This document shows, piece by piece, positions 1 through 64,000 of a stretch of 64,000 nt of DNA (position 1 is the first letter of the stretch; each line of letters begins with the position of its first letter). Location: assembly GCF_024734075.1 (NCBI RefSeq), contig NZ_CP102850.1:2356001-2420000 (forward strand), given 5' to 3'. A program made the position numbers and the translations under genes. Source of the DNA: Gordonia mangrovi. Lineage in GTDB: Bacteria > Actinomycetota > Actinomycetes > Mycobacteriales > Mycobacteriaceae. The notes beneath the pieces were generated by a model. It was not told the DNA's origin, searched no databases, and saw nothing but the letters and a program-made list of their open reading frames with translations.

Positions 1-34
1 GCCCGCGCTCGGGTGGCTGTGCCACCATGGATTC

Positions 35-376
35 GTGAGTATGGGCGACATCCGACAGGTGCCGGTGACCGAGCTCCCGAACGATTTCACCGACGACGCC
101 GACCGTGTGCTGCTCGATGTCCGCGAGCACGACGAATGGGCGGCCGGGCATGTCCGGGGAGCGCTGCACATCCCCCTCGGCGATGTCCCCACCCGCTTGG
201 GAGAGATCGACCTCGACGCCGAGCTGCTCGTGGTGTGCCACTCGAGTGGGCGGTCGATGCGAGTGCTGCAATACCTGGATCAAATGGGCTACGAGGGCAG
301 CTGTGTGCGCGGCGGGATGCTGGCCTGGGTCGAGCACGGCAAGCCCATCGAGACTCCGAACGCCGAGTCGCAATGA
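35..376 (+). CDS. Rhodanese-domain protein
   Basis: A single-domain rhodanese of 113 residues, a family that carries sulfane sulfur on a catalytic cysteine. The frame shows the typical LLDVREHDEW opening at about residues 30-39 and the active-site loop CHSSGRS at about 69-75, with the cysteine present. There is no signal peptide or membrane segment, so it should be cytoplasmic. The start is GTG at 35; an ATG six bases later is equally possible and neither has a clear ribosome site. Its stop overlaps the next start in an ATGA, so the two genes are probably translationally coupled. The sulfur donor or acceptor cannot be told from sequence. Confidence 0.85.
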   Translation: MSMGDIRQVPVTELPNDFTDDADRVLLDVREHDEWAAGHVRGALHIPLGDVPTRLGEIDLDAELLVVCHSSGRSMRVLQYLDQMGYEGSCVRGGMLAWVEHGKPIETPNAESQ

Positions 377-1416
377 TCGACCTGTGCCCGCGGTGCCGCA
401 TCCAGGCGCCACACCGCCCTGGACGAGAGCGCTGCCCCCGATGTGGGGGTCCGCTACGTGTCCTCGACTCCGATCTACTCGGGGCCGCGCGACCGGCGGC
501 GCGACCTTCGCCCACGCCTGAGTCGACCGCGGAGCCGACCCGGCCCGGGCTGGCCGCGCCGGCGTCGCGACCGGCTCCGGTGAGCGGTCCGCGTAGCGGC
601 CGGCTCTATCGCAGCCGCCACGTCCGCTGGGTCGCCCGTCGTCCGCCCGAGGCGATCCCGCTGCGTCGGCGTCCCGAGCTCGCCGCCCCGCCCCGCTACA
701 TCCCGCGCTATGTCTACATCCCGCAGTGGGGGTTGCGTGACGCACCGGTGGCGCCGGATGCCGCCACCTCGCGCGCCGCCGTGCTGTCCGCAGCGCTCAC
801 CCGGGCACTGCACGTCCTGGCCGCAGCGCTCGGGCTGGCCGCGATCGCCCACCTGCTGCGGTACGGCCTGCTGATCGTGAATCGGTCCACTCCGGTCCCG
901 GCATGGACGGACCTGGTCACCTCCACTTTGGTCATCTTCGGTGGCCTGCTCGCCCTCGGCTGCTTCGTCTACACCACCGTCGTGTTCGCGCGGTGGGTGA
1001 TGGCGATGCGGACCGAGGCCTACCGCGGCGCCGATCGCCGAGACCCGCGGGCGCGGTGGCAGATTCTGTTGCTGGCGGCGGTGCCGCTGGTGAACGTGGT
1101 GGGCGTGGCCGTGTTGCTGCATGAAGCGGCGAACGTCCGCGCCGATCTCGATCGCGACCGCACTCGACGTCGATTGACCCGGATGTGGGTGGCCTGGACG
1201 ATCGTGAACGTCCTCGCGGTGGCCGCGATCGTGACCCGCGTGGTCGCGACGCTGTCGGGCTCGATCCAGACCGGCGCCAACGGGCTGGTGGCGGTCACCG
1301 TCTCCGCGGCGTGTTCGGCGGTGTTCGCTCGGTGGCTGGCCGGTCGGCTCGAGGCCACCTTCGCCACGGCACAACACGATCCGGTTCCGTCACGCCGGTG
1401 GGTGGTGGCCGCATGA
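373..1416 (+). CDS. DUF4328-type zinc-ribbon membrane protein
   Basis: A 347-residue membrane protein of unknown function. It opens with a four-cysteine zinc ribbon (CPRCRIQ at about residue 5 and CPRCGGP at about 20), then a proline/arginine-rich linker to about residue 120, then four hydrophobic segments between about 140 and 330. This layout fits the DUF4328 proteins of Mycobacteriales. The start ATG at 373 overlaps the rhodanese stop (ATGA), and its own stop overlaps the downstream phosphodiesterase start, so all three form one coupled unit. By position next to glpQ it would correspond to Rv3843c of M. tuberculosis; this is from memory and not searched. Confidence 0.8.
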   Translation: MIDLCPRCRIQAPHRPGRERCPRCGGPLRVLDSDLLGAARPAARPSPTPESTAEPTRPGLAAPASRPAPVSGPRSGRLYRSRHVRWVARRPPEAIPLRRRPELAAPPRYIPRYVYIPQWGLRDAPVAPDAATSRAAVLSAALTRALHVLAAALGLAAIAHLLRYGLLIVNRSTPVPAWTDLVTSTLVIFGGLLALGCFVYTTVVFARWVMAMRTEAYRGADRRDPRARWQILLLAAVPLVNVVGVAVLLHEAANVRADLDRDRTRRRLTRMWVAWTIVNVLAVAAIVTRVVATLSGSIQTGANGLVAVTVSAACSAVFARWLAGRLEATFATAQHDPVPSRRWVVAA

Positions 1417-2204
1417 CGGGCGCCGAACAGGTCTCCAGGTCGGGCAAGCCCGCCGTCGTCGCCCACCGTGGCGCGTCGGCCGACTTACCCGAGCACACGC
1501 TGGCCGCCTACGAACGAGCACTCGCCGAGGGTGCCGACGGGCTCGAATGCGACGTCCGGCTGACCAGCGACCACGAACTCGTCTGCGTGCACGACCGGAC
1601 CGTCGACCGCACCTCCGACGGAGTCGGTGCGGTCAGCGAGATGTCGCTGGCACAACTGCGCGAACTCGACTTCGGCAGCTGGCATCCGGCCCGCACACAG
1701 GCATCGGTGCTGACCCTGCGGGAGCTGATCACGCTCACCCTCGACTGGCGCCGTCCGGTCCGGCTGTTCATCGAGACCAAACACCCGGTGCGCTTCGGCA
1801 GCCTCGTCGAGCAGAAGCTGTTGGCGATGTTGCACGAATTCGGCGTCGCGACCCCACCGTCGGCCGATCACAGTCGCGCGGTGGTCATCTCGTTCTCCTC
1901 GGCCGGGGTCTGGCGCGTCCGCCGGCATGCGCCGATGCTACCGACGATCCTGCTCGGCGACACCGCCCGGATGCTCGGCGGCAGCGCGGCCACCGCAGTG
2001 GGCGCCACCGGGATCGGGCCGTCGGTGGAGACGTTGCGGACGTATCCGGACCTCGTCGACCGTGCCGCCGCCGCGGGCCGGGTCACCTACTGCTGGACGG
2101 TCGACGAGCAGCCGGATGTGCAGATGTGCGCCGACCTCGGGGTGCGGTGGGTCGCGACCAACAGGCCCGCCAAGGTGCGTGACTGGCTCGTCACGGTCGA
2201 CTGA
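1413..2204 (+). CDS. glpQ: Glycerophosphodiester phosphodiesterase
   Basis: A 263-residue GDPD-family enzyme, which hydrolyses glycerophosphodiesters to glycerol-3-phosphate and an alcohol. The family signature is intact: AHRGASADLPEHT at about residues 16-28 and the acidic metal-binding stretch DGLECDVRLTSD at about 40-51, followed by VHDRTVDRT. A later IETKHP matches the conserved glutamate and lysine of the TIM barrel. No signal peptide is visible, so it is probably cytoplasmic and recycles lipid head groups. Start ATG at 1413 overlaps the previous stop (ATGA). Position near bfrB matches glpQ1 (Rv3842c) of M. tuberculosis. Confidence 0.92.
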   Translation: MTGAEQVSRSGKPAVVAHRGASADLPEHTLAAYERALAEGADGLECDVRLTSDHELVCVHDRTVDRTSDGVGAVSEMSLAQLRELDFGSWHPARTQASVLTLRELITLTLDWRRPVRLFIETKHPVRFGSLVEQKLLAMLHEFGVATPPSADHSRAVVISFSSAGVWRVRRHAPMLPTILLGDTARMLGGSAATAVGATGIGPSVETLRTYPDLVDRAAAAGRVTYCWTVDEQPDVQMCADLGVRWVATNRPAKVRDWLVTVD

Positions 2205-2252
2205 GCGCCTGGGTGGTGACGCCCGGGCGGCACCCCGTGAGAGGGTGGTGAC

Positions 2253-3173
2253 ATGGCGAAGAAGAGCAAACGGGGCAGCGGGCCGCGGCCGGGAAGTAAT
2301 CGGGCCGAGCGGGTCGCCGCCCGCAAGGAGCGTCAGCGGGCGGCGATGGCGCCCCCGCCACGGCCGTTCGCCGGACTGGCCGCCGAATGTGATCTGGTGG
2401 CGATGCGCGCCTTCGTCGCCTCGGCGACCGCCGAACTCGGGTCCGACGCGTTGACGCAGGGGTCCGAGCGCAGTGTGTTGCTCGCCAGCATCCTGCCCGG
2501 CGCGGTGCGGGCGATCGTCCGCACCACCGAGGCCGGTCCGCAGGGTGTGGTCGCGCTGCAGACGGAGGTGGACCCCGACGACGTCGACCGCGAGATCGCC
2601 GACGCGATCGTGTGGTCCACGCAGGCCGCACCGGACGCCGACTTCGTACGCTCGGATGAGCCACCCGCATTGACCGAGGTGATCGCGCCGCAGACCCAGC
2701 TCGACATCGTGGTGCACGACGACTTCGCGTGGTGGTTCCCCGCGGGCACCGACGTCCCGGCCGAGTTCGCCGACATGCTCGAGCAGGCCAAGGATTCGAT
2801 CATGCCCAGCGCGCGGTTGACCGCCAAGAGTGGGATCGGCGCGCCGTGGTGGGTCGATGCCGGTGATCGCGCACACTTGCGCTGGGTCCGCCCGGAGCCC
2901 GAGGACGAGGTGATGAACGCTCTGGCGCGGCTCCACGCCGCGGGGCGGCTGACCTTGGGCGAGGGTTCGCGCTTCGCCGGGTCGTTCCGCACCCACGGGT
3001 TGCTGGTGCCGGTCTTCGACCTCGACAACGAACTCCACCACGAGGAGTGGACGCCGGGGCTCGATCAGTTCGACGAATGGCTCACCGAGTCACTGGCGGT
3101 CGAGGGTGAACTGACCACCGCGGAAGTACGCTCACGCGACGGAATCCGCGGTCGCCAGGTCACTTTGCGCTGA
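2253..3173 (+). CDS. DUF5926 family protein
   Basis: A 306-residue soluble protein that fits DUF5926, conserved in Actinobacteria without known function. The N-terminus is very basic (MAKKSKRGSGPRPGSNRAER), then a mixed alpha/beta body rich in acidic residues follows. Similar proteins are often mislabelled as SecA-like because of the lysine-rich end; no translocase motif or Walker box is present here. The start ATG at 2253 has a GAGGGTGG ribosome site about seven bases upstream. It lies 48 bases after glpQ on the same strand and converges on bfrB, whose stop is 12 bases past its own. Confidence 0.75.
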   Translation: MAKKSKRGSGPRPGSNRAERVAARKERQRAAMAPPPRPFAGLAAECDLVAMRAFVASATAELGSDALTQGSERSVLLASILPGAVRAIVRTTEAGPQGVVALQTEVDPDDVDREIADAIVWSTQAAPDADFVRSDEPPALTEVIAPQTQLDIVVHDDFAWWFPAGTDVPAEFADMLEQAKDSIMPSARLTAKSGIGAPWWVDAGDRAHLRWVRPEPEDEVMNALARLHAAGRLTLGEGSRFAGSFRTHGLLVPVFDLDNELHHEEWTPGLDQFDEWLTESLAVEGELTTAEVRSRDGIRGRQVTLR

Positions 3174-3185
3174 GCGCCTGGACAA

Positions 3186-3731
3186 TCAGAGGTTGCCGCC
3201 GGCTGCCGCCGGGGGAGCCGCCGGTGACGCTGCGCTGCCGTTGATCTCGCGTTCGACGAAGTTCTCCAGGTCGAACAGGTTGCCGTGTGCACGCTCGGCG
3301 ATGGTCTGCAGGGTCGTCATCGTCGCGACCTCCTCGACCTGCTCGGCGAGGAACCACTGCATGAACTGCTCGCCGAGGTAGTCGCCGCAGTCGCGTGCGG
3401 CACGGGCGAGTTCGACGATCTGCTCGGTGACCGACTTCTCCTGTGCCAGGGCGAGTTCGATCGGTTCACGATAGTCGGCGAAGTCGGTCCGCGGCACCGG
3501 GACACCGGGGATCGCCACGTCGACATCGCGATCGAGAAGATACTGCACGATCATCATCGCGTGGTTGCGTTCCTCGACGGCCTGCGCATAGAAGTGTTTG
3601 GCGAGCTGTGGCATGTCGTGGCCGTCGTAGTAGATGGCGACCGCGATGTACTGCTGCGAGGCGGCGAACTCGTTGCCGATCTGTTCGTGCAGCAGCTTAC
3701 GGAAGACGGTGTCGTCGGTACTCGATGTCAT
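3186..3731 (-). CDS. bfrB: Ferritin BfrB
   Basis: A 181-residue ferritin that oxidises Fe(II) and stores it as mineral in a 24-subunit shell. The sequence follows mycobacterial BfrB closely: an early glutamate in the LLHEQIGNEF helix, the ferroxidase stretch EERNHAMMIVQYLL, and GEQFMQWFLAEQVEEVA with further ferroxidase acids. The alanine/proline tail ending GGNL resembles the tail of BfrB. It has no methionine haem ligand pattern of bacterioferritins. I chose the ATG at 3731 because it aligns with the family; an upstream in-frame start adds eight residues. A degenerate IdeR-like sequence lies upstream, in line with IdeR activation of bfrB in M. tuberculosis. Confidence 0.93.
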   Translation of the reverse strand: MTSSTDDTVFRKLLHEQIGNEFAASQQYIAVAIYYDGHDMPQLAKHFYAQAVEERNHAMMIVQYLLDRDVDVAIPGVPVPRTDFADYREPIELALAQEKSVTEQIVELARAARDCGDYLGEQFMQWFLAEQVEEVATMTTLQTIAERAHGNLFDLENFVEREINGSAASPAAPPAAAGGNL

Positions 3732-3767
3732 GGTGACCAGAGTAGAGACCGACAAACTTGCCGGTCG

Positions 3768-3786
3768 GCTCAGCGCAGGCTAACTG
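3768..3786 (-). promoter_or_regulatory. Possible degenerate IdeR box upstream of bfrB
   Basis: On the plus strand TCAGCGCAGGCTAACTGAG matches the 19-bp IdeR/DtxR consensus TTAGGTTAGGCTAACCTAA at about 12 of 19 positions, including the GGCTAAC core. It lies 37 bases upstream of the bfrB start. In M. tuberculosis IdeR activates bfrB from upstream boxes. The match is weak in one half-site, so this is only a candidate. Confidence 0.3.
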
Positions 3787-3792
3787 AGTTGA

Positions 3793-3815
3793 GCCTCACC
3801 ACAATTCGGTGAGGC
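3793..3815 (-). terminator. Hairpin after the LCP gene
   Basis: A perfect 8-bp stem, GCCTCACC and GGTGAGGC, with a 7-base loop starts ten bases past the stop of the LCP gene on the minus strand. There is no T-run, as is common for actinobacterial terminators. It would separate the LCP transcript from bfrB, which lies downstream in the same direction. Confidence 0.5.
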
Positions 3816-3824
3816 GATGCTCAC

Positions 3825-5294
3825 CTACCCGCCGATGACCCCGGTCTGGGTGGAGAGCAGGTCCTCGGGGACGGGCGCCCCTTGTCGGATGTAGGTGAAG
3901 AACTGTTCGGTGTTGTCGCCGACGGCGAGTGAATCACCGTCGGAGGTGTATTCGCTGCCGCCCGTCGGAGTCGTCGTGGTGATCGGGTCGCCGCGCAGTG
4001 ACCAGGCGAGCCCGGCCAGGTTCCACAGGTGATCGCCCTCGTCCACGGTGACCGCGTCGACCGCGGAGTTGACGAAGGGAATCAGCCGGAACGGATTCAA
4101 CAGCACTTCGGGGCTGGTGGCTTTGGCCATCAACGCGCTGAGGAATTTGCGCTGATTCTCGATGCGTTCGAGGTCGGCGTTGGGGAAGGCGCGCGTACGG
4201 ACCAACCCGAGTGCTTCCTGGCCGTTGAGGTCCTGGCATCCGGCGGGCAGGTTCAACCCCGCCTTGGGGTCGTTGAGGGGTTGGTCGAGGCAGATGTTGA
4301 CCCCGCCCACCGCGTCGACCACCTGATCGAAGCCGCCGAAGCCGATCTCGACGTAGTGGTCGATGCGCGCGCCGGTCAGTTGTTCGACCGTCTGTACCAG
4401 CAGCTGTGGCCCACCGAAGTTGAACGCGGCGTTGATCTTGTGTGATCCCTGACCGGGTATCGGCACGTACAGATCGCGCGGGATGCTGATCAGCATCGCG
4501 TCCTCGCCCGGCGGTTTGTACACCATCATGATGGTGTCGGTGCGGGAGCCGTCACTGTCGCCGGTGGACAGTTCGGCGCGTTCGGCGTCGCTGAGCTCGG
4601 CGCGCGAGTCGGTACCGACGATCAGCCAGTTCGTGCCCGGGGTGTCCGCCGGCCGGCCGGCGTAGGAGGTCAGCGCATCGGTCCGGTGCAACTTGCTGTC
4701 GTAGTAGAACACCAGGCCGATCGACCCCACCACCAACACCAGCAGCGTCACCAGCATCAGCCGGCCCAGACGCAGCCGACGCCGACGCCGCCGCGGCTTC
4801 GCCGGGGGCCCACCGGAACGACTGCCCGGGCGTCGCGGACCACCGGGACCGCCGTCGCGCGCCGACGATCCGGCGCGCTGCGGCACCGGTCGTCGCAGAC
4901 GATCCGCGGCCGGGACGGGTTCGGGTCGCTGCGGCGGGGCATAGCCCTGCCGGTGGTCGGGGCGTGACCCTGCCGGGGAGGCGGAGCCGGACGCATCCGA
5001 CCAGGCCAGCGGTGGTCGATAGCGCGTATCGTCGTCGCGTCGGTCCCGCAGATGTGCGGTGGCCTCGGGGGGTGCCGGCGGCACGGGATTGCGGCGGGGT
5101 CCGGGAGCCTGGCGCGTTCGGCCGGCATCGGGGTGCGGCGGCGGTGGGCGGTGCTGGGGTGAACGGTGCTGGGGTGAACGATGCTGGGGCGAGCCGGGCG
5201 GCGGCGCGGCATGCCGAGCGCGGTCGCCGGCGCGCGGAGCGGGTCCCGGTGGGACGTCGCGCCGGCGCATCATCGGCGGATCGGGCTCGTTCAT
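3825..5294 (-). CDS. LytR-CpsA-Psr (LCP) family ligase
   Basis: An LCP protein of about 489 residues. LCP enzymes transfer polyprenyl-linked glycopolymers to peptidoglycan; in this group that means joining arabinogalactan to the wall. A long proline/arginine-rich cytoplasmic tail (to about residue 170) precedes one membrane segment (RLMLVTLLVLVVGSIGLVFYY). The external LCP domain has the conserved motifs GTDSR, RTDTIMMV, SIPRDLYV, HKINAAF and VRTRAFPNADLERIENQRKFL, with the arginines that bind pyrophosphate. I prefer the ATG at 5294; an in-frame ATG at 5366 adds 24 residues. There is no clear LytR_C domain. Its place beside bfrB parallels Rv3840, a short LCP relative. Confidence 0.88.
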   Translation of the reverse strand: MNEPDPPMMRRRDVPPGPAPRAGDRARHAAPPPGSPQHRSPQHRSPQHRPPPPHPDAGRTRQAPGPRRNPVPPAPPEATAHLRDRRDDDTRYRPPLAWSDASGSASPAGSRPDHRQGYAPPQRPEPVPAADRLRRPVPQRAGSSARDGGPGGPRRPGSRSGGPPAKPRRRRRRLRLGRLMLVTLLVLVVGSIGLVFYYDSKLHRTDALTSYAGRPADTPGTNWLIVGTDSRAELSDAERAELSTGDSDGSRTDTIMMVYKPPGEDAMLISIPRDLYVPIPGQGSHKINAAFNFGGPQLLVQTVEQLTGARIDHYVEIGFGGFDQVVDAVGGVNICLDQPLNDPKAGLNLPAGCQDLNGQEALGLVRTRAFPNADLERIENQRKFLSALMAKATSPEVLLNPFRLIPFVNSAVDAVTVDEGDHLWNLAGLAWSLRGDPITTTTPTGGSEYTSDGDSLAVGDNTEQFFTYIRQGAPVPEDLLSTQTGVIGG

Positions 5295-5456
5295 CTCAAC
5301 CAATGTACGCACAGACGCTGCACGATCCGGGCGCTGCGCTGCGCCGGAACGCGACTCAGAATACATCCACCAACCATTGTGACAGTGAGCATTGACACAT
5401 AGTCTTCCCGATCCTAGTGTCGGAGGTCACACACGAGTTCGTCCAGGAGGTGGCCG

Positions 5457-6371
5457 ATGGTAGTGACATCGCAGGTGAGACGAGGTGATGCGGACGGCCG
5501 CAACGCCATCGCCCGGCGGTTGATCACGGGGTCGGTGAAGAGGTCATACGAACCGGTGGTCGACCTGGACTGGGATCGCGAGCCCGAACCCGACCGATAC
5601 TTCTTGCCGCCGCGGGCACTCACCCTCGCCGGGACCGAGCTGTGGGCCGGCCTGTCCGAGGAGCAGCGGATCGAGGTGTCGCGCCAGGAGTTGGCCAACA
5701 TCCTGTCGGTGGGCATCTGGTTCGAGAACCTGCTCAACCGCACCCTGATGGCGCGCCTGATGACCGCCGACGCCGCGTCGGCCACCACCCACTACGCGCT
5801 CACCGAGATGGGTGACGAATGTCGGCACATGGTGATGTTCGGCCGGGCCATCGAGTGGGCGGGGGCGCGGCCGTTCCGGATGCGTCTGGCCGAACGCGGC
5901 GCCATGACGGTGTTGCCGTATGCACTGCGTGGAAGTCTGCTGTGGGTGGCCGCCCTGGTGGGCGAGGAGATCTTCGATGCGCTCCAGCGCGAGATGCTCG
6001 ACGACCCGCAGCTGCAGCCGCTGGTCGCCCGGCTGATGCAGATCCACGTGGCCGAGGAGGCCCGGCACATCGGTTTCGCCCGCGACGGCATCATGCGCCG
6101 CAAGCCCACCCGCAGCCGGTGGGAGACGTTCGTCGCGGCGAACGGTCATGCGGTCGCCGGGGTGCTGTTCCGCCGGTTGTTCACCAACCCGGCGATGTAC
6201 CGGCGCGCCGGACTCGACGGGCGTCACGCCGCACGGGTGGCGCGATCCAACCCGCACTTCCGAGAGGTGCAGGTCCGCGGATTCGCCTCGCTCGCAGCGT
6301 TCTTCTCCGACGCCGGGCTGATGAGCCGGCTGTCGCGATACGGCTGGCAGCGCGGCGGGTTTCTGCCGTGA
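5457..6371 (+). CDS. AurF-like diiron oxygenase
   Basis: A 304-residue helical protein of the AurF/p-aminobenzoate N-oxygenase type, with a carboxylate-bridged diiron centre. Metal-ligand motifs are visible: ENLLNR at about 83-88, EMGDECRHMVMF at about 117-128 (ExxxxxH pattern), EEIFD at about 165 and VAEEARHIGFAR at about 197-208. Characterised AurF oxidises aryl amines; the substrate here is unknown. The ATG at 5457 follows an AGGAGG at 5445-5450, an ideal ribosome site. The stop overlaps the next gene's GTG start, so the two are co-translated. Confidence 0.82.
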   Translation: MVVTSQVRRGDADGRNAIARRLITGSVKRSYEPVVDLDWDREPEPDRYFLPPRALTLAGTELWAGLSEEQRIEVSRQELANILSVGIWFENLLNRTLMARLMTADAASATTHYALTEMGDECRHMVMFGRAIEWAGARPFRMRLAERGAMTVLPYALRGSLLWVAALVGEEIFDALQREMLDDPQLQPLVARLMQIHVAEEARHIGFARDGIMRRKPTRSRWETFVAANGHAVAGVLFRRLFTNPAMYRRAGLDGRHAARVARSNPHFREVQVRGFASLAAFFSDAGLMSRLSRYGWQRGGFLP

Positions 6372-7051
6372 CCGGAGATCCGACGGTGGCGATCACCGGC
6401 AGCGGCGCGCTCGCGCAGCGACTTCGTGCGCGAATTCGCCGGTCCCCGTTGAGCATCGGCGTGCTCGAGGACGGTCGGCGGGCCGGTGTGGTGGTGCGCG
6501 ACCGTGCCGCGCCCACGGGTGCCTACCTCGATCTGGTGACCGCAGATCGAGAAGGTGAGGTCTTCCTCGACGACCCGCGAGCGCTCGACTACGTGGTCAC
6601 GATGATCGAGCATCTCGCCATCACCGGTGCCCGGACGGTCGTCGTGCGGCGGCCCGTCGAGAACGAATGGGCGGCCGTCGGGTCGCCCCGGCGCCGCAGG
6701 TCCCGGCTACGACGCTTCCGCCCGGACGACTACGACTGGATCGGATCGGAATCCATCGACGACGAGATCGTCGACGCTGCCGCCGTATTGTCGGCCGACG
6801 GCGACGAACTGGTGGCGCGATTCCGGGTGCTCGGCCACTTCGAGCCACTCGACGGTCGATATCACTGGGCAGGTACGGTTTTCGGTGACGAGGTACGCCG
6901 ATGGAAGGAGCGTCGGGTCACCGCGGTGACCGTCGCGATGGACGGCCGCGAACCGGTCGACGCCCGGCTCGCCGAGGTCACACCGACCGGCGCGGTGCGG
7001 ATCGTGGGAGTGGGCGCACCGCCGTATGCGCTCGATGCGCTGCAGGTGTGA
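6368..7051 (+). CDS. DUF4873 domain protein
   Basis: A 227-residue protein of unknown function whose C-terminal half resembles DUF4873, a small domain often fused to flavin monooxygenases in mycobacteria. The relevant stretch begins near YHWAGTVFGDEV (about residue 165) and ends YALDALQV. The first half has no motif I can name. The GTG start at 6368 overlaps the stop of the diiron oxygenase (GTGA), so the pair likely works together, perhaps with this protein as an accessory subunit. That role is inferred from gene order only. Confidence 0.6.
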   Translation: MTGDPTVAITGSGALAQRLRARIRRSPLSIGVLEDGRRAGVVVRDRAAPTGAYLDLVTADREGEVFLDDPRALDYVVTMIEHLAITGARTVVVRRPVENEWAAVGSPRRRRSRLRRFRPDDYDWIGSESIDDEIVDAAAVLSADGDELVARFRVLGHFEPLDGRYHWAGTVFGDEVRRWKERRVTAVTVAMDGREPVDARLAEVTPTGAVRIVGVGAPPYALDALQV

Positions 7052-7060
7052 CCTGCCCGA

Positions 7061-7867
7061 TCATCCCACCCAGCTCAGATGCTCGTGTAGCAGTGCATAT
7101 CCGACGAACGCGACGATGTCCATCGTGGCGTGCGCGATCACCAACGGCCACACCCGCGACGTGATCTGGAAGAACCGCCCGAACACCAGCCCCATCACCA
7201 CGTTGCCGAGCCCGGCACCCACGCCCTGATATAGGTGATAGCCGCCGCGCAACAGTGAACTGGCTGCCAGAGAGGCATTCTCGGAGGCGCCGAGCTGGCG
7301 CAGCCGGGTGATGAAGTAGGCCACCACGATGATCTCCTCGGCGGCGGCATTGCCCACCGCGAGGAGGATGAGGATGGGCCACCGCCACCACACGCCGTCG
7401 ACCTCGCTGGGCACCAGATGGGCGTTGACGCCCAGCGCGCGGGCGACGGCCACCAACGCGAGACCCGGCAGTCCCACCAGCGCGGCGAGCCCGACACCGG
7501 CCGGCAGGTCGCGCCGCGGCGGCCGTCGGTCGAGGCCGACCAGCCTCAGAAATCCGCTGCGCCACAACAGATACACACCCAATCCGCCGATCGCGAACAG
7601 GCGCAGCGCGCTCATCAGCTGGCGCGCGAAGTCGATCCACCCCAGATCCGACCTCGACGGGTTGAGCGCCACGGTGGTGTTGCCGATACCACCGGCGAGT
7701 TGCGCCTCGAGCAACGACAACGCCGCCGAGATCGCGGAGAACAGGAAGGTGAGGACGCCGACGATGACCAGTTCGATGACGATCGCGCGGCGCTCGGTGC
7801 GGTCGGTGACGACGGCGAAACCGGCCGGGCGCGCGGGGGACACAACCGATCGCAGCGGGGCGCGCAT
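7061..7867 (-). CDS. CPBP family intramembrane protease
   Basis: A 268-residue polytopic membrane protein with the CPBP/Abi (Rce1-like) catalytic motifs: the double glutamate NAAAEEIIVVAYF at about 172-184, then RGGYHLYQG at about 209-217, and a final helix with IAHATMDIVAF. Family members cleave within membranes or modify prenylated peptides, and bacterial ones often act in bacteriocin immunity or stress. About six hydrophobic segments are visible. It is convergent with the DUF4873 gene and 36 bases downstream of the DUF2470 gene on the same strand, so the two may be co-transcribed and share iron control. Confidence 0.82.
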   Translation of the reverse strand: MRAPLRSVVSPARPAGFAVVTDRTERRAIVIELVIVGVLTFLFSAISAALSLLEAQLAGGIGNTTVALNPSRSDLGWIDFARQLMSALRLFAIGGLGVYLLWRSGFLRLVGLDRRPPRRDLPAGVGLAALVGLPGLALVAVARALGVNAHLVPSEVDGVWWRWPILILLAVGNAAAEEIIVVAYFITRLRQLGASENASLAASSLLRGGYHLYQGVGAGLGNVVMGLVFGRFFQITSRVWPLVIAHATMDIVAFVGYALLHEHLSWVG

Positions 7868-7903
7868 GATGGCCAGCTTACGGGTCGGGCTGGCCCCCGG
7901 TTC

Positions 7904-8659
7904 TCAGTCCGGCAGGCTGTTGAGGAACGGGCAGCCGGCAAGCGTGCGTAGTGCCTGCGACAGCTCGTGGACATCGGAGACCGGCCGTGCAAACGGAAGC
8001 CGCACGTCCGAATCGCCGGCCGGGCCCTCGATCCGGAACCGGATACCGAAGCGGTCCAGGCCCAGCGGCCGCACGCGGCCGTCGCGCAGGTCCTGCGGGA
8101 GGCGCCGAGCCAGTTGGCCCACGAGGTCGGCGTGATCGGAGTCCAGATGTGCGATCCAATCGCCCTCGTACTCCCAGAACGGGTCGGGGGCGGCGCCCGC
8201 GAGTTCGGCCGACGGTACGGACGCCGCGCCCGCCGAGGTGGCGATGACGGCGGTGTCGATCTGCAGCCGCAGCATCGAGCTGCCGTGGCCGAGGTCGAGC
8301 AGTCCGTCGTCGGGATGCTCGGTGGCGATCTCCACGGCCAGTTCGCGTTCCAGGTTCGTCGGGACCGCGTGCAGGGTGCCGTTGAGCCAGACCAGCGACC
8401 GCACCCGTTCGCGCAGGTCGATCGGGGCGCAGTCGGTGATCTCGAGCATGGCGGCCAGCCCCTCGGATCGCGCGCCGGTGAATATCACGGCGTCGCCGTC
8501 GGTGGGGACCAGGACGAACGCCTGCGACTCGAACAGATGCACCACGTTCACCGGAGTCGGTTCGGCGCCCGCCACCGCGAGGGTTGCCCCGCTGATCTGG
8601 CGGCATGCGGTCTGGATCAGTTCGGCGTCCGACGGGCGGTCGGTGACTGCCTGGGTCAT
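7904..8659 (-). CDS. HugZ-like DUF2470 protein, iron regulated
   Basis: A 251-residue soluble protein. The C-terminal part (about 165-250, DWIAHLDSDHADLVGQLA to LRTLAGC) fits DUF2470, the haem-binding C-terminal domain of HugZ-type haem oxygenases. The N-terminal part (about 10-100) could be a degenerate split-barrel. A near-consensus IdeR box lies about 49 bases upstream of the ATG at 8659. By position between the LCP gene and pheA it would correspond to Rv3839, which is reported as an IdeR-repressed gene. A role in haem or iron use under iron limitation is the best inference; activity is unproven. Confidence 0.72.
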   Translation of the reverse strand: MTQAVTDRPSDAELIQTACRQISGATLAVAGAEPTPVNVVHLFESQAFVLVPTDGDAVIFTGARSEGLAAMLEITDCAPIDLRERVRSLVWLNGTLHAVPTNLERELAVEIATEHPDDGLLDLGHGSSMLRLQIDTAVIATSAGAASVPSAELAGAAPDPFWEYEGDWIAHLDSDHADLVGQLARRLPQDLRDGRVRPLGLDRFGIRFRIEGPAGDSDVRLPFARPVSDVHELSQALRTLAGCPFLNSLPD

Positions 8660-8707
8660 GCGCTCCTCGCTCTCAGGTGGGTGCGACCTCTGGAACAGCT
8701 GGATTAA

Positions 8708-8726
8708 TAAGGCAACCCTAACCTAA
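8708..8726. promoter_or_regulatory. IdeR/DtxR iron box
   Basis: TAAGGCAACCCTAACCTAA matches the 19-bp consensus TTAGGTTAGGCTAACCTAA at 14 of 19 positions; the right half-site CTAACCTAA is perfect. It lies in the promoter region of the DUF2470 gene (start at 8659), where IdeR-Fe(II) would repress transcription. pheA starts 87 bases away in the other direction and is probably not the target. Confidence 0.75.
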
Positions 8727-8812
8727 GTGGGAATGGGATGTTCGTCAATACTTCCGATCGTGGGCGTCGAAACGTCGATCGGCTGTGCCGGCGGCTCGAC
8801 TAGGATCTTGGC

Positions 8813-9763
8813 GTGTCCGTGTTCGCCTATTTCGGTCCCTCGGGGACCTTCACCGAGATCGCCCTCGACCGACTCCTGACCACCAGGCTTCCGCGTCAGA
8901 GCGCGCCGCGCCTCGGCGGCGACGTCGAGAAGGTCGCCGCCAAGAGTCCGGCGGCGACCATCGAGATGGTGCGTGCGGGATCGGCCGACTTCGGGTGTGT
9001 GCCGATCGAGAGCTCGGTGGAGGGAGCGGTGCCGGCCACCGCGGACGCGCTCGTGCCGCCGGGTCCGGGCACCGTGGGGCGGGTGCAGGTGTTCGCCGAG
9101 GTCGTGCTCGACGTCGCGTTCACCATCGGCGCACGAGAGTCGATGAGACCGGATGATGTGCGCACGGTGGCGGCCTATCCCGTGGCGGCCGCCCAGGTGC
9201 GCGAATCCATCGAGAAGCTCTACCCCGATGCGCAATTCGTGACCGCGTCGTCGAATGCGGGTGCTGCCGCCGACGTTGCGGAGGGCAAGGCGGACGTGGC
9301 CGTCACCACCTCGTTGGCCGCGGAGCTGTCCGGGCTGGTCGTCCTCGCGGACGGGGTGGCCGACGTCGACGATGCCTACACCCGGTTCCTGCTGATCGGT
9401 GCGCCCGCTGCGCCGCCGGCGGCCACCGGCGGCGACCGGACCTCGGTGATCCTCGACCTCCCGAACGTGCCGGGTAGCCTGATGCGTGCGATGGACGAAT
9501 TCGCCTCACGCGAAATAGATCTCACTCGTATCGAATCGCGCCCTCGGCGTGATGTGCCGGGGTCGTACCGGTTCTACCTCGACGCCGTCGGGCACATCGA
9601 CGACGGCGCGGTCGGGGAGGCGTTGCGCGCGTTGTACCGCCGCTGTGAGCGGGTCGTGTTCCTGGGATCGTGGCCGTGTGATCGCACGACGGGGTCGCCG
9701 CCACCCGACACCGCCGAGAGCATCGCCTGGTTCGAGGGTCTCCGAGTCGGGGAGGTGAGCTAG
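8813..9763 (+). CDS. pheA: Prephenate dehydratase
   Basis: A 316-residue monofunctional prephenate dehydratase, converting prephenate to phenylpyruvate in phenylalanine synthesis. It starts FAYFGPSGTFTEIAL and carries PIESSVEGAV and the catalytic TRF motif in DDAYTRFLLIG at about 186. The C-terminal ACT domain (about 205-300) keeps the ESRP motif in TRIESRPRRD, which binds phenylalanine for feedback inhibition. There is no chorismate mutase domain. The GTG at 8813 is the first usable start. Its TAG stop overlaps the next gene's GTG by one base. Confidence 0.95.
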   Translation: MSVFAYFGPSGTFTEIALDRLLTTRLPRQSAPRLGGDVEKVAAKSPAATIEMVRAGSADFGCVPIESSVEGAVPATADALVPPGPGTVGRVQVFAEVVLDVAFTIGARESMRPDDVRTVAAYPVAAAQVRESIEKLYPDAQFVTASSNAGAAADVAEGKADVAVTTSLAAELSGLVVLADGVADVDDAYTRFLLIGAPAAPPAATGGDRTSVILDLPNVPGSLMRAMDEFASREIDLTRIESRPRRDVPGSYRFYLDAVGHIDDGAVGEALRALYRRCERVVFLGSWPCDRTTGSPPPDTAESIAWFEGLRVGEVS

Positions 9764-10437
9764 TGGCGCGGCTGTATCTGGTCCGCCATGGTGAGACCAC
9801 CTCGAATGTCATGCGCCGCCTCGACACGGCTCTGCCCGGTGCTGCGCTGACCGATTTCGGTGTGCGTCAAGGGGTTCGCTACGCGCTGGAGAATCCGCGC
9901 TCGAGCGATGTGGTGTTGGTGAGTTCGGTGGCGCGGCGCGCGCAACAGACCGCAGAGCTGATCGGATCGGTGTGGGAGGTGGATCCCGACATCACCGAAG
10001 GTATCCACGAGGTCCAGGTGGGCGACCTCGAGGACCGCTCCGACGACGACGCCCACGGGGTGTTCAAGGACGTCGTCGAGCGCTGGCATCAGGGAGATCT
10101 CGGGGCGCGGCTCCCGGGTGGCGAGTCGCTGGCCATGGTCTACGACCGGTATCTGCCGGTCATCGACGACCTGCGGGCCGGACATCTCGAGGGCACCGAC
10201 CAGCGCGACGTGGTGGTGGTCAGCCACGGTGCGGCGATCCGGTTGATCGCCGCCCGGCTGGCCGGTGTGGACCCGGGCTTCGCCGCGGGGACCCACCTGC
10301 GCAACACCGGCTCCATCGAACTGGAATTCTCCGACGGGCGCTGGCGGCTGCATCGCTGGGGTGCCGTCACCGGTCCCTTCGGCCCCCGCATCGACGAACC
10401 CCTGGTGACCGGGCCGTCCGCCGATCCGATGGGGTAG
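9763..10437 (+). CDS. Histidine phosphatase (phosphoglycerate mutase family)
   Basis: A 224-residue branch-1 histidine phosphatase. The catalytic LVRHGETTSN is at about residues 6-15, with VARRAQQTAEL supplying the second arginine and VVSHGAAIRLI the second histidine at about 157-167. Such proteins dephosphorylate small metabolites or proteins; the substrate cannot be assigned. The gene overlaps pheA by one base and is co-transcribed with it, the same arrangement as Rv3838c-Rv3837c in M. tuberculosis. It converges on the zincin gene 33 bases downstream. Confidence 0.9.
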   Translation: MARLYLVRHGETTSNVMRRLDTALPGAALTDFGVRQGVRYALENPRSSDVVLVSSVARRAQQTAELIGSVWEVDPDITEGIHEVQVGDLEDRSDDDAHGVFKDVVERWHQGDLGARLPGGESLAMVYDRYLPVIDDLRAGHLEGTDQRDVVVVSHGAAIRLIAARLAGVDPGFAAGTHLRNTGSIELEFSDGRWRLHRWGAVTGPFGPRIDEPLVTGPSADPMG

Positions 10438-10470
10438 TTCTCGAGACCGGTGCGCCATCCACCGAAGACC

Positions 10471-10821
10471 TCAACCCCATCCGTTGGCGTGCAACCAGTC
10501 GTCGCTGATGCCGAAGTGGTGGGCGATCTCGTGGATCACGGTCACCGCGACCTCGTGCACGACCTCCTCGCGGGTGCGGCACATGGCGAGGATGGGGTCG
10601 CGATAGATGGTGATGGTGTCCGGGAGGAATCCGCCGTATTCGTGGTCGCGCATCGTGAGGGCGACCCCGTGGTAGAGCCCCAGAATCGAGGGCTCCTCGT
10701 CGTTGTGCGGCTCCACCAGGATCACCACATTCGACATGTTGTCGGTCAGCTCGGACGGGATGGTGTCCATCGCATCGGACACCAGCCCGTCGAACTCGTC
10801 GTCGGACATTCGCACGGTCAT
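10471..10821 (-). CDS. Minimal zincin metallopeptidase-like protein
   Basis: A 116-residue protein of the compact bacterial zincin family (formerly DUF1025). The zinc motif HEIAHHFGISDD sits at about 96-107, with the HExxH plus a further histidine and aspartate. The small size and the MSDDEFDGLVSDAMDTIP start are typical. No peptidase substrate is established for these proteins. It lies four bases downstream of the septum-formation gene on the same strand and is surely co-transcribed, as Rv3836 and Rv3835 are neighbours in M. tuberculosis. Confidence 0.88.
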   Translation of the reverse strand: MTVRMSDDEFDGLVSDAMDTIPSELTDNMSNVVILVEPHNDEEPSILGLYHGVALTMRDHEYGGFLPDTITIYRDPILAMCRTREEVVHEVAVTVIHEIAHHFGISDDWLHANGWG

Positions 10822-10825
10822 CGGA

Positions 10826-11989
10826 TCACCCGGCCGGGGCCGGCACTTCGGCCGGGTTCGGCGCGATACCCGGCGGCAGCGGCACCGGCGTGGGCAGCGC
10901 GCGGCCCGGTGGGGCCTGCGGCGGCGGGACCGGCAGCTTGCCGTTGATCAGCAGGGTGGAGCGCGCATCGCCGACCAGGGTGGCGAAACCGCCACGATCG
11001 GGTAGCCCCAGGTAGCACACCGCCGTCCGGCTGCCCGCGAGCCAACTGGGCTCCGACAGCACCGACCACTGGACGTTCAATGTGGTCGCGTCGAGTTTCT
11101 GTTTGCCGCCGAGGAAGCGGTCGGCCTGCACGGGGCAGATCGACTGCAGGTAGTCGTTCTGCGCTTCCACCTCCGGCCACGGCTTGCCCGACAGCGGATT
11201 GCCGAACCGTTGGGACAGCACGACGGTGCCGGTGGTCTGGAAGGCGTGGGCCTCGGTGCAGTTCACCGCGACCCCCGTGGGCTTTCGCGTGGCCGGGTCG
11301 ATGCCGATACAGGTCCCGGGTGGCCACTGGAAGGACTGGTCCTGTTCGGCCACGCGGCCCACGAATTGGTCGGCCGTGCCGTCCGCGCCGGTCTGCTGCA
11401 GGCCACAACGCAGCTCGCGCGCACCCTTGTCCCATTGCACCTGCGACGGGTACATCATGCCGACGGAGAACCGACCCTGTGGATCGAGTCGACCGTCGAG
11501 GTAGGCGTCGACGATCACCGGGCACTGCTCGTCACGAATCGCGGCGAAGCGCTCGGCGCCGGGCCACGACGCGCTCTCGCCGAACTCCGACCCCGGCAGC
11601 AGAGCGGTGTCGAGCGGACCGGCGACCTCGAACCGGTGTTGCTGGTCGCACGCGACCTGGGTGGGGTCGCCCGGGTTGTCGACCCCCCAGTCGAGACAGT
11701 CCCCGGTGACCGACTGTGTGAAGGCGTTCTCGGCCAGCCGCTCGCCCTCACCGATGTCGGTGCCGCCGACGCTGCCGCTCTCGTTGAACACGCCCATGGC
11801 CAGGGCGATCGCGCCGGCCACGATGGCGCCGATGATCACCGCCGACAGCACGACCCGCACGGGATGACGCAGCAGCGAGTGCCGCCAGCCGCGGCCGTCG
11901 CCATCGTCGTCGCGCCCGGTGTCGTCGCCGGGCACGCTCACCCAGTCGTCGTCGGCCCCGGCCCGCGGGGTGTCGTCATCGCCGTTCAT
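10826..11989 (-). CDS. Septum-formation family membrane protein
   Basis: A 387-residue protein with an acidic cytoplasmic N-terminus, one membrane segment (VRVVLSAVIIGAIVAGAIALAMGVF, about 44-68) and a large external part with paired cysteines. The repeated pattern of a DCLDW-type segment, TQVACDQQHRFEV and later GTCIGID with NCTEAHAFQTTG fits two copies of the Septum_form domain (PF13845). Homologues in Actinobacteria are linked to septation but poorly studied. The C-terminus is proline-rich. The ATG at 11989 is used. It is divergent from the ankyrin gene, with 52 bases between starts. Confidence 0.8.
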   Translation of the reverse strand: MNGDDDTPRAGADDDWVSVPGDDTGRDDDGDGRGWRHSLLRHPVRVVLSAVIIGAIVAGAIALAMGVFNESGSVGGTDIGEGERLAENAFTQSVTGDCLDWGVDNPGDPTQVACDQQHRFEVAGPLDTALLPGSEFGESASWPGAERFAAIRDEQCPVIVDAYLDGRLDPQGRFSVGMMYPSQVQWDKGARELRCGLQQTGADGTADQFVGRVAEQDQSFQWPPGTCIGIDPATRKPTGVAVNCTEAHAFQTTGTVVLSQRFGNPLSGKPWPEVEAQNDYLQSICPVQADRFLGGKQKLDATTLNVQWSVLSEPSWLAGSRTAVCYLGLPDRGGFATLVGDARSTLLINGKLPVPPPQAPPGRALPTPVPLPPGIAPNPAEVPAPAG

Positions 11990-12041
11990 CAGGATCCATC
12001 ATGCCTGTTGCGTCGACAGGGGAGTATCTACACTCGCGACG

Positions 12042-12449
12042 GTGACTTCCGAGACCCCCGAACCCGGCGCGGTCCCCGACGAGGTGGCCGAACTCGCCGG
12101 ACGATTGTTCGACATGGCCCGCGCTGGCGACGCGCAGACCCTCGCCGCCTATCTCGATGCCGGTGTGCCGGCCGACCTGCGCAACCAGGCCGGTGACTGT
12201 CTGCTCATGCTCGCCGCCTATCACGGTTCCGCGGACACGGTGACGGTGTTGATCGAGCGTGGCGCCGACGTCGACGCGGTGAACGACAAAGGCCAGACGC
12301 CGCTGGCCGGGGCGGTGTTCAAGGGGCACGACGACGTCGTCGCCGTGCTGGTCACCGCGGGTGCCGATCCGTACGCCGGGACCCCGACCGCGCACCATGC
12401 GGCGCAGATGTTCGGTCGCGCCGACTACACGCGCCACTGGCAGGCGTGA
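12042..12449 (+). CDS. Ankyrin-repeat protein
   Basis: A 135-residue soluble protein made mainly of three ankyrin repeats: [21 protein letters not shown], then [32 protein letters not shown], then [31 protein letters not shown]. Ankyrin repeats mediate protein contacts; no partner is evident. The GTG at 12042 is the likely start, with a GGGGAG about 17 bases upstream, which is distant; a shorter form is possible. It precedes serS by 64 bases on the same strand and could be co-transcribed. Confidence 0.8.
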
Positions 12450-12513
12450 ACCCCGGGCGAACCGACCAGCGGGCGCGACAAAGCGTGCGGGTGTCTCCAG
12501 TAGGGTTTCAGAC

Positions 12514-13770
12514 GTGATCGACCTGAAGATTCTTCGTGAGAACCCCGACCTCGTGCGCACGTCGCAACGTACCCGGGGTGAGGATCCCGGTCTGGTCGAC
12601 GCGCTGCTGGACGCCGACGCCGCGCGCCGTGCCGCCATCGTCGAGGCCGACGGTCTGCGGGCGGAGCAGAAGGCGCTCGGCAAGCAGGTCGGGAAGGCGC
12701 AAGGCGAGGAGAAGGCGGCGCTGCTCGCCAAGGGCAAGGAACTAGCCGAGCAGGTGAAGGCGGCGGTCGCGCGGCAGAACGAGGCCGACGAGGCGGCCAA
12801 GGCGGCGCATCGCGCCATCTCCAACCTGGTCGAGGAGGGCGCCCCGGCCGGCGGTGAGGACGATTTCGTGGTCCTCGAGCACGTCGGTGAACCGCGCCAG
12901 ATCGAGAACCCGAAGGATCACCTCGAACTCGGCGAGTCGCTCGGTCTCATCGACATGGAACGCGGCGCCAAGGTGTCGGGCTCACGCTTCTACTTCCTCA
13001 CCGGCCAGGGTGCGCTGCTGCAGCTCGGACTGCTCAACATGGCCGCGCAGAAGGCCGTCGCCAACGGCTTCACCCTGATGGTCCCGCCGGTGCTGGTGCG
13101 CCCGGAGATCATGGGTGGCACCGGCTTCCTGGGTGCGCATGCCGACGAGATCTACCACCTCGAAGACGACGACCTCTATCTGGTCGGCACCTCGGAGGTG
13201 CCATTGGCGGGTTATCACTCCGACGAGATCATCGATCTGACCGACGGCCCCAAGCGTTATGCCGGGTGGTCGAGCTGCTTTCGGCGGGAGGCCGGCAGCT
13301 ATGGCAAGGACACCCGCGGCATCATCCGTGTGCACCAGTTCGACAAGGTCGAGGGCTTCATCTACTGCACACCCGAGGACGCCGCGGCCGAGCACCAGAA
13401 GCTGCTCGGCTGGGAGCGCGAGATGCTCGCGGCGATCGACGTCCCCTACCGAGTGATCGATGTCGCCGGCGGTGACCTCGGATCGTCGGCGGCCCGCAAG
13501 TACGACTGTGAGGCGTGGGTGCCGACGCAGGGCACCTACCGCGAACTGACCTCGACGTCGAACTGCACGACGTTCCAGGCGCGTCGGCTGTCGATCCGCT
13601 ACCGCGACGAGAACGGCAAGCCGCAGATCGCCGCCACGCTCAACGGCACACTCGCCACGACCCGGTGGATCGTGGCGATCCTGGAGAACCATCAGCAGCC
13701 CGACGGCTCGGTGAAGCTGCCGCCGGAACTCGCCCGATTCGTCGGTGCCGAAGTCCTCGAGCCCCGCTGA
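12514..13770 (+). CDS. serS: Seryl-tRNA synthetase
   Basis: A 418-residue class II synthetase that charges tRNA-Ser. The N-terminal tRNA-binding coiled coil spans about residues 25-105 ([19 protein letters not shown] and following). Catalytic motif 2 is [21 protein letters not shown] at about 256-276 and motif 3 is [19 protein letters not shown] at about 375-393; [10 protein letters not shown] is also present. The GTG at 12514 gives the standard start [14 protein letters not shown]. Full family length, no anomalies. Confidence 0.97.
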
Positions 13771-13812
13771 TCCGGACGGTGAGGTTCCGGTGGATGAGGT
13801 GATCTCGGTCCG

Positions 13813-14754
13813 ATGACCGCCGGAATCGTCATCGCGGTGATCGGTTCGTTCGCCTTTGCCGCGGCTGCGGTGCTGCAGGCGTTGGGCGCCGATCAGGTCG
13901 CGCAGCGCGCCGCGGTGCGTGAGGAGCGGCGCCAGTCGTCGAAGGCGCATCCGTCGCTGCGGTCGACGGTCGCGACGATGCTGACCGTTCCGTTTCTGGT
14001 GGGCTTCGTCTTCGACATCGTCGGCTTCGTGGCGACGATCCTGTCCGCGCGGCTGATCCCGCTGTTCCTGTCGCAGACCATCATCTCCGCACGGCTGGTC
14101 GCGACGGCACTGCTGGCAATGGTCGTGCTGCATGTGCGGTTGGCGGTGCGGGACTGGATCGCCGGCACCGTGGTGGTGGTCTCGCTGGTGTTGCTGGCGG
14201 TGTCGGCCGGCCGCGAGGGCACCGAGAACGAGCGGTGGATGCACTGGGCGGTGCTGATCGCCGGGCCCCTCCTGTTCGGGCTCGGTCTGCTGTGTATGCG
14301 GATGCTGCACAGGCACATCGCCGCGGCAACCGGGCTGATGGCGGGCGCGGTGTTCGGGGTCATGGCCATCGCTTCACGCATCGTCGACGGCCTCGACACC
14401 CTGGACCCGGTCGCCATGTTCACCGATCCGGCGCTGTATGCCCTGTTGTTCAGCGGGATCGGCGGGTTCTACCTGTTCACCGTTGCGCTGCAGACGGGTT
14501 CGGTGAACGGTGCGGCCGCCGCGTTGGTGGTGGGGCAGACGGTGCTGCCCGGCGCGGTCGGCATCGTGTTCCTCGGCGACGTCACGCGCGCCGGGTGGGG
14601 TCCGGTGGCGATCGTGGCATTCATCGCCGCGGTGGCCGGTGGGGTGGCGTTGGCGTCGTCGGGTGCGGTGACCGCGGTGGAGTCCGCCGATGCCACCAAC
14701 ATGCCTACGGGCTATGGACATCCGCCTCGGGAGACGAGGCGGATGTCCGATTGA
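13813..14754 (+). CDS. DMT-superfamily (EamA-like) transporter
   Basis: A 313-residue membrane protein with about nine hydrophobic segments, laid out as two halves of a drug/metabolite transporter-type protein (first MTAGIVIAVIGSFAFAAAAVL, last AIVAFIAAVAGGVALASSGAV). The first cytoplasmic loop is basic. Substrate unknown. It follows serS by 42 bases. The last codons are built from a 14-bp inverted repeat that also acts as a terminator, so the hydrophilic C-terminal tail (HPPRETRRMSD) is partly a by-product of that structure. Confidence 0.78.
   Translation: MTAGIVIAVIGSFAFAAAAVLQALGADQVAQRAAVREERRQSSKAHPSLRSTVATMLTVPFLVGFVFDIVGFVATILSARLIPLFLSQTIISARLVATALLAMVVLHVRLAVRDWIAGTVVVVSLVLLAVSAGREGTENERWMHWAVLIAGPLLFGLGLLCMRMLHRHIAAATGLMAGAVFGVMAIASRIVDGLDTLDPVAMFTDPALYALLFSGIGGFYLFTVALQTGSVNGAAAALVVGQTVLPGAVGIVFLGDVTRAGWGPVAIVAFIAAVAGGVALASSGAVTAVESADATNMPTGYGHPPRETRRMSD
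14716..14748. terminator. Strong bidirectional terminator hairpin
   Basis: A perfect 14-bp stem, GGACATCCGCCTCG and CGAGGCGGATGTCC, with a 5-base loop GGAGA. It lies inside the last codons of the DMT transporter and just before the stop of the convergent secreted-protein gene, so it can end transcripts from both sides. There is no T-run on either strand. Confidence 0.75.
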
Positions 14755-14762
14755 GATGGTGA

Positions 14763-15275
14763 TCAGCCGCCGGACGTCTCGATCTCGCCGTCGAAGGCGA
14801 ACGGGGTGTCGGTGGGTGCGCAGCCGGTGAAGCTGCTGGTCAGCATCGGTCCGTTGACGCCGACCATGTCGCTGCGGCCGTCGGTGCCCTCACGCACGGT
14901 GATCTGCACGGCCGCGGCATCCTGGAATTGATCGGGCAGGCCAACCGGCTCGATGTCGCTGATCGGGTACACCAGCGACGCCGTGTCGCCGTTGACGTAG
15001 ATGCAGGAGATCGGGCCGGTGACCTCGATCGGAGTCGGGTCGCTGCCGTTGAGCACGGTGGCCGTATACGTCCCACCGGTCTCACCCGACCCGTCGCGAG
15101 CGCCCTCGGCGTCGATGCGCAGCAGGTGTAGCTCGGGTGTCAGCGCGAGGTCGCCCTGGATGCTGAGAGCTGCGGGTTCGGCCGCGGGTGCCGATGTGGC
15201 AGCGGCGGTGGTGGCGCCGACCGCGAGCCCGGAAGCCGCCAGTGCCGATGCGGCGAGGCGAGCAGTTCTGTTCAT
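14763..15275 (-). CDS. Secreted protein of unknown function
   Basis: A 170-residue protein with a clear signal peptide (MNRTARLAASALAASGLAV then an AAATSAPAAEPA cleavage region). The mature part is a beta-rich domain with two cysteines (PISCIYVNGD and SFTGCAPTD) that could form a disulfide. I do not recognise a family. The ATG at 15275 is chosen because AAGGAGG lies eight bases upstream; an open frame extends further but without a ribosome site. The gene converges on the DMT transporter and has a 289-base leader region upstream. Confidence 0.75.
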   Translation of the reverse strand: MNRTARLAASALAASGLAVGATTAAATSAPAAEPAALSIQGDLALTPELHLLRIDAEGARDGSGETGGTYTATVLNGSDPTPIEVTGPISCIYVNGDTASLVYPISDIEPVGLPDQFQDAAAVQITVREGTDGRSDMVGVNGPMLTSSFTGCAPTDTPFAFDGEIETSGG

Positions 15276-15300
15276 GGTGTGCCTCCTTCTCGAGTCCCCC

Positions 15301-15316
15301 GACCCATCAATGGGTC
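15301..15316. repeat. Inverted repeat upstream of the secreted-protein gene
   Basis: GACCCA TCAA TGGGTC, a perfect 6-bp inverted repeat, lies 26 bases upstream of the secreted-protein start. It could be an operator or an mRNA leader hairpin. The rest of 15276-15564 shows no gene and no other clear structure. Confidence 0.35.
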
Positions 15317-15564
15317 CCGACCCTGAGAGGAGTAACCCGCATCCCGCCATCTCAATCGTCCGCGGTCACGGCACTTGCAGTCGTCTGTCACCGGAGCGGC
15401 TGTGCGCTGGGCGGACCTCGCTCCGGTGATCCCCCGACGGAAATGTGAGAACGATGTGTCCCACAATGTCGGAAAAGGTAACACGAGGCCACCCCCGTCG
15501 GCAACGAACGTGCAGGTATGGGAACGGATGGCCGCGGGCAAAGTCCACGTGGGCTCGGGGCCGG

Positions 15565-16212
15565 TCAGGGTACGGCGTCTGGCGGGAGGGTGCGCCGGGC
15601 GGCCAGCGCGACGATGACGGCCACCAGCATGTCGATCACATCGTCGCGGTGGGGCCGGTCCGTGCTGCTCGTCCATAGATGGCCGGCCTCGGTCAGCGCG
15701 CCGATGAAGGCCGCCGCCTCGTAGGTGAAGCCGAAGGGCGACTCGTCGAGCCCGCCGATCTCGGCAGCGGCGACACCGAAGAATTCTGTCCATTGCGCAC
15801 GGGACTGCACCCGATGACTCTCCACTCGCGCGCTGACACCACCGATCTCGACAAAGGCGACGCGCATCCGGCGTGGATCGGTCGCCACCGAATCGAAGAA
15901 GGCGGCGATCGCCGGGCGCACCCGATCCTCCAGGCTGAGCTGCGGGCCGCGAACCCCGGTGAACGCGGCGAGTACAGCGGCGCGGGCCTGCGCATGGATC
16001 ATGTCGTATACCGCGATCAGCAGATCCTCACGGCTGTCGAACAGTTCGTAGAACTGGCGCCGAGACAAGCCGGCGGCTGCGCAGATCGCCGAGACCGTGC
16101 CCCGGGCGTAACTCTGGGTGCCGAAGACCTCCAGGCCGGCGGACATGAACCGGTCCTGACGGTCGGCGCGACGTTCGGTGACCGGGCGTCCCCGATATGA
16201 CCGTTGTGCCAT
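15565..16212 (-). CDS. TetR-family transcriptional regulator
   Basis: A 215-residue TetR regulator. The N-terminal helix-turn-helix is at about 20-65, with SAICAAAGLSRRQFYELFDSREDLLIAVYD matching the family. The C-terminal ligand domain is generic. The gene reads in the same direction as the MBL-Rieske gene, whose stop is 30 bases upstream of this start, so it may be co-transcribed with and regulate it. No palindromic operator of TetR type is obvious nearby. Confidence 0.9.
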   Translation of the reverse strand: MAQRSYRGRPVTERRADRQDRFMSAGLEVFGTQSYARGTVSAICAAAGLSRRQFYELFDSREDLLIAVYDMIHAQARAAVLAAFTGVRGPQLSLEDRVRPAIAAFFDSVATDPRRMRVAFVEIGGVSARVESHRVQSRAQWTEFFGVAAAEIGGLDESPFGFTYEAAAFIGALTEAGHLWTSSTDRPHRDDVIDMLVAVIVALAARRTLPPDAVP

Positions 16213-16241
16213 GGTGCGTCCTGTGGCCTAGATGTGTGTCA

Positions 16242-17900
16242 TCAGGAGTCCAGGCGTTGTGCGCGCAATTCGTGGCCTTTCGAGGTCAGGCAGCGACCCG
16301 ATGTCAGATCCCATTGCCATCCATGCAGATTGCAGGTGAGCTTCTCGCCTTCGACGACGCCGAACTTGGACAGATCTGCCTTCAGATGCGGGCAGCGGCG
16401 CTGCATCTCCCAACCGTCCTTGACGATCGAGGCCGAATCGTCGTGCGCCTCGGCGAACCATCCGTCGGCATAGGCGATCCGCTCGTCGGTCAGACATTTG
16501 AAGAAGGTGTAAAGGTATTCGTTGTAGCCACCGATGCGCCACGTGGTGAATCGGGTCGAGAGGAAGATCGTGTTGACCCAGTCGGGTTCGTCGTCGCGCA
16601 GCACGGTCCGGACGAGCTCGGGTGCGATCCGGAAGCCGTAGCGGTATTTGCCTTCTCCCTCCTTCGGTTCGCGCACGATGCGGTTGGGGAAGTCGAGCAC
16701 CACCTTTTCCTCACCCATGACGAGCCCGACCGGGTAACCGATGCCGTCACAGATCAGATCCGACTGCGCCATGATCGGCTCGAAGAGTTCTTTGAGGGCC
16801 GGCAGCAGCGGGTCGCCGTCGGCCGGTGCCCAGGTGGCCTTCTCGGCCGCGATGACCGGGGCGAACTTCTCCTTCATCTTCTCGAGGTAGGCGCGTTTGT
16901 TGTCACCGAAGACCTCGCCCGGCGGGTACGGGTGCGAGACCTCGTTCAGCGTTTCGCCGGTGAAGTCGGCGACCGAACCCGACACCATCATCAGACCGCG
17001 ATGCTTCTCGCCGTCGTCGGTGCCGTGCAGGCGCATCTGTTCGAGAAATGTCTCCTGGTCGGGGAAGATCGACGTCTGGTCGGCTCCTTCGACGCCGGAC
17101 CCGAAGTCGTTGAGGCCGAACAGATCCTCGTCCAGGAACATCGGCGGTCCGGCGGACGGCACCACCCAGGTGGCCCCGACCTGGTCGATGTAGGAACGGG
17201 CCCGATCCATCCCGCGCTGCCGCTTCTGTGCGGCGAAGTTCGCCTTCGACTTGCGGGGGATGTCGTAGACCATCGGATACCAGATGGCACCCGAATACTG
17301 CAGCAGGTGCACGTCGACGTGACCGAACTCGTCGGCGATGACGTCGAGGTCGATGGGCCGGGCGTCGTTCATGTTGAAGCAGGTCGTCTCGCCGTCGGAG
17401 ACGATGAGACCGCTGTCGCCGATGGGGCCGTCGGCGGGGGCGCGCAACGCGATGATCATCACGTCGAGCGATCCCTTGGGCCCGCTGACCGTCGTCTTCA
17501 CCGAGTCCTCGGTCTCCACGAACTTGTGGAATCCGAGCTTCTCGAGTTCGCCCTTGAGATCGGGCACCGGATAGTCGGGCAGCAGGACGGTCGCATCCTT
17601 GTTGACGTTCTCGCGCAGGTTGCGTTCGTCGAAGTGGTCGCGATGCAGATGCGAGACGTAGAGGTAGTCGCAGTCGCCGAGCGCTGCCCAGTCGAGTTCG
17701 GAGTTGTCGGGGAACGGCACCCACGACGCGAAATACGCGGGATTGACCCACGGATCACAGAGGATCGAACCGGCCGCGGTCTGGATGTGGAAACCGGCAT
17801 GGCCAACGCTGGTGATCTGCAACTTCTCGCCTCCTCGCGCTCGAGCCGCCGGGTAGTGGCCCGAGATCAAAATCGGCTCCCAGGGTAACGCCTCGGCCAT
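16242..17900 (-). CDS. Metallo-beta-lactamase-fold plus Rieske protein
   Basis: A 552-residue two-domain protein. The N-terminal metallo-beta-lactamase fold (about 30-330) has the full metal motif SHLHRDHFD. The C-terminal Rieske domain has CPHLKAD at about 508 and CNLHGWQWD at about 527, giving the Cys-x-His and Cys-x2-His ligands of a 2Fe-2S centre. This combination resembles CMP-Neu5Ac hydroxylase-like proteins, but there is no sialic acid pathway here. By position it corresponds to Rv3818 of M. tuberculosis. It starts 16 bases from the divergent PlsC gene. Substrate unknown; probably an oxygenase or oxidoreductase. Confidence 0.82.
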   Translation of the reverse strand: MAEALPWEPILISGHYPAARARGGEKLQITSVGHAGFHIQTAAGSILCDPWVNPAYFASWVPFPDNSELDWAALGDCDYLYVSHLHRDHFDERNLRENVNKDATVLLPDYPVPDLKGELEKLGFHKFVETEDSVKTTVSGPKGSLDVMIIALRAPADGPIGDSGLIVSDGETTCFNMNDARPIDLDVIADEFGHVDVHLLQYSGAIWYPMVYDIPRKSKANFAAQKRQRGMDRARSYIDQVGATWVVPSAGPPMFLDEDLFGLNDFGSGVEGADQTSIFPDQETFLEQMRLHGTDDGEKHRGLMMVSGSVADFTGETLNEVSHPYPPGEVFGDNKRAYLEKMKEKFAPVIAAEKATWAPADGDPLLPALKELFEPIMAQSDLICDGIGYPVGLVMGEEKVVLDFPNRIVREPKEGEGKYRYGFRIAPELVRTVLRDDEPDWVNTIFLSTRFTTWRIGGYNEYLYTFFKCLTDERIAYADGWFAEAHDDSASIVKDGWEMQRRCPHLKADLSKFGVVEGEKLTCNLHGWQWDLTSGRCLTSKGHELRAQRLDS

Positions 17901-17916
17901 GGCCTAAGCTCGACGC

Positions 17917-18687
17917 ATGGAACCGGTCTACGACGCTGTGATCACCACCGCACGCCTGTTGTGGCTGGCCGAGGGCCTGAAGTTCGAGGTGTCCGGGGTG
18001 GAGAACGTACCCACCGACGGTGCCGGTGTGGTCGCCATCAATCACACCGGCTACATGGACTTCACCTACGCGGGCATCCCGGCCTTTCTCCAGGGACGTC
18101 GCAAGGTGCGGTTCATGGCGAAAAAGGAGGTCTTCGACAACAAGATCTCCGGACCGATCATGCGAGCGCTCAAACACATCCCGGTCGACCGGGCCAGTGG
18201 GGCGCAGAGCTATCACGAGGCCGTCGAGAACCTCAAGCGCGGGGAGCTCGTCGGGGTGTATCCGGAGGCGACCATCAGCCGTAGCTTCGAACTCAAGGCG
18301 TTCAAGTCGGGCGCGGCGCGGATGGCGCTGGAATCGGGTGCGCCCATCATCCCCACGGTGATCTGGGGTGCGCAGCGGGTGTGGACCAAGGGCCATCCCA
18401 AGAACCTCTGGCGCAGCAACGTCAAGATCATGATCGGCGTCGCCGAACCCATCGAACCGGTCGGCACGGCCGAGGAGATCACCGCGCGGCTGCACGAGGT
18501 GATGGGCAAGAAGCTGCTCGAACTGCAGGACGCCTACGGTGAGCATCCCGCCGGCGAATACTGGGTGCCCGCGCGCCTGGGCGGGTCGGCGCCCACTCTC
18601 GAGGAGGCCAACCGGATGGATGCCGAGGAACAAGCGGCCAAAGCGGCCCGCCGCGCCGAGCGAGAGGCGGGCGGCGAGGTCTCCTGA
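17917..18687 (+). CDS. 1-acylglycerol-3-phosphate acyltransferase (PlsC) copy 1
   Basis: A 256-residue PlsC-family acyltransferase, which adds a fatty acyl chain to lysophosphatidic acid or a related lipid. Motif I NHTGYMDF (HxxxxD) is at about 44-51 and motif III YPEATISRSFELKAF is at about 116-130. No strong membrane anchor. It is the first of two tandem paralogues, followed by a HAD phosphatase; in M. tuberculosis three such genes (Rv3814c-Rv3816c) lie at the same place. The C-terminus is alanine/glutamate-rich. Confidence 0.9.
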   Translation: MEPVYDAVITTARLLWLAEGLKFEVSGVENVPTDGAGVVAINHTGYMDFTYAGIPAFLQGRRKVRFMAKKEVFDNKISGPIMRALKHIPVDRASGAQSYHEAVENLKRGELVGVYPEATISRSFELKAFKSGAARMALESGAPIIPTVIWGAQRVWTKGHPKNLWRSNVKIMIGVAEPIEPVGTAEEITARLHEVMGKKLLELQDAYGEHPAGEYWVPARLGGSAPTLEEANRMDAEEQAAKAARRAEREAGGEVS

Positions 18688-18712
18688 TCGCCCCCGACTA
18701 CCCTGGCTCAAC

Positions 18713-19486
18713 ATGGAACCGGTGTACCGGACGCTCGAGGTCATCGCGAATGGCTTGGTGCGTGCGCAGGGGCTGGACCTGCGGTTCTCGGGTCTGCAGA
18801 ACATCCCGCGCGCCGGTGGGGCGGTGCTGGCCGTCAATCACACCAGCTATGTCGACTTCCTGCCGCTGGCGCTCGGGCTGTACCGGGTCGGCCGGCGCAC
18901 CCGGTTCATGATCAAGTCCGAGGTGATGGATGTGGCGATCATGCGTTTCCTGGTCAACCACACCAAGACGGTGCCGGTCGACCGATCCATGGGCGCCGAT
19001 GCGTATCGCGCGGCCGTCGGCGAGCTCCGCGACGGGGAGATCGTCGCGGTGTACCCCGAATCGACGATCAGCCGCAGTTTCGAGCTCAAGGAGTTCAAGA
19101 CCGGCGCGGTGCGCATGGCCGGTGAGGCGGGCGTGCCGATTGTGCCCGCGATCGTGTGGGGTGCGCAGCGGCAGTGGACCAAGACCGACACCGGCGAGCG
19201 GCAGATCGGGCGCAGCCGGCTGCCCGTCGCGGTGAGCTACGGCGAGCCTGTGCAGGTCGCCGCGGACGAGGAATCGCACGCGGCCACGGCGCGCCTGCGA
19301 GAGGAGATGACGACGTTGTTGCACCAGGTGCAGGACGACTACGACCCGCACCCCGCCGGTGAGTTCTGGGTGCCGGCCCGGCTCGGTGGCTCGGCGCCGA
19401 CACCGGAGGAGGCCCGGGTGATCGAAGATGCCGAGGCGATGGCGAAGGCCGCCGCGCGGGCGCAGAAGGCGCGAGGTCAGCGGTGA
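18713..19486 (+). CDS. 1-acylglycerol-3-phosphate acyltransferase (PlsC) copy 2
   Basis: A 257-residue paralogue of the gene just upstream. Both share NHTxYxDF, the VPVDR segment, PExTISRSFELK and the C-terminal HPAGEFWVPARLGGSAPTxEEA, which shows a tandem duplication. Motif I is NHTSYVDF at about 43-50 and motif III is YPESTISRSFELKEF. The ATG at 18713 starts MEPVYRTLEV, matching MEPVYDAVIT of copy 1. The stop overlaps the GTG of the HAD gene, so the two are coupled. The two copies may differ in acyl or acceptor preference. Confidence 0.9.
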   Translation: MEPVYRTLEVIANGLVRAQGLDLRFSGLQNIPRAGGAVLAVNHTSYVDFLPLALGLYRVGRRTRFMIKSEVMDVAIMRFLVNHTKTVPVDRSMGADAYRAAVGELRDGEIVAVYPESTISRSFELKEFKTGAVRMAGEAGVPIVPAIVWGAQRQWTKTDTGERQIGRSRLPVAVSYGEPVQVAADEESHAATARLREEMTTLLHQVQDDYDPHPAGEFWVPARLGGSAPTPEEARVIEDAEAMAKAAARAQKARGQR

Positions 19487-20334
19487 ACCCCGGTCCCTCA
19501 GATACTTTCGGCCCACCCACGCTGATCGCCTCAGATGTCGACGGCACTCTCATCGACGACGAGAATCGCGTGTCGCGCAGGACGATCGACGTCTTGGCCG
19601 CAGCGGTGGACCGAGGCGTCGATTTCGTGCTGGCCACCGGCCGCCCGCCGCGCTGGATCGCCGAGATCACCGACCAGCTCGAGGGCACCGCCGCGCACGT
19701 GCGATACGCGGTGTGCGCCAACGGCGCCATCCTCTACGACGTCGCACATGATCGGGTGATCTCGGCCGCCACAATGGAACCCGACATCCTCGAGAAGCTC
19801 GTCGACAGCGCCTATCGCCAGCTCCCCGGATGTGGCATCGCGGCCGAGCGGGCCGGCCGGTCCGCCTACGACGCCGCCACCCCACCGTTCGTCGCGACCT
19901 CCGGATATCGGCACGCCTGGCTCAATCCCGACCACATCGAGGTCGGCGACGACGAGGTGTACACCGAGCCGGCCGTCAAACTCCTTGTCCGCCAGCCCGA
20001 TATGCGCAGCGACGAGATGGCGGCACGACTGAAGGACGCGGTCGACGGATTGGCGCAGATCACCTTCTCCACCGACAACGGGCTGGTGGAACTGTCGGTG
20101 CCCGACACGCACAAGGCCTCCGGGCTGCGCCGCATCATCGACGTGGCCGACCTCGACGCGTCGTCCACCATCGCCTTCGGCGACATGCCCAACGACGTCG
20201 AGATGCTCACCTGGGCCGGGCGCGGTGTCGCGATGAGCCACGGCCACCCGGCCGCTCTGGCCGCCGCCGACGAGATCACCGTCGGCAACAACGAGGACGG
20301 GGTCGCGCGGGTGCTGGAGCGGTGGTTCGGGTAG
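19483..20334 (+). CDS. Cof-type HAD phosphatase
   Basis: A 283-residue HAD hydrolase of the Cof subfamily (cap type IIB). The nucleophile motif is ASDVDGTLIDDENRVS at about 13-28, motif II is LATGRPPRW, and motif III/IV is IAFGDMPNDVEML at about 228-240. It removes phosphate from a sugar phosphate or similar metabolite; substrate unknown. The GTG at 19483 overlaps the PlsC stop. It corresponds in position to Rv3813c. Its stop is the last backbone position before the inserted defence island. Confidence 0.92.
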   Translation: MNPGPSDTFGPPTLIASDVDGTLIDDENRVSRRTIDVLAAAVDRGVDFVLATGRPPRWIAEITDQLEGTAAHVRYAVCANGAILYDVAHDRVISAATMEPDILEKLVDSAYRQLPGCGIAAERAGRSAYDAATPPFVATSGYRHAWLNPDHIEVGDDEVYTEPAVKLLVRQPDMRSDEMAARLKDAVDGLAQITFSTDNGLVELSVPDTHKASGLRRIIDVADLDASSTIAFGDMPNDVEMLTWAGRGVAMSHGHPAALAAADEITVGNNEDGVARVLERWFG

Positions 20335-20410
20335 GAGCTCGCTACCGCGCACTGCTCGCCGCCTCCTGGTCGCGAGTGAGGTGAACGTTGCGGTTTTCGG
20401 CACGTTGGAC

Positions 20411-20779
20411 TCACTCGGCAGGGGCGTGCGGCCTACGTGGCCGGTAGCACCCGGCGCACATGGTCTTGATGCGCGGGAGGTCGTCACGTGTTGAACCGCG
20501 TTTGCCGCAGAACTCGCAGACAGATCGCGACTCGTCGGTCGATGCCCCGATCAGAACCTCGCAGACACCCCGCGTGAACTCGTCGACAGACTCGCCGTAG
20601 TCCAGGTGGCACCGCAGCGTGCCGTACTTCTCCTTGATCTGGACGTAGGCGAAATCAGAGGTGACCGAAGTGAGTTGCCGATGGAGACGCGCCAGGAGCG
20701 GATACCAGCCGCTGTACACAGTGCAGTCGATCTCTGGCCGCGTCATCTCTGCAGGCAGATGCGCCGGACCGTCGGCCAT
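20411..20779 (-). CDS. Phage-type zinc-ribbon protein
   Basis: A 122-residue protein with the GWYPLLARLHRQL ... VQIKEKYGTLRCHLDYGES layout common to small proteins of phages and islands, and a C-terminal four-cysteine ribbon (CEFCGKRG at about 89 and CAGCY at about 109). Function unknown. Its ATG overlaps the TAA of the upstream coiled-coil gene by one base (TAATG), so translation is coupled and the two products probably act together. It is the last gene of the leftward arm of the defence island. Confidence 0.65.
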   Translation of the reverse strand: MADGPAHLPAEMTRPEIDCTVYSGWYPLLARLHRQLTSVTSDFAYVQIKEKYGTLRCHLDYGESVDEFTRGVCEVLIGASTDESRSVCEFCGKRGSTRDDLPRIKTMCAGCYRPRRPHAPAE

Positions 20780-22197
20780 TAGGCGGCCCCGCGCTCTGAC
20801 TCCGACTCAGCCTCGTCGTCGGCCGCTCCGGCCAGCGCGGCAAGGGCCTCACCGAGCAGCCGATCGATGGTCGAGTAGATGGTGCTGCAGGACTTCTCGA
20901 TCTTCTGGGCGTTCTTCTCAATGGTCCCGGCGGTCTTCTTGATGTCGTCGATGGTGCCGAGCTGCTCGACGGCGTCGGTGATCTTCTCCTCAGCCGTGGC
21001 GATCTCGTGCGCACCGGTCCGATTGGCGACGGCGAGAGCCGACGTACGGAGCAACATCACCACGGTGCGGACAAGATCGGGGTCGTCAGTGAGCGGGTCG
21101 AAGGCCAGCACGATCCGGCGCTTCCCAAGCACCCGAATCGTCTCTCCACAGTTCTGCTCGACCGTACGGACCAGGCCGACGGCCGCGTCAGCCTGGCGAT
21201 TGCGTTCGGCTTCGTCGAGGTACGCGCCCCACCCGTCGCGCTTGGAATCGGTCACCTCGATGACCACGCGGGCAGCACCACCGTCAACGGTCAGCACTCC
21301 GTCGCCCTTCTTGGATCGTGCCACCGCACCGACAACGGTTCCGGTCTCGCAGTACTCGTCGCCCAGGCCGGCGGCCACGGTCTGCAGAACCTCATGAACC
21401 TCGGTCTCGTAGGTTCCACCCTTGATCGGCGATACCTTGCTCACCGACGCCTTCGCCTCGGCCACCTTCAGCGCGGTGACCACTTCGTCGAGCCGGCCGG
21501 TCAGCTCGGTGTGCTGCTTGGTCAGCTGTTCGGTGAGGGACTCCTGGCGTTTGGTGAGTTCGGCCGAGTGCTTGGCCATCGGCGATGCCGGATCGTTGGG
21601 GTCGAACTGCTTGGCGGCCTTGGTCAGAAGCTCTGTGGTGTTTGCTGCGGCCCGCTTGTCCAGATTGGCGGCGAACTGTTCGAGCAGCGGTGCGAAGCGG
21701 TCGATCACCTCCGGGTCGGTACCGCCGAACAAGCGCTTGAGTTCCGCTTCGGTCTCGCGGCGCATCTTCTCGATCGACTCCGTCAGTGACTTCCGCGTCG
21801 CTTCGTCGGCTTCCCGCAACGCCTTCTGCGCGTCGGCGGCCGCCTTGGACACGGCTTCCGACGCCGCCTTCACGCTACGGTCGGTGAGTGCGGCCGCCTC
21901 TGCGGTCGACGTCGTGGCCTTGTCGCCGAGTTCGGTGATCATGCGCTCCAAGGCCCGGGACTCCTGCGCCTGGCCAGTCGCGGAGAGCGCGTGGGCGCCG
22001 ACGGTCAGCGCCTTGGCGACGAACTCACCGAGATCGGCATCCGCCAACGTGGTGGGGTCGTCGACGACTGCTCCCCGTTCTCCGGTGGTCCACCGCTGGG
22101 CCTCAAGTACGACGTCTTTGTCGGTCACGGTGACTTCCTCGATGACCACCGCCGTGGTCGAGGGACTGAAGTGTGCTGAGCGGGATGAATCGGTCAT
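20779..22197 (-). CDS. Coiled-coil protein with possible PD-(D/E)XK nuclease domain
   Basis: A 472-residue protein. About residues 65-250 are long alanine/glutamate-rich helices predicted to form coiled coils. Residues about 260-380 start KGGTYETEVHEVLQ, then KKGDGVL, then VVIEVTDSKRDGW and RQADAAVGLV. This order resembles RmuC/DUF2130-type PD-(D/E)XK nucleases, with the aspartate of KKGD and DSK as candidate catalytic residues. A second helical segment ends the protein. The ATG at 22197 has AGGAGG eight bases upstream. It is divergent from the type I restriction operon and separated from it by a 40-bp palindrome. Function unknown; an effector or partner in DNA defence is inferred. Confidence 0.6.
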   Translation of the reverse strand: MTDSSRSAHFSPSTTAVVIEEVTVTDKDVVLEAQRWTTGERGAVVDDPTTLADADLGEFVAKALTVGAHALSATGQAQESRALERMITELGDKATTSTAEAAALTDRSVKAASEAVSKAAADAQKALREADEATRKSLTESIEKMRRETEAELKRLFGGTDPEVIDRFAPLLEQFAANLDKRAAANTTELLTKAAKQFDPNDPASPMAKHSAELTKRQESLTEQLTKQHTELTGRLDEVVTALKVAEAKASVSKVSPIKGGTYETEVHEVLQTVAAGLGDEYCETGTVVGAVARSKKGDGVLTVDGGAARVVIEVTDSKRDGWGAYLDEAERNRQADAAVGLVRTVEQNCGETIRVLGKRRIVLAFDPLTDDPDLVRTVVMLLRTSALAVANRTGAHEIATAEEKITDAVEQLGTIDDIKKTAGTIEKNAQKIEKSCSTIYSTIDRLLGEALAALAGAADDEAESESERGAA

Positions 22198-22272
22198 GTC
22201 GGCCTCCTGGGGTCGTGGCGGCCGGGGGTCGGCTGCCTGCAACCAGAGTCAGTGGGGGTGTGAAATGTGGAC

Positions 22273-22312
22273 AGTGCATTCACTGTTAAGCCCGCTTAAC
22301 AGTGAATGCACT
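22273..22312. promoter_or_regulatory. 40-bp palindrome, candidate divergent operator
   Basis: AGTGCATTCACTGTTAAGC, then CC, then the exact reverse complement. This is a 19-bp perfect inverted repeat with a 2-base spacer. Each arm holds a smaller inverted repeat, AGTG-CATT-CACT, so there are four quarter-sites. It sits between the divergent starts at 22197 and 22384. The HTH protein encoded to the right is the natural candidate to bind it and control both arms. Confidence 0.7.
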
Positions 22313-22383
22313 TGATCGAGACACGTCGCCCGATAGTGTTCTCGGTATTGCCCGCGACGACGCCACGAGGAGGTGAACGACCG

Positions 22384-24276
22384 GTGAGCACACTGACGAT
22401 GCAGGACATCGCGGTCTTAGCGAGGGTATCGCGGCCGGCCGTCAGCCAGTGGCGGAAACGCCCGGTGGTACGTGGCGAGTTGATCCCGTTCCCGGCGCCC
22501 GTCGCCACCGTGGACACCGTGGAGCACTTCGATCAGGGCGAGATCGTTGCGTGGTTGGAGCGCACTGGGAGAGGCCGAAACCGCGAGGAGCAGCAGCTCG
22601 ACGTCGGTGCATACGCCCTTCCGGAGCGTGTTCGGTTCGACGACGTCGTGCTGCTGTTGGCGCTCTACGCCCTGTCCGGTGTGGATCTTACCGACGCGAC
22701 ACACGCCGACCTTGTCACCGCGGCCACGACCGTCGACCCGACCGACGAGCTGGTCGCTCGAGAAGTGCGGGCGATTGACGCGGACCCCGACACGTTGGCG
22801 TTTGCTGAGCAGCTCATCGATGCATCGCTGGGGACACCCGATGCCCTGGAACGCCTGGAACGCGGCCGGCTCGGACGGTCGCGCGGGAGTCGGGATTTGA
22901 CTGCTGAGGCATTGGCATTGATCCGGTGCGTTGTCGAGGCCGCGGTCATGCATCTCGGACAGGAGGACGTGCCGATCATCCCGGGAGGCGATCCGGTACT
23001 TGCACTTGCCGTGGCCGATGTCTCGTCCCGTCTCGTGGTCGACGGCCGGGTCAGTGACGAGCGCGAGCTGAAGCGCCGTGCTGCCATCGCCCAGGTGGAG
23101 ACCGACAGCAGCGCACGAGGCCCGGCGGTTTCGGTCACATCGCTTCTCGGTGCTGAGGTCGGAGTTGTCCTCGACTCCGTCGACACAACACTTCTCGAAC
23201 TGAATGACGGGGACGTCGGGGTGATCGTGGCGTCGGCGGCCGCTCTGACCGATCAGCTCGCCGGCGAACTTCAGCGTCGCCGGTCCGAAACGCTGATGAT
23301 CGGCAATGTCGTTGCTGCACTCCGTCTTCCTCGCGGCATGTGGCGCGAAGCTCATCGACAGTGTCAGGCCATCTGGATCTGCAGAGGTGGCGCCGCCGTC
23401 GACCTGCTGCATGTCGCCGATCTCGACATCGCCAGACGCGACCAGTTCGGTGACCTCGCCGCCGACGTGGCAGCAGCCCTCGACCAGGACGTCCGCCGCG
23501 CAGCGCGGTTCACCCGAGCACGCGAACTGCTTCGGATCAGGACGAGCGGAACCGTCGTGCCGCAAGGAACTCAGGCGCCGCGCCTGCATTCTCGAACAGC
23601 TGAGACACACGCCGATCGCGTTCATCGCGCGACGTTGCAGACTTCGGAACCCGTACGAACTGTCGACGTTCTGATCGCGCCCTCAGCGGGGCGGTTTCGC
23701 ACGCAGCAGTACTCCTTGGCCGAACTGGCCGAACAGAAACTGATCTCCGTGCTCTCGGGGAATCGGATCGACCCTACCGACGCCGACCCCGAGGGTACGG
23801 TCGACGTGCTGCCCGACCGTCCGTATCGGTTGGAGCCGTTCCACGCCGCGCAGCGCTATCGCCGTGCCCGCCGCACCGACGCCGGCGACATCGTCTTCGT
23901 TGAAAAGCCCGCTCCACGCGCCGTCATCGATACCACGGGCGGATCACTGGTTGCGGCGCCGGCGAAGATCCTGCGTATCAACCGAATTGCGCCGTTCGGG
24001 CCGTACGTCATCGCGGCGATCATCAACACCAGGTGCGCTGCCGGCAGTGAATGGAAGACGTGGCGTGTACCAGAGTTCACGCCCGACGACGCGCGTCGAC
24101 TGGAGACAGCATTGGCCGAGGTGGCGGCGTACCGGCGCGCGGTCGAGGAGAAGATGGCCGCCGCCGTCGAGTTGACCGGCGCCCTGATCGATGGTGTCGC
24201 GGAGGGTGAGATCTCACTGGATGCCGCCGACACCACCGCCGGAATAACGGCAACAACAAGCACAGCTACGACGTAG
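22384..24276 (+). CDS. HTH protein with methyltransferase-like and HsdS-like regions
   Basis: A 630-residue protein leading the type I restriction operon. Residues about 5-60 form a helix-turn-helix (MQDIAVLARVSRPAVSQWRKRP ... VEHFDQGEIVAWLERTGR). The middle (to about 350) resembles actinobacterial HTH-N6-methyltransferase fusions, including GDVGVIVASAAAL and VVAALRLPRGMW, but I see neither the DPxCGSG SAM motif nor an NPPF/Y motif. The C-terminal part (about 470-620, DAGDIVFVEKPAPRAVID to TGALIDGVAEG) resembles an HsdS target-recognition half. The GTG at 22384 is chosen for the AGGAGG at 22368-22373. It ends 30 bases before hsdM. A DNA-binding controller or specificity helper is inferred. 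Confidence 0.62.
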   Translation: MSTLTMQDIAVLARVSRPAVSQWRKRPVVRGELIPFPAPVATVDTVEHFDQGEIVAWLERTGRGRNREEQQLDVGAYALPERVRFDDVVLLLALYALSGVDLTDATHADLVTAATTVDPTDELVAREVRAIDADPDTLAFAEQLIDASLGTPDALERLERGRLGRSRGSRDLTAEALALIRCVVEAAVMHLGQEDVPIIPGGDPVLALAVADVSSRLVVDGRVSDERELKRRAAIAQVETDSSARGPAVSVTSLLGAEVGVVLDSVDTTLLELNDGDVGVIVASAAALTDQLAGELQRRRSETLMIGNVVAALRLPRGMWREAHRQCQAIWICRGGAAVDLLHVADLDIARRDQFGDLAADVAAALDQDVRRAARFTRARELLRIRTSGTVVPQGTQAPRLHSRTAETHADRVHRATLQTSEPVRTVDVLIAPSAGRFRTQQYSLAELAEQKLISVLSGNRIDPTDADPEGTVDVLPDRPYRLEPFHAAQRYRRARRTDAGDIVFVEKPAPRAVIDTTGGSLVAAPAKILRINRIAPFGPYVIAAIINTRCAAGSEWKTWRVPEFTPDDARRLETALAEVAAYRRAVEEKMAAAVELTGALIDGVAEGEISLDAADTTAGITATTSTATT

Positions 24277-24306
24277 ACGACAGTGATGAGAAGGAAACCC
24301 ACGCAT

Positions 24307-25932
24307 ATGGCTGCAAAGCGCAAGGCGGAGCCGGCGGCTCCGTCGACGATGAAGGAACTGAAAGACACACTGTGGAAGGCCGCCGACAAGCTGCGTGGCT
24401 CGCTCTCGGCGAGTCAGTACAAGGACGTGATCCTCGGCCTGGTCTTCCTCAAGTACGTGTCCGACGCGTATGACGAGCGGCGCGAAGAGATTCGACGCGA
24501 GTTGATTGCCGACGGGTTCGACGAGGACCAGATCAACGAGGTCATCGACGACACCACCGAGTATCACGGTGCAGGCGTGTTCGTGGTTCCGCCGATCGCG
24601 CGGTGGTCGTTTCTGGCCGACAACGCCAAGGGCCTGACGCCCGGCGACGGCAGCCCCGACAAGAACGTTGGTCAGCTGATCGACGAGGCGATGGACGCCG
24701 TGATAGCCGCCAACAAGTCATTGGCGGGCACACTCCCGCGAATCTACAACCGTGACAACATCGATCAGCGACGTCTCGGCGAACTCGTCGACCTGTTCAA
24801 CAGCGCCCGGTTCAGTCGGCAGGGTGAGCACAAGGCGCGCGACCTCATGGGTGAGGTGTATGAGTACTTCCTCGGCAACTTCGCCCGTGCCGAGGGTAAG
24901 CGGGGCGGCGAGTTCTTCACGCCGCGCAGCGTTGTGCGGGTGATCGTCGAAGTTCTCGAGCCGACGAAGGGTCGCGTCTACGACCCATGCTGCGGTTCGG
25001 GTGGCATGTTCGTGCAGACCGAACAGTTCATCTACGAGCACGATGGCGATCCCAAACAGGTCTCCGTCTATGGCCAGGAGGCCATCGAAGAGACCTGGCG
25101 GATGGCCAAGATGAACCTGGCCATCCACGGCATTGACAACAACGGCCTCGGAGCCCGATGGGGCGACACCTTCGCCCGTGACCAGCACGCAGACCTCCAG
25201 ATGGACTACGTGATGGCCAACCCGCCGTTCAACATCAAGGACTGGTCGCGCAACGAGGAAGATCCGCGCTGGCGATTCGGTGTCCCGCCGGCGCGCAACG
25301 CCAACTACGCCTGGCTGCAACACATCCTGTACAAACTCGCGCCAGGTGGCAAGGCGGGTGTTGTGCTCGCCAACGGCTCGATGTCGTCGAACAGCAACGG
25401 TGAAGGGGACATCCGGGCTGAGATCGTCGATGCGGATCTCGTGTCGTGCATGATCGCACTGCCCACTCAGCTGTTCCGCAGCACCGGTATTCCGGTGTGC
25501 CTGTGGTTCTTCGCCAAGGACAAGACGAAGGGTCCGCAAGGTTCTATCGACCGCAGTGGTCAGGTGTTGTTCATCGACGCCCGCGAGATGGGCTACATGG
25601 TCGACCGCGCCGAGCGGGCACTGACCGACGAGGAGATCGTCAAGATCGGCGACACTTTCCACGCGTGGCGGGGATCTTCGTCTGCGGCAGCCAAGGCCGT
25701 TGAGTACGAGGATGTTCCGGGGTTCTGCAAGTCAGCAACTCTCGAAGAGATCAAGGCGGCGGGGTATGCGCTGACCCCGGGCCGGTACGTCGGTGCCGCC
25801 GAAGTCGAGGACGACGGCGAGCCGATCGATCAGAAGATTTCGCGGTTGAGGACGGAACTGTTTGCTGCGCTGGAAGAGTCGGCGCGGTTGGAGAAGGTTG
25901 TGCGGATGCAGATGGAGCGGGTCGATGGGTGA
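24307..25932 (+). CDS. hsdM: Type I restriction-modification methyltransferase subunit HsdM
   Basis: A 541-residue N6-adenine methyltransferase subunit. The N-terminal HsdM_N helical region is at about 10-150, and the catalytic core has the SAM motif YDPCCGSGGMF at about 224-234 and the NPPF motif at about 302-305. EFFTPRSVVRVIVEVLEP precedes motif I as in other HsdM proteins. The ATG at 24307 follows AAGGAA by ten bases; upstream ATGs at 24283 and 24286 are less likely. The stop overlaps the hsdS start. With HsdS it methylates host DNA, and with HsdR it completes the restriction complex. Confidence 0.95.
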   Translation: MAAKRKAEPAAPSTMKELKDTLWKAADKLRGSLSASQYKDVILGLVFLKYVSDAYDERREEIRRELIADGFDEDQINEVIDDTTEYHGAGVFVVPPIARWSFLADNAKGLTPGDGSPDKNVGQLIDEAMDAVIAANKSLAGTLPRIYNRDNIDQRRLGELVDLFNSARFSRQGEHKARDLMGEVYEYFLGNFARAEGKRGGEFFTPRSVVRVIVEVLEPTKGRVYDPCCGSGGMFVQTEQFIYEHDGDPKQVSVYGQEAIEETWRMAKMNLAIHGIDNNGLGARWGDTFARDQHADLQMDYVMANPPFNIKDWSRNEEDPRWRFGVPPARNANYAWLQHILYKLAPGGKAGVVLANGSMSSNSNGEGDIRAEIVDADLVSCMIALPTQLFRSTGIPVCLWFFAKDKTKGPQGSIDRSGQVLFIDAREMGYMVDRAERALTDEEIVKIGDTFHAWRGSSSAAAKAVEYEDVPGFCKSATLEEIKAAGYALTPGRYVGAAEVEDDGEPIDQKISRLRTELFAALEESARLEKVVRMQMERVDG

Positions 25933-27115
25933 TGTTCGGCAAGTAGCGCTTGGCGAAGTCGCCGATGTGACCGTGGGTTTTGTCGGCTCAATGGCTGGGG
26001 AGTACGTGGACGTTGGCGTTCCATTCTTGCGGTCGCTCAATGTGCGGCCCTATCGGATTGACCCAGCGGATCTGAAGTACGTCGGCTCAGCGTTTCACAG
26101 GCGACTATCAAAGTCGGAGTTATCTCCCGGCGACGTTGTGATGGTTAGAACTGGGAAACCGGGTCAGGCTGCGGTGATACCGGAATGGCTTGGGCATGCG
26201 AACTGCTCGGATCTCGTGGTGATTAGACCCAGCAGCAGCGTTAACGCACATTGGCTCGTCTACTACCTGAACGGAATGGCCCGGCACGCGATCGCGGGCG
26301 GCCTGGTAGGCGCTGTACAGCAGCACTTCAACGTCAAGTCGACGAAGGAGATGCAGCTTCCGCTCCCTGAGAGGTCGGCGCAAGACGCGATCGCCGGAAT
26401 CCTCGGCACCCTCGACGACAAGATTGCGGTTAACGATCAGACGATTGAGCTGACGCTCAGCTACACGGACGCGTTATTCAAGCGAGCCGCAGCACATGTC
26501 TCTCGGGACAGCGTCACGTTTGGGACGGTCGCTGACGTGGGCGGCGGAGGTACACCGAAGACGATTGTTGAGGATTTCTGGGGTGGTGATGTCGCCTGGG
26601 CCACTCCGACCGACGTGACAGGGCTCGCTGCTCCGTATCTGAGTGCAACGGCGAGAACGATCACGCCAGAGGGGTTGAGAGCCTGCTCTTCGCCGTTGTA
26701 CCCGTCCGGCTCGATTCTGATGACGTCACGCGCGACGATTGGTGCTTTTGCAATCGCGCAGATTCCCACTGCCGTCAACCAGGGATTCATCGTCGTCAAC
26801 GCGAAGGAACCCGAGTACCAATGGTGGCTGTTTCACGAAATGGCCTCGAGGGTGGACGATTTCTTGAGCTATGCAAACGGCGCGACCTTCCTCGAGCTAC
26901 CCAGAAAACGGTTCCGCGACCTGAGCCTCCGCTGGCCAACATCGACCGCAGCGAAGGAGTTCGCAGAGCAGGTCGCGCCCCTTCACGAACTTGGAGCTCG
27001 GATGGTCGAGGAAAACTGCACCCTCGCCCGCACCCGCGACCAACTGCTCCCTCTCCTCATGTCGGGCAAGGTGACGGTCAAGGACGCCGAGGACGAGGTC
27101 AGCGGGATGGTCTGA
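25925..27115 (+). CDS. hsdS: Type I restriction-modification specificity subunit HsdS
   Basis: A 396-residue specificity subunit with two target-recognition domains. The first spans about 5-165 (ending MQLPLPERSAQDAIAGILGTLDDKIAVNDQTIELT, the conserved spacer helix) and the second about 200-360 (ending FAEQVAPLHELGARMVEENCTLARTRDQLLPLLMSGKV). The ATG at 25925 lies inside the end of hsdM (8-base overlap). Its DNA is visibly less GC-biased than that of its neighbours, as expected for recently exchanged specificity genes. The target sequence cannot be predicted from reading. Confidence 0.93.
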   Translation: MGDVRQVALGEVADVTVGFVGSMAGEYVDVGVPFLRSLNVRPYRIDPADLKYVGSAFHRRLSKSELSPGDVVMVRTGKPGQAAVIPEWLGHANCSDLVVIRPSSSVNAHWLVYYLNGMARHAIAGGLVGAVQQHFNVKSTKEMQLPLPERSAQDAIAGILGTLDDKIAVNDQTIELTLSYTDALFKRAAAHVSRDSVTFGTVADVGGGGTPKTIVEDFWGGDVAWATPTDVTGLAAPYLSATARTITPEGLRACSSPLYPSGSILMTSRATIGAFAIAQIPTAVNQGFIVVNAKEPEYQWWLFHEMASRVDDFLSYANGATFLELPRKRFRDLSLRWPTSTAAKEFAEQVAPLHELGARMVEENCTLARTRDQLLPLLMSGKVTVKDAEDEVSGMV

Positions 27116-27135
27116 CGTCACAGATCAGCAATTAG

Positions 27136-27174
27136 GTCAGAGTGTCAGAGTCGCGTGTCAGAGTGTCAGAGTCG
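27136..27174. repeat. Short tandem repeat upstream of the AlbA gene
   Basis: Two perfect 18-bp copies of GTCAGAGTGTCAGAGTCG separated by CGT, each made of two GTCAGAGT units, so four near-identical units in 39 bases. It lies in the 70-base gap between hsdS and the AlbA_2 gene, directly before its ribosome site. It could vary in copy number or bind a regulator. Confidence 0.7.
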
Positions 27175-27185
27175 GAGGAGGTGAG

Positions 27186-28948
27186 ATGAACACAGTCGAT
27201 CTCGTCGCACGTTTGCGTAGGTTGGGGACAGACCTCGCACAGGTGGAGGTCAAGTCGGCGGCAGGTGGCTTGCCCAAGGACGTCGTCGAGTCACTCAGCG
27301 CCTTCGCCAACGGAGACGGGGGAGTCCTCATCCTCGGGCTGTCAGAGGCGGATGGATTCACCCCGGTACCAGGCTTCGCCTCCAAAGCAATGCGTGACGC
27401 GCTGGCCACCGCCTGCGCCGACCAGATGGAGCCACCGCTCCGGCCTGCAATCGACATCGAGGAGTTCGAGGGCTCCCTCATCGTCCGAGCAGACATCGAT
27501 GAGATCGACCCCGTAGACAAGCCGTGCTACGTCAAGACGCGTGGCCATCATCAAGGGTCCTTCATCCGCAGTGGTGACGGTGATCGGTTGCTCTCCGCTT
27601 ACGAGGTCGCGCAGCTGCTCGCCAACCGCACGCAGCCCAAGCACGACCTCGAACCGATCACCGACGCCACACTCGACGACTTGGACGCCGATCTCGTAAA
27701 CCGATTGATCCGGCGGGCGCGAGACCGGCATCAAAGAACCTTCCGCAACCTGGAAACCGAGGAGGCGCTCGCGCGGCTCAACGTGCTCACCCGCGTCGAG
27801 GGGCAGTATGTGCCGACACTCGCCGGCATCATTTCGTTGGGCCGTTACCCGCAGCAGTTCCTTCCGCAACTCTTTGTCGCAGTAGTGGTGTCGCCCGGTA
27901 CGCAGATCGGGGACCAGACGCCCGACGGAGTGCGGTTCCTCGACAACGTGACTGCCGATGGATCGATCCCCGACATGGTGGCCACCGTGGAGGAAACGTT
28001 GCGGCGCAACATGCGTAAGGCGGCGGTAGAAAAAAGGCTGTACCGGGAGGACCGCTACGACTATCCGCTCGACGTGATCCGGGAGCTGGTCGTCAACGCG
28101 ATCATGCACCGGGACTACAGCCCGGCGTCGCGAGGTATGCACGTCCAGATCGAGCTGTACCTCGACAGGCTGGTCGTCAACAGCCCGGGGGACTCTTCGG
28201 CGATGTGTCCGCTCGGTCGCTGGGCACATCGGAGCAGCGTTCGTCGTCGCGCAACGCGGCGCTTGCGAAGCTGCTCGCAGACATTCCCGTCGATGCCCAC
28301 AGCAACGAGTCCATCGGTGAGAATCGAGGGAGTGGTCTGCCGAATGCGATGCGGTCACTACGGCAGGCGGGCATGAGTCCGGCGCGCTTCGACGTCAGCC
28401 CCGGGCATGTGCGGGTCACGGCGTCCGGTCACGCGCTTCTCGGCGTTGATGTGACCGAATGGATCACTGATTTGGGAGAGCCCGACCTGACGCCCACGCA
28501 GGATCTCGCGTTGGCCATGGCACACGTGACCGGGCGGGTCACCAACGGCATGCTCCAAGCGTGGGGCGTCGACCGCGTTGCCGCAGGCGCAGCACTGCGT
28601 GATCTAGTGGACCGAGTCCTGTTGGTGACGACAGGTGGAAAGCGATACGCAAGTTACCAATTGGCGGATCGCGTCATCCCGCTGGCAGTTCTTCCGGAGG
28701 TTGCAGCCGACTCTGACACCACGGCTACGGCCGGCACCGAGGGCATAGCCGCCGACCTCGATGCCGTCGAGCAAGCCATCGCCGCGGGGCACGTCACTGC
28801 GCGTGCCATCGAGGCAGCGCTGGGCATGAACTACCGCGCAGTGCTGCGCCGTCTCACCAAACTCATCGACGCAGGCCGCGTCCAACGAATCGGGCAACGG
28901 CACAGCAGTCGCCAGACCTACCGACTCACGAATGGGGACAATACATGA
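27186..28948 (+). pseudogene. AlbA_2/HATPase protein gene with a one-base frameshift
   Basis: One gene in two frames. The first part (27186 on) encodes an AlbA_2 (Schlafen-like) domain: VEVKSAAGGLPKDVVESLSAFANGDGGVLILGL. It continues to a HATPase_c_4 region, VIRELVVNAIMHRDYSPAS ... LVVNSPG. At a run of five G (28187-28191) the frame is lost and the first frame runs on to a stop at 28376. One extra G restores GGLFGDVSARSLG ... SSRNAALAKLLADIPV ... ENRGSGLPNAM in the next frame, which continues to 28948 with winged-helix segments. The intact product would be about 587 residues. It sits between hsdS and hsdR. A sequencing error, phase variation or true decay are all possible. Confidence 0.8.
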
Positions 28949-31900
28949 GCACTTTCACCGAAGCCGACTGGGAAACACTGGCGCTGGAATGGCTGGGCGA
29001 CCAAGAATGGAGGCCGCTGACCGGCACCGACATCGCACCTGGAACCGATGGCCGAACCGCAGGGGATGACATCATCCTGCCCGACCGTTTGCTCGCGAAG
29101 ATGCGCGAGTTGAACCCGGCTGTGCCGTACGAGTATCTGGTGCAGGCGCGGGCCGCAGTGCTGGCGCCCGAGTCGCAGGACGCGATCGCCGAGAATCACC
29201 GGCTGCACGAATACCTGGTCAAGGGATACCGCGGCATCACCTACATCGACCACGAGGGACTCGAGCAGACCCCGACCATCCGACTCGTCGGAACGCGACC
29301 CGAAGACAATGAACTGCTTGCTGTCCAGCAGGTGACGGTCCGCAACTCGGAGCACCATCGGCGCTTTGATGTGGTGTTGTACCTCAACGGCCTGCCTGTG
29401 GCGTTCTTCGAACTGAAGCAAGCCGGTTCGGAACATGCCGACCTTGCGTCCGCGCACGCTCAATTGACGACATACCTCCGCGAGTTCCCGATGGTGTTCC
29501 GCTTCGCGGTGGTCTCGGTGATCAGCGATGGGATCACCGCCCGCTACGGCACTCCGTTCACACCGCTCGAGCACTACGCGCCGTGGAACGTCGACGACGA
29601 CGGCAAGCCCGTCACCACCGGCCACACGACCGACCCGGACAAGATGGGCCTCGAACTCGAGTACCTGATCGACGGAGTGTTCAACCCGGAACGATTCCTC
29701 CAGTTGCAGCGCAACTTCACCGCCTTCGACACCGGCGCCGACGGCTACGTCAAGCGGATCGCCAAGCCGCATCAATATTTTGCGGTCACCAAGGCAGTCG
29801 GCAATACTGTCGCCGCCGCCGAGAGCACCGGCAAGGCCGGAGTCGTCTGGCACACCCAGGGCTCGGGCAAGTCGATGGAAATGGAACTCTACGCACACCT
29901 GGTGGCTCGGCAGCCGAAGCTCAAGAACCCGACGTTGGTCGTCGTCACCGACCGCCGCGAACTCGACGGCCAGTTGTTCGAGACGTTCAACAGGTCCGAG
30001 CTTCTCGACGAGTCGCCGGTCAAGGTCACAAAGCGTGAGCAGTTGCGCAACGAACTGGCGAATCGCACCACCGGTGGCATCTACTTCACCACCTTGCAGA
30101 AGTTCAGTCGCACAAAGGAAGAACGCGAGGCGGGCGCAGATCATCCGCTCCTCACCGACCGACGCAACGTCATCGTCATCGTCGACGAGGCGCATCGCAG
30201 CCACTATGACGACCTCGACGGATATGCCCGGCATCTCGCCGACGCGGTACCCAACGCGACCCTCATCGCGTTCACCGGAACGCCGATCTCGTTCGCCGAG
30301 CGCAACACTCGCGAAGTCTTCGGTCCCTACATCGACATCTATGACCTGACGAGAGCGGTCGAGGACGGCGCCACCGTGCCCGTCTACTTCGAGCCGCGAC
30401 TCATCAAGGTCGGTTTGGCCGACGACGTCACCGAGGACGATCTCGACCGGGCCGCCGATGAGGCAACCACAGGACTCGACGACGCCGAAAGGTCACAGAT
30501 CGAGAAGTCCGTGGCCGTCATCAACGCCGTGTACGGGGCGCCGGAACGGCTCAAGTCGCTGGCCGCCGACATCGTCGAGCACTGGAACGGGCGCTCTGAA
30601 TCGATGGAGAGCTTCATCTCCACGCGCGGAAAGGCGTTCATCGTCGCCGCCACCCGCGACATCGCAGCACGCCTGTACGAGGAGATCGTCGCACTGCAGC
30701 CCGAATGGCATGACGACGCCGTCGACAAGGGCGTCATCAAGGTCGTCTATTCGGGCAGCGCGAAAGACCAAGGGCTCATCGCCAAGCATGTTCGGCGTGA
30801 TGCGCAGAACAAGATCATCCAGAAGCGCCTCAAGGACCCCGAAGACGAGCTGCAACTGGTCATCGTCAAGGACATGATGCTGACCGGTTTCGACGCCCCG
30901 TCACTACACACCCTGTACCTGGACCGCCCACTCAAAGGCGCGCTCCTGATGCAGGCACTCGCACGGGTCAACCGCACCTTCCGCGGCAAGCCGTCGGGAC
31001 TCCTGGTCGCGTACGCACCGCTGGCCGACAACCTGCAGCAGGCCCTGGCCGAGTACACCGAGACCGACCAGGCCGAGCAGCCGGTCGGGCGCGATATCGA
31101 TGAGGCGGTGGCGCTGACCGGTGAACTCCTCGCCCAGCTGGATTCCGTCTGCTCCGGGTACGACTGGCGCGCAAAGGTGAAGGAGTCCGATCGAGGCTGG
31201 ATGAGAGCGGCCATCGGATTGACCGACCACCTGAGATCGCCCGAGACCGCCGGAAACCAGGTGGACGACGGCGAGGAGACGTTGGGTGCTCGCTTTCGGA
31301 CGCTCGCGGGGAGCCTGTCCAGGGCCTGGACGCTCGCCGGCGGCAAGCGGACGCTGGAGGAATTGCGCCCGACAGTTCAGTTCTACGAAGAAGTTCGAGT
31401 ATGGATGGGCAAGTTCGACGCCGCTGACCGTCAGGCCGAGGGGCGACCGGTTCCCGAGGAGATCAAGCGGCTGTTGTCGAAGTTGGTCGCGACCTCGACC
31501 GTGAGCGGGGAGATCGTCGACATCTACGACGCAGCGGGCCTGCCGAAGCCATCGCTATCGGACCTCGGCCCAGATTTCGAGGCCAAGGCCAAGGCTGCGA
31601 CCAACCCGCACCTGGCCATCGAAGCGCTGCGCGCGACCCTCAACGAGGAATCCGCGCGAGCCACACGCAACAACCTCGTCCGTCAACGTGACTTCTCCGA
31701 ACGGATCACTGAGCTGATGAAGCGCTACACGAATCAGCAGATCACGTCTGCTGAGGTCATCGCCGAGCTCATCGCTATGGCGAAAGAGGTCGCTGCAGAG
31801 GGTAATCGGGGTCAGCACTTCACGCCCGCGCTGTCGGAGGATGAACTCGCCTTCTATGACGCCGTGGCAGAGAACGATTCGGCGGTCGAGTTGCAGGGCG

Positions 31901-32142
31901 ACGAGATCCTCGCGCAGATCGCGAGGGAACTGGTCGGCATCATGCAGCGGGACACGAAGTACGAATGGACCGTTCGCGACGACATGCGCGCGAAACTGCG
32001 GTCGTCGATCAAGCGGCTGCTGGTGAAGTACAAGTATCCGCCGGACAAACAGCCGGCAGCCATCACCACGGTGTTCGAGCAGATGGAGATGATGGCTCCG
32101 CGGTTCGCCGAACAGAACGGCCCTGTAGGTGCCGATGACTGA
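28945..32142 (+). CDS. hsdR: Type I restriction enzyme R subunit HsdR
   Basis: A 1065-residue motor/nuclease subunit. The N-terminal PD-(D/E)XK nuclease has RFDVVLYLNGLPVAFFELK at about 140-157. The SF2 translocase follows with Walker A GSGKS at about 306, the DEAH box at about 413, LIAFTGTPI and the motif VI ALARVNRTFRGKP at about 672. The C-terminal part (about 860-1050) matches the HsdR helical region that contacts HsdM. The ATG at 28945 overlaps the previous stop (ATGA), so translation would depend partly on the frameshifted upstream gene being read through. All catalytic motifs look intact. Confidence 0.95.
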   Translation: MSTFTEADWETLALEWLGDQEWRPLTGTDIAPGTDGRTAGDDIILPDRLLAKMRELNPAVPYEYLVQARAAVLAPESQDAIAENHRLHEYLVKGYRGITYIDHEGLEQTPTIRLVGTRPEDNELLAVQQVTVRNSEHHRRFDVVLYLNGLPVAFFELKQAGSEHADLASAHAQLTTYLREFPMVFRFAVVSVISDGITARYGTPFTPLEHYAPWNVDDDGKPVTTGHTTDPDKMGLELEYLIDGVFNPERFLQLQRNFTAFDTGADGYVKRIAKPHQYFAVTKAVGNTVAAAESTGKAGVVWHTQGSGKSMEMELYAHLVARQPKLKNPTLVVVTDRRELDGQLFETFNRSELLDESPVKVTKREQLRNELANRTTGGIYFTTLQKFSRTKEEREAGADHPLLTDRRNVIVIVDEAHRSHYDDLDGYARHLADAVPNATLIAFTGTPISFAERNTREVFGPYIDIYDLTRAVEDGATVPVYFEPRLIKVGLADDVTEDDLDRAADEATTGLDDAERSQIEKSVAVINAVYGAPERLKSLAADIVEHWNGRSESMESFISTRGKAFIVAATRDIAARLYEEIVALQPEWHDDAVDKGVIKVVYSGSAKDQGLIAKHVRRDAQNKIIQKRLKDPEDELQLVIVKDMMLTGFDAPSLHTLYLDRPLKGALLMQALARVNRTFRGKPSGLLVAYAPLADNLQQALAEYTETDQAEQPVGRDIDEAVALTGELLAQLDSVCSGYDWRAKVKESDRGWMRAAIGLTDHLRSPETAGNQVDDGEETLGARFRTLAGSLSRAWTLAGGKRTLEELRPTVQFYEEVRVWMGKFDAADRQAEGRPVPEEIKRLLSKLVATSTVSGEIVDIYDAAGLPKPSLSDLGPDFEAKAKAATNPHLAIEALRATLNEESARATRNNLVRQRDFSERITELMKRYTNQQITSAEVIAELIAMAKEVAAEGNRGQHFTPALSEDELAFYDAVAENDSAVELQGDEILAQIARELVGIMQRDTKYEWTVRDDMRAKLRSSIKRLLVKYKYPPDKQPAAITTVFEQMEMMAPRFAEQNGPVGADD

Positions 32143-33058
32143 GGAATGGGTTCACTTGCCGAACCAATGGACGCATCTCCAGCGCTTCTCCCACATGATC
32201 GAGCAGCTGCAGGAATCGTTTGGAGTGCTGCCTGAGCTCGAGTCAGCTGAATCGAGGAGGGCTCGCGCTGCGGAGCTGGTCAAACGGCGAGATGCACTGG
32301 CCGGCAAACTCTGGAATGTGATGGCTACGCGGGAGGGTGGGCTGTCCGGCACCGCTGCCGTACGCGCAGCTTCAGCAGCCGATGACGAATCCACGCAACA
32401 GGTGGTCGGCGAACTCGTCTCGCTGATCCCGACCCGTGTCATCCATGAGCGTAAGAATGCTTGGGCGTATCTCGACGCCGAGGTGCAGCAACCAGTCATC
32501 GATGCCGGACCGCTCGCCGACAGCGAAGTGTGGCGGGATCGAGCTGACGCAGCGAACATCGACGCACTGGACCGGCTCGGCAACCCCGAGGACTACGACG
32601 GTGCCGAACCCATCGAGGACATCGCGGTCCCGCCCGATGTGGCGTGGACCGAAGCCGACCGCAAAGCGGCGCTCGACAACGCAGTCGACACTTACGGGCT
32701 GGAACCGGGGGAGTGGTACTCGATGGAGTGGCCACCGACCGAGGCGTCCCTGTGGAGCGCCGGCTCAGTTTCCCGGACGGAGTGGGAACCGTGCAGCGCA
32801 CACGAAGATGACCCAGACTCTGACGAGGCCGAAACTTGCGTGACGTGCGAAGACTCGGTCCGCGAGACCGTCGTGGCCGAGGCGCTCTGGGTATTCACGG
32901 TTGCACTGACGAAGAACCGCATTGGCTTCGACATCTCCGGGACGTTGGTCGATGACCTGATCAGCGAGGAGATCGATTCCTCGTTCGAGGTGCGCGAGAT
33001 CGAGCAGGACCCGAGGGAGATCCTCATTGGATCGCCGGGACGTGGCACCCGGTGGTGA
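32135..33058 (+). CDS. Unknown protein encoded at the end of the hsd operon
   Basis: A 307-residue acidic soluble protein I do not recognise. It begins with a helical region (LQRFSHMIEQLQESFGVLPEL ... SRRARAAELVKRRDALAGKLW) and has a CVTCED cysteine pair at about 244-249. The C-terminal segment ALWVFTVALTKNRIGFDISGTLVDDLI is more hydrophobic. The ATG at 32135 lies inside the end of hsdR (8-base overlap); a GTG at 32129 is an alternative start. The overlap says it is made together with HsdR, so a role in regulating or assisting the restriction complex is possible. Confidence 0.7.
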   Translation: MTEEWVHLPNQWTHLQRFSHMIEQLQESFGVLPELESAESRRARAAELVKRRDALAGKLWNVMATREGGLSGTAAVRAASAADDESTQQVVGELVSLIPTRVIHERKNAWAYLDAEVQQPVIDAGPLADSEVWRDRADAANIDALDRLGNPEDYDGAEPIEDIAVPPDVAWTEADRKAALDNAVDTYGLEPGEWYSMEWPPTEASLWSAGSVSRTEWEPCSAHEDDPDSDEAETCVTCEDSVRETVVAEALWVFTVALTKNRIGFDISGTLVDDLISEEIDSSFEVREIEQDPREILIGSPGRGTRW

Positions 33059-33232
33059 GCGCGAATGGCGAGCTCAGAAACTTGTCGGTGCCATGTCGTA
33101 CATTGGTTTCAGCGAGATCGACGAAGTGATGTGAGCCAGGTCGGGCCGGGTGATTGAGCGGTCTGTTCCTTTCAGAGATATGTGGGTTGTGGTCTCGTGC
33201 TGCCCCATTGCTGTCTCTGGAAGGTGTTGCTG

Positions 33233-34858
33233 GTGTCGGGTCCGGGTTGGTCGGTTGCGTCGTGGTGGAGTGACGCCTCGCCGTGGCCGGAGTTGCCCGC
33301 GCTGTTCACCGGCGGCCTGCCAGCAGAGGCTGTCGGGTCGCGGGAGACGAATGATCTGCTCGGCGCCCTGATCTCCGATGTGCGCGGGGAAGCGTTTGTG
33401 GCGTGGCATCGCTATCAGATCGCCGCCGAACTCCACACGCGCCTGGTCGGCACCGAAACCGATGATCACGCCCTGCTGCTGCATGACGGGTTCGCCGACT
33501 GCGCCGCCCGGATTGCGGTGTCGCAGGCCATCAGTCAGGGTGCGGCCGAGAAGTTCCTGCATCAAGCCGTCGCGCTGCGCGACCGGCTGCCACACGTGTC
33601 GCAGCGGTTGCGGGATGGGCGGATCACCGCCGAATTGGTCACCAAGATCATCTCCCGCACCGAACTGGTCGACGGCCAACCCTATGCGGCGGCGGTTGAT
33701 GCCGAGATCGCCGGCGAACTCGACGCCCACACCACCGCGTGGTCGGCGCACCGGCTACGCGACATGATCGACCGGATCATCTTCCGGCATCATCCCGATG
33801 CGGTACGCGAACGCCGCCGCGAGGCTCTCGACAAGCGGGGTGTGCACTCGAAGAACACCGGCGACGGGATGGGTGAGATCTCGGCGACGATGGCCGCCGA
33901 GAATGTGCGTATCGCCGCCGAGGCGGTCCGTGCACTGGCCGACGCGGTGTGCGACCAGGATGACCGCACCCGCCAGCAGCGGGCCTCGGATGCGATGTTC
34001 GCCCTGTTGTCGGGCACACCGTTCGAGTGCCTGTGTGGTCTGGACACCTGTACCGCGGTGATCCCGGAGGCGTCGACGGTGCCGCCGGCGGATGCGAAGG
34101 TCGTGATTCACGTGGTGTGTGATGAGGCGACCCTCGACGGGGCCGAGCATGCCGGGTTCATCGAGGGGTATGGCGTCATCGACGACCAGCATGTCCGCGA
34201 CCTCGCCGCCCGCCGGGATGCGGTGGTCAAGCCGTTGGTGCCGAAGGGCACCGAGCCCGACGCGGATGGCGGGTTCACGCTGGACGCCCACCTACCGTCG
34301 GATCCGTATCGGCCGTCGTCGGCGTTGGAAACGTTCATCCGGGTGCGTGATGGCTACAGTGTGATCCCCGGTAATGACACCCCGGCCTGGCGGGCCGATA
34401 TCGATCATGTCGCCGAATACACCATCACTGATCCGGCCAGCGGTGGGCAGACCGAGCCGGACAATCTGAACGTCAAGGACCGCTTCTCCCATATCCGTAA
34501 AACGTTTGGTGCGTGGCTCGATGATCAGTACCGGGATCGGTACGGGCGGTTGCGCACCGAGTTCATCACTCCCGAAGGCCTGGTCATCGGCGGTGATACC
34601 GAATGCATGGAGAAACTGTTCCCCGGGCTGCGGCGTATCCGATTCAAACCACCCCCGCCACCCGAGACGAGGACCACCGGCACCACGACACCGACACCGC
34701 CGCCCGCACCACCCACCCGCTCCACACCCCGGGTGGCGGCCAAACACGCCCGCCGACAGGAGGAACGCGAACGCAACCGACAACGACGGGAGGAGCTGGA
34801 AGCGAACGAAACCGATCCGAACGATGACGAATCAGGCGGCGGGAGGCGGGGCGGGTGA
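33233..34858 (+). CDS. DUF222/13E12-repeat HNH endonuclease-like protein
   Basis: A 541-residue protein of the REP13E12 (DUF222) family, common in multiple copies in Mycobacteriales. The DUF222 region is about 30-330. The HNH part has DIDHVAEY at about 384 then EPDNLNVKDRFSHIRKTF, keeping the Asp-His, Asn and His positions. The C-terminus is proline-rich then strongly charged. The GTG at 33233 is chosen because GGAAGG lies at 33219-33224; a longer frame begins at 33182. Its end overlaps the convergent amidase gene by 27 bases. REP13E12 elements serve as attachment sites for phage phiRv1 in M. tuberculosis, so its place at the island edge is notable. Confidence 0.87.
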   Translation: MSGPGWSVASWWSDASPWPELPALFTGGLPAEAVGSRETNDLLGALISDVRGEAFVAWHRYQIAAELHTRLVGTETDDHALLLHDGFADCAARIAVSQAISQGAAEKFLHQAVALRDRLPHVSQRLRDGRITAELVTKIISRTELVDGQPYAAAVDAEIAGELDAHTTAWSAHRLRDMIDRIIFRHHPDAVRERRREALDKRGVHSKNTGDGMGEISATMAAENVRIAAEAVRALADAVCDQDDRTRQQRASDAMFALLSGTPFECLCGLDTCTAVIPEASTVPPADAKVVIHVVCDEATLDGAEHAGFIEGYGVIDDQHVRDLAARRDAVVKPLVPKGTEPDADGGFTLDAHLPSDPYRPSSALETFIRVRDGYSVIPGNDTPAWRADIDHVAEYTITDPASGGQTEPDNLNVKDRFSHIRKTFGAWLDDQYRDRYGRLRTEFITPEGLVIGGDTECMEKLFPGLRRIRFKPPPPPETRTTGTTTPTPPPAPPTRSTPRVAAKHARRQEERERNRQRREELEANETDPNDDESGGGRRGG

Positions 34859-36469
34859 CACCGGTTCGCCAGGCGGTGGTCCCGGCGCGGGCTCCACCGG
34901 CGGCGTTGCATCGGGCGCAGGTTCCTGCGGCGCCGGCTCCTGCGGCGCCGCTTCCGGCGGTGCGCTCGAGCCGGCCACCATCGCTCGGATCGGACCCAGT
35001 GCGGCGTAACCGAACTCGCCGGGGCAGCTGGTGTTGTTGTAGTCGCGGTGTCCGCTGATCACCGGCAGGTTGGTGACGGCGCCGACGGGGAACTTGCTGT
35101 CGGAGAAGTACTCCGCGGTCAGCTGCGCGTTGGTCGCGGGATTCACGCCGGCCTTGCCGAGCCGCCAGCGCAGGAAGTTCGCCACCGAGGAGATCATCGG
35201 AGTGGTCGGTGCGACCTCGTCCAGATTGCCGATCATCGAGATCCCGACCGTGTTCTTGTTGAACCCGCCGGTGTGCGTGCCCTCGACGTTGCGGTCGAGT
35301 CCGCCGAACGCGCCCTCGAAGATCTGCCCGTACTTGTCGACCAGCACGTTGTAGCCGATGTCGCACCAGTTCAGCGTGCGCGCGTGGTAGGCGTAGATGC
35401 CGCGGACGATCTCCGTCGACTGCTCGGGCGTGTAGTCGTTGCTGCCCGCGGTGTGATGCACCACCGCGCCACGGACATTGGGGGAGAACGTCGGCTGCGA
35501 GCACCGCATCGACTCGTCGGCGCCCCACTGCGCCCGCGCCACCACCTGCGGCCCGCCGAGCAGCGGAGTCAGCAACGACGACCCGAGGGACAGCAGACCC
35601 TCCGGACTGATGAGGGTGGCCGTCAACGCCGGCACCACCGTCTCGAGCAACTCCGTGATGACGGCGCTGGCCGTGCCGATGCCGAGTTCCACCAGACCAC
35701 CGCCCTGTGGTTCGGCCGCCGGGATCGCGAAGCCGTCGTCGGAGACCGCCACCTGAATCTCCCTGGCGTCACCCACCCACACCGGCTCGGTACCCATCGG
35801 GTGTTCCGACGACACCGGGTAAGCCGCGTCGACCGGGTCGAGATCGAGCCAGTCTCCCCACGACCCGTCGTCGTTACGGGCCCGCAGCATCATCGACGCA
35901 TCGACCGCCCGGTCCCAGGTGAACGCGACCATCTTCAGCGGGTCGTCGCGGACGATGTGCTTGACGGCCACACCCACCTCTCGGCCGTCCGCCATCCGCG
36001 GCGGCGCAGGCGGTGCGTCCGGAGCGGATGACGTGTCATCGGGCGACGCGGGAGCGGGTGCCTGCGGTGCGGCCTTCGGCGCGGGCTGCGGGGCGGGCTC
36101 TGGTTCCGGCTGCGGTTGCGGCTGAGGCGCCGGTTCGGCCGGCTCGGAATCGGGGTCCGCGGACGTCTCCGGCGCTGCCGGACCCTGCACACCCGTCAGG
36201 TCTCGCAACCCGAAGGCCGTCGGGTCGATCTCGGGAAGCTGCAATCCGGCCGCCGACAACCCGGACTCGGCCAGGTCCACCACCACCGTCGGCACATCGC
36301 CCAGCCCGATCTGGTCGATCGCGGTGGGCTGCACCTCGCGATGATTGTCGGTGGGTCGCAGCTCCGACCCGGTCACGATGATGGCAAACGGACTCGCGAC
36401 GATCGCGGCGGCGATCGTCGCGAGTACGAACGACGGCCTGGGACGGGCGTTGGGACGAACTCGGCGCAT
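34832..36469 (-). CDS. Peptidoglycan-recognition N-acetylmuramoyl-L-alanine amidase
   Basis: A 545-residue secreted or membrane-anchored amidase. A hydrophobic N-terminus (SFVLATIAAAIVASPFAIIVTG) is followed by a long proline/glutamine-rich linker, a beta-rich middle, then the amidase_2/PGRP domain at about 310-490. Zinc ligands are visible in VVHHTAGSNDYT and SGHRDYNNTSCPG, with RAQWGADESMR at the start of the domain and GYNVLVDKYGQIFEG. The enzyme cuts the muramic acid-peptide bond of peptidoglycan. By position it matches Rv3811. A proline-rich tail ends the protein. Confidence 0.9.
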   Translation of the reverse strand: MRRVRPNARPRPSFVLATIAAAIVASPFAIIVTGSELRPTDNHREVQPTAIDQIGLGDVPTVVVDLAESGLSAAGLQLPEIDPTAFGLRDLTGVQGPAAPETSADPDSEPAEPAPQPQPQPEPEPAPQPAPKAAPQAPAPASPDDTSSAPDAPPAPPRMADGREVGVAVKHIVRDDPLKMVAFTWDRAVDASMMLRARNDDGSWGDWLDLDPVDAAYPVSSEHPMGTEPVWVGDAREIQVAVSDDGFAIPAAEPQGGGLVELGIGTASAVITELLETVVPALTATLISPEGLLSLGSSLLTPLLGGPQVVARAQWGADESMRCSQPTFSPNVRGAVVHHTAGSNDYTPEQSTEIVRGIYAYHARTLNWCDIGYNVLVDKYGQIFEGAFGGLDRNVEGTHTGGFNKNTVGISMIGNLDEVAPTTPMISSVANFLRWRLGKAGVNPATNAQLTAEYFSDSKFPVGAVTNLPVISGHRDYNNTSCPGEFGYAALGPIRAMVAGSSAPPEAAPQEPAPQEPAPDATPPVEPAPGPPPGEPVSPAPPPAA

Positions 36470-36561
36470 GGTTCGCCATCGTGGGGGTCCGGTGCCCCGG
36501 TTATCCGTACCGCGCGCCGCTTCTCAGTAACCCGTGATGCAGTTGTTATCTAATGAGACAG

Positions 36562-36659
36562 ATGTGATCAACGCGAAGCGACCCCCCTTCGGGGGGTGCC
36601 GGCCTCACCGCATCCTGGCCACTATGTGATCTATCCCTCATCGCGTGCTCGATGTGATC
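36562..36659. promoter_or_regulatory. Three ATGTGATC repeats and a GC hairpin upstream of the MHS transporter
   Basis: ATGTGATC occurs at 36562, 36624 and 36652. A hairpin with stem ACCCCCC/GGGGGGT and loop TTC lies at 36581-36597. All are in the 263-base gap between the divergent amidase and transporter starts. The repeats could be regulator half-sites and the hairpin a leader structure or terminator of antisense transcription. No known operator family is a clear match. Confidence 0.4.
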
Positions 36660-36732
36660 TGAACCCAAGTACCTCGATAGGGACGCGCTGAGGCCGCCCA
36701 GCCTCGAATCCTGTTGAGAGCTAGGAAGATCA

Positions 36733-38097
36733 ATGACGACGATCTCGACCAGTACACGCGGCACGGCGCCGCCCACCGAGCCCAGGCGGACCAGTCTTCG
36801 ACGGGTGGCCGCGGCGAGCTCGATAGGCACCACCATCGAGTTCTACGACTTCTTCATCTACGGCACCGCCGCGGCACTGGTGTTCCCGACGGTGTTCTTC
36901 CCGGCAGCCGACGACGTGACCGCCACCATCGCGTCCTTCGCCACGTTCGCCGTCGCGTTCTTCGCCCGCCCGGTCGGCGCCATCCTGTTCGGCCACTTCG
37001 GCGACCGCATCGGACGCAAGCGCACCCTGGTGTGGACCCTGCTGATCATGGGTCTGGCGACCGTCGCCATCGGACTGCTGCCGGGTTACGAGACCGGGGT
37101 GTTCGGATTCGCCGAGTCCGGGATCGGTGTCTACGCGCCGATCGCGCTGGTCGTCCTGCGTTTCCTGCAGGGCTTCGCGGTGGGTGGCGAATGGGCCGGT
37201 GCGACCCTGCTGACCGCCGAATACGCGCCAGCGGGGAAGCGAGGCCTGTATGCCATGTTCCCGCAGCTCGGCCCGGCGTTCGCGTTCTTCCTGTCGAGCC
37301 TGACGTTCCTCGTCGCCAACGTGACCCTCGGCGAGACGAGTTCGGCCTTCCTCGACTACGGCTGGCGCATCCCGTTCATCCTGTCGTTCGCACTGGTCGC
37401 CGTAGGTCTGTGGGTGCGACTCGCGGTGGCCGAGACGCCGGTGTTCCGTGAGACACAGCGCGAGCACGCCGGCCGGAACGCGACCTCACAATCCGCACTG
37501 CCGTTCGGCGACGCCATGCGCCACCAGTGGAAGGAGATCCTCATCGCCGGCGGGTCGTTGGCCAGCCTGTTCTCGCTGTTCTACATGGGCACGGCATTCC
37601 TCACCAACTACGGAACCAAGACCCTCGAGCTGTCCCGGACCTTCGTGCTGACCGCGGGTATGGCCGCCGCGGTGGTGTTCGGACTGTCCACGGCCGCCTC
37701 GGCGATGTGGTCGGACCGGATTGGTCGGCGCCGGGTGATCATGACGTCGTGTGCCCTCGCCGTCCCGTGGGTGCTCGTGTTGTTCCCGATCCTGCAAACC
37801 GGTGGCGGGGTCGCCTTCGTCATCGGCCTGTTCGGCACACTGCTGATCTTCGGCATCGCCTATGGTCCGGCGGGCGCCCTGCTCCCCGAACTGTTCGAGG
37901 CCCGTTACCGCTACACCGGCGCCGGCATGGGCTACAACCTCGCCGGCATCTTCGGTGGCGCGATTCCCCCGCTGATCGCGGCGCCGCTGATCGCCGGACC
38001 GGGCGCACTCTGGGTCGGGGTGATGCTGGCAGGCCTCTCCGTGGTCAGCGTGGTGTGCACCTACCTGGTGGTGGAGACCAAGAACCGCTCGATGTAG
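36733..38097 (+). CDS. MFS transporter, metabolite:H+ symporter family
   Basis: A 454-residue twelve-helix transporter of the MHS group (KgtP/ShiA/ProP type). Signature segments are GTTIEFYDFFIYGTAAALVF in helix 1 and GHFGDRIGRKRTL in the loop after helix 2, with RFLQGFAVGGEWAGATLL in helix 4. MHS members import organic acids or osmolytes with protons; the substrate is not clear. The ATG at 36733 follows AGGAAG by six bases. It is divergent from the amidase gene and converges on the lipoprotein gene, 21 bases away. Confidence 0.92.
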   Translation: MTTISTSTRGTAPPTEPRRTSLRRVAAASSIGTTIEFYDFFIYGTAAALVFPTVFFPAADDVTATIASFATFAVAFFARPVGAILFGHFGDRIGRKRTLVWTLLIMGLATVAIGLLPGYETGVFGFAESGIGVYAPIALVVLRFLQGFAVGGEWAGATLLTAEYAPAGKRGLYAMFPQLGPAFAFFLSSLTFLVANVTLGETSSAFLDYGWRIPFILSFALVAVGLWVRLAVAETPVFRETQREHAGRNATSQSALPFGDAMRHQWKEILIAGGSLASLFSLFYMGTAFLTNYGTKTLELSRTFVLTAGMAAAVVFGLSTAASAMWSDRIGRRRVIMTSCALAVPWVLVLFPILQTGGGVAFVIGLFGTLLIFGIAYGPAGALLPELFEARYRYTGAGMGYNLAGIFGGAIPPLIAAPLIAGPGALWVGVMLAGLSVVSVVCTYLVVETKNRSM

Positions 38098-38118
38098 CAG
38101 GCCCTGGCCGAAGGCCGA

Positions 38119-39402
38119 TCACTCCGCCTGCTGATCGGCCTTCGTCAGGATCACGTACTGCGCCGAGATCTGCTGGTAGGCGTCCTGCTCGCTGCTCGAC
38201 GACACCGAGGCCACGTACCGTCCGTCGCGGACGATGCACCAGTAGTACTGCGTCTTGGACTGGCAGGTCGCCACCGGCAGGCCGGGTGGGCTGTCGACGT
38301 CGGACCAGCCCTGATTTCGGTTCGATGCGACGAACGCGTCGAGGATCTTCTGGCTTCCCTGCGCTGTCTCGGCCCGGTAGACGGTGGAGCGCTCGACAGC
38401 GTTCGCCGTGGAACCGGTTTCGGTGAGCACGTTGAAGTCGGTCACCGGATCGCTGCTGGTGTGCGCCATCCCGCGCGGACCGTAGACCGCGCGCACGCTG
38501 CCGCCGGGCACGTTGGCCTTGGCGTCCTTCAGTTCCTCGTCGCTGTAGGGCAGCGCATAGATGAGTACATGGTCCTGATCCACCTGCGGGGCGCTGGACC
38601 CGGTGATGCCGCGGGCAGCCGCCTCGGCCTTGGTGGGGGTGGCGGGGAACTGGTCGATCAACGGCGTCTGCAGTTGCAGCGCCTTGCGGATCGTGGGTTC
38701 GAGCCGGTCCTGTTGGGCGGGGGTCGTCTCGTACCACTGGTAGAGCACATAGGTCTGCTGCGCCGTGAATGCCATGATCTGCCGGTTGCCGCCGCTGGTG
38801 CCGCGGACCACCAGAGTGTCGGGCCGGCCCGGCAGCGCGGTGGGTCGGGACCCAGCGTTCGTCGCCGCAGCGGCGGCCATCTGCTGCGCGGCGGCGGTCG
38901 CGTCGGCCGCGGTCAGATACCGCACCACCATGTTGTTGAGGCCGCGCCGCTGACCGGCCCGCAGACTCTCGTCCGGGGTCGCGGCCGTCGAGACGAAACC
39001 GCCGAGCATCTTCTCGTTGGCCGGGACGTCGGCGACCTCCGGCGAGAACACGAGCTTCAGATTGGACTTGCCGGTGATCACCATCGTCGGCAGACCACTC
39101 TTGGTGAGATCCGCGTCGATCTCGAACGGCACGACGATGAACTGCGCCATCCGCTGCCCTTCGACCTGCAGGATGTTGTCGGTGGTCGCCTTGCCGAACT
39201 CCGGTCGCGGCGCCGTCGGGTAGGCACCGGTGTCGAGGGCGGCGAGGTCGACCGACGGTTCCGCCGTCGACGTGACCGCCACGGCCTCGGCGCTCCTCGG
39301 TGCTCCGTCGATGGTGCAGCCGGTGACCGCGACCAGTGCCGCGGTCACCGCCAGCCATCCCATTATCGGTCGACGCATCGTCAACGTTCGTGCACGTTTC
39401 AT
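38119..39402 (-). CDS. Lipoprotein, likely DUF7373 family
   Basis: A 427-residue predicted lipoprotein. The signal peptide ends in a lipobox (ALVAVTGC), so the mature protein would be anchored outside the membrane by its cysteine. The body (from VDLAALDTGAYP) fits the DUF7373 lipoproteins of Gordonia and relatives, with paired cysteines near the C-terminus (VATCQSKTQYYWCIV). Function unknown. The ATG at 39402 is chosen because GAGAGGGG lies just upstream and the signal peptide then begins properly (MKRARTLTMRR). It is divergent from the dynamin gene. Confidence 0.75.
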   Translation of the reverse strand: MKRARTLTMRRPIMGWLAVTAALVAVTGCTIDGAPRSAEAVAVTSTAEPSVDLAALDTGAYPTAPRPEFGKATTDNILQVEGQRMAQFIVVPFEIDADLTKSGLPTMVITGKSNLKLVFSPEVADVPANEKMLGGFVSTAATPDESLRAGQRRGLNNMVVRYLTAADATAAAQQMAAAAATNAGSRPTALPGRPDTLVVRGTSGGNRQIMAFTAQQTYVLYQWYETTPAQQDRLEPTIRKALQLQTPLIDQFPATPTKAEAAARGITGSSAPQVDQDHVLIYALPYSDEELKDAKANVPGGSVRAVYGPRGMAHTSSDPVTDFNVLTETGSTANAVERSTVYRAETAQGSQKILDAFVASNRNQGWSDVDSPPGLPVATCQSKTQYYWCIVRDGRYVASVSSSSEQDAYQQISAQYVILTKADQQAE

Positions 39403-39643
39403 CTCGGTTCCCCTCTCGCGCAGCACCCGACCGTTCCCGTCGGGCATCCACAACTGTGTCGTGGGTTCGATGCGGCGAGGGCCGACGAATGTTCCCCCCG
39501 GACTGCGCGTGTCCGAATGCAGACTAGTGCACCGAACGAATGACCAGCGCAGAATTCATCTCGGTAGACTACGGCCCCGGCAGACGTCAGAGATCCGTGT
39601 TCTGCTGCATTCTGTGACCGAATACGACCGGGGGAAACCATCG

Positions 39644-41473
39644 ATGGGTGAGTCCGCGCCGCAGGACACGCCTCCCGGCGCAGCCCCGGCAGACGTGACC
39701 GCGGTGGTCGACGGTGCGGTCAAGGTACTGCGCGCCTACCAGCAGGATGCGCTCGCCGACGTCGCGCTGACCAAACTGAACCGCGGTGTGCAGGAGCGCA
39801 CCGCGGTGGTGGTCGGCGAGGTGCAGCGCGGTAAGAGCTCGCTGGTCAATGCGCTTGTCGGACAACGTGATCTCTGTCCCGTCGGCGTCGACGTCACATC
39901 CTCGGTGGCGGTCGGCGTGACCCCCGACGCCGACCTCGAGACGGCCCGCATGGCCGAGCTGTTCTTTCCGACCGGACCACGGCGCATCGACGCCGCCGAG
40001 CTGGCCCAGTGGGTCACGACGACGGGTACGCAGGTGTGCGATCCGCGCGTCGATGAGCTGCCGACCGCCGCAGCGGTGGCCGTCCGGGATTCGCACATCA
40101 GGGACGTGACACTCGTCGACACCCCGGGCGTCGGGGGCCTCGACTCCGGGTTGACCCGGCTCGCGGCCCAGTCGGCCGAACAGGCCTGCGTGCTGGTGTT
40201 GGTGTGCGACGCGACCTCGCCGCTGACGGCGCCCGAGATGGCATTCGTGACCGAGGCGGCGGCCACCGTCGACTCGGTGATCGTGGTGGTCACCAAGACC
40301 GACAAGAACCTGCGTCGCTGGCGAGAGATCGTCGCCGAGAACGAACAGATCCTGGCCGACCGGCTGGGCCGGCCGGTGACGGTGTTCGGGGTGTCGAGCC
40401 TGCTCGCGGTGATCGCCGCCGATGTCGCCGACCCCGCTGTTCGAACGCGTCTCGAGGAGGACAGCGGGATCACCGCATTGCGCGCCGAGATCGGCCGGCG
40501 CCTCGACGCGGCCGCCGAATTGCCCCACCTCGATGCGGTGCGCACCTGTCTGGAGGGTCTGCGGTCGATCCGGAGCACGGTGAGCCGAGAACTCGACGCC
40601 GTGGCGGCCGGCGCCGACGCGCTGCCCGATCTGACCGCCGACGTGGCCCGCCTCGCCGAACTGCAGGAGCAGTCCCGGCAATGGGAGCAGTACCTGGCGC
40701 GCGACCTCACCCTGTTGCGGCAATCGGCGATCGACGACCTCGAACGCCGCCTCGACGAGATCCGCGGCAAGTGGACGACGTATGTCAACACCCACGGCAT
40801 GGCGGTGCTGCGGCGCAGCGAGCAGAAGTTCACCGCGGACATGCAAACCGACCTGCAGCAGGCGATGGCGCAGACATTGTCGACCTTCCTGGCCCGGCTG
40901 CACGACGAGATCATCGCACCCCGCTTCGCCGACGACCCGAGTATCTGGGAGGAACTCAGCACTCGCATCGTCGCCACCATGCAGGACAAACGGATCGAGA
41001 CCCACCAGGTCGGCAACAAGCGCCAGGGACTGCTCGACCCCACCCTGCTGACGATGGGTGTCGTCGGCGGCTCGACCCTCGGTGGGTTGCTCGGCCTGTC
41101 GGCGCTGATGGGCGTCGGCGTGGTGGTCGGGACCGTGTGGGTGGGTGTGAACCTGAGCTTTCGGGCCATCCGCGCCGGCAAGACCAACCTGCTCACCTGG
41201 CTGCGCGAGACGATCGCCACCACCAAGGCGGCCACCGGCCGGCTCCTGGAGAGTGCGGTGGCGCAGTCGCGGCCGGAGATCATCATCCGCTACCGCGACT
41301 ATCTGCGGACCAGCATCGAACAGTTGCAGAAGACCATCAACGAGGTGCAGAAGTCGGCGTCGGCCGACGCCGCCGCGCGCGAGAAGACCACCGCCCGGCT
41401 GACCACCAACCTGCAGATCGTCGACAAACGGATCGCCGCTGCCGAACAGCTGCTGGCGGGAGACCGGTCGTGA
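39644..41473 (+). CDS. iniA: Dynamin-family GTPase, IniA-like
   Basis: A 609-residue bacterial dynamin-like protein. GTPase motifs: P-loop GEVQRGKSSLVNALVG at about 57-72, DTPGVGGLD at about 159, and TKTD at about 216. A long helical stalk follows, with a hydrophobic hairpin (TMGVVGGSTLGGLLGLSALMGVGV, about 470-500) that can insert into membrane. Length and the tandem arrangement with a shorter dynamin match IniA (640 aa) and IniC of the isoniazid-inducible operon of M. tuberculosis, where IniA remodels membrane under cell-wall stress. The symbol is by analogy. The ATG at 39644 has a GGGGGAAA site. The stop overlaps the next start. Confidence 0.78.
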   Translation: MGESAPQDTPPGAAPADVTAVVDGAVKVLRAYQQDALADVALTKLNRGVQERTAVVVGEVQRGKSSLVNALVGQRDLCPVGVDVTSSVAVGVTPDADLETARMAELFFPTGPRRIDAAELAQWVTTTGTQVCDPRVDELPTAAAVAVRDSHIRDVTLVDTPGVGGLDSGLTRLAAQSAEQACVLVLVCDATSPLTAPEMAFVTEAAATVDSVIVVVTKTDKNLRRWREIVAENEQILADRLGRPVTVFGVSSLLAVIAADVADPAVRTRLEEDSGITALRAEIGRRLDAAAELPHLDAVRTCLEGLRSIRSTVSRELDAVAAGADALPDLTADVARLAELQEQSRQWEQYLARDLTLLRQSAIDDLERRLDEIRGKWTTYVNTHGMAVLRRSEQKFTADMQTDLQQAMAQTLSTFLARLHDEIIAPRFADDPSIWEELSTRIVATMQDKRIETHQVGNKRQGLLDPTLLTMGVVGGSTLGGLLGLSALMGVGVVVGTVWVGVNLSFRAIRAGKTNLLTWLRETIATTKAATGRLLESAVAQSRPEIIIRYRDYLRTSIEQLQKTINEVQKSASADAAAREKTTARLTTNLQIVDKRIAAAEQLLAGDRS

Positions 41474-42885
41474 CGCGCCCCGACCCGGTGCACGCCACCC
41501 TCGACCGCGGCCTGCACCAACTCGCCGCGCTCGGTGGCGATCTCGCCACCCACGCCAACTCGATCGGCACCATCCTGTGGTCGCCGCCGCGGGTCGTCAT
41601 CGTCGGACGACTCAAAGCGGGTAAGTCGACGCTGGTCAACGCCCTGATCGGGGCGCCGGTGGCCGAGACCGCCGCGTTGGAGGCCACCAACACCGTGACC
41701 GTCTACCAGGATGGCTCGCCGTCGCGGGCTGAGGTGGTCGGCGTCGACGGACGGCGTCATCCGGTGGCCGTCGGTGCACATCCGCGTGTCTCCTTGCCGC
41801 TGCCCACACCGGACATCGCCTATGTGGACCGATGGCTGCCGTCGGCGGCTTTGCGGCGGCTGACCCTCATCGACACCCCGGGCCTGTCGACGCTCACCGT
41901 GGCCAACGACGCCGCGACGCGACGCGCCACGATCGACGGATTCGAGCAGACCCGCAGCGCATCGATCGACGCCGATGCGGCCGTGTTCCTGTTCGACGCC
42001 GCACCGCGGACCGACGAGATCGATTTCCTCTCCCAACTGCCGTTTACGCCGCTGAACATGCTCGGCGTGCTCTCGCGTGCCGATTCCTTCGGCGAGGGCC
42101 CATTCGGTCGTCGTGATCCGCTCGGACACGCCGCCGAGCATGCGGTACGGATGGCGCGGCAGCTGTCGGCGACGGTCAGCACCGTCGTGCCGATCTCCGG
42201 GCTGATGGCCCAGACCAGCCACACCGGGATGCTCACCGAACAGCACGCCGCCGCACTCGGCCGGCTGCGCGCGATGCCGGCCCTCGAGGTGATCCGCACC
42301 TTCGACACCGACGAGGCCGACGAGATACTGCCGCTGTCTGTGCGGGTCCAATTGCTGGGACTGCTCGGCGAATACGGTGTCCTCAACGGACGTGAGATCG
42401 CCGCGGGCGGTGCGGCCGCGCTGAACGCGTGGCTCACCGACAGATCCGGGATCGGTGGACTGATGCGCGCGCTGGACGCCACCACCACGCGCTTCGCCAT
42501 CCTGCATCGCGCACACCGCATCCTCGCGCGGCTCGACCAGCTCGCGTTCACGCATCCGGCGCGCGACCAGATCCGTTCGCTCGCAGCACAGTTGCGCGCC
42601 ACGCCGGCGCTGCACCCGGTGACCGTCCTCGAGGACTACCAGCGCATGCTGCGGACCGATCCGCAGGCAGCGGTCACCGACGAACTGCGCACCGTGTTGA
42701 CCGCGACGACCCCGGCCGGACGCCTCGGACTGCCCGACGACGCGCCGCCGCCGGCGGTGGCCGCCGAAGCCGCACGACGGCTCGCCCATGCGCAGCAGCG
42801 TTCGCTCGCGACCGGTTCTGCGGCGGAGGATGCGGCGCTGGTCACTCTCATCCGCACCTACACCACACTGACCACCACCCGCTGA
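41470..42885 (+). CDS. iniC: Dynamin-family GTPase, IniC-like
   Basis: A 471-residue second dynamin-type GTPase. It has P-loop GRLKAGKSTLVNALIG at about 44-59, DTPGLSTL at about 136 and SRAD at the G4 position instead of the usual NKxD. The C-terminal half is helical and lacks the hydrophobic hairpin of the upstream partner. The GTG at 41470 overlaps the IniA-like stop (GTGA), so the two GTPases are made in step and could form a hetero-oligomer. Size agrees with mycobacterial IniC (493 aa). Confidence 0.78.
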   Translation: MTRPDPVHATLDRGLHQLAALGGDLATHANSIGTILWSPPRVVIVGRLKAGKSTLVNALIGAPVAETAALEATNTVTVYQDGSPSRAEVVGVDGRRHPVAVGAHPRVSLPLPTPDIAYVDRWLPSAALRRLTLIDTPGLSTLTVANDAATRRATIDGFEQTRSASIDADAAVFLFDAAPRTDEIDFLSQLPFTPLNMLGVLSRADSFGEGPFGRRDPLGHAAEHAVRMARQLSATVSTVVPISGLMAQTSHTGMLTEQHAAALGRLRAMPALEVIRTFDTDEADEILPLSVRVQLLGLLGEYGVLNGREIAAGGAAALNAWLTDRSGIGGLMRALDATTTRFAILHRAHRILARLDQLAFTHPARDQIRSLAAQLRATPALHPVTVLEDYQRMLRTDPQAAVTDELRTVLTATTPAGRLGLPDDAPPPAVAAEAARRLAHAQQRSLATGSAAEDAALVTLIRTYTTLTTTR

Positions 42886-42912
42886 GCACCACTCGACCAA
42901 GGACCCACAGCC

Positions 42913-44784
42913 ATGACCCCGCCACCCATGACGACCGCAGCCTGGACCCTGGCCATCGACTTCGGCACGTCCAACTCTGCTGCCGCCCACTCCGGTGCGA
43001 CCAGTGGTGGCATCGAGACGCTGCCGCTGTCGCACACGAGCAACCTGATGCCGTCGGCGGTGTACGTCGCCCCCCACGGCGGCCAGATCACCGTCGGCGA
43101 AGCGGCGATCAATGCGGCGCAACAGAATCCGGCCGGTTTCGTGGCTTCCCCGAAACGGCTGATCGGGGCCGAGCCGACCTGTACCGTCCACGGGCAGACC
43201 ATGCAGACCCACGTCCTGGTCTCGGCGGTGATCCGGGCGATCATCGCGCGCGGGATGGCGGCGCACGCCGGCGCGCCGCCCACCCAGGTGGTGCTCACCC
43301 ATCCCGAAGCGTGGGCGCAGCAGCAGATCCGCGTGCTCGTCGACGCCGCGGCGGCCGCCGGAATCCATCCGTCGCGCATCGCGACCGTCTCCGAACCCCG
43401 GGCAGCCGCCGCGCACTACGCCCGGTCGCATGCGATGCAGCCCGGCGCGCGGATCGCCGTCTTCGACTTCGGTGGCGGCACACTGGACATCGCGGTGCTG
43501 ACGGTGACGGCACACAATGCCTTCGAAGTGATCGCGGCGCGCGGCGACAACGGGTTGGGCGGCAAGAACCTCGACGCCATTGTCCAGCGTTGGGTCGAAG
43601 AACGGCTGGCCGACCGCGACCCCGACCTCGTGACCTGGCTGCGTCGGCAGGCATCCGTGGATGTGATACAGAGCCTGCAGGATTCGATCCGCCACGCCAA
43701 GGAACTGCTGTCGGAGGCGCCGTCGGCCACGATCACCGTGCCCACCCCGTCGGGCCGCACCACCCTGCAACTCACCCGCGACGAATTCGACGAACTGATC
43801 GAACCCGCTGTGTCACAGGCGATGCAACTGACCCGCGCCGCTCTGCACGATGCGGGCGTCACCCAGCCGAATCAGCTCGCCGCGCTGTATCTCACCGGCG
43901 GGTCGTCACGTATCCCGCTGATTCAGCAACGGCTCACCGAACTCGGTCCGGTCGCCACCTTGGACGATCCGAAAACCGTTGTCGCGCAAGGTGCGCTAGT
44001 GACCGCGATCGCCGAGGCGGCCCCACGCACCCACGAGCGACCCGCCACGGTGCCGGGGCCAGGCGATCTGATGGTGCCGCCCGCGACACCGGGCACCGGT
44101 GAACGTTCCGCGTCGGCGCCGCAGGCGCGTCCGGCGGCATCCGGTGGTCGCCGGTGGGGCCGGATCGCCGCGATCGCGGTCGGTGTGGTCGCGGTGGTGG
44201 GGATCGGGGCCGGGGCGGCCGCGTTGGTGACGTCGTCGGGCGATGACGCCCCCAACCCCGACAACGCGGCGCTCTCCGGCACGGCCGAAGCAGAGGGCAA
44301 CGGCGGGGCAGCGACCGCCGCGGGCGAGACCGGCAAGGACGGTGGCCGCATCCTGACCGACGAGACCGAACTCATGGCGGCGCTGCCCGGGCCGCTGCAG
44401 GCATCGGTGACCAACTGCCGCAAGACCGGATTCAACAGCAACGACGCCGTGAAGATGCTGTGCGACATAGCCGACGACAGCACGCTGGCCGAACTCGGGG
44501 AACCCGACTCCCTGACCTACTTCATCTCATTCCATGTCGACGACAACGAAGCAGACTCCACCATCGTCAACATCCGCAACGGCATCTACTCCGACGGCAC
44601 AGGTGAACTTGTGGAGGATTCCGACCGGGTGTCGGCCGCCGACATCGCGCCCCGCTCGAGCGTGGAGTCGGGGTACAAGATCGACTACGCCAACACGTCG
44701 ACGGGGCTGCTGATGGACGTGTTCGGTGTTGCCACGCTCGACGATGGCCGAACCTTCCTGACCCGGTCCGGCCTGATGAGCTGA
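42913..44784 (+). CDS. Membrane-anchored Hsp70-like protein
   Basis: A 623-residue protein with a full Hsp70 ATPase domain (about 10-370): phosphate-1 IDFGTSNSAAA, phosphate-2 FDFGGGTLDIAVL at about 190 and adenosine motif LTGGSSRIPLI. It lacks the usual peptide-binding domain. Instead a proline-rich linker leads to one membrane helix (RIAAIAVGVVAVVGIGAGAAALV, about 417-439) and an external C-terminal domain of about 185 residues with two cysteines. It lies 27 bases after the second dynamin on the same strand. This suggests an ATP-driven sensor or chaperone working with the dynamins at the membrane. Confidence 0.85.
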   Translation: MTPPPMTTAAWTLAIDFGTSNSAAAHSGATSGGIETLPLSHTSNLMPSAVYVAPHGGQITVGEAAINAAQQNPAGFVASPKRLIGAEPTCTVHGQTMQTHVLVSAVIRAIIARGMAAHAGAPPTQVVLTHPEAWAQQQIRVLVDAAAAAGIHPSRIATVSEPRAAAAHYARSHAMQPGARIAVFDFGGGTLDIAVLTVTAHNAFEVIAARGDNGLGGKNLDAIVQRWVEERLADRDPDLVTWLRRQASVDVIQSLQDSIRHAKELLSEAPSATITVPTPSGRTTLQLTRDEFDELIEPAVSQAMQLTRAALHDAGVTQPNQLAALYLTGGSSRIPLIQQRLTELGPVATLDDPKTVVAQGALVTAIAEAAPRTHERPATVPGPGDLMVPPATPGTGERSASAPQARPAASGGRRWGRIAAIAVGVVAVVGIGAGAAALVTSSGDDAPNPDNAALSGTAEAEGNGGAATAAGETGKDGGRILTDETELMAALPGPLQASVTNCRKTGFNSNDAVKMLCDIADDSTLAELGEPDSLTYFISFHVDDNEADSTIVNIRNGIYSDGTGELVEDSDRVSAADIAPRSSVESGYKIDYANTSTGLLMDVFGVATLDDGRTFLTRSGLMS

Positions 44785-44807
44785 GGACGATTCCGGCCGC
44801 CGGGAAC

Positions 44808-44889
44808 ATTCTCACCGTCTGCTGTCGTCAGATCCTCGACAACAACGCAGACACGCCCCGCCGAGCGGGGTACCACGAAAGGTGAGAAT
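44808..44889 (+). promoter_or_regulatory. Inverted repeat able to mask a ribosome site
   Basis: ATTCTCACC at 44808-44816 is the exact reverse complement of GGTGAGAAT at 44881-44889, which overlaps the ribosome site (GAAAGG, 44877-44882) of the next gene. A smaller 6-bp hairpin (CCCCGC/GCGGGG, 44857-44871) lies in the loop. The fold could block translation in the leader RNA. Confidence 0.35.
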
Positions 44890-44890
44890 C

Positions 44891-45544
44891 ATGTCCGACA
44901 GCACCGCCAACAGCAACAGCAACACCACCGCGTCGAGCACCGCCCCCGAGGGAACCACCCACAGCGCGGTCGACATCGACCGCGACGGCAACGTCGACGT
45001 CGTGCACGGCACCACCGCCGACGGCACCGCGATCAACTCCTACCTCGACGACGCCGGGAATGTGGTGCTCGTGGAGGGCGACACCGATCACAACGGCACC
45101 TACGACACCGTCGTCTACGGCGGCCCGGACGGCACCACCATCGTCGAATCCGACTCCGACGACGATGGTTCGGCCGACGTGGTCGCCAAGCTCTCGGCCG
45201 ATGGTGACGTGATCCAGATCGACGGCGTCGAGCACGGACAGGTCGTGTCGTCGGCGATGGATGTCGACGGTGACGGCAACCTCGACGTCCAGTTCGTCGA
45301 CACCGACCGCGACGGCGAGTTCGACGCGACAGTGTTCGACGCCGACAACGACGGCACACCGGACACGGTGGTCCACGACACCGACGGTGACGGCCACGCC
45401 GACCAGATCGCGTACTACGGCGAGACCGACACCCCCGAGACGGATGCCGCCGAGATGGACACCCCCGAGATGGATGCCACAGCCGAGACCCCCGACACGA
45501 CCGGCTACGAGCAGACCGATCCCACCGGTTTCGACGGATTCTGA
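44891..45544 (+). CDS. Calcium-binding-repeat protein, copy 1
   Basis: A 217-residue, very acidic protein built from repeats of the type DxDxDGxxD: DIDRDGNVD, DTDHNGTYD, DSDDDGSAD, DVDGDGNLD, DTDRDGEFD, DADNDGTPD and DTDGDGHAD. These loops resemble EF-hand, dockerin or thrombospondin type 3 calcium sites. There is no signal peptide, although such proteins usually work outside the cell. A threonine/glutamate-rich tail follows. The ATG at 44891 follows GAAAGG. The FHA-ABC transporter gene begins 20 bases downstream. A second such gene lies across the transporter. Confidence 0.8.
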   Translation: MSDSTANSNSNTTASSTAPEGTTHSAVDIDRDGNVDVVHGTTADGTAINSYLDDAGNVVLVEGDTDHNGTYDTVVYGGPDGTTIVESDSDDDGSADVVAKLSADGDVIQIDGVEHGQVVSSAMDVDGDGNLDVQFVDTDRDGEFDATVFDADNDGTPDTVVHDTDGDGHADQIAYYGETDTPETDAAEMDTPEMDATAETPDTTGYEQTDPTGFDGF

Positions 45545-45564
45545 CCGGCGTCGAGGACCACGGC

Positions 45565-47904
45565 ATGATGAGCACGATGATCCGCGGGACCGTGACGGTG
45601 GGGGCGCAGACCCACGTCTTCGGTCATCTCCCGCACCTGACCGTCGGGTCGTCGACGCGCGACGACGTCGTCGTCGACGATCCGCTCGTCACCGCCGGTC
45701 ACCTGCGGATCGACTGGCGGAGCACCGGCTGGTGGGTATCCGCCGATGCCGCGGCGCCGGCCTACACGGCCGGCGTCGCGGTGACCGAGATCCTGATCGC
45801 CGATGTGACGCGGATCAGGATCGGTGATCCCGACGACGGCCCGGTCCTCATCTTCGCGCTGACCGACTCGGACCCGGTCGATCACGACACGGTGCAACTC
45901 GCCGATGCACCGCGAACCCTGACCTGTGCTCCGGACGGGATGTCGTTGCGCCACACCGCCTCCGACACGGTGATAGACGTACATGGCATCCTCACCGTCG
46001 GCCGCACCCCGGACAACGACCTCGTCATCGACGATCCCTTGGTCTCGCGCCACCACGCACGAATCGCGCTGCAATCCGACGGCGACCTCCTGGTGGATGA
46101 TCTGGCGAGTAGCAACGGGACGCACGTGGACGGCCGCCGGATCACCCGTGCCCGACTGCCCGACGGATCGGTACTCACCGTCGGAAACACCGACTTCGTG
46201 GTGCGTGGTCGGCAGTTGCTGCGCGGCGAGACGCCCACTGCCGGCGACGGACTGATGCTCCACGGCGTCGGCTTGACGCTGGGAGCGGACACCACCCTGC
46301 TGCGTGACGTCGAGTTCACCGCCCGCCCGGGCACCTTGACCGCGGTGATCGGTCCCTCGGGAGCGGGCAAATCCACCGTGGCCGCGGTGATGGCCGGACT
46401 GACCACACCCACCGCTGGGGTGGTCACCTTCGACGGCCGCGACGTCCACGGGGAATACGACACACTGCACACCCGGATCGGGATGGTGCCGCAGAGCGAT
46501 GTTCTGCACCGTCGGCTGACGCTGCGCCACGCGCTGCGGTACGCCGCCGAGATCCGGCTGCCGGGCGACCTCACCGCCGACGACCGGAATCGGGTGATTG
46601 CCGGCGTCCTGGCCGAACTGCACCTCACCGAGCATCTCGACACCCGAATCGACATGTTGTCCGGCGGACAGCGCAAGCGGGCGTCGATGGCGATGGAGTT
46701 GCTCACCGGCCCGTCGCTGCTGATCCTCGACGAACCGACCTCGGGACTCGACCCGGCGCTGGACCGTCAGGTGATGGCGGCGTTGCGACGCCTGGCCAAC
46801 GCCGGGCGGGTGGTGTTGGTGGTCACCCATTCGTTGGCGAACCTGACGCTGTGCGATCAGGTGGTGATGCTCGCGCCGGGTGGCCGCACCGCGTTCGTCG
46901 GTCGGCCCGAGGAGATCCCGATCGCCTTCGGCACCACCGACTGGGCGGAGATCTTCACCGTCCTCACCGCGAATCCGGTTCTGGCCCATCGGCGCCATCT
47001 CGAGCGCACCCGTGCCACCGCCCCGCCGAATCCGGTGCGACGGCCGACCGGCGCCCCGGTGTGTGTTCCCCGGGTGTCGGCGATCGATCAGTGCAGCACC
47101 GTCGTTCGGCGACAGATCCGACTCATCGTCGCCGACCCGGGATATCTGACCTTCCTCGCGGTGCTGCCCGTGGTGCTCGGACTGCTCACGTTGATCGTCC
47201 CCGGAGCGGCCGGCTTCGGGGTCAACGAAGCGTCCGCGACCGCCGGTGAAGCCCTGCAGATCCTGGTGATCCTCGTCGTCGGTGCGACGTTCATGGGCAC
47301 GGCACTGACCGTTCGCGATCTGGTCGCCGAACGTGACATCTTCGCCCGCGAACGGGCCGTGGGACTGCGCGCCGGCGCGTATCTCGCCGCCAAGGTGCTC
47401 GTGTTCTCGGCCGTCGCGATCTGCCAGACCGCCGTGATGCTTGCGATCACCTTTGCCGGCAACGGAACTCCTCGTGGCGGCCTGGTCGGTGCGGCACCGC
47501 TCGAACTGTTCGGCATCCTGGCAGCGTTGGCGGCGGTGAGCGCAGTGGTGGGATTGGCGGTGTCGGCGAGTGTGCGCTCCGTCGAGCAGACCATGCCGCC
47601 GCTGGTGGTGCTCGTGCTTGCTCAGCTGGTGCTCTGCGGTGGACTGTTCCGGCTCACCACACCCGTCCTCGCGCAGCTGCCGTGGCTGTTCCCGTCCTAT
47701 TGGGGCTACACCGCTGCGGCCGGAGCTGTTGACCTGAAGGCGATCTCACCGCTCGCGCCGCAGACCGCCGACGCCGCCATCTGGGAATCAGAGTTGTCCA
47801 ACGCGGTCCTGGCCTACAGCGCCCTGCTGCTCATAACGACCGTCCTGCTCGTCGTCACGATGTCGCGACTCACCGATCGGGGCGGTCGGGTCGGGGGGCG
47901 GTGA
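45565..47904 (+). CDS. FHA-domain ABC transporter
   Basis: A 779-residue fused ABC transporter like Rv1747 of M. tuberculosis. The N-terminus is FHA-like (about 20-70), followed by a clear FHA domain (about 135-210) with LTVGRTPDNDLVIDDPLVSRHHARI. The ATPase has Walker A GPSGAGKST at about 266-274, signature LSGGQRKRAS and Walker B LLILDEPTSGLDP. Six membrane helices (about 530-770) form an ABC-2 type permease. FHA domains bind phosphothreonine, so export is probably controlled by a Ser/Thr kinase. Rv1747 exports cell-wall lipids; the cargo here is unknown. Start ATG 45565, with ATG 45568 possible. Confidence 0.9.
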   Translation: MMSTMIRGTVTVGAQTHVFGHLPHLTVGSSTRDDVVVDDPLVTAGHLRIDWRSTGWWVSADAAAPAYTAGVAVTEILIADVTRIRIGDPDDGPVLIFALTDSDPVDHDTVQLADAPRTLTCAPDGMSLRHTASDTVIDVHGILTVGRTPDNDLVIDDPLVSRHHARIALQSDGDLLVDDLASSNGTHVDGRRITRARLPDGSVLTVGNTDFVVRGRQLLRGETPTAGDGLMLHGVGLTLGADTTLLRDVEFTARPGTLTAVIGPSGAGKSTVAAVMAGLTTPTAGVVTFDGRDVHGEYDTLHTRIGMVPQSDVLHRRLTLRHALRYAAEIRLPGDLTADDRNRVIAGVLAELHLTEHLDTRIDMLSGGQRKRASMAMELLTGPSLLILDEPTSGLDPALDRQVMAALRRLANAGRVVLVVTHSLANLTLCDQVVMLAPGGRTAFVGRPEEIPIAFGTTDWAEIFTVLTANPVLAHRRHLERTRATAPPNPVRRPTGAPVCVPRVSAIDQCSTVVRRQIRLIVADPGYLTFLAVLPVVLGLLTLIVPGAAGFGVNEASATAGEALQILVILVVGATFMGTALTVRDLVAERDIFARERAVGLRAGAYLAAKVLVFSAVAICQTAVMLAITFAGNGTPRGGLVGAAPLELFGILAALAAVSAVVGLAVSASVRSVEQTMPPLVVLVLAQLVLCGGLFRLTTPVLAQLPWLFPSYWGYTAAAGAVDLKAISPLAPQTADAAIWESELSNAVLAYSALLLITTVLLVVTMSRLTDRGGRVGGR

Positions 47905-47984
47905 TGGCGGCGTGTCTGCGGTGCACGCCACTCGCCCCCGACCACGGTGGGTGGTCGGGGGCGAGTGGGTTCGGTGCGACGGGG

Positions 47985-48545
47985 TCAGAGGAGAGTGTCG
48001 TCCTGGGCGGGGCCGCTGCCATAGCCACCGGAGCCGGTGTCGTCCTGGCCGTAGGAGCCACCGGGACCGCCATAGCTGTCGGCGTAGCCGTCACCGTCGG
48101 TGTCGGCGGCGTAGGTGTCGACCTGGCCATCACCGTCGGTGTCGGCGACGACGTAATCGACACGGCCGTCGCCGTCGCGGTCGTAGGACACCCGGTCGGC
48201 GTAGCCGTCGCGGTCGGTGTCCTCGATGAGGGTGTCGGGTCGTCCGTCGCCGTTGCTGTCCAACGTCGACGCGACGACCTGACCGTTCTCGACGGTGTCG
48301 ACCTGGGTCAGGTCGCCGTCGCGGTCGATGTGGGCGATGGTGTCGGCTCGGCCGTCGCCGTCGTCGTCGTGGGCGACGAGCGTGGTGCCGTCGGCGGTGG
48401 TCACCGCCGCGGTGTCGTAGCGGCCGTCGCCGTCGGTGTCGGCCTCCACAAGGGTGACGTTGCCGGCGTCGTCGTAGTGGACCGAGACGGTGTTGCCCTG
48501 CTCATCGGTGGTGTGGCGGACGTTGTCCTGATCGCTGGAGCGCAT
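47985..48545 (-). CDS. Calcium-binding-repeat protein, copy 2
   Basis: A 186-residue paralogue of the repeat protein at 44891, in convergent orientation to the transporter. It carries DTDGDGRYD, DDDGDGRAD, DSNGDGRPD, DTDRDGYAD, DRDGDGRVD, DTDGDGQVD and DTDGDGYAD, with the shared phrases YDDAGNVTLVEADTD and ENGQVVAS. A glycine/serine-rich tail ends the protein. No signal peptide is present. The ATG at 48545 has GGAAGGG about ten bases upstream. Two related proteins flanking one exporter suggest a linked role, perhaps as cargo or as calcium-responsive scaffolds. Confidence 0.8.
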   Translation of the reverse strand: MRSSDQDNVRHTTDEQGNTVSVHYDDAGNVTLVEADTDGDGRYDTAAVTTADGTTLVAHDDDGDGRADTIAHIDRDGDLTQVDTVENGQVVASTLDSNGDGRPDTLIEDTDRDGYADRVSYDRDGDGRVDYVVADTDGDGQVDTYAADTDGDGYADSYGGPGGSYGQDDTGSGGYGSGPAQDDTLL

Positions 48546-48755
48546 GGCGGGTGGTCCCTTCCGGTGGTCTGTGATCGAGCGTGTCGTGGGTCTGACGTGA
48601 TCGGCGGTCTGCGATGTTCCCGGCGTCGATGAATCAATTCTTGTCGACTTCCGCAGTTCCCCCGCAGGAACAATCCCGCCTGCCCGTAGCATCACACAGG
48701 GGACCGGCCGCCATGTGGTGGCGACAACGGATTCATCCGAACGGAGGGTATTCAC

Positions 48756-49157
48756 ATGCAGGAGGAGCCGTCGATCCTGGCTTCGCTCGGCATCGACCCC
48801 GCCGGCGCGCCCCCGCCGCCAGACGCTGTCTGGGACGCGGCGATGCGGGCCGCGTTCGACCCGTCGTCGACGGCCGACCCCGACACCGTGCCCGACATGG
48901 ACGACACCCCGCCGTCGCCCGAGGAGGCAGACGACGAACAACTCGTCGTCGACCCGGCGGTCGATCATGCACCCGACGACCATGACGTGGCACCGGCACC
49001 CGACGTGACCGGCCCCGACGAGATCGCGCTCGACGACGCGGACCTCCACGAATCGGACCTGGATGCCGCGGAGACCGACGAGGACCTGTCGGCGGGCGAC
49101 GCCGGCCCGGACCCGGCCGACGCCGTCGATCCGCACGACGGTCACTACGAACTCTGA
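48756..49157 (+). CDS. Acidic protein of unknown function
   Basis: A 133-residue protein, mostly aspartate, glutamate, alanine and proline, so probably unstructured except for the start (SILASLGIDPAGAPPPPDAVWDAAMRAAF), which looks like a short helical motif. No family is recognised. The ATG at 48756 follows GGAGGG by about nine bases, a good ribosome site. It is 50 bases upstream of the ECF sigma factor gene and could be co-transcribed with it. An anti-sigma or partner role is conceivable but unsupported. Confidence 0.6.
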   Translation: MQEEPSILASLGIDPAGAPPPPDAVWDAAMRAAFDPSSTADPDTVPDMDDTPPSPEEADDEQLVVDPAVDHAPDDHDVAPAPDVTGPDEIALDDADLHESDLDAAETDEDLSAGDAGPDPADAVDPHDGHYEL

Positions 49158-49207
49158 GATGGTGTGCGGGACCGATAAGCCGGCGGAACTGATGGGTGGG
49201 GAAACTG

Positions 49208-49762
49208 ATGGATGAGGCCGCGCTCCTGATGCGGGCACGCGACGGTGACCAGCGTGCCTTCGCCGAGGTCGTCGGCGCCCACCGCAACCACGTGTGGGCC
49301 GTCTGTCTCAACATCTGCGGTAACCCGCATGACGCCGAGGACGCCCTGCAGAACACGCTTGTCGCGGCCTGGCAGAATCTGCACAAGTTCCGGGGCGAGG
49401 CCCGCTTCTCCACCTGGCTGCACCGCATCGCCGCCAACAACGCGCTGACGGTGGTGCGCAAGCGCAAGACCAATACCCAGATCACCGATTTCAGTGATCC
49501 CGACGAGCCCGTCCAACTCAGCGACGACGACGCGGGCCCACGTTTCGACGAACGCATCGCGCTGCGGGATTCGTTGCGCGAGGCACTTTCCCGACTGCCC
49601 GAGGAGTTTCGCGAGGCCATCGTGCTGCGCGAGTTCGGCGACCTCACTTACGCCGACATCGCCGTGCAGCAGGGGGTCGGTGTGCAGACCGTGAAATCGC
49701 GACTCAACCGCGCGCGCACGCAGCTGCGCGACATCATGCGCGACCGGGTGGACGCCGGTTAG
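49208..49762 (+). CDS. ECF RNA polymerase sigma factor
   Basis: A 184-residue extracytoplasmic-function sigma factor. Region 2 is at about 5-75 (DEAALLMRARDGDQRAFAEVV ... DAEDALQNTLVAAWQNLHKFRGEARFSTWLHRIAANNAL) and region 4 at about 120-175 (LSRLPEEFREAIVLREFGDLTYADIAVQQGVGVQTVKSRLNRARTQLRD). No anti-sigma gene with a zinc motif follows, which is unusual. The ATG at 49208 has GGGGAA eight bases upstream; a GTG at 49196 adds four residues. It could direct the surrounding envelope genes, which is inference. Confidence 0.88.
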   Translation: MDEAALLMRARDGDQRAFAEVVGAHRNHVWAVCLNICGNPHDAEDALQNTLVAAWQNLHKFRGEARFSTWLHRIAANNALTVVRKRKTNTQITDFSDPDEPVQLSDDDAGPRFDERIALRDSLREALSRLPEEFREAIVLREFGDLTYADIAVQQGVGVQTVKSRLNRARTQLRDIMRDRVDAG

Positions 49763-49791
49763 GCAACTCGACCCAGGCACCTCATCTCTCG

Positions 49792-49842
49792 CCAGAGACC
49801 TTCCGCGCGCCGAGGGTCTTCGGCCAGAGGTGAGGTCTCTGG
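49792..49842 (+). terminator. Possible terminator after the sigma factor gene
   Basis: CCAGAGACC (49792-49800) and GGTCTCTGG (49834-49842) form a perfect 9-bp inverted repeat with a 33-base GC-rich loop, 30 bases past the sigma factor stop. The long loop makes it a weak call. The rest of 49763-50011 shows no gene. Confidence 0.35.
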
Positions 49843-50011
49843 TTCTGGATGCAGCGGAACGCAACGATGGCCGTTGGAACTCGTGATGGGGTTGTGACCT
49901 GCTGAGGTTGTCGAGACCCACGACTGTTAACTATCGTCACAGCAGTCACATCAGTAACACTCGCCCCATTGCCAGCCTCGGGGCCGCGCTCCTACGGAAG
50001 GTCTCGCGACA

Positions 50012-51538
50012 GTGGTTTCCGCACGTCCCCGGCACGCGCGTGCCCGTTCGCTGTCTCTCGCGGCGATCGGGTTGGTGCCTGCGCTGCTCGTCGGCGGGCT
50101 GCTGACCGCGCCGCGAGTGCTCTCCGAAGACGTGGCGCTGTCGGCCGGTTCCGAGGTGACACTGATCGGCCACGGCCACGGACATGGTCGCGGGATGGGT
50201 CAATGGGGTGCGTACGGCTACGCCCAGAAGGGCTGGTCGGCGACACAGATTTTGCGCCACTATTACGGCGGCACCACCGCGGGGAAGGTGGACAGGCCCG
50301 AGATCACGGTCGCTCTGACCGGGAAGAACTCGGTGAATGTGCACGCGGACGCCGGGATGCGAGTCGGTGGCCAAATGGTGGCTCCCGGACAGGCGGTCAG
50401 CCTGTCCGGGGGTACCGCCACCATCACCAGCGGGTGCGGTGGCGGTGTCGTGCGGTCGGTTCCGGCGCAATGGGTTGAGCCGATCAACATGGGCCCGAGT
50501 CGCCCGCCCGGCGAGTTCCTGAAATTCTGTGGCTCCAATCAGGCCTATCGCGGCGCCCTCGGCTACGACGGCGGACGTGTCTCCAACCGCATCCACATCG
50601 ACGACTACGTCAAGGGTGTGATCCCCAAGGAAAGCGTGCCGGGCTGGGCGGATTCCGGTGGGGCAGAAGCGCTCAAGGCACAAGCTGTCGCGGCGCGCAC
50701 CTATGCGCTGGCCGCGATCGCCGGTGGCAAGAAGATCGACGACACCCAGAACTCGCAGGTGTATGGCGGTGTGGCGGGCGAGGATCCGCGCACCAACCGC
50801 GCCGCCGACGCCACCCCGGGGCAGATCCTGCTGCAGGGCGGCAAGCCCGCCTTCACCGAATTCTCCGCCTCCACTGGCGGTTACACCGCGGGCGGCCGTT
50901 TCCCTGCGGTGCGCGACGACGGCGATACCGTCTCGCCGAACCACAACTGGACCGCGACGATCGGCGCCGGCACCGTCGGCTCCGCGTTCGGCGTCGGCGC
51001 GCTGCGCGCGCTGGAGGTCGTGGAGGCCAACGGCCTCGGTGCCGAGGACGGCCGCGCGATCAAGGTCCGCGCCGTCGGCTCCGGCGGAACTGTCGAGGTC
51101 AGCGGCGAAGAGGCCCGCACCCGACTGGGACTCAAGTCGGCGTTCTTCTCGGTCAAGGGGCAGGCCATCCGACCGAAGATCGTGAAGCCACCCACCGGTC
51201 CCGACATGCCCGGCGGTGGCGGACTGGACCTGGGCAACCTGCTCAGACTCACCGACCAACTCCTGCCCGGCGCCGAACAGCTCCTGTCGACGGGTACCGA
51301 GGCCATCAACGGCCGCTACGGCGAGCTCGGCGGGGTCACCGGCCCGCTCGGTCAGGCGATCGGCGTACCGAACCTGACCCCGGACGGGAACGGTGTGATC
51401 GCGGTGTTCCAGCGCGGCATGATGCTGTTCAGCGAGCAGACCGGTGCGCATGCATTGGTCGGCACGAGCCTCGCCGACTACCTGTCCGGTGGTGGGCAGC
51501 CGGTGCAGGGATTCCCGGACGCCGATCGCCTGCAGTAG
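50012..51538 (+). CDS. SpoIID/LytB-domain exported protein
   Basis: A 508-residue protein with an N-terminal signal or anchor (LSLAAIGLVPALLVGGLLTAP). The SpoIID domain (about 190-350) has YVKGVIPKESVPGW and LKAQAVAARTYALA, then the FSASTGGYTAGG stretch. In Bacillus SpoIID is a lytic transglycosylase acting on denuded glycan; non-sporulating actinobacteria use the domain in wall turnover. A GHGHGHGRGMGQWGAYGYAQKGWS segment precedes it, a usual partner motif. The start is GTG at 50012, after GGAAGG. The C-terminal third has no named domain. Confidence 0.88.
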   Translation: MVSARPRHARARSLSLAAIGLVPALLVGGLLTAPRVLSEDVALSAGSEVTLIGHGHGHGRGMGQWGAYGYAQKGWSATQILRHYYGGTTAGKVDRPEITVALTGKNSVNVHADAGMRVGGQMVAPGQAVSLSGGTATITSGCGGGVVRSVPAQWVEPINMGPSRPPGEFLKFCGSNQAYRGALGYDGGRVSNRIHIDDYVKGVIPKESVPGWADSGGAEALKAQAVAARTYALAAIAGGKKIDDTQNSQVYGGVAGEDPRTNRAADATPGQILLQGGKPAFTEFSASTGGYTAGGRFPAVRDDGDTVSPNHNWTATIGAGTVGSAFGVGALRALEVVEANGLGAEDGRAIKVRAVGSGGTVEVSGEEARTRLGLKSAFFSVKGQAIRPKIVKPPTGPDMPGGGGLDLGNLLRLTDQLLPGAEQLLSTGTEAINGRYGELGGVTGPLGQAIGVPNLTPDGNGVIAVFQRGMMLFSEQTGAHALVGTSLADYLSGGGQPVQGFPDADRLQ

Positions 51539-51568
51539 TGACGCATGACGCTGGGCCCGCCGTGGGGG

Positions 51569-52249
51569 TCAGTTCGCGTCCGGGCCGGCTTCGATGATCT
51601 TCTTGGCCACCTCGATCAGTTTTGTGTTGCTGTCCTGGGACAGCCGCGCGAGCAACCGGAACGCCTGGTCGGCATCGACCTGGTAGCGCTCCATGATCAT
51701 GCCCTTCGCCTGCCCGATGATGTCGCGGGAACTCAGCGCGGTGAGCAACTGGTCCTTCTCGCGGACCGCGGAGAACGCGGTGGCACAGTGCGCGGCGAAC
51801 AGCTGGCCGACCGCGATCGCGTCGGGCTCGAACGCGTGCGTGGTGGTGCTCAACAGGTTCAGTGCGCCGAAATCGTGCCCGTCGATGTAGAGGCAGAAGC
51901 AGGCCATCGATCCGATGCCGAGTTCGGTGGCGGCCTCGGCGTACCGTGGCCAGCGGTTCTCGCGGCGCATGTCGTCGATGATGATCGTGGTGTCGTCGAC
52001 GGCCGACCGCACACACGGGCCCTCGTTGAACTCGCGCTGCAGGGCGTCGGACTTCCCGGCGAGGTCGCCGACGACGACCGGGGTCTCGATCCGGCCGGCG
52101 GTCACCATGGTGACGCTGGCGAACTCGGTGCCGGGGACGGAGTCGACGGCGGCGGCGGAGATGCGTCCGAGTACTGCGGCGGTGTCGTCGCCCTCGGTCC
52201 GAATCTCCCGGATGAGTTCGGCCATTCTGGTCGTCTGCGTCTCGTTCAT
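51569..52249 (-). CDS. GAF-ANTAR RNA-binding regulator
   Basis: A 226-residue regulator with a GAF sensor domain (about 20-160) and a C-terminal ANTAR domain (about 165-220, SSRDIIGQAKGMIMERYQVDADQAFRLLARLSQDSNTKLIEVAKKII). ANTAR proteins bind paired RNA hexaloops and prevent termination. The GAF ligand is not evident. I use the ATG at 52249, because GGAGG is seven bases away; an ATG at 52255 would sit directly against it. It lies 54 bases past the methyltransferase gene on the same strand and may be part of that transcript. Confidence 0.88.
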   Translation of the reverse strand: MNETQTTRMAELIREIRTEGDDTAAVLGRISAAAVDSVPGTEFASVTMVTAGRIETPVVVGDLAGKSDALQREFNEGPCVRSAVDDTTIIIDDMRRENRWPRYAEAATELGIGSMACFCLYIDGHDFGALNLLSTTTHAFEPDAIAVGQLFAAHCATAFSAVREKDQLLTALSSRDIIGQAKGMIMERYQVDADQAFRLLARLSQDSNTKLIEVAKKIIEAGPDAN

Positions 52250-52303
52250 GGTCATTCCTCCGCGAATCCCTGCCCGCCCCCTACGGGTGCTCTCGTGACC
52301 AGA

Positions 52304-52942
52304 TCAGGGTACGAGATTCTCGCGCTGCGCGACCGACGGTCCGGCACGGGCGGTGAACACGTCGAGGCGCAGGTCGGCGTCGCGGTAACCGCCGGCGTGG
52401 TGCAGTGGTCCGTGCCGCAGCCGATCATGCACGTCGTCACCCGACTGCGGATACTCGGCGACCTCGTGCCGCCAGTGCACGGCGATCATCTCCCCGCCGG
52501 AACTCAGCGATGCCGGCAGCCGCTCCAGCAGACCGTCGAGGGCGTCGGGATCGAGGTAATAGAGCACCTCGCTGAGCACGATGAGGTCGAACTCCTCGTC
52601 CGGCCAATCGGTCAGGAGGTCACCGATCTGCACCCGTACCCGATCGCCGTGATGGGCGAGCCGACGGGTCGCCAGCTCCACCGCGCGCGGGCTCAGGTCG
52701 GTGCACAGCAGCCGATCGCTGCGCCGGGCCAGTTGATCACTGAGCACCCCGATCGAGCAGCCCGGTTCGAAGACGTGGGGATAGTGTTCCGCGCTCAACG
52801 AGGCCAGGGTCAACGCGTATTTGCGGCGCTCGTAGAAGCGCTCCGCGAATCCCCAGGGATCGTCGCTGCCGGCGTACATGTCGTGGAAGTAGGTGTCGGA
52901 CATCGACCGCGTCGGCGATGCGCCCCCGGCGCCCGTCGTCAT
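52304..52942 (-). CDS. SAM-dependent methyltransferase (NodS-like)
   Basis: A 212-residue class I methyltransferase. The SAM motif VFEPGCSIGVLSDQLA is at about 57-72, LCTDLSPRAVELA follows at about 79-91, and FDLIVLSEVLYYLD is the motif IV region. The early DPWGFAERFYERRKYALTLASL helix is shared with NodS-type enzymes. Substrate unknown. Its ATG overlaps the deacetylase stop in an ATGA, making it the last gene of a four-gene cassette. N- or O-methylation of a glycosylated or deacetylated product is inferred. Confidence 0.85.
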   Translation of the reverse strand: MTTGAGGASPTRSMSDTYFHDMYAGSDDPWGFAERFYERRKYALTLASLSAEHYPHVFEPGCSIGVLSDQLARRSDRLLCTDLSPRAVELATRRLAHHGDRVRVQIGDLLTDWPDEEFDLIVLSEVLYYLDPDALDGLLERLPASLSSGGEMIAVHWRHEVAEYPQSGDDVHDRLRHGPLHHAGGYRDADLRLDVFTARAGPSVAQRENLVP

Positions 52943-53724
52943 GCGAACACGAACTCTCGGGATCGGATCAGGTGGGCGAGCACATGGGGCGGCAGGACCG
53001 CCGCGTCGGCCGGATCATCCGACAACGGCCGGACCTGGGTGTCGAAGGCGTTGATCGCCGCATGTTTGACCGCCAGGATGGTCGGATCGATGCGGTGCGC
53101 GCGCAGGCGATGCCACGGGATGGTGGGATCGCCGGGCCGGGCCCAATGCCACATCCAGATGGGATACCACCACACCGGCAGATCGAGGCGCGCGGCCACC
53201 TCCCCCGCGACGGCGCCCACCGCGTCGTGGTCGGGGTGGCCGTCGGCCGACCACACCGACAGCAGGCCGGTCCGGACATCGGGTGCCTCGGCGACGATCG
53301 ACTCGGTGATCCCGGCAACCGTGTGACGCTCCGCGGCGAGCGCCCCGTCGGTCAACCCGCACCACCGGGGACGCGCGACACCCAGCATCTCGGTGGCGGC
53401 GTCGAGCTCCACATGCCGCCGGTCGGCGAGCTGATCGGCGGACAGCGTCGGCGAACCCGGGTGCGAGGCTCGGCCATCGGACATACAGACGACGACGACC
53501 TCGATGCCGGCCCGTGCGGCCGCGGCCATGATGCCGCCGGCGCCGAGTACCTCGTCGTCGGGGTGTGCGCCGAGCACCACCAGGCGCTCGACGTCGAGGG
53601 TCAACTCCGGCCACGGCCCGTGTGCCGTGATCCAGGTCTGCCAGGCATCCTCTCGAGTGCCGTCCGCGGTGACCGGAGTGCCGGCCAGGCCGTCGGCGGT
53701 GGACTGTGGTTCGGTCACCGGCAT
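52939..53724 (-). CDS. PIG-L family N-deacetylase
   Basis: A 261-residue zinc deacetylase of the PIG-L/MshB/Mca family. The metal motif GAHPDDEVLGAGG is at about 54-66 and the second histidine lies in DGHPDHDAVG at about 158. These enzymes remove acetyl groups from N-acetylglucosaminyl or related compounds. The ATG at 53724 follows AGGAGG by four bases. It overlaps the upstream gene by ten bases and the downstream methyltransferase by four. No mycothiol gene lies nearby, so the substrate is likely a product of this cassette. Confidence 0.88.
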   Translation of the reverse strand: MPVTEPQSTADGLAGTPVTADGTREDAWQTWITAHGPWPELTLDVERLVVLGAHPDDEVLGAGGIMAAAARAGIEVVVVCMSDGRASHPGSPTLSADQLADRRHVELDAATEMLGVARPRWCGLTDGALAAERHTVAGITESIVAEAPDVRTGLLSVWSADGHPDHDAVGAVAGEVAARLDLPVWWYPIWMWHWARPGDPTIPWHRLRAHRIDPTILAVKHAAINAFDTQVRPLSDDPADAAVLPPHVLAHLIRSREFVFA

Positions 53725-54698
53725 CGGTCCTCCTGTGCGGTCGGGCGCCGGGCGGTCGATTCCTCGACGACGAGGCGACCGAGGGTCACCAGATCGCGGT
53801 CGGCGTGGGACTGGCGGATGTAGACCCCGAGGTCGGCGACAGCCTGCGCATGCTCGCGGTGATGCACGAGCGGCGCGGGCCCCAGCGCGCGATTGACCCG
53901 GTCGATGACATCGGTGGCGATCTGCTCGACACTCCACCGCACCTGCGAGGCCAGCCGACGCGCCCGCTCCAGGCCCTCGGGAGCGGAGTCGATTGCAGCG
54001 GCGGCATGGGAGAGCAGCGCCTGCCCCTCGGCGAGGCGGGCGTCGACCGCACCGAGATGCATCAGCGTGATGTCGTCGTCGCGACCCCGAGCGGCGGTGG
54101 CGTACAGCGTGTCGGCGACCTTGCGAGCACCGCCCAACCAGCAGGCGGCCACGCCGATCCCGCCGTGGAAGAAGCCTGCCCGGTCCAGATATGCCCCGGG
54201 CTCACCGATGGGGCGTGCGACGGCCCGGTCGAAGCGGGCGGTGCCGGTCTCGGTGGTCCGCATCCCCGTCGCGGCCCACCCACCGCGCTCCGGGCGCACC
54301 CCGGGTTGCTGCAGATCGACCGCGAACAGGCGCCGCCGGTCCGCGTCGCGTGCGGTGACCAGGGCATGGGTGCAGCTGATGACCCCCGAACACCACGGTT
54401 TGGCCCCGGTGAGTTCCCATCGGCCGGCCTGCCGTTCGGCGGTCACCGTTGGCTCCGGCGGTTCGGCCGCCCACACCCCCCAGAACTCGCCGTCCCCGGT
54501 GCGCTCGCCGATGATGTCGGCGAGGATCGCGTCCGCGTCGAGGTGGGCCTCGACGAGCCGGCCCATGGAGATGTCGCGATGGCACAGTCCGGCCAGGACG
54601 CGCAGCCGCTCGGCGGTGTCACCGCGGCCCGGGAGCGGGACGTCGAGGTGACCGTCGGTCACGACGCGCAGTGCGAGTGCGGGGGCGTCACACATCAT
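53715..54698 (-). CDS. Acyl-CoA-dehydrogenase-like protein
   Basis: A 327-residue protein with the acyl-CoA dehydrogenase fold, shorter than the usual 380 residues because the N-terminal helical domain is trimmed. The middle beta region is clear (GRWELTGAKPWCSGVISCTHALVTAR) and the C-terminal helices carry ARKVADTLYATAARG. The usual catalytic glutamate is not obvious to me, so it may oxidise a non-CoA substrate. Overlaps: four bases with the glycosyltransferase and ten with the deacetylase. The GGAGG seven bases before the ATG at 54698 supports this start. Confidence 0.78.
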   Translation of the reverse strand: MMCDAPALALRVVTDGHLDVPLPGRGDTAERLRVLAGLCHRDISMGRLVEAHLDADAILADIIGERTGDGEFWGVWAAEPPEPTVTAERQAGRWELTGAKPWCSGVISCTHALVTARDADRRRLFAVDLQQPGVRPERGGWAATGMRTTETGTARFDRAVARPIGEPGAYLDRAGFFHGGIGVAACWLGGARKVADTLYATAARGRDDDITLMHLGAVDARLAEGQALLSHAAAAIDSAPEGLERARRLASQVRWSVEQIATDVIDRVNRALGPAPLVHHREHAQAVADLGVYIRQSHADRDLVTLGRLVVEESTARRPTAQEDRCR

Positions 54699-55492
54699 CG
54701 GGCCACCTCCGAGTCATGCGGGTGTCGGTCGGCTGGGTGTCGGTCATGCAGACGTCGGTCATGTGTGGATCTGCGGCAGAGGATCTCGAGGCCCTGCAGA
54801 TATCCGGCGAAACCCGCATCCGTGCGTCCGTCACGTCGCGTCGAGGTCGCCACCGGGGACCGGCCGCTGCGTCGGACCCGGGCACCCGAGGCCATCAGGC
54901 GGCGCACGATGTCCACATCCTCGTCGCCGGTCCGCGGGGCGAAACCACCGATACGCCGATACGCGTCGGCGCGAAAGCCCAGGTTGGCGCCGTGCACGTG
55001 ATGGTGGTTGTCATCGGCGCGGTAGCGGTCGGCGAACAACCCCGCGACCGACGACGGCCAGTCGTCCCAGCCGACGGGCACCACCGTCCCGACAAACGCG
55101 TCGACGCCCTCGGCTGCCGCCTCGAGCTGGCTCCGCAGCCAGTCCGGCGGCACCTCGGAGTCGGCGTCGGTGGTGGCGTACCAGGTGGTCTGCTCGGAGT
55201 GCGCGCGTGCCCGATCGGGATGTGCGGCGTAGCCGAAACCGGCGCGACGAGCGGCGCCCACCGACCGTGCACTGCAGGTCAGGGAAGAGACATGGGCGGG
55301 CACCGCCTGCCAGGAAGCATCGGTGCAGGCGTCGAGCACCACGATGATCTCCACGTCGGCGCCGACGGCCTCGGCGGCCACCTCGAGTGCGGCCAAGCAG
55401 CGTGGCAGCAGGACTTCCTCGTTGTGCGCGGGCACCACCACCACCGCACGTTCGATCGGCGAGTGGTCGCTGCGAACGTGAAAATCGGTCAT
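54695..55492 (-). CDS. Family 2 glycosyltransferase
   Basis: A 265-residue GT-A glycosyltransferase. It starts VVVVPAHNEEVLLPRCLAAL, then IIVVLDACTDASW, with TTDADSEVPPDWL (a DxD-type metal motif) at about 108-120 and GANLGFRADAYRRIGGF and GDEDVDIVRRL later. There is no membrane helix, so it acts in the cytoplasm or at the membrane face. First gene of the four-gene cassette; its own stop overlaps the next start (ATGA). Donor and acceptor unknown. The C-terminal 30 residues are histidine/arginine-rich and low in complexity. Confidence 0.85.
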   Translation of the reverse strand: MTDFHVRSDHSPIERAVVVVPAHNEEVLLPRCLAALEVAAEAVGADVEIIVVLDACTDASWQAVPAHVSSLTCSARSVGAARRAGFGYAAHPDRARAHSEQTTWYATTDADSEVPPDWLRSQLEAAAEGVDAFVGTVVPVGWDDWPSSVAGLFADRYRADDNHHHVHGANLGFRADAYRRIGGFAPRTGDEDVDIVRRLMASGARVRRSGRSPVATSTRRDGRTDAGFAGYLQGLEILCRRSTHDRRLHDRHPADRHPHDSEVAR

Positions 55493-55670
55493 TGGCGCCC
55501 TCCGGGGTCGTCTGACGACGTCGATGCCCAGTGGCTGCAGGCCGATCTGTGCGAGGGTACCCAGATCCGCGAAATCTCACACCGCGAACCGACGGACAGC
55601 GGATGTGCAGGTCGACGCGGCCGCGCGGCCGTGTGCACGGCGATTCCTCAGGTTTGGTCCGTTACCCTGA

Positions 55671-56891
<1,221 letters not shown>

Positions 56892-56921
56892 CCGGGTGTG
56901 TGAACCGATGAGGCGGAATAC

Positions 56922-58862
56922 ATGACAGTGACCCCTGTGAACCAGACCGACATTCCCGAGGCAGGTGCCGGTCCGTCGAAGGCGACCGCGCTGTTGCAGC
57001 GCGTCATCTTCCCGCGGCCGGGCGAGCCGATCGATGTGCGGTCGCTGTACCTCGTCGAATCGCCGAACAACGCAAGGCGCGCGCACGCGCCGAGTCGGAC
57101 GTCGGTGTCGCTCGCTACCGAGTCCGAGGTGAGCTTCGAGACCTATTTCAACGCCTTCGCCGCCGCCTACTGGCGCCGCTGGAGCGTGCTCACGTCGGTC
57201 GTGCTGCGCGTCGAGGTGGTCGGCACCTGCCGGGTGGATCTGTACCGCTCGAAGATCGACGGCTCGCGCATCGGTATCGGCGGCGACCTGATCGCCACCG
57301 ACGAGAACGGCCGCGGTGTGGCCGAATTCGAGCTCGACCTCGGCCCGTTCGAAGACGGCGGCTGGATCTGGTTCGACATCACCACCGACACCGACACCGA
57401 GATCGTGGCGGCCGGTTGGTATTCGCCGATCGAGGCATCGACCGGCGACGAGACCAAACGCGTCACCATCGGCATCCCGACCTTCAACCGGCCGACCGAT
57501 GCGGTCAACGCACTGGCCGCGCTCACCTCGGATCCGTTGGTGGACGAGGTGATCGACGCCGTCATGATGCCCGATCAGGGCAACAAGAAGGTGGTCGACG
57601 AACCCGGCTACACCGAGGCGTCCGCCGCACTCGGCGACCGGCTGCACATCTTCGATCAGCCGAACCTCGGCGGCTCCGGCGGGTACGCCCGGATCATGTA
57701 CGAGGCGTTGCGTCGCACCGACTCTCCCTACATCCTCTACATGGATGACGACATCATGATCGAGCCCGACTCGATCCTGCGGGCGCTGGCCATGTCGCGA
57801 TTCGCCAAGTCTCCCATGCTCGTCGGTGGGCAGATGCTCAACCTGCAGGACCGCAGCCATCTGCACTGCATGGGCGAGGTCATCAACCGTGAGAAGTTCA
57901 TGTGGACCGCCGCGCCGTTCGTCTCCTACGACCACAACTTCGCGAAGTACCCGCTGCGCGACCGGGAGAACTCCAAGAACCTGCACCGACGCATCGACGT
58001 CGAGGGCAACGGGTGGTGGATGTGCATGATCCCGCGGCAGTGCGCCGAGGAGATCGGCCTGCCGATGCCGCTGTTCATCAAGTGGGACGACTGGGAGTTC
58101 GCGCTGCGTGCCGCCAAGGCCGGCTACCCAACCGCGACGGTGCCCGGGATCGCGATCTGGCACATGGCGTGGAGCGACAAGGACGACGCCATCGACTGGC
58201 AGGCCTATTTCCACCTGCGTAACCGACTGGTGGTTGCGTCGCTGACCAAGGACGGCCCGATCGACGGCATCGTCAAGTCGATGGTCAAGGCGACGGCAAA
58301 ACACCTTCTCTGCCTGGAGTACTCGACGGTGGCGATCCAGAACGAGGCCATCCGCGACTTCCTGGCCGGGCCGGATCACATCCGCAGCTTGTTGCCGACC
58401 GCGCTGCCGAAGATCGCCGCGATGCGCAAGCAGTACCCCGACGCGGTCGTGTTGCCGTCGGCCACCGAGCTGCCCCGCACCAGCGGTCAGGCCACCCATC
58501 TGGGCACCAACATCCCCGAGGGCAAGGTCGCCAAACTGAAGTCGCTGACCGCCGCATTGGTCCGCAACGCCAAGCCGGCCGACCCGCGCCATCACGAGGT
58601 GCCGCAGGCCAACTTCCCGCCGATCGAGGCGCGCTGGTTCAGTCTGGGACGCGTCGACGGCGTCACCGTGACCACCGCCGACGGCCGCGGGGTGGTCTAC
58701 CGCAAACGTGACCGCGACAAGATGATCGCGCTGGCCAAGGAGTCGGCGGCACTCGTGCGCGAACTCAAGGACCGCTTCCCGGCGATGCGCGAGGACTACC
58801 GGGCCAAACATGCAGAACTGACGAGTCAGGAGAGTTGGGCGCGTGTCTTCGGAATCGACTGA
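56922..58862 (+). CDS. glfT2: Galactofuranosyltransferase GlfT2
   Basis: A 646-residue processive galactofuranosyltransferase that builds the beta-1,5/1,6 galactan of arabinogalactan from UDP-Galf. The N-terminal beta-barrel precedes a GT-A domain with metal motif YMDDDIMIEP at about 273-282 and the catalytic FIKWDDWEFALRAAKAGY near 385-402, then IWHMAWSD. The C-terminal helices mediate tetramers in the M. tuberculosis enzyme. The ATG at 56922 has GGCGGAA upstream. Its last 20 bases overlap the PAP2 gene. Confidence 0.96.
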   Translation: MTVTPVNQTDIPEAGAGPSKATALLQRVIFPRPGEPIDVRSLYLVESPNNARRAHAPSRTSVSLATESEVSFETYFNAFAAAYWRRWSVLTSVVLRVEVVGTCRVDLYRSKIDGSRIGIGGDLIATDENGRGVAEFELDLGPFEDGGWIWFDITTDTDTEIVAAGWYSPIEASTGDETKRVTIGIPTFNRPTDAVNALAALTSDPLVDEVIDAVMMPDQGNKKVVDEPGYTEASAALGDRLHIFDQPNLGGSGGYARIMYEALRRTDSPYILYMDDDIMIEPDSILRALAMSRFAKSPMLVGGQMLNLQDRSHLHCMGEVINREKFMWTAAPFVSYDHNFAKYPLRDRENSKNLHRRIDVEGNGWWMCMIPRQCAEEIGLPMPLFIKWDDWEFALRAAKAGYPTATVPGIAIWHMAWSDKDDAIDWQAYFHLRNRLVVASLTKDGPIDGIVKSMVKATAKHLLCLEYSTVAIQNEAIRDFLAGPDHIRSLLPTALPKIAAMRKQYPDAVVLPSATELPRTSGQATHLGTNIPEGKVAKLKSLTAALVRNAKPADPRHHEVPQANFPPIEARWFSLGRVDGVTVTTADGRGVVYRKRDRDKMIALAKESAALVRELKDRFPAMREDYRAKHAELTSQESWARVFGID

Positions 58863-59439
58863 GACGCCCTCGGCGCCGGTGGTGCTGCCACCGGCGACCG
58901 GTGAGGTCGCTGCACTCCTCGCGGTCCAACGCATGGCTGCCGATCGCTCCGCTGCGGTGTCGGCAGCGCGGGGCCTGTCGCACTTCGGCGAACACTCGCT
59001 GGGGTGGCTGGCGATCGCCGGTGTCGGTGCGGCCGCCGCCTGGCGACGCGACGATCAGCCGGCCCTGCGGCGGTGGGCCGAGGCCGGCGTCGGTGCGTTC
59101 GGTGCGCACGCCGCGTCGGTTGTCATCAAACGGGTGGTCCGGCGCAGGCGTCCGCACGATGAGCGCATCCGCGTCGGGGTGTCCACCCCCAGTAAACTCA
59201 GCTTCCCGTCGTCGCACGCCACCTCCACCACTGCCGCCGCCATTCTCATCGGTCGGGCGGCCGGGTTACCGCCGGCGGCCCTGCCTGCGGTACTCGTCCC
59301 GCCGATGCTGTTGTCGCGGCTGGTCCTCGGCGTGCACTACCCGACCGACGTGCTCGCCGGAGCGGCCATCGGAGCGGCGAGCGCGGCGGCCGTCACGGCG
59401 GGTGACAGACTGTTCGCGACCAACGTCGCTACGAGATGA
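58843..59439 (+). CDS. PAP2 phosphatase of the arabinogalactan pathway
   Basis: A 198-residue membrane PAP2 phosphatase. The three motifs are KRVVRRRRPHDE at about 106-117, SFPSSHATS at about 124-132 and SRLVLGVHYPTDVLAG at about 165-180. Its position between glfT2 and ubiA matches Rv3807c, thought to remove phosphate from decaprenyl-phosphoribose-5-phosphate before epimerisation to DPA. The start is GTG at 58843, inside glfT2. The ubiA start is 11 bases past its stop, so all are in one operon. Confidence 0.9.
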   Translation: MSSESTETPSAPVVLPPATGEVAALLAVQRMAADRSAAVSAARGLSHFGEHSLGWLAIAGVGAAAAWRRDDQPALRRWAEAGVGAFGAHAASVVIKRVVRRRRPHDERIRVGVSTPSKLSFPSSHATSTTAAAILIGRAAGLPPAALPAVLVPPMLLSRLVLGVHYPTDVLAGAAIGAASAAAVTAGDRLFATNVATR

Positions 59440-59449
59440 GTCCGAGGAC

Positions 59450-60361
59450 ATGAGCGAAGAGCCGATCGAGCATGAACCGGTGCTGGCACCGCCGAAGAAT
59501 CTGGCGACCGGCCTGATCAAGGCGGTCCGCCCCCGGCAATGGGTGAAGAACGTCCTCGTTCTCGCCGCGCCGTTGGCGGCGGGCAGCGTGGGCGAGAGCG
59601 ATGTGCTCGCGCCCGTCGCGATCGCCTTCGTCGCGTTCTGCCTGGTCGCGTCGTCCATCTATCTGGTCAACGACGCCCGCGACGTCGAATCCGACCGGAA
59701 CCATCCCACCAAACGGTTCCGCCCGATCGCCGCGGGCGTGGTGCCGGTGCCGCTGGCCTACGGTCTGGCGGTCGTGCTCGCGGTGGCATCGCTGGGGATC
59801 TCGCTGCTCGCCAACTGGGAGACGGCGGTCGTCATCGCCATCTACCTCGGCATCCAGCTCGGCTACTGCTTCGGCTGGAAGAACCAGCCGGTCATCGACA
59901 TCTGCATCGTCTCGTCGGGCTTCCTGCTGCGTGCCATCGCCGGTGGTGTCGCCGCCGAGATCGAGCTGTCGCAGTGGTTCCTGCTGGTGATGGCGTTCGG
60001 ATCGCTGTTCATGGCCGCCGGCAAGCGGTACGCGGAACTGCAGCTGGCCGAACGCACCGGCGCCAAGATCCGCAAGGCGCTGCAGTACTACACCACCACC
60101 TACCTGCGGTTCGTGTGGACCTTGTCGGCGACCGCGGTGGTGATCTTCTACGGCCTCTGGGCGTTCGACAACGCCGACACGAATGTCGCCTACTCCGTGT
60201 CGATGGTGCCGTTCACGATCGCGATCCTGCGCTACGCGGTCGACATCGACGGTGGTCAGGCCGGAGAACCCGAAGAGATCGCGCTCGGTGACCGCGTCCT
60301 GCAGTTGCTGGCCGTCGCCTGGTTGGTGTGTGTGGGTGTCGCGGTCTATGCGGTCTCCTGA
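59450..60361 (+). CDS. ubiA: Decaprenyl-phosphate phosphoribosyltransferase (DPPR synthase)
   Basis: A 303-residue UbiA-superfamily enzyme that transfers phosphoribose to decaprenyl phosphate, the first step to the arabinose donor DPA. The signature NDARDVESDRNHPTKRFRPIA is at about 76-96, and a second motif YAVDIDGGQAGEPEE lies near 264-278. Nine or so membrane helices. The ATG at 59450 follows a CGAGG. It overlaps the aftB start by 14 bases. This enzyme is linked to ethambutol resistance in M. tuberculosis. Confidence 0.95.
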   Translation: MSEEPIEHEPVLAPPKNLATGLIKAVRPRQWVKNVLVLAAPLAAGSVGESDVLAPVAIAFVAFCLVASSIYLVNDARDVESDRNHPTKRFRPIAAGVVPVPLAYGLAVVLAVASLGISLLANWETAVVIAIYLGIQLGYCFGWKNQPVIDICIVSSGFLLRAIAGGVAAEIELSQWFLLVMAFGSLFMAAGKRYAELQLAERTGAKIRKALQYYTTTYLRFVWTLSATAVVIFYGLWAFDNADTNVAYSVSMVPFTIAILRYAVDIDGGQAGEPEEIALGDRVLQLLAVAWLVCVGVAVYAVS

Positions 60362-62420
60362 CCTGGGGTCTTCAACAGTCGACAGCACTGGGGCCGGCAC
60401 CGACGACGCCCGCACCGAGCCGATCGCCGTCGCCGATTCCGGCCGTGGACCGCGCACCTGGGGTGCCCGACAGTGGGTGCCCGTCATCAGTTTCCTGATC
60501 GGCACGGTCACGGTCACCACCCTGTTCACCATCGGTGTGTGGCAGCGCCGGTGGATCGCCGACGACGGACTGATCGTGCTGCGGACACTGCGCAACCTCT
60601 TCGCCGGCAACGGCCCGGTGTTCAACGCCGGCGAGCGGGTCGAGGCCAACACCTCGACCGCCTGGACCTACGTGCTGTGGTTCTGGGCCTGGGTCACCGA
60701 CGGTCAGCTCGAGTACGTGGCCCTGTGGGTGGCGCTGGTGCTGTCGGTCGCGGCGATCCCGATCGCGATGTACGGCACCGCGCGGCTCCACCGCACCCGA
60801 CTCGGCGGCCTGACCGGGGACGGTTGGACGCTGTTGCTGCCGTTCGGTGTGATCGCCTACGTCGCGTTGCCGCCCGCACGGGACTTCGCGACCAGCGGCC
60901 TGGAGAACGGGCTGTGCATCTTCTGGGTCGCGGTCCTGTGGTGTCAGCTGGTCGCCTGGAGCCGACGGCCGGCCATCGATCCGTCGGGGTGGCAGCGGGC
61001 CGCGACGCTGACGCTGGCATTCACCGCCGGACTGGCGCCGCTGATCCGGCCCGAGCTGACCATCCTCGGCGCGCTGGTCCTGCTGCTGGTGATCCTCGCA
61101 CCCACCTCATGGCCCATGCGGATCGGCATGATCCTGGTCGCCGCGGTGCTGCCGGTGGGATATCAGGTCTTCCGGATGGGGTACTACGCGCTGCTGGTGC
61201 CCAATCCCGCGGTGGCCAAGGACGCCAGCGGCGCCAAGTGGCATCAGGGCCTGCTCTATCTGGCCAACCTGTTCGGGCCCTACGCCCTGCTGCTGCCGGT
61301 GATCCTGGTGATCGTGACGGGCATCATCCTGGTGGGTGGACGCCGCCTCGCCGGTGAGAAGGGCGAACCCGATCCGTCCGAACCCGAGCGGTCCGAGCCT
61401 GTCCGGCTGACCTGTCGGCAGCGGGTGGCCGGGTGGTCGGCGGCTCTGCAGAGTCCCACGGCGGTGACCGTCACGGTGCTGCTGGCCGGGTTGATCGGCG
61501 GTATCTACTGGATCCGGCAGGGCGGCGACTTCATGCACGGCCGTGTGCTGCTGGTCCCGTTGTTCACGTTGTTGCTGCCGCTGATGGTGGTGCCGGTGAC
61601 CATTCCGGCCCACCTGCGAGCGGCGTTCACATCGACTGCCGACGCCGCCGCGCGGCGCCGCACGCGGGTGCAGCTCGCCGGATCGGTGGTCATGGGTGCC
61701 TTCTGGGTGACCATCGTCGCGTGGGCCGCGGTGTGCAGCCACAACGTACTCCCCAATGCCGGCACCGACATCGGTCGCAGCGGCATCGTCGACGAGCGTC
61801 GCTTCTACGTCACCAACATGGGCAACGAGAACCCGGTGACCGCCGAGGACTACCTCGACTATCCCCGCATGGGTGCGATGGCCGAATGGATCGAGCGTTA
61901 TCACGACGAAGGCGGCGTGATCCTGCCGTCGTTCAACTATGACGAGTGGTACATCGCGAAGCTGCCCGGCAACATCGCACCCGAGGACCGCAAGCTCACC
62001 GTCTACTTCCTCAACCTGGGGATGACGAGTATGAACGCCCCGCTCGACGTCCGCGTCATCGATCAGATGGGTCTGGCCTATCCGCTCGCCGCGCACACCG
62101 AACGCCTCGAGGACGGACGCATCGGGCACGACAAGGTGTTGCCGTCGGAATGGGTGGTCGCCGAGGCCGGGGCGTACCCGCGCAAGCCGGTCCTGCCCGG
62201 GTATCTGGACGAGGACGTGGTGGCGCAGGCGCAGGTGGCGCTGAAGTGCCCGCAGACCCAGGACCGCTTCGACTCGTATGAGGCGACGTGGACGTTCGAA
62301 CGGTTCAAACGCAACCTCAAGGAGTCGTTCGAGTTCACCGACTATCGGATCGAACGCGAACCCGAATACGAGATCCAGCGGTGCGGTCTGCAGATGCCGC
62401 CCCGGATTCATCCACGCTGA
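60348..62420 (+). CDS. aftB: Arabinofuranosyltransferase AftB
   Basis: A 690-residue GT-C membrane transferase that adds terminal beta-1,2-linked arabinofuranose to arabinan, using DPA outside the membrane. About ten hydrophobic segments lie between 35 and 480; the first loop has RWIADDGLIVLRTLRN, with the aspartates typical of GT-C enzymes. The C-terminal soluble domain (from about 490) carries several cysteines. It is somewhat longer than the M. tuberculosis protein (627 aa). The ATG at 60348 overlaps ubiA; later starts remain possible. Last gene of the glf-aftB operon. Confidence 0.9.
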   Translation: MRSPDLGSSTVDSTGAGTDDARTEPIAVADSGRGPRTWGARQWVPVISFLIGTVTVTTLFTIGVWQRRWIADDGLIVLRTLRNLFAGNGPVFNAGERVEANTSTAWTYVLWFWAWVTDGQLEYVALWVALVLSVAAIPIAMYGTARLHRTRLGGLTGDGWTLLLPFGVIAYVALPPARDFATSGLENGLCIFWVAVLWCQLVAWSRRPAIDPSGWQRAATLTLAFTAGLAPLIRPELTILGALVLLLVILAPTSWPMRIGMILVAAVLPVGYQVFRMGYYALLVPNPAVAKDASGAKWHQGLLYLANLFGPYALLLPVILVIVTGIILVGGRRLAGEKGEPDPSEPERSEPVRLTCRQRVAGWSAALQSPTAVTVTVLLAGLIGGIYWIRQGGDFMHGRVLLVPLFTLLLPLMVVPVTIPAHLRAAFTSTADAAARRRTRVQLAGSVVMGAFWVTIVAWAAVCSHNVLPNAGTDIGRSGIVDERRFYVTNMGNENPVTAEDYLDYPRMGAMAEWIERYHDEGGVILPSFNYDEWYIAKLPGNIAPEDRKLTVYFLNLGMTSMNAPLDVRVIDQMGLAYPLAAHTERLEDGRIGHDKVLPSEWVVAEAGAYPRKPVLPGYLDEDVVAQAQVALKCPQTQDRFDSYEATWTFERFKRNLKESFEFTDYRIEREPEYEIQRCGLQMPPRIHPR

Positions 62421-62777
62421 CATCCATCCATGCGGGACGCGGGTTTGCTCATCGATATCTCGAATCGGTAACGTTCGGCCCGACTTGGTCGATAGATCAA
62501 CGTGACCAGGACACCGGTGCGCTGACTGCATAACGGCTTGCCGACGAGCAAATGTGAGAGCTATCACAGCGTTTGTCAGCGTTGGGGGGATGCAATAGGC
62601 TCCCGAAACGGTGCTCAACGGCCGAAATCGGGCTGTGCGGCGCGCGATGTGCTCGCGTGCGGTGGCGATTCGCCAGAGCGTCGTCGGGGGATGTCAGCGG
62701 CCGGGTGTCGTAGGAGGATCCGGCGGATCGGGGAGGTTGTCCCGTTCCGCCCGGATGACAGAGGGAGATATCAGTCG
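62421..62777. other. Non-coding region upstream of the mycolyltransferase
   Basis: A 357-base gap with no convincing gene. It contains a perfect CRP/GlxR-type palindrome at 62553-62568 and a ribosome site (AGAGGGAGA near 62759) for the next gene. The remainder shows no clear hairpin. Confidence 0.7.
62553..62568. promoter_or_regulatory. CRP/GlxR-type operator
   Basis: TGTGAGAGCTATCACA matches the cAMP-receptor consensus TGTGA-N6-TCACA with both half-sites perfect. It lies 210 bases upstream of the mycolyltransferase start. Crp/GlxR proteins are global regulators in this order and could link mycolyl transfer to carbon state. Confidence 0.75.
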
Positions 62778-63767
62778 ATGCGTGAAGCTGCTGCCAGGCC
62801 GCCAAGAGCCGGTTGGGCACGAAACCGAGCCGTCGCGGCGTTCATCGCGATGGCGACCGTGATCGGCCTGGCCGGTGTGATCGGCGGTGCCGGTGACGCG
62901 AGCGCCCGGATCGGTGGCACCCAGATCGGCAAGCAGGAGTTCTGGGTCAACGGATGCGGCATGCCCAACGTGAAGGTGCGTGCCTGGAAGCGTCCGGGTA
63001 ACTACAAGACCGCGATCCTGCTCGACGGCATGCGCGCCCAGTACGACTACAGCGGCTGGGAGATCAACACCAACGTCCAGGAGATGGTCCGCTCCGGCGT
63101 CAACGTCGTGGAGCCCATCGGTGGACCGGCCAGCTTCTATACCAATTGGGATGCGCCCAGCAACTTCAACAACCAGCCGTACCGCTACATGTGGGACTGC
63201 GTCATCACCAATACGCTGGTCCGCGAACTCGACCGGCGCGGTTTCCGCGTCGGCGCCAGCCGCAAGTACGCGATCGCCGGTCTGTCGTCGGGCGGTAACG
63301 CCGCGCTCGTGATCGCGGCCCAGAACCGCCACAATTTCGACCGCGCCGCCTCGCTGTCGGGATACAACTTCCTCAATGCGCCCGGTATGCGCACCGCGCT
63401 GCGTCTGGCGATGTTCGACGTCGACCCGAAGCCGTGGAACATCGACGCCATGTGGGGTCCGCCCTGGAGCCCGCGCTGGTTCGCCAACGACCCGTTCATG
63501 AACATCAACCGCATGCACGGCATGAAGGTGTTCATCGGCTCCGGCAACGGACTGTTCGGTCAGTACAACTCGCTGCCGAACGTGTTCGACGATCTGTTCA
63601 AGGGCTCGACCCTGGAGGTCTTGGCATTCACCCAGGCGAAGGCATTCGAAGCCGCCGCCCTCGTGCAGGGTCTGCCGCTGATGACGTACTACTCCAACGG
63701 CACCCATGCCTGGGGTTACTGGCAGGACATGCTCTGGAACGCCAAGAACCGCGGGTTCTTCCGCTGA
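62778..63767 (+). CDS. fbp: Antigen 85-type mycolyltransferase
   Basis: A 329-residue secreted mycolyltransferase, which moves mycolic acid from trehalose monomycolate to arabinogalactan or to another trehalose. A signal peptide (VAAFIAMATVIGLAGVIGGAGDASA) is followed by the alpha/beta-hydrolase esterase domain. The nucleophile is in AGLSSGGNAAL at about 171-181, the acid is probably the glutamate in GSTLEVLAFTQAKAFE, and the histidine lies in NGTHAWGYW near the end. Position after aftB matches fbpA (Rv3804c). The ATG at 62778 follows AGAGGGAGA by about ten bases. Confidence 0.94.
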   Translation: MREAAARPPRAGWARNRAVAAFIAMATVIGLAGVIGGAGDASARIGGTQIGKQEFWVNGCGMPNVKVRAWKRPGNYKTAILLDGMRAQYDYSGWEINTNVQEMVRSGVNVVEPIGGPASFYTNWDAPSNFNNQPYRYMWDCVITNTLVRELDRRGFRVGASRKYAIAGLSSGGNAALVIAAQNRHNFDRAASLSGYNFLNAPGMRTALRLAMFDVDPKPWNIDAMWGPPWSPRWFANDPFMNINRMHGMKVFIGSGNGLFGQYNSLPNVFDDLFKGSTLEVLAFTQAKAFEAAALVQGLPLMTYYSNGTHAWGYWQDMLWNAKNRGFFR

Positions 63768-63844
63768 GGTGACCGGCGACTGAGTCGCCGGACAACATCA
63801 GTCACAGAAATCCCACGCGTAACAGCGTGGCGCACGCAAAACAG

Positions 63845-63879
63845 AACGCCCTACGTGTAAGAAACACGTAGGGCGTTTT
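63845..63879 (+). terminator. Rho-independent terminator after the mycolyltransferase gene
   Basis: AACGCCCTACGTGT, loop AAGAA, then the exact reverse complement, giving a 14-bp perfect stem that ends in TTTTG. It lies 78 bases past the mycolyltransferase stop and ends its transcript. A smaller hairpin (CCACGC/GCGTGG, 63813-63830) precedes it. Confidence 0.9.
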
Positions 63880-63973
63880 GTTGTCTGTGAGGTTGTTGTG
63901 ACTTCTGGGGAAAGAGTTACACACTCACCTGGTCAAACGCCGTGATGCTCAGGTGGTGTGAAGGAGTCCGAGG

Positions 63974-64000
63974 GTGAACTGGCAAGTGGTTCGGCAAGTC
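63974..64000 (+). CDS. Possible start of a truncated gene
   Basis: GTG at 63974 opens nine codons to the window end (MNWQVVRQV), with AAGGAG at 63961-63966. Nothing more can be said; in relatives a second mycolyltransferase-type gene often follows here. Confidence 0.25.

Follow-up and report, generated by a model that had tools for sequence, protein, structure and literature searches.

The hsd locus and its palindrome

The window, by which we mean the whole 64-kb stretch of Gordonia mangrovi DNA analysed here, contains a type I restriction-modification operon in which all genes run rightward in one direction. The first gene right of the palindrome described below encodes a 630-aa helix-turn-helix (HTH) protein (22384-24276, + strand), hereafter the regulator. 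It is followed by HsdM (24307-25932, +), whose NPPF and DPxxGSG motifs are intact, HsdS (25925-27115, +; assigned by family search), a Schlafen/AlbA_2 - HATPase_c_4 protein in two overlapping frames (27186-28948, +; frames 27186-28376 and 28205-28948), HsdR (28945-32142, +), which has the same direction as hsdM and lies within 5 kb of it, and an open reading frame at the operon end (32129-33058) for which we found no family match. The split of the Schlafen-like protein near 28200 is a frameshift or a sequencing error. On the other side, a divergent coiled-coil protein (20779-22197, - strand) is not tied to the operator; it gave no family match above the cut-off and its AlphaFold2 model was poor (pLDDT 57). 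An earlier note on this DNA had described the divergent starts (ATG at 22197 on the minus strand, GTG at 22384 on the plus strand) and the type I operon of HsdM, HsdS and HsdR correctly.

Between the divergent genes lies AGTGCATTCACTGTTAAGC-CC-GCTTAACAGTGAATGCACT (22273-22312, no strand), a 40-bp palindrome whose 19-bp arms are 100% complementary around a 2-bp spacer. This feature, first reported in the earlier note, proved exact on re-checking, and it exceeds in length every other perfect inverted repeat of the window (spacer up to 10). The 5.39-Mb genome has a single exact copy of the 40-mer, and a search for its inner pattern TTCACTGTTAA-N6-TTAACAGTGAA that tolerated up to three mismatches likewise hit one place in the genome. 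The nested AGTG-N4-CACT repeat that had been noticed in each arm is also present, with two occurrences in the window, one per arm, and none elsewhere in it. Within the palindrome, we identified an 18-bp operator core, TGTTAAGCCCGCTTAACA (22284-22301, no strand), which family comparison identifies as a copy of the motif YGWTAA-N6-TTAWCR. Allowing up to one mismatch, we found the core pattern at a single place in the window (dinucleotide shuffles have a mean of 0.07, with one occurrence in 7 of 100); no second operator was found in the window.

Next in length to the palindrome, among the perfect inverted repeats of the window, comes a GC-rich one of 18 bp at 47928-47968 with a terminator-like look, and further perfect inverted repeats of 14-18 bp lie at 36392-36425, 63845-63877 and 14716-14748. 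Since other perfect inverted repeats (e.g. that at 47928) look terminator-like, the palindrome might itself be read as a transcription terminator or RNA hairpin. However, its place is between divergent genes and ahead of the predicted promoter, no T run follows it, and the family motif is only 18 bp long and stands at a fixed distance from the -10 box. We consider this reading vanishingly improbable.

A putative operator motif with fixed spacing to a predicted promoter

With the regulator protein as query, we found the regulator in 48 of 401 genomes from the same family. The motif YGWTAA-N6-TTAWCR was derived from the first 30 of these loci, where it forms an 18-bp palindrome (17 bp in two loci) with a mostly G+C middle upstream of the regulator, and was then tested on the rest, with some genomes being in both sets. 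Motif scores were counted as matches out of 12, over 320 bp of upstream sequence for the first 30 loci. All 30 reached at least 11/12, a score of 11/12 being found in 20 of 6000 base-shuffled upstream regions and 12/12 in none; the remaining 18 family genomes all scored 11 or 12, giving a family total of 48/48 at 11/12 or better. A protein-based search of named genomes added 80 loci from Gordonia, Rhodococcus, Nocardia, Dietzia, Amycolatopsis, Nocardioides, Arthrobacter, Cellulomonas, Agromyces and others, every one of which has the motif (65 at 12, 13 at 11 and 2 at 10). A control stretch 2 kb upstream scored at most 10 in 79 of these 80 loci and 12 in L039, which has a second site there. After loci with identical starts were removed, the motif was present upstream of the regulator in 118/118 (95 at 12, 21 at 11 and 2 at 10), although some genomes may remain double-counted in this set via shifted starts.

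Some observations on individual sites and records accompany these counts. As a marker, an exact YGATAAN6TTATCR anywhere in the genome performed poorly, occurring in 92 of the 401 genomes, that is, in 41 of the 48 with the regulator and 51 of the 353 without a match. Across the 80 named loci, a single extra strict GATAA-type site was found beyond the primary one, in L039. One record labelled Sporosarcina (Bacillota) contains a regulator locus of actinobacterial type (L096), reflecting either a transfer or a mislabelled record.

The conserved symmetry is confined to the core. Outside its 18 bp, symmetry is found in 47 of the 80 named loci at the first flanking base and in 16-33 of 80 further out, such that family symmetry reaches only ~1 bp past the core. 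In the closest relative (L003, with a regulator 76% identical), the outer arms are partly retained, the left AGTG-N4-CACT being intact and the right one broken, while in L004-L006 both repeats are broken and the outer arms are mostly gone. Because the outer arms are eroded in the nearest relatives and family symmetry ends ~1 bp outside the core, we regard the 40-bp repeat as the family operator with a lineage-specific extension of 11 bp per side. The earlier expectation that the palindrome would be conserved at homologous loci therefore stands for the 18-bp core, which precedes every one of the regulators in the de-duplicated set, and fails for the outer arms. The earlier note had also proposed that four quarter-sites are bound by two cooperating dimers with control in both directions. 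The nested repeats in both window arms, and the left one retained in L003, speak for such an arrangement; the broken repeats of L003 to L006, the end of family symmetry just outside the core and the lack of a phased -10 box to the left in the window (see below) speak against it, and we judge it improbable.

The spacing between the motif and the predicted -10 box is strict. In 75 of the 80 named loci, the motif is followed at 31-33 bp by the start of a TANNNT hexamer (shuffles: mean 2.3, maximum 10), and the other five have it at 35 bp (one), at 43-44 bp (three) or not at all (L089). Among the first 30 family loci it lies at 31-34 bp in 24 and at 43-44 bp in five, with none in L007; among the other 18 family loci it lies at 31-33 bp in 16, with none in L160 and L171. 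The null results for L007, L089, L160 and L171 refer to the 50 bp next to the regulator motif. The two spacing classes (31-34 and 43-44 bp) are about one helical turn apart. The distance from motif to start codon is variable across loci, and the family alignment has no -35 consensus, with little conserved besides the motif and the -10 box. In the window, the predicted -10 box TAGTGT (22334-22339, +) follows the core by 32 bp, a spacing conserved in the family, and from its position at 22334 we predict a transcription start at ~22346 and a core centre at ~-53.5. Inspection of the sequence also offers a possible -35 element, TTGATC (22312-22317, +), which is not conserved in the family, and a likely ribosome-binding site, GAGGAGG (22367-22373, +).

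A mirror-image -10 box is found 32-33 bp on the opposite side of the motif in 38 of the 80 named loci (shuffles: mean 1.7, maximum 8), and for this reason the site seems to serve two divergent promoters there. These loci (within L045-L112) belong mostly to Arthrobacter and relatives, and in many Arthrobacter loci the mirror-image box precedes a ~220-aa protein with a membrane-like segment. To the left of the window palindrome, by contrast, reading of the sequence revealed no TANNNT at a phased distance, and a homologue of the divergent protein is present in only 11 of the 80 named loci. Two-way control, as had been suggested for the window, is thus not borne out there, although loci with the mirror-image box elsewhere have the layout for it.

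The location of the site, its helical phasing and the lack of a conserved -35 element lead us to read the operator as a site of activation, and we infer that the promoter layout suits an activator better than a repressor. A caveat is that the window promoter itself has a fair -35-like element in TTGATC, which could work alone and would then favour repression. The same regulator and operator might accordingly provide negative feedback, as do RptR or the Mycoplasma HsdC. Autorepression is common among regulators encoded by the first gene of an operon, and both locus-encoded type I regulators that we found in print (HsdC and RptR) are described as repressors. However, the HsdC and RptR sites overlap the -10 box or the start, whereas the site described here ends 31-34 or 42-44 bp before the -10 box, in two helical phases, and in the 38 loci with a mirror-image box it sits between two outward -10 boxes. 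We therefore think repression unlikely and retain activation as the preferred reading.

An HsdM homologue follows the regulator in all 80 named loci, and copies of the motif also occur before hsd genes that are separated from it. A genome-wide motif scan revealed that several genomes have second sites close to the locus. In L113-L116, which were picked for second sites, and in L118, on a separate contig of a fifth genome, the second site lies just upstream of hsdR. Extra sites are few in the 80 named loci because distant hsdR genes mostly lie outside their flanks: hsdR was in range in 43 of them, with no more than 7.7 kb from the regulator start to the hsdR start, and one of these (L099, 11/12) has a site before hsdR. 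Larger regions were taken instead. Of 40 other regions, for which a second site played no part in the selection, 28 contained hsdR. When hsdR lies more than 6 kb after hsdM, a 12/12 motif of its own precedes it in 9 of 11 cases (L138 scores 10 and L123 scores 9); when it is closer than 6 kb, one of 17 scores 12, one 11, one 10 and 14 at most 9. Shuffled hsdR upstream regions reached 11 in 12 of 5600 and 12 in none. These hsdR motifs are followed by a -10 box at 31-34 or 42 bp, with no TANNNT within 50 bp for those of L141, L152 and L160.

The same pattern holds for hsdM. Two genomes, G046 (L132/L105) and G063 (L137), have hsdM more than 2 kb behind the regulator match, and in both a separate 12/12 motif of the 17-bp form precedes hsdM, followed at 32 bp by TAGGGT. 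Three further loci with a separate hsdM and no motif (L108, L152 and L171) were left uncounted, since their regulator match is broken or partial and the gap is perhaps unreal. G368 has a second motif 84 bp ahead of its hsdM match. Given these copies before distant hsdR and hsdM, every separately transcribed hsd unit seems to be marked by the operator. In L166 (G154) and L167 (G306), a second operator (12/12 and 11/12, respectively) precedes an open reading frame of 540-574 aa with a membrane-like start, ahead of the regulator, and the regulon may therefore include a third unit.

The regulator and its tie to the operator

The motif follows the regulator rather than hsdM. The HsdM subtype of this system is present in 66 of the 401 genomes, of which 21 gave no regulator match, and we examined ten of these 21. 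Two (L166 and L167) do have a regulator, missed by the one-sequence search, with a motif of 11/12 before each. In the other eight, the 5.9-6.9 kb taken upstream of the hsdM match contain no motif scoring 11 or more; of these eight, L165 has a distant HTH homologue and no motif, and L170 has a weak profile match (E 0.0002). In another of the eight, L161 (G085), a 71-residue C-terminal remnant of the regulator remains beside hsdM, with no operator upstream.

Variation within the HTH points in the same direction. Residue 19 of the HTH is Ala or Val and, compared across the 118 loci (three of them unreadable), T at operator position 3 on at least one side is found in 9 of 10 loci with Ala and in 0 of 105 with Val. 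The rule is not perfect, as the exception L060 combines Ala19 with a GATAA operator, and the operator of L040 is a hybrid. The Ala19 label requires four changes on a tree of 33 sequences; an earlier tree of 34, in which the two most distant Ala rows were omitted and L060 was unread, gave two. This covariation of residue 19 with operator base 3 links the HTH to the operator and, as comparative evidence, suggests that the protein binds there. The proposal of the earlier note that an operator is linked to the regulator in the first gene of the type I operon has thus gained ground, with the motif being present at every homologous regulator locus tested and tracking the regulator, not hsdM. The motif might instead belong to a host regulator, with the large protein not being its binder; its absence upstream of hsdM in the eight loci without a close regulator and the residue-19 covariation speak against this, and we regard that explanation as quite improbable.

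The regulator (P0001) has no family match in Pfam, NCBIfam or PADLOC, and no methyltransferase family is among its matches. Among 28 relatives, HTH_17 matches three and the Pfam N6_Mtase model one (E 0.042), both weakly, and the match between the regulator and an HsdM profile is weak as well (E 0.084; E 0.08). With sequence matches this weak, homology to HsdM rests on the predicted fold. An AlphaFold2 model built with 53 sequences (pLDDT 87, pTM 0.81) comprises a winged HTH (residues ~1-61), a degenerate HsdM-like methyltransferase fold (~69-400) and a target-recognition-domain (TRD)-like domain with a long C-terminal helix (~440-606). Using Foldseek and VIA-align, residues ~69-586 align with type I HsdM and with related N6-adenine methyltransferases that carry TRDs; the best structural match is 3lkd (Z 16.4, rmsd 4.5 A, 314 residues), followed by 7eew, BpuSI, M.TaqI and BrxX. 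A plasmid search returned two weak relatives of the regulator, both annotated as hypothetical protein.

The catalytic motifs expected of such a fold are missing. The pattern [NDS]PP[YFWH] is found in 0 of 28 regulators in one set (A1) and is absent from 52 of 53 in another (A2), the sole match being an SPPW in L083 that is out of context, and DPxxG[ST]G is found in no regulator of either set (A1, n=28; A2, n=53). Both motifs are present in 16/16 of a comparison set of HsdM proteins. An HsdM-like predicted fold that has lost its NPPF and SAM motifs is most likely a pseudo-methyltransferase turned transcription factor, and it is probable, judging from the model and the motif losses, that the regulator has an HsdM/HsdS-like body that no longer methylates. 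A protein that is an active N6-adenine methyltransferase as well as a regulator, in the manner of M.SsoII, and that perhaps methylates operator adenines would agree with the predicted methyltransferase fold and TRD-like domain; given the contrast in catalytic motifs between these regulators and HsdM, it is highly improbable.

A proposed control circuit and known systems compared

We hypothesize that the palindrome core is the operator of the 630-aa protein, which would be an autogenous controller, probably an activator, of the type I system, with distant hsd units included; we consider this reading likely. A dimer of the regulator would dock its N-terminal winged HTH on the two TG(A/T)TAA half-sites, centred ~53 bp upstream of the regulator's own promoter, and thereby activate transcription of regulator-hsdM-hsdS(-hsdR). 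Where hsdR or hsdM forms a separate unit, the same regulator would act via the further operator copy before that unit. Through such autogenous control, restriction could follow the build-up of the modification-operon product and hsdR expression could be delayed, and the body of the regulator would be a pseudo-enzyme derived from an HsdM-HsdS-like N6-adenine methyltransferase.

More tentatively, the regulator might be a defunct copy of the modification enzyme of its own system that has been retained as a sensor and whose HTH turns on hsdR only once modification is in hand. The HsdM/HsdS-like body could then read the state of the system, be it free HsdS or HsdM, SAM or unmodified target DNA. This is a possibility to which we attach low confidence. 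If true, it would constitute a built-in transcriptional check on type I restriction, comparable with, though unrelated to, that of the type II C proteins.

More generally, these results describe a candidate family of controllers, with a precisely defined operator, that is spread over many actinobacterial genera, making the timing of type I restriction and its acquisition by cells directly testable. They also offer an evolutionary path from enzyme to transcription factor, and the strict operator-to-minus-10 spacing gives clean predictions for work on actinobacterial promoters. We found no published description of this regulator family in the open-licence PMC literature. An outside regulator, ArsRS, is reported to act on a Helicobacter hsdM (PMC10810217).

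Of the MADS models in PADLOC, mad1 (a 60-position profile) weakly matches the HTH in 5 of 28 regulator members. The window's HsdM and HsdS are hit by mad2 and mad5, though general type I models fit them better. With type I HsdM (N6_Mtase) itself, the regulator shares the fold (3lkd) and lacks DPxxGxG and NPPF.

Two small regulators of type I systems have been described. HsdC of Mycoplasma gallisepticum is a C-protein-like regulator encoded, like the regulator here, in a type I hsd operon, and its report presents evidence for repression through direct repeats, (GTGTTAN5)2, that overlap the -10 box (PMC5282649). The repeat identified here is inverted instead, and in most loci the -10 box follows it at 31-34 or 43-44 bp. 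RptR of enteropathogenic E. coli is reported as a 9-kDa four-helix repressor acting on TAGCTA repeats over the -10 box; it resembles the present regulator in coming first in a type I restriction-modification island and in the joint conservation of site and protein (PMC12255303), and, as described there, differs in protein size and in motif.

The type II C proteins are autogenous regulators with a symmetric operator upstream of their own promoter and are thought, according to the account consulted, to time restriction (PMC12707154); they are described as small HTH proteins (PMC5282649, PMC12255303). An operator of autogenous type upstream of its own gene (118/118 loci) is what the regulator, as the presumed binder of that site, has in common with them. 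C proteins are small and have a different C-box, whereas this family is ~630-700 aa long, has a methyltransferase-like body and belongs to type I systems. The regulator of the window is not a stand-alone small HTH protein, as its HTH makes up the first tenth of 630 aa, and no C-protein match was found in Pfam, NCBIfam or PADLOC. The earlier contrast with the small C proteins of type II systems is therefore apt for the protein itself, but not for type I systems at large, for which the small regulators HsdC (PMC5282649) and RptR (PMC12255303) have been described.

M.SsoII and M.Ecl18kI are described as DNA methyltransferases with a regulatory domain, modelled on phage 434 repressor, fused at the N terminus, and as binding a 15-bp quasipalindrome to lower expression of their own gene and raise that of the R gene (PMC3978073). 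An N-terminal HTH on a DNA methyltransferase fold is common to these proteins and, by its predicted structure, to the regulator. As presented in that source, they are active C5 enzymes of type II systems, in contrast to an N6/type I HsdM-like fold that has lost its catalytic motifs and has a separate, intact HsdM beside it. The regulator thus resembles both the C proteins and the M.SsoII-like regulatory methyltransferases in its proposed working and, by the features tested, belongs to neither.
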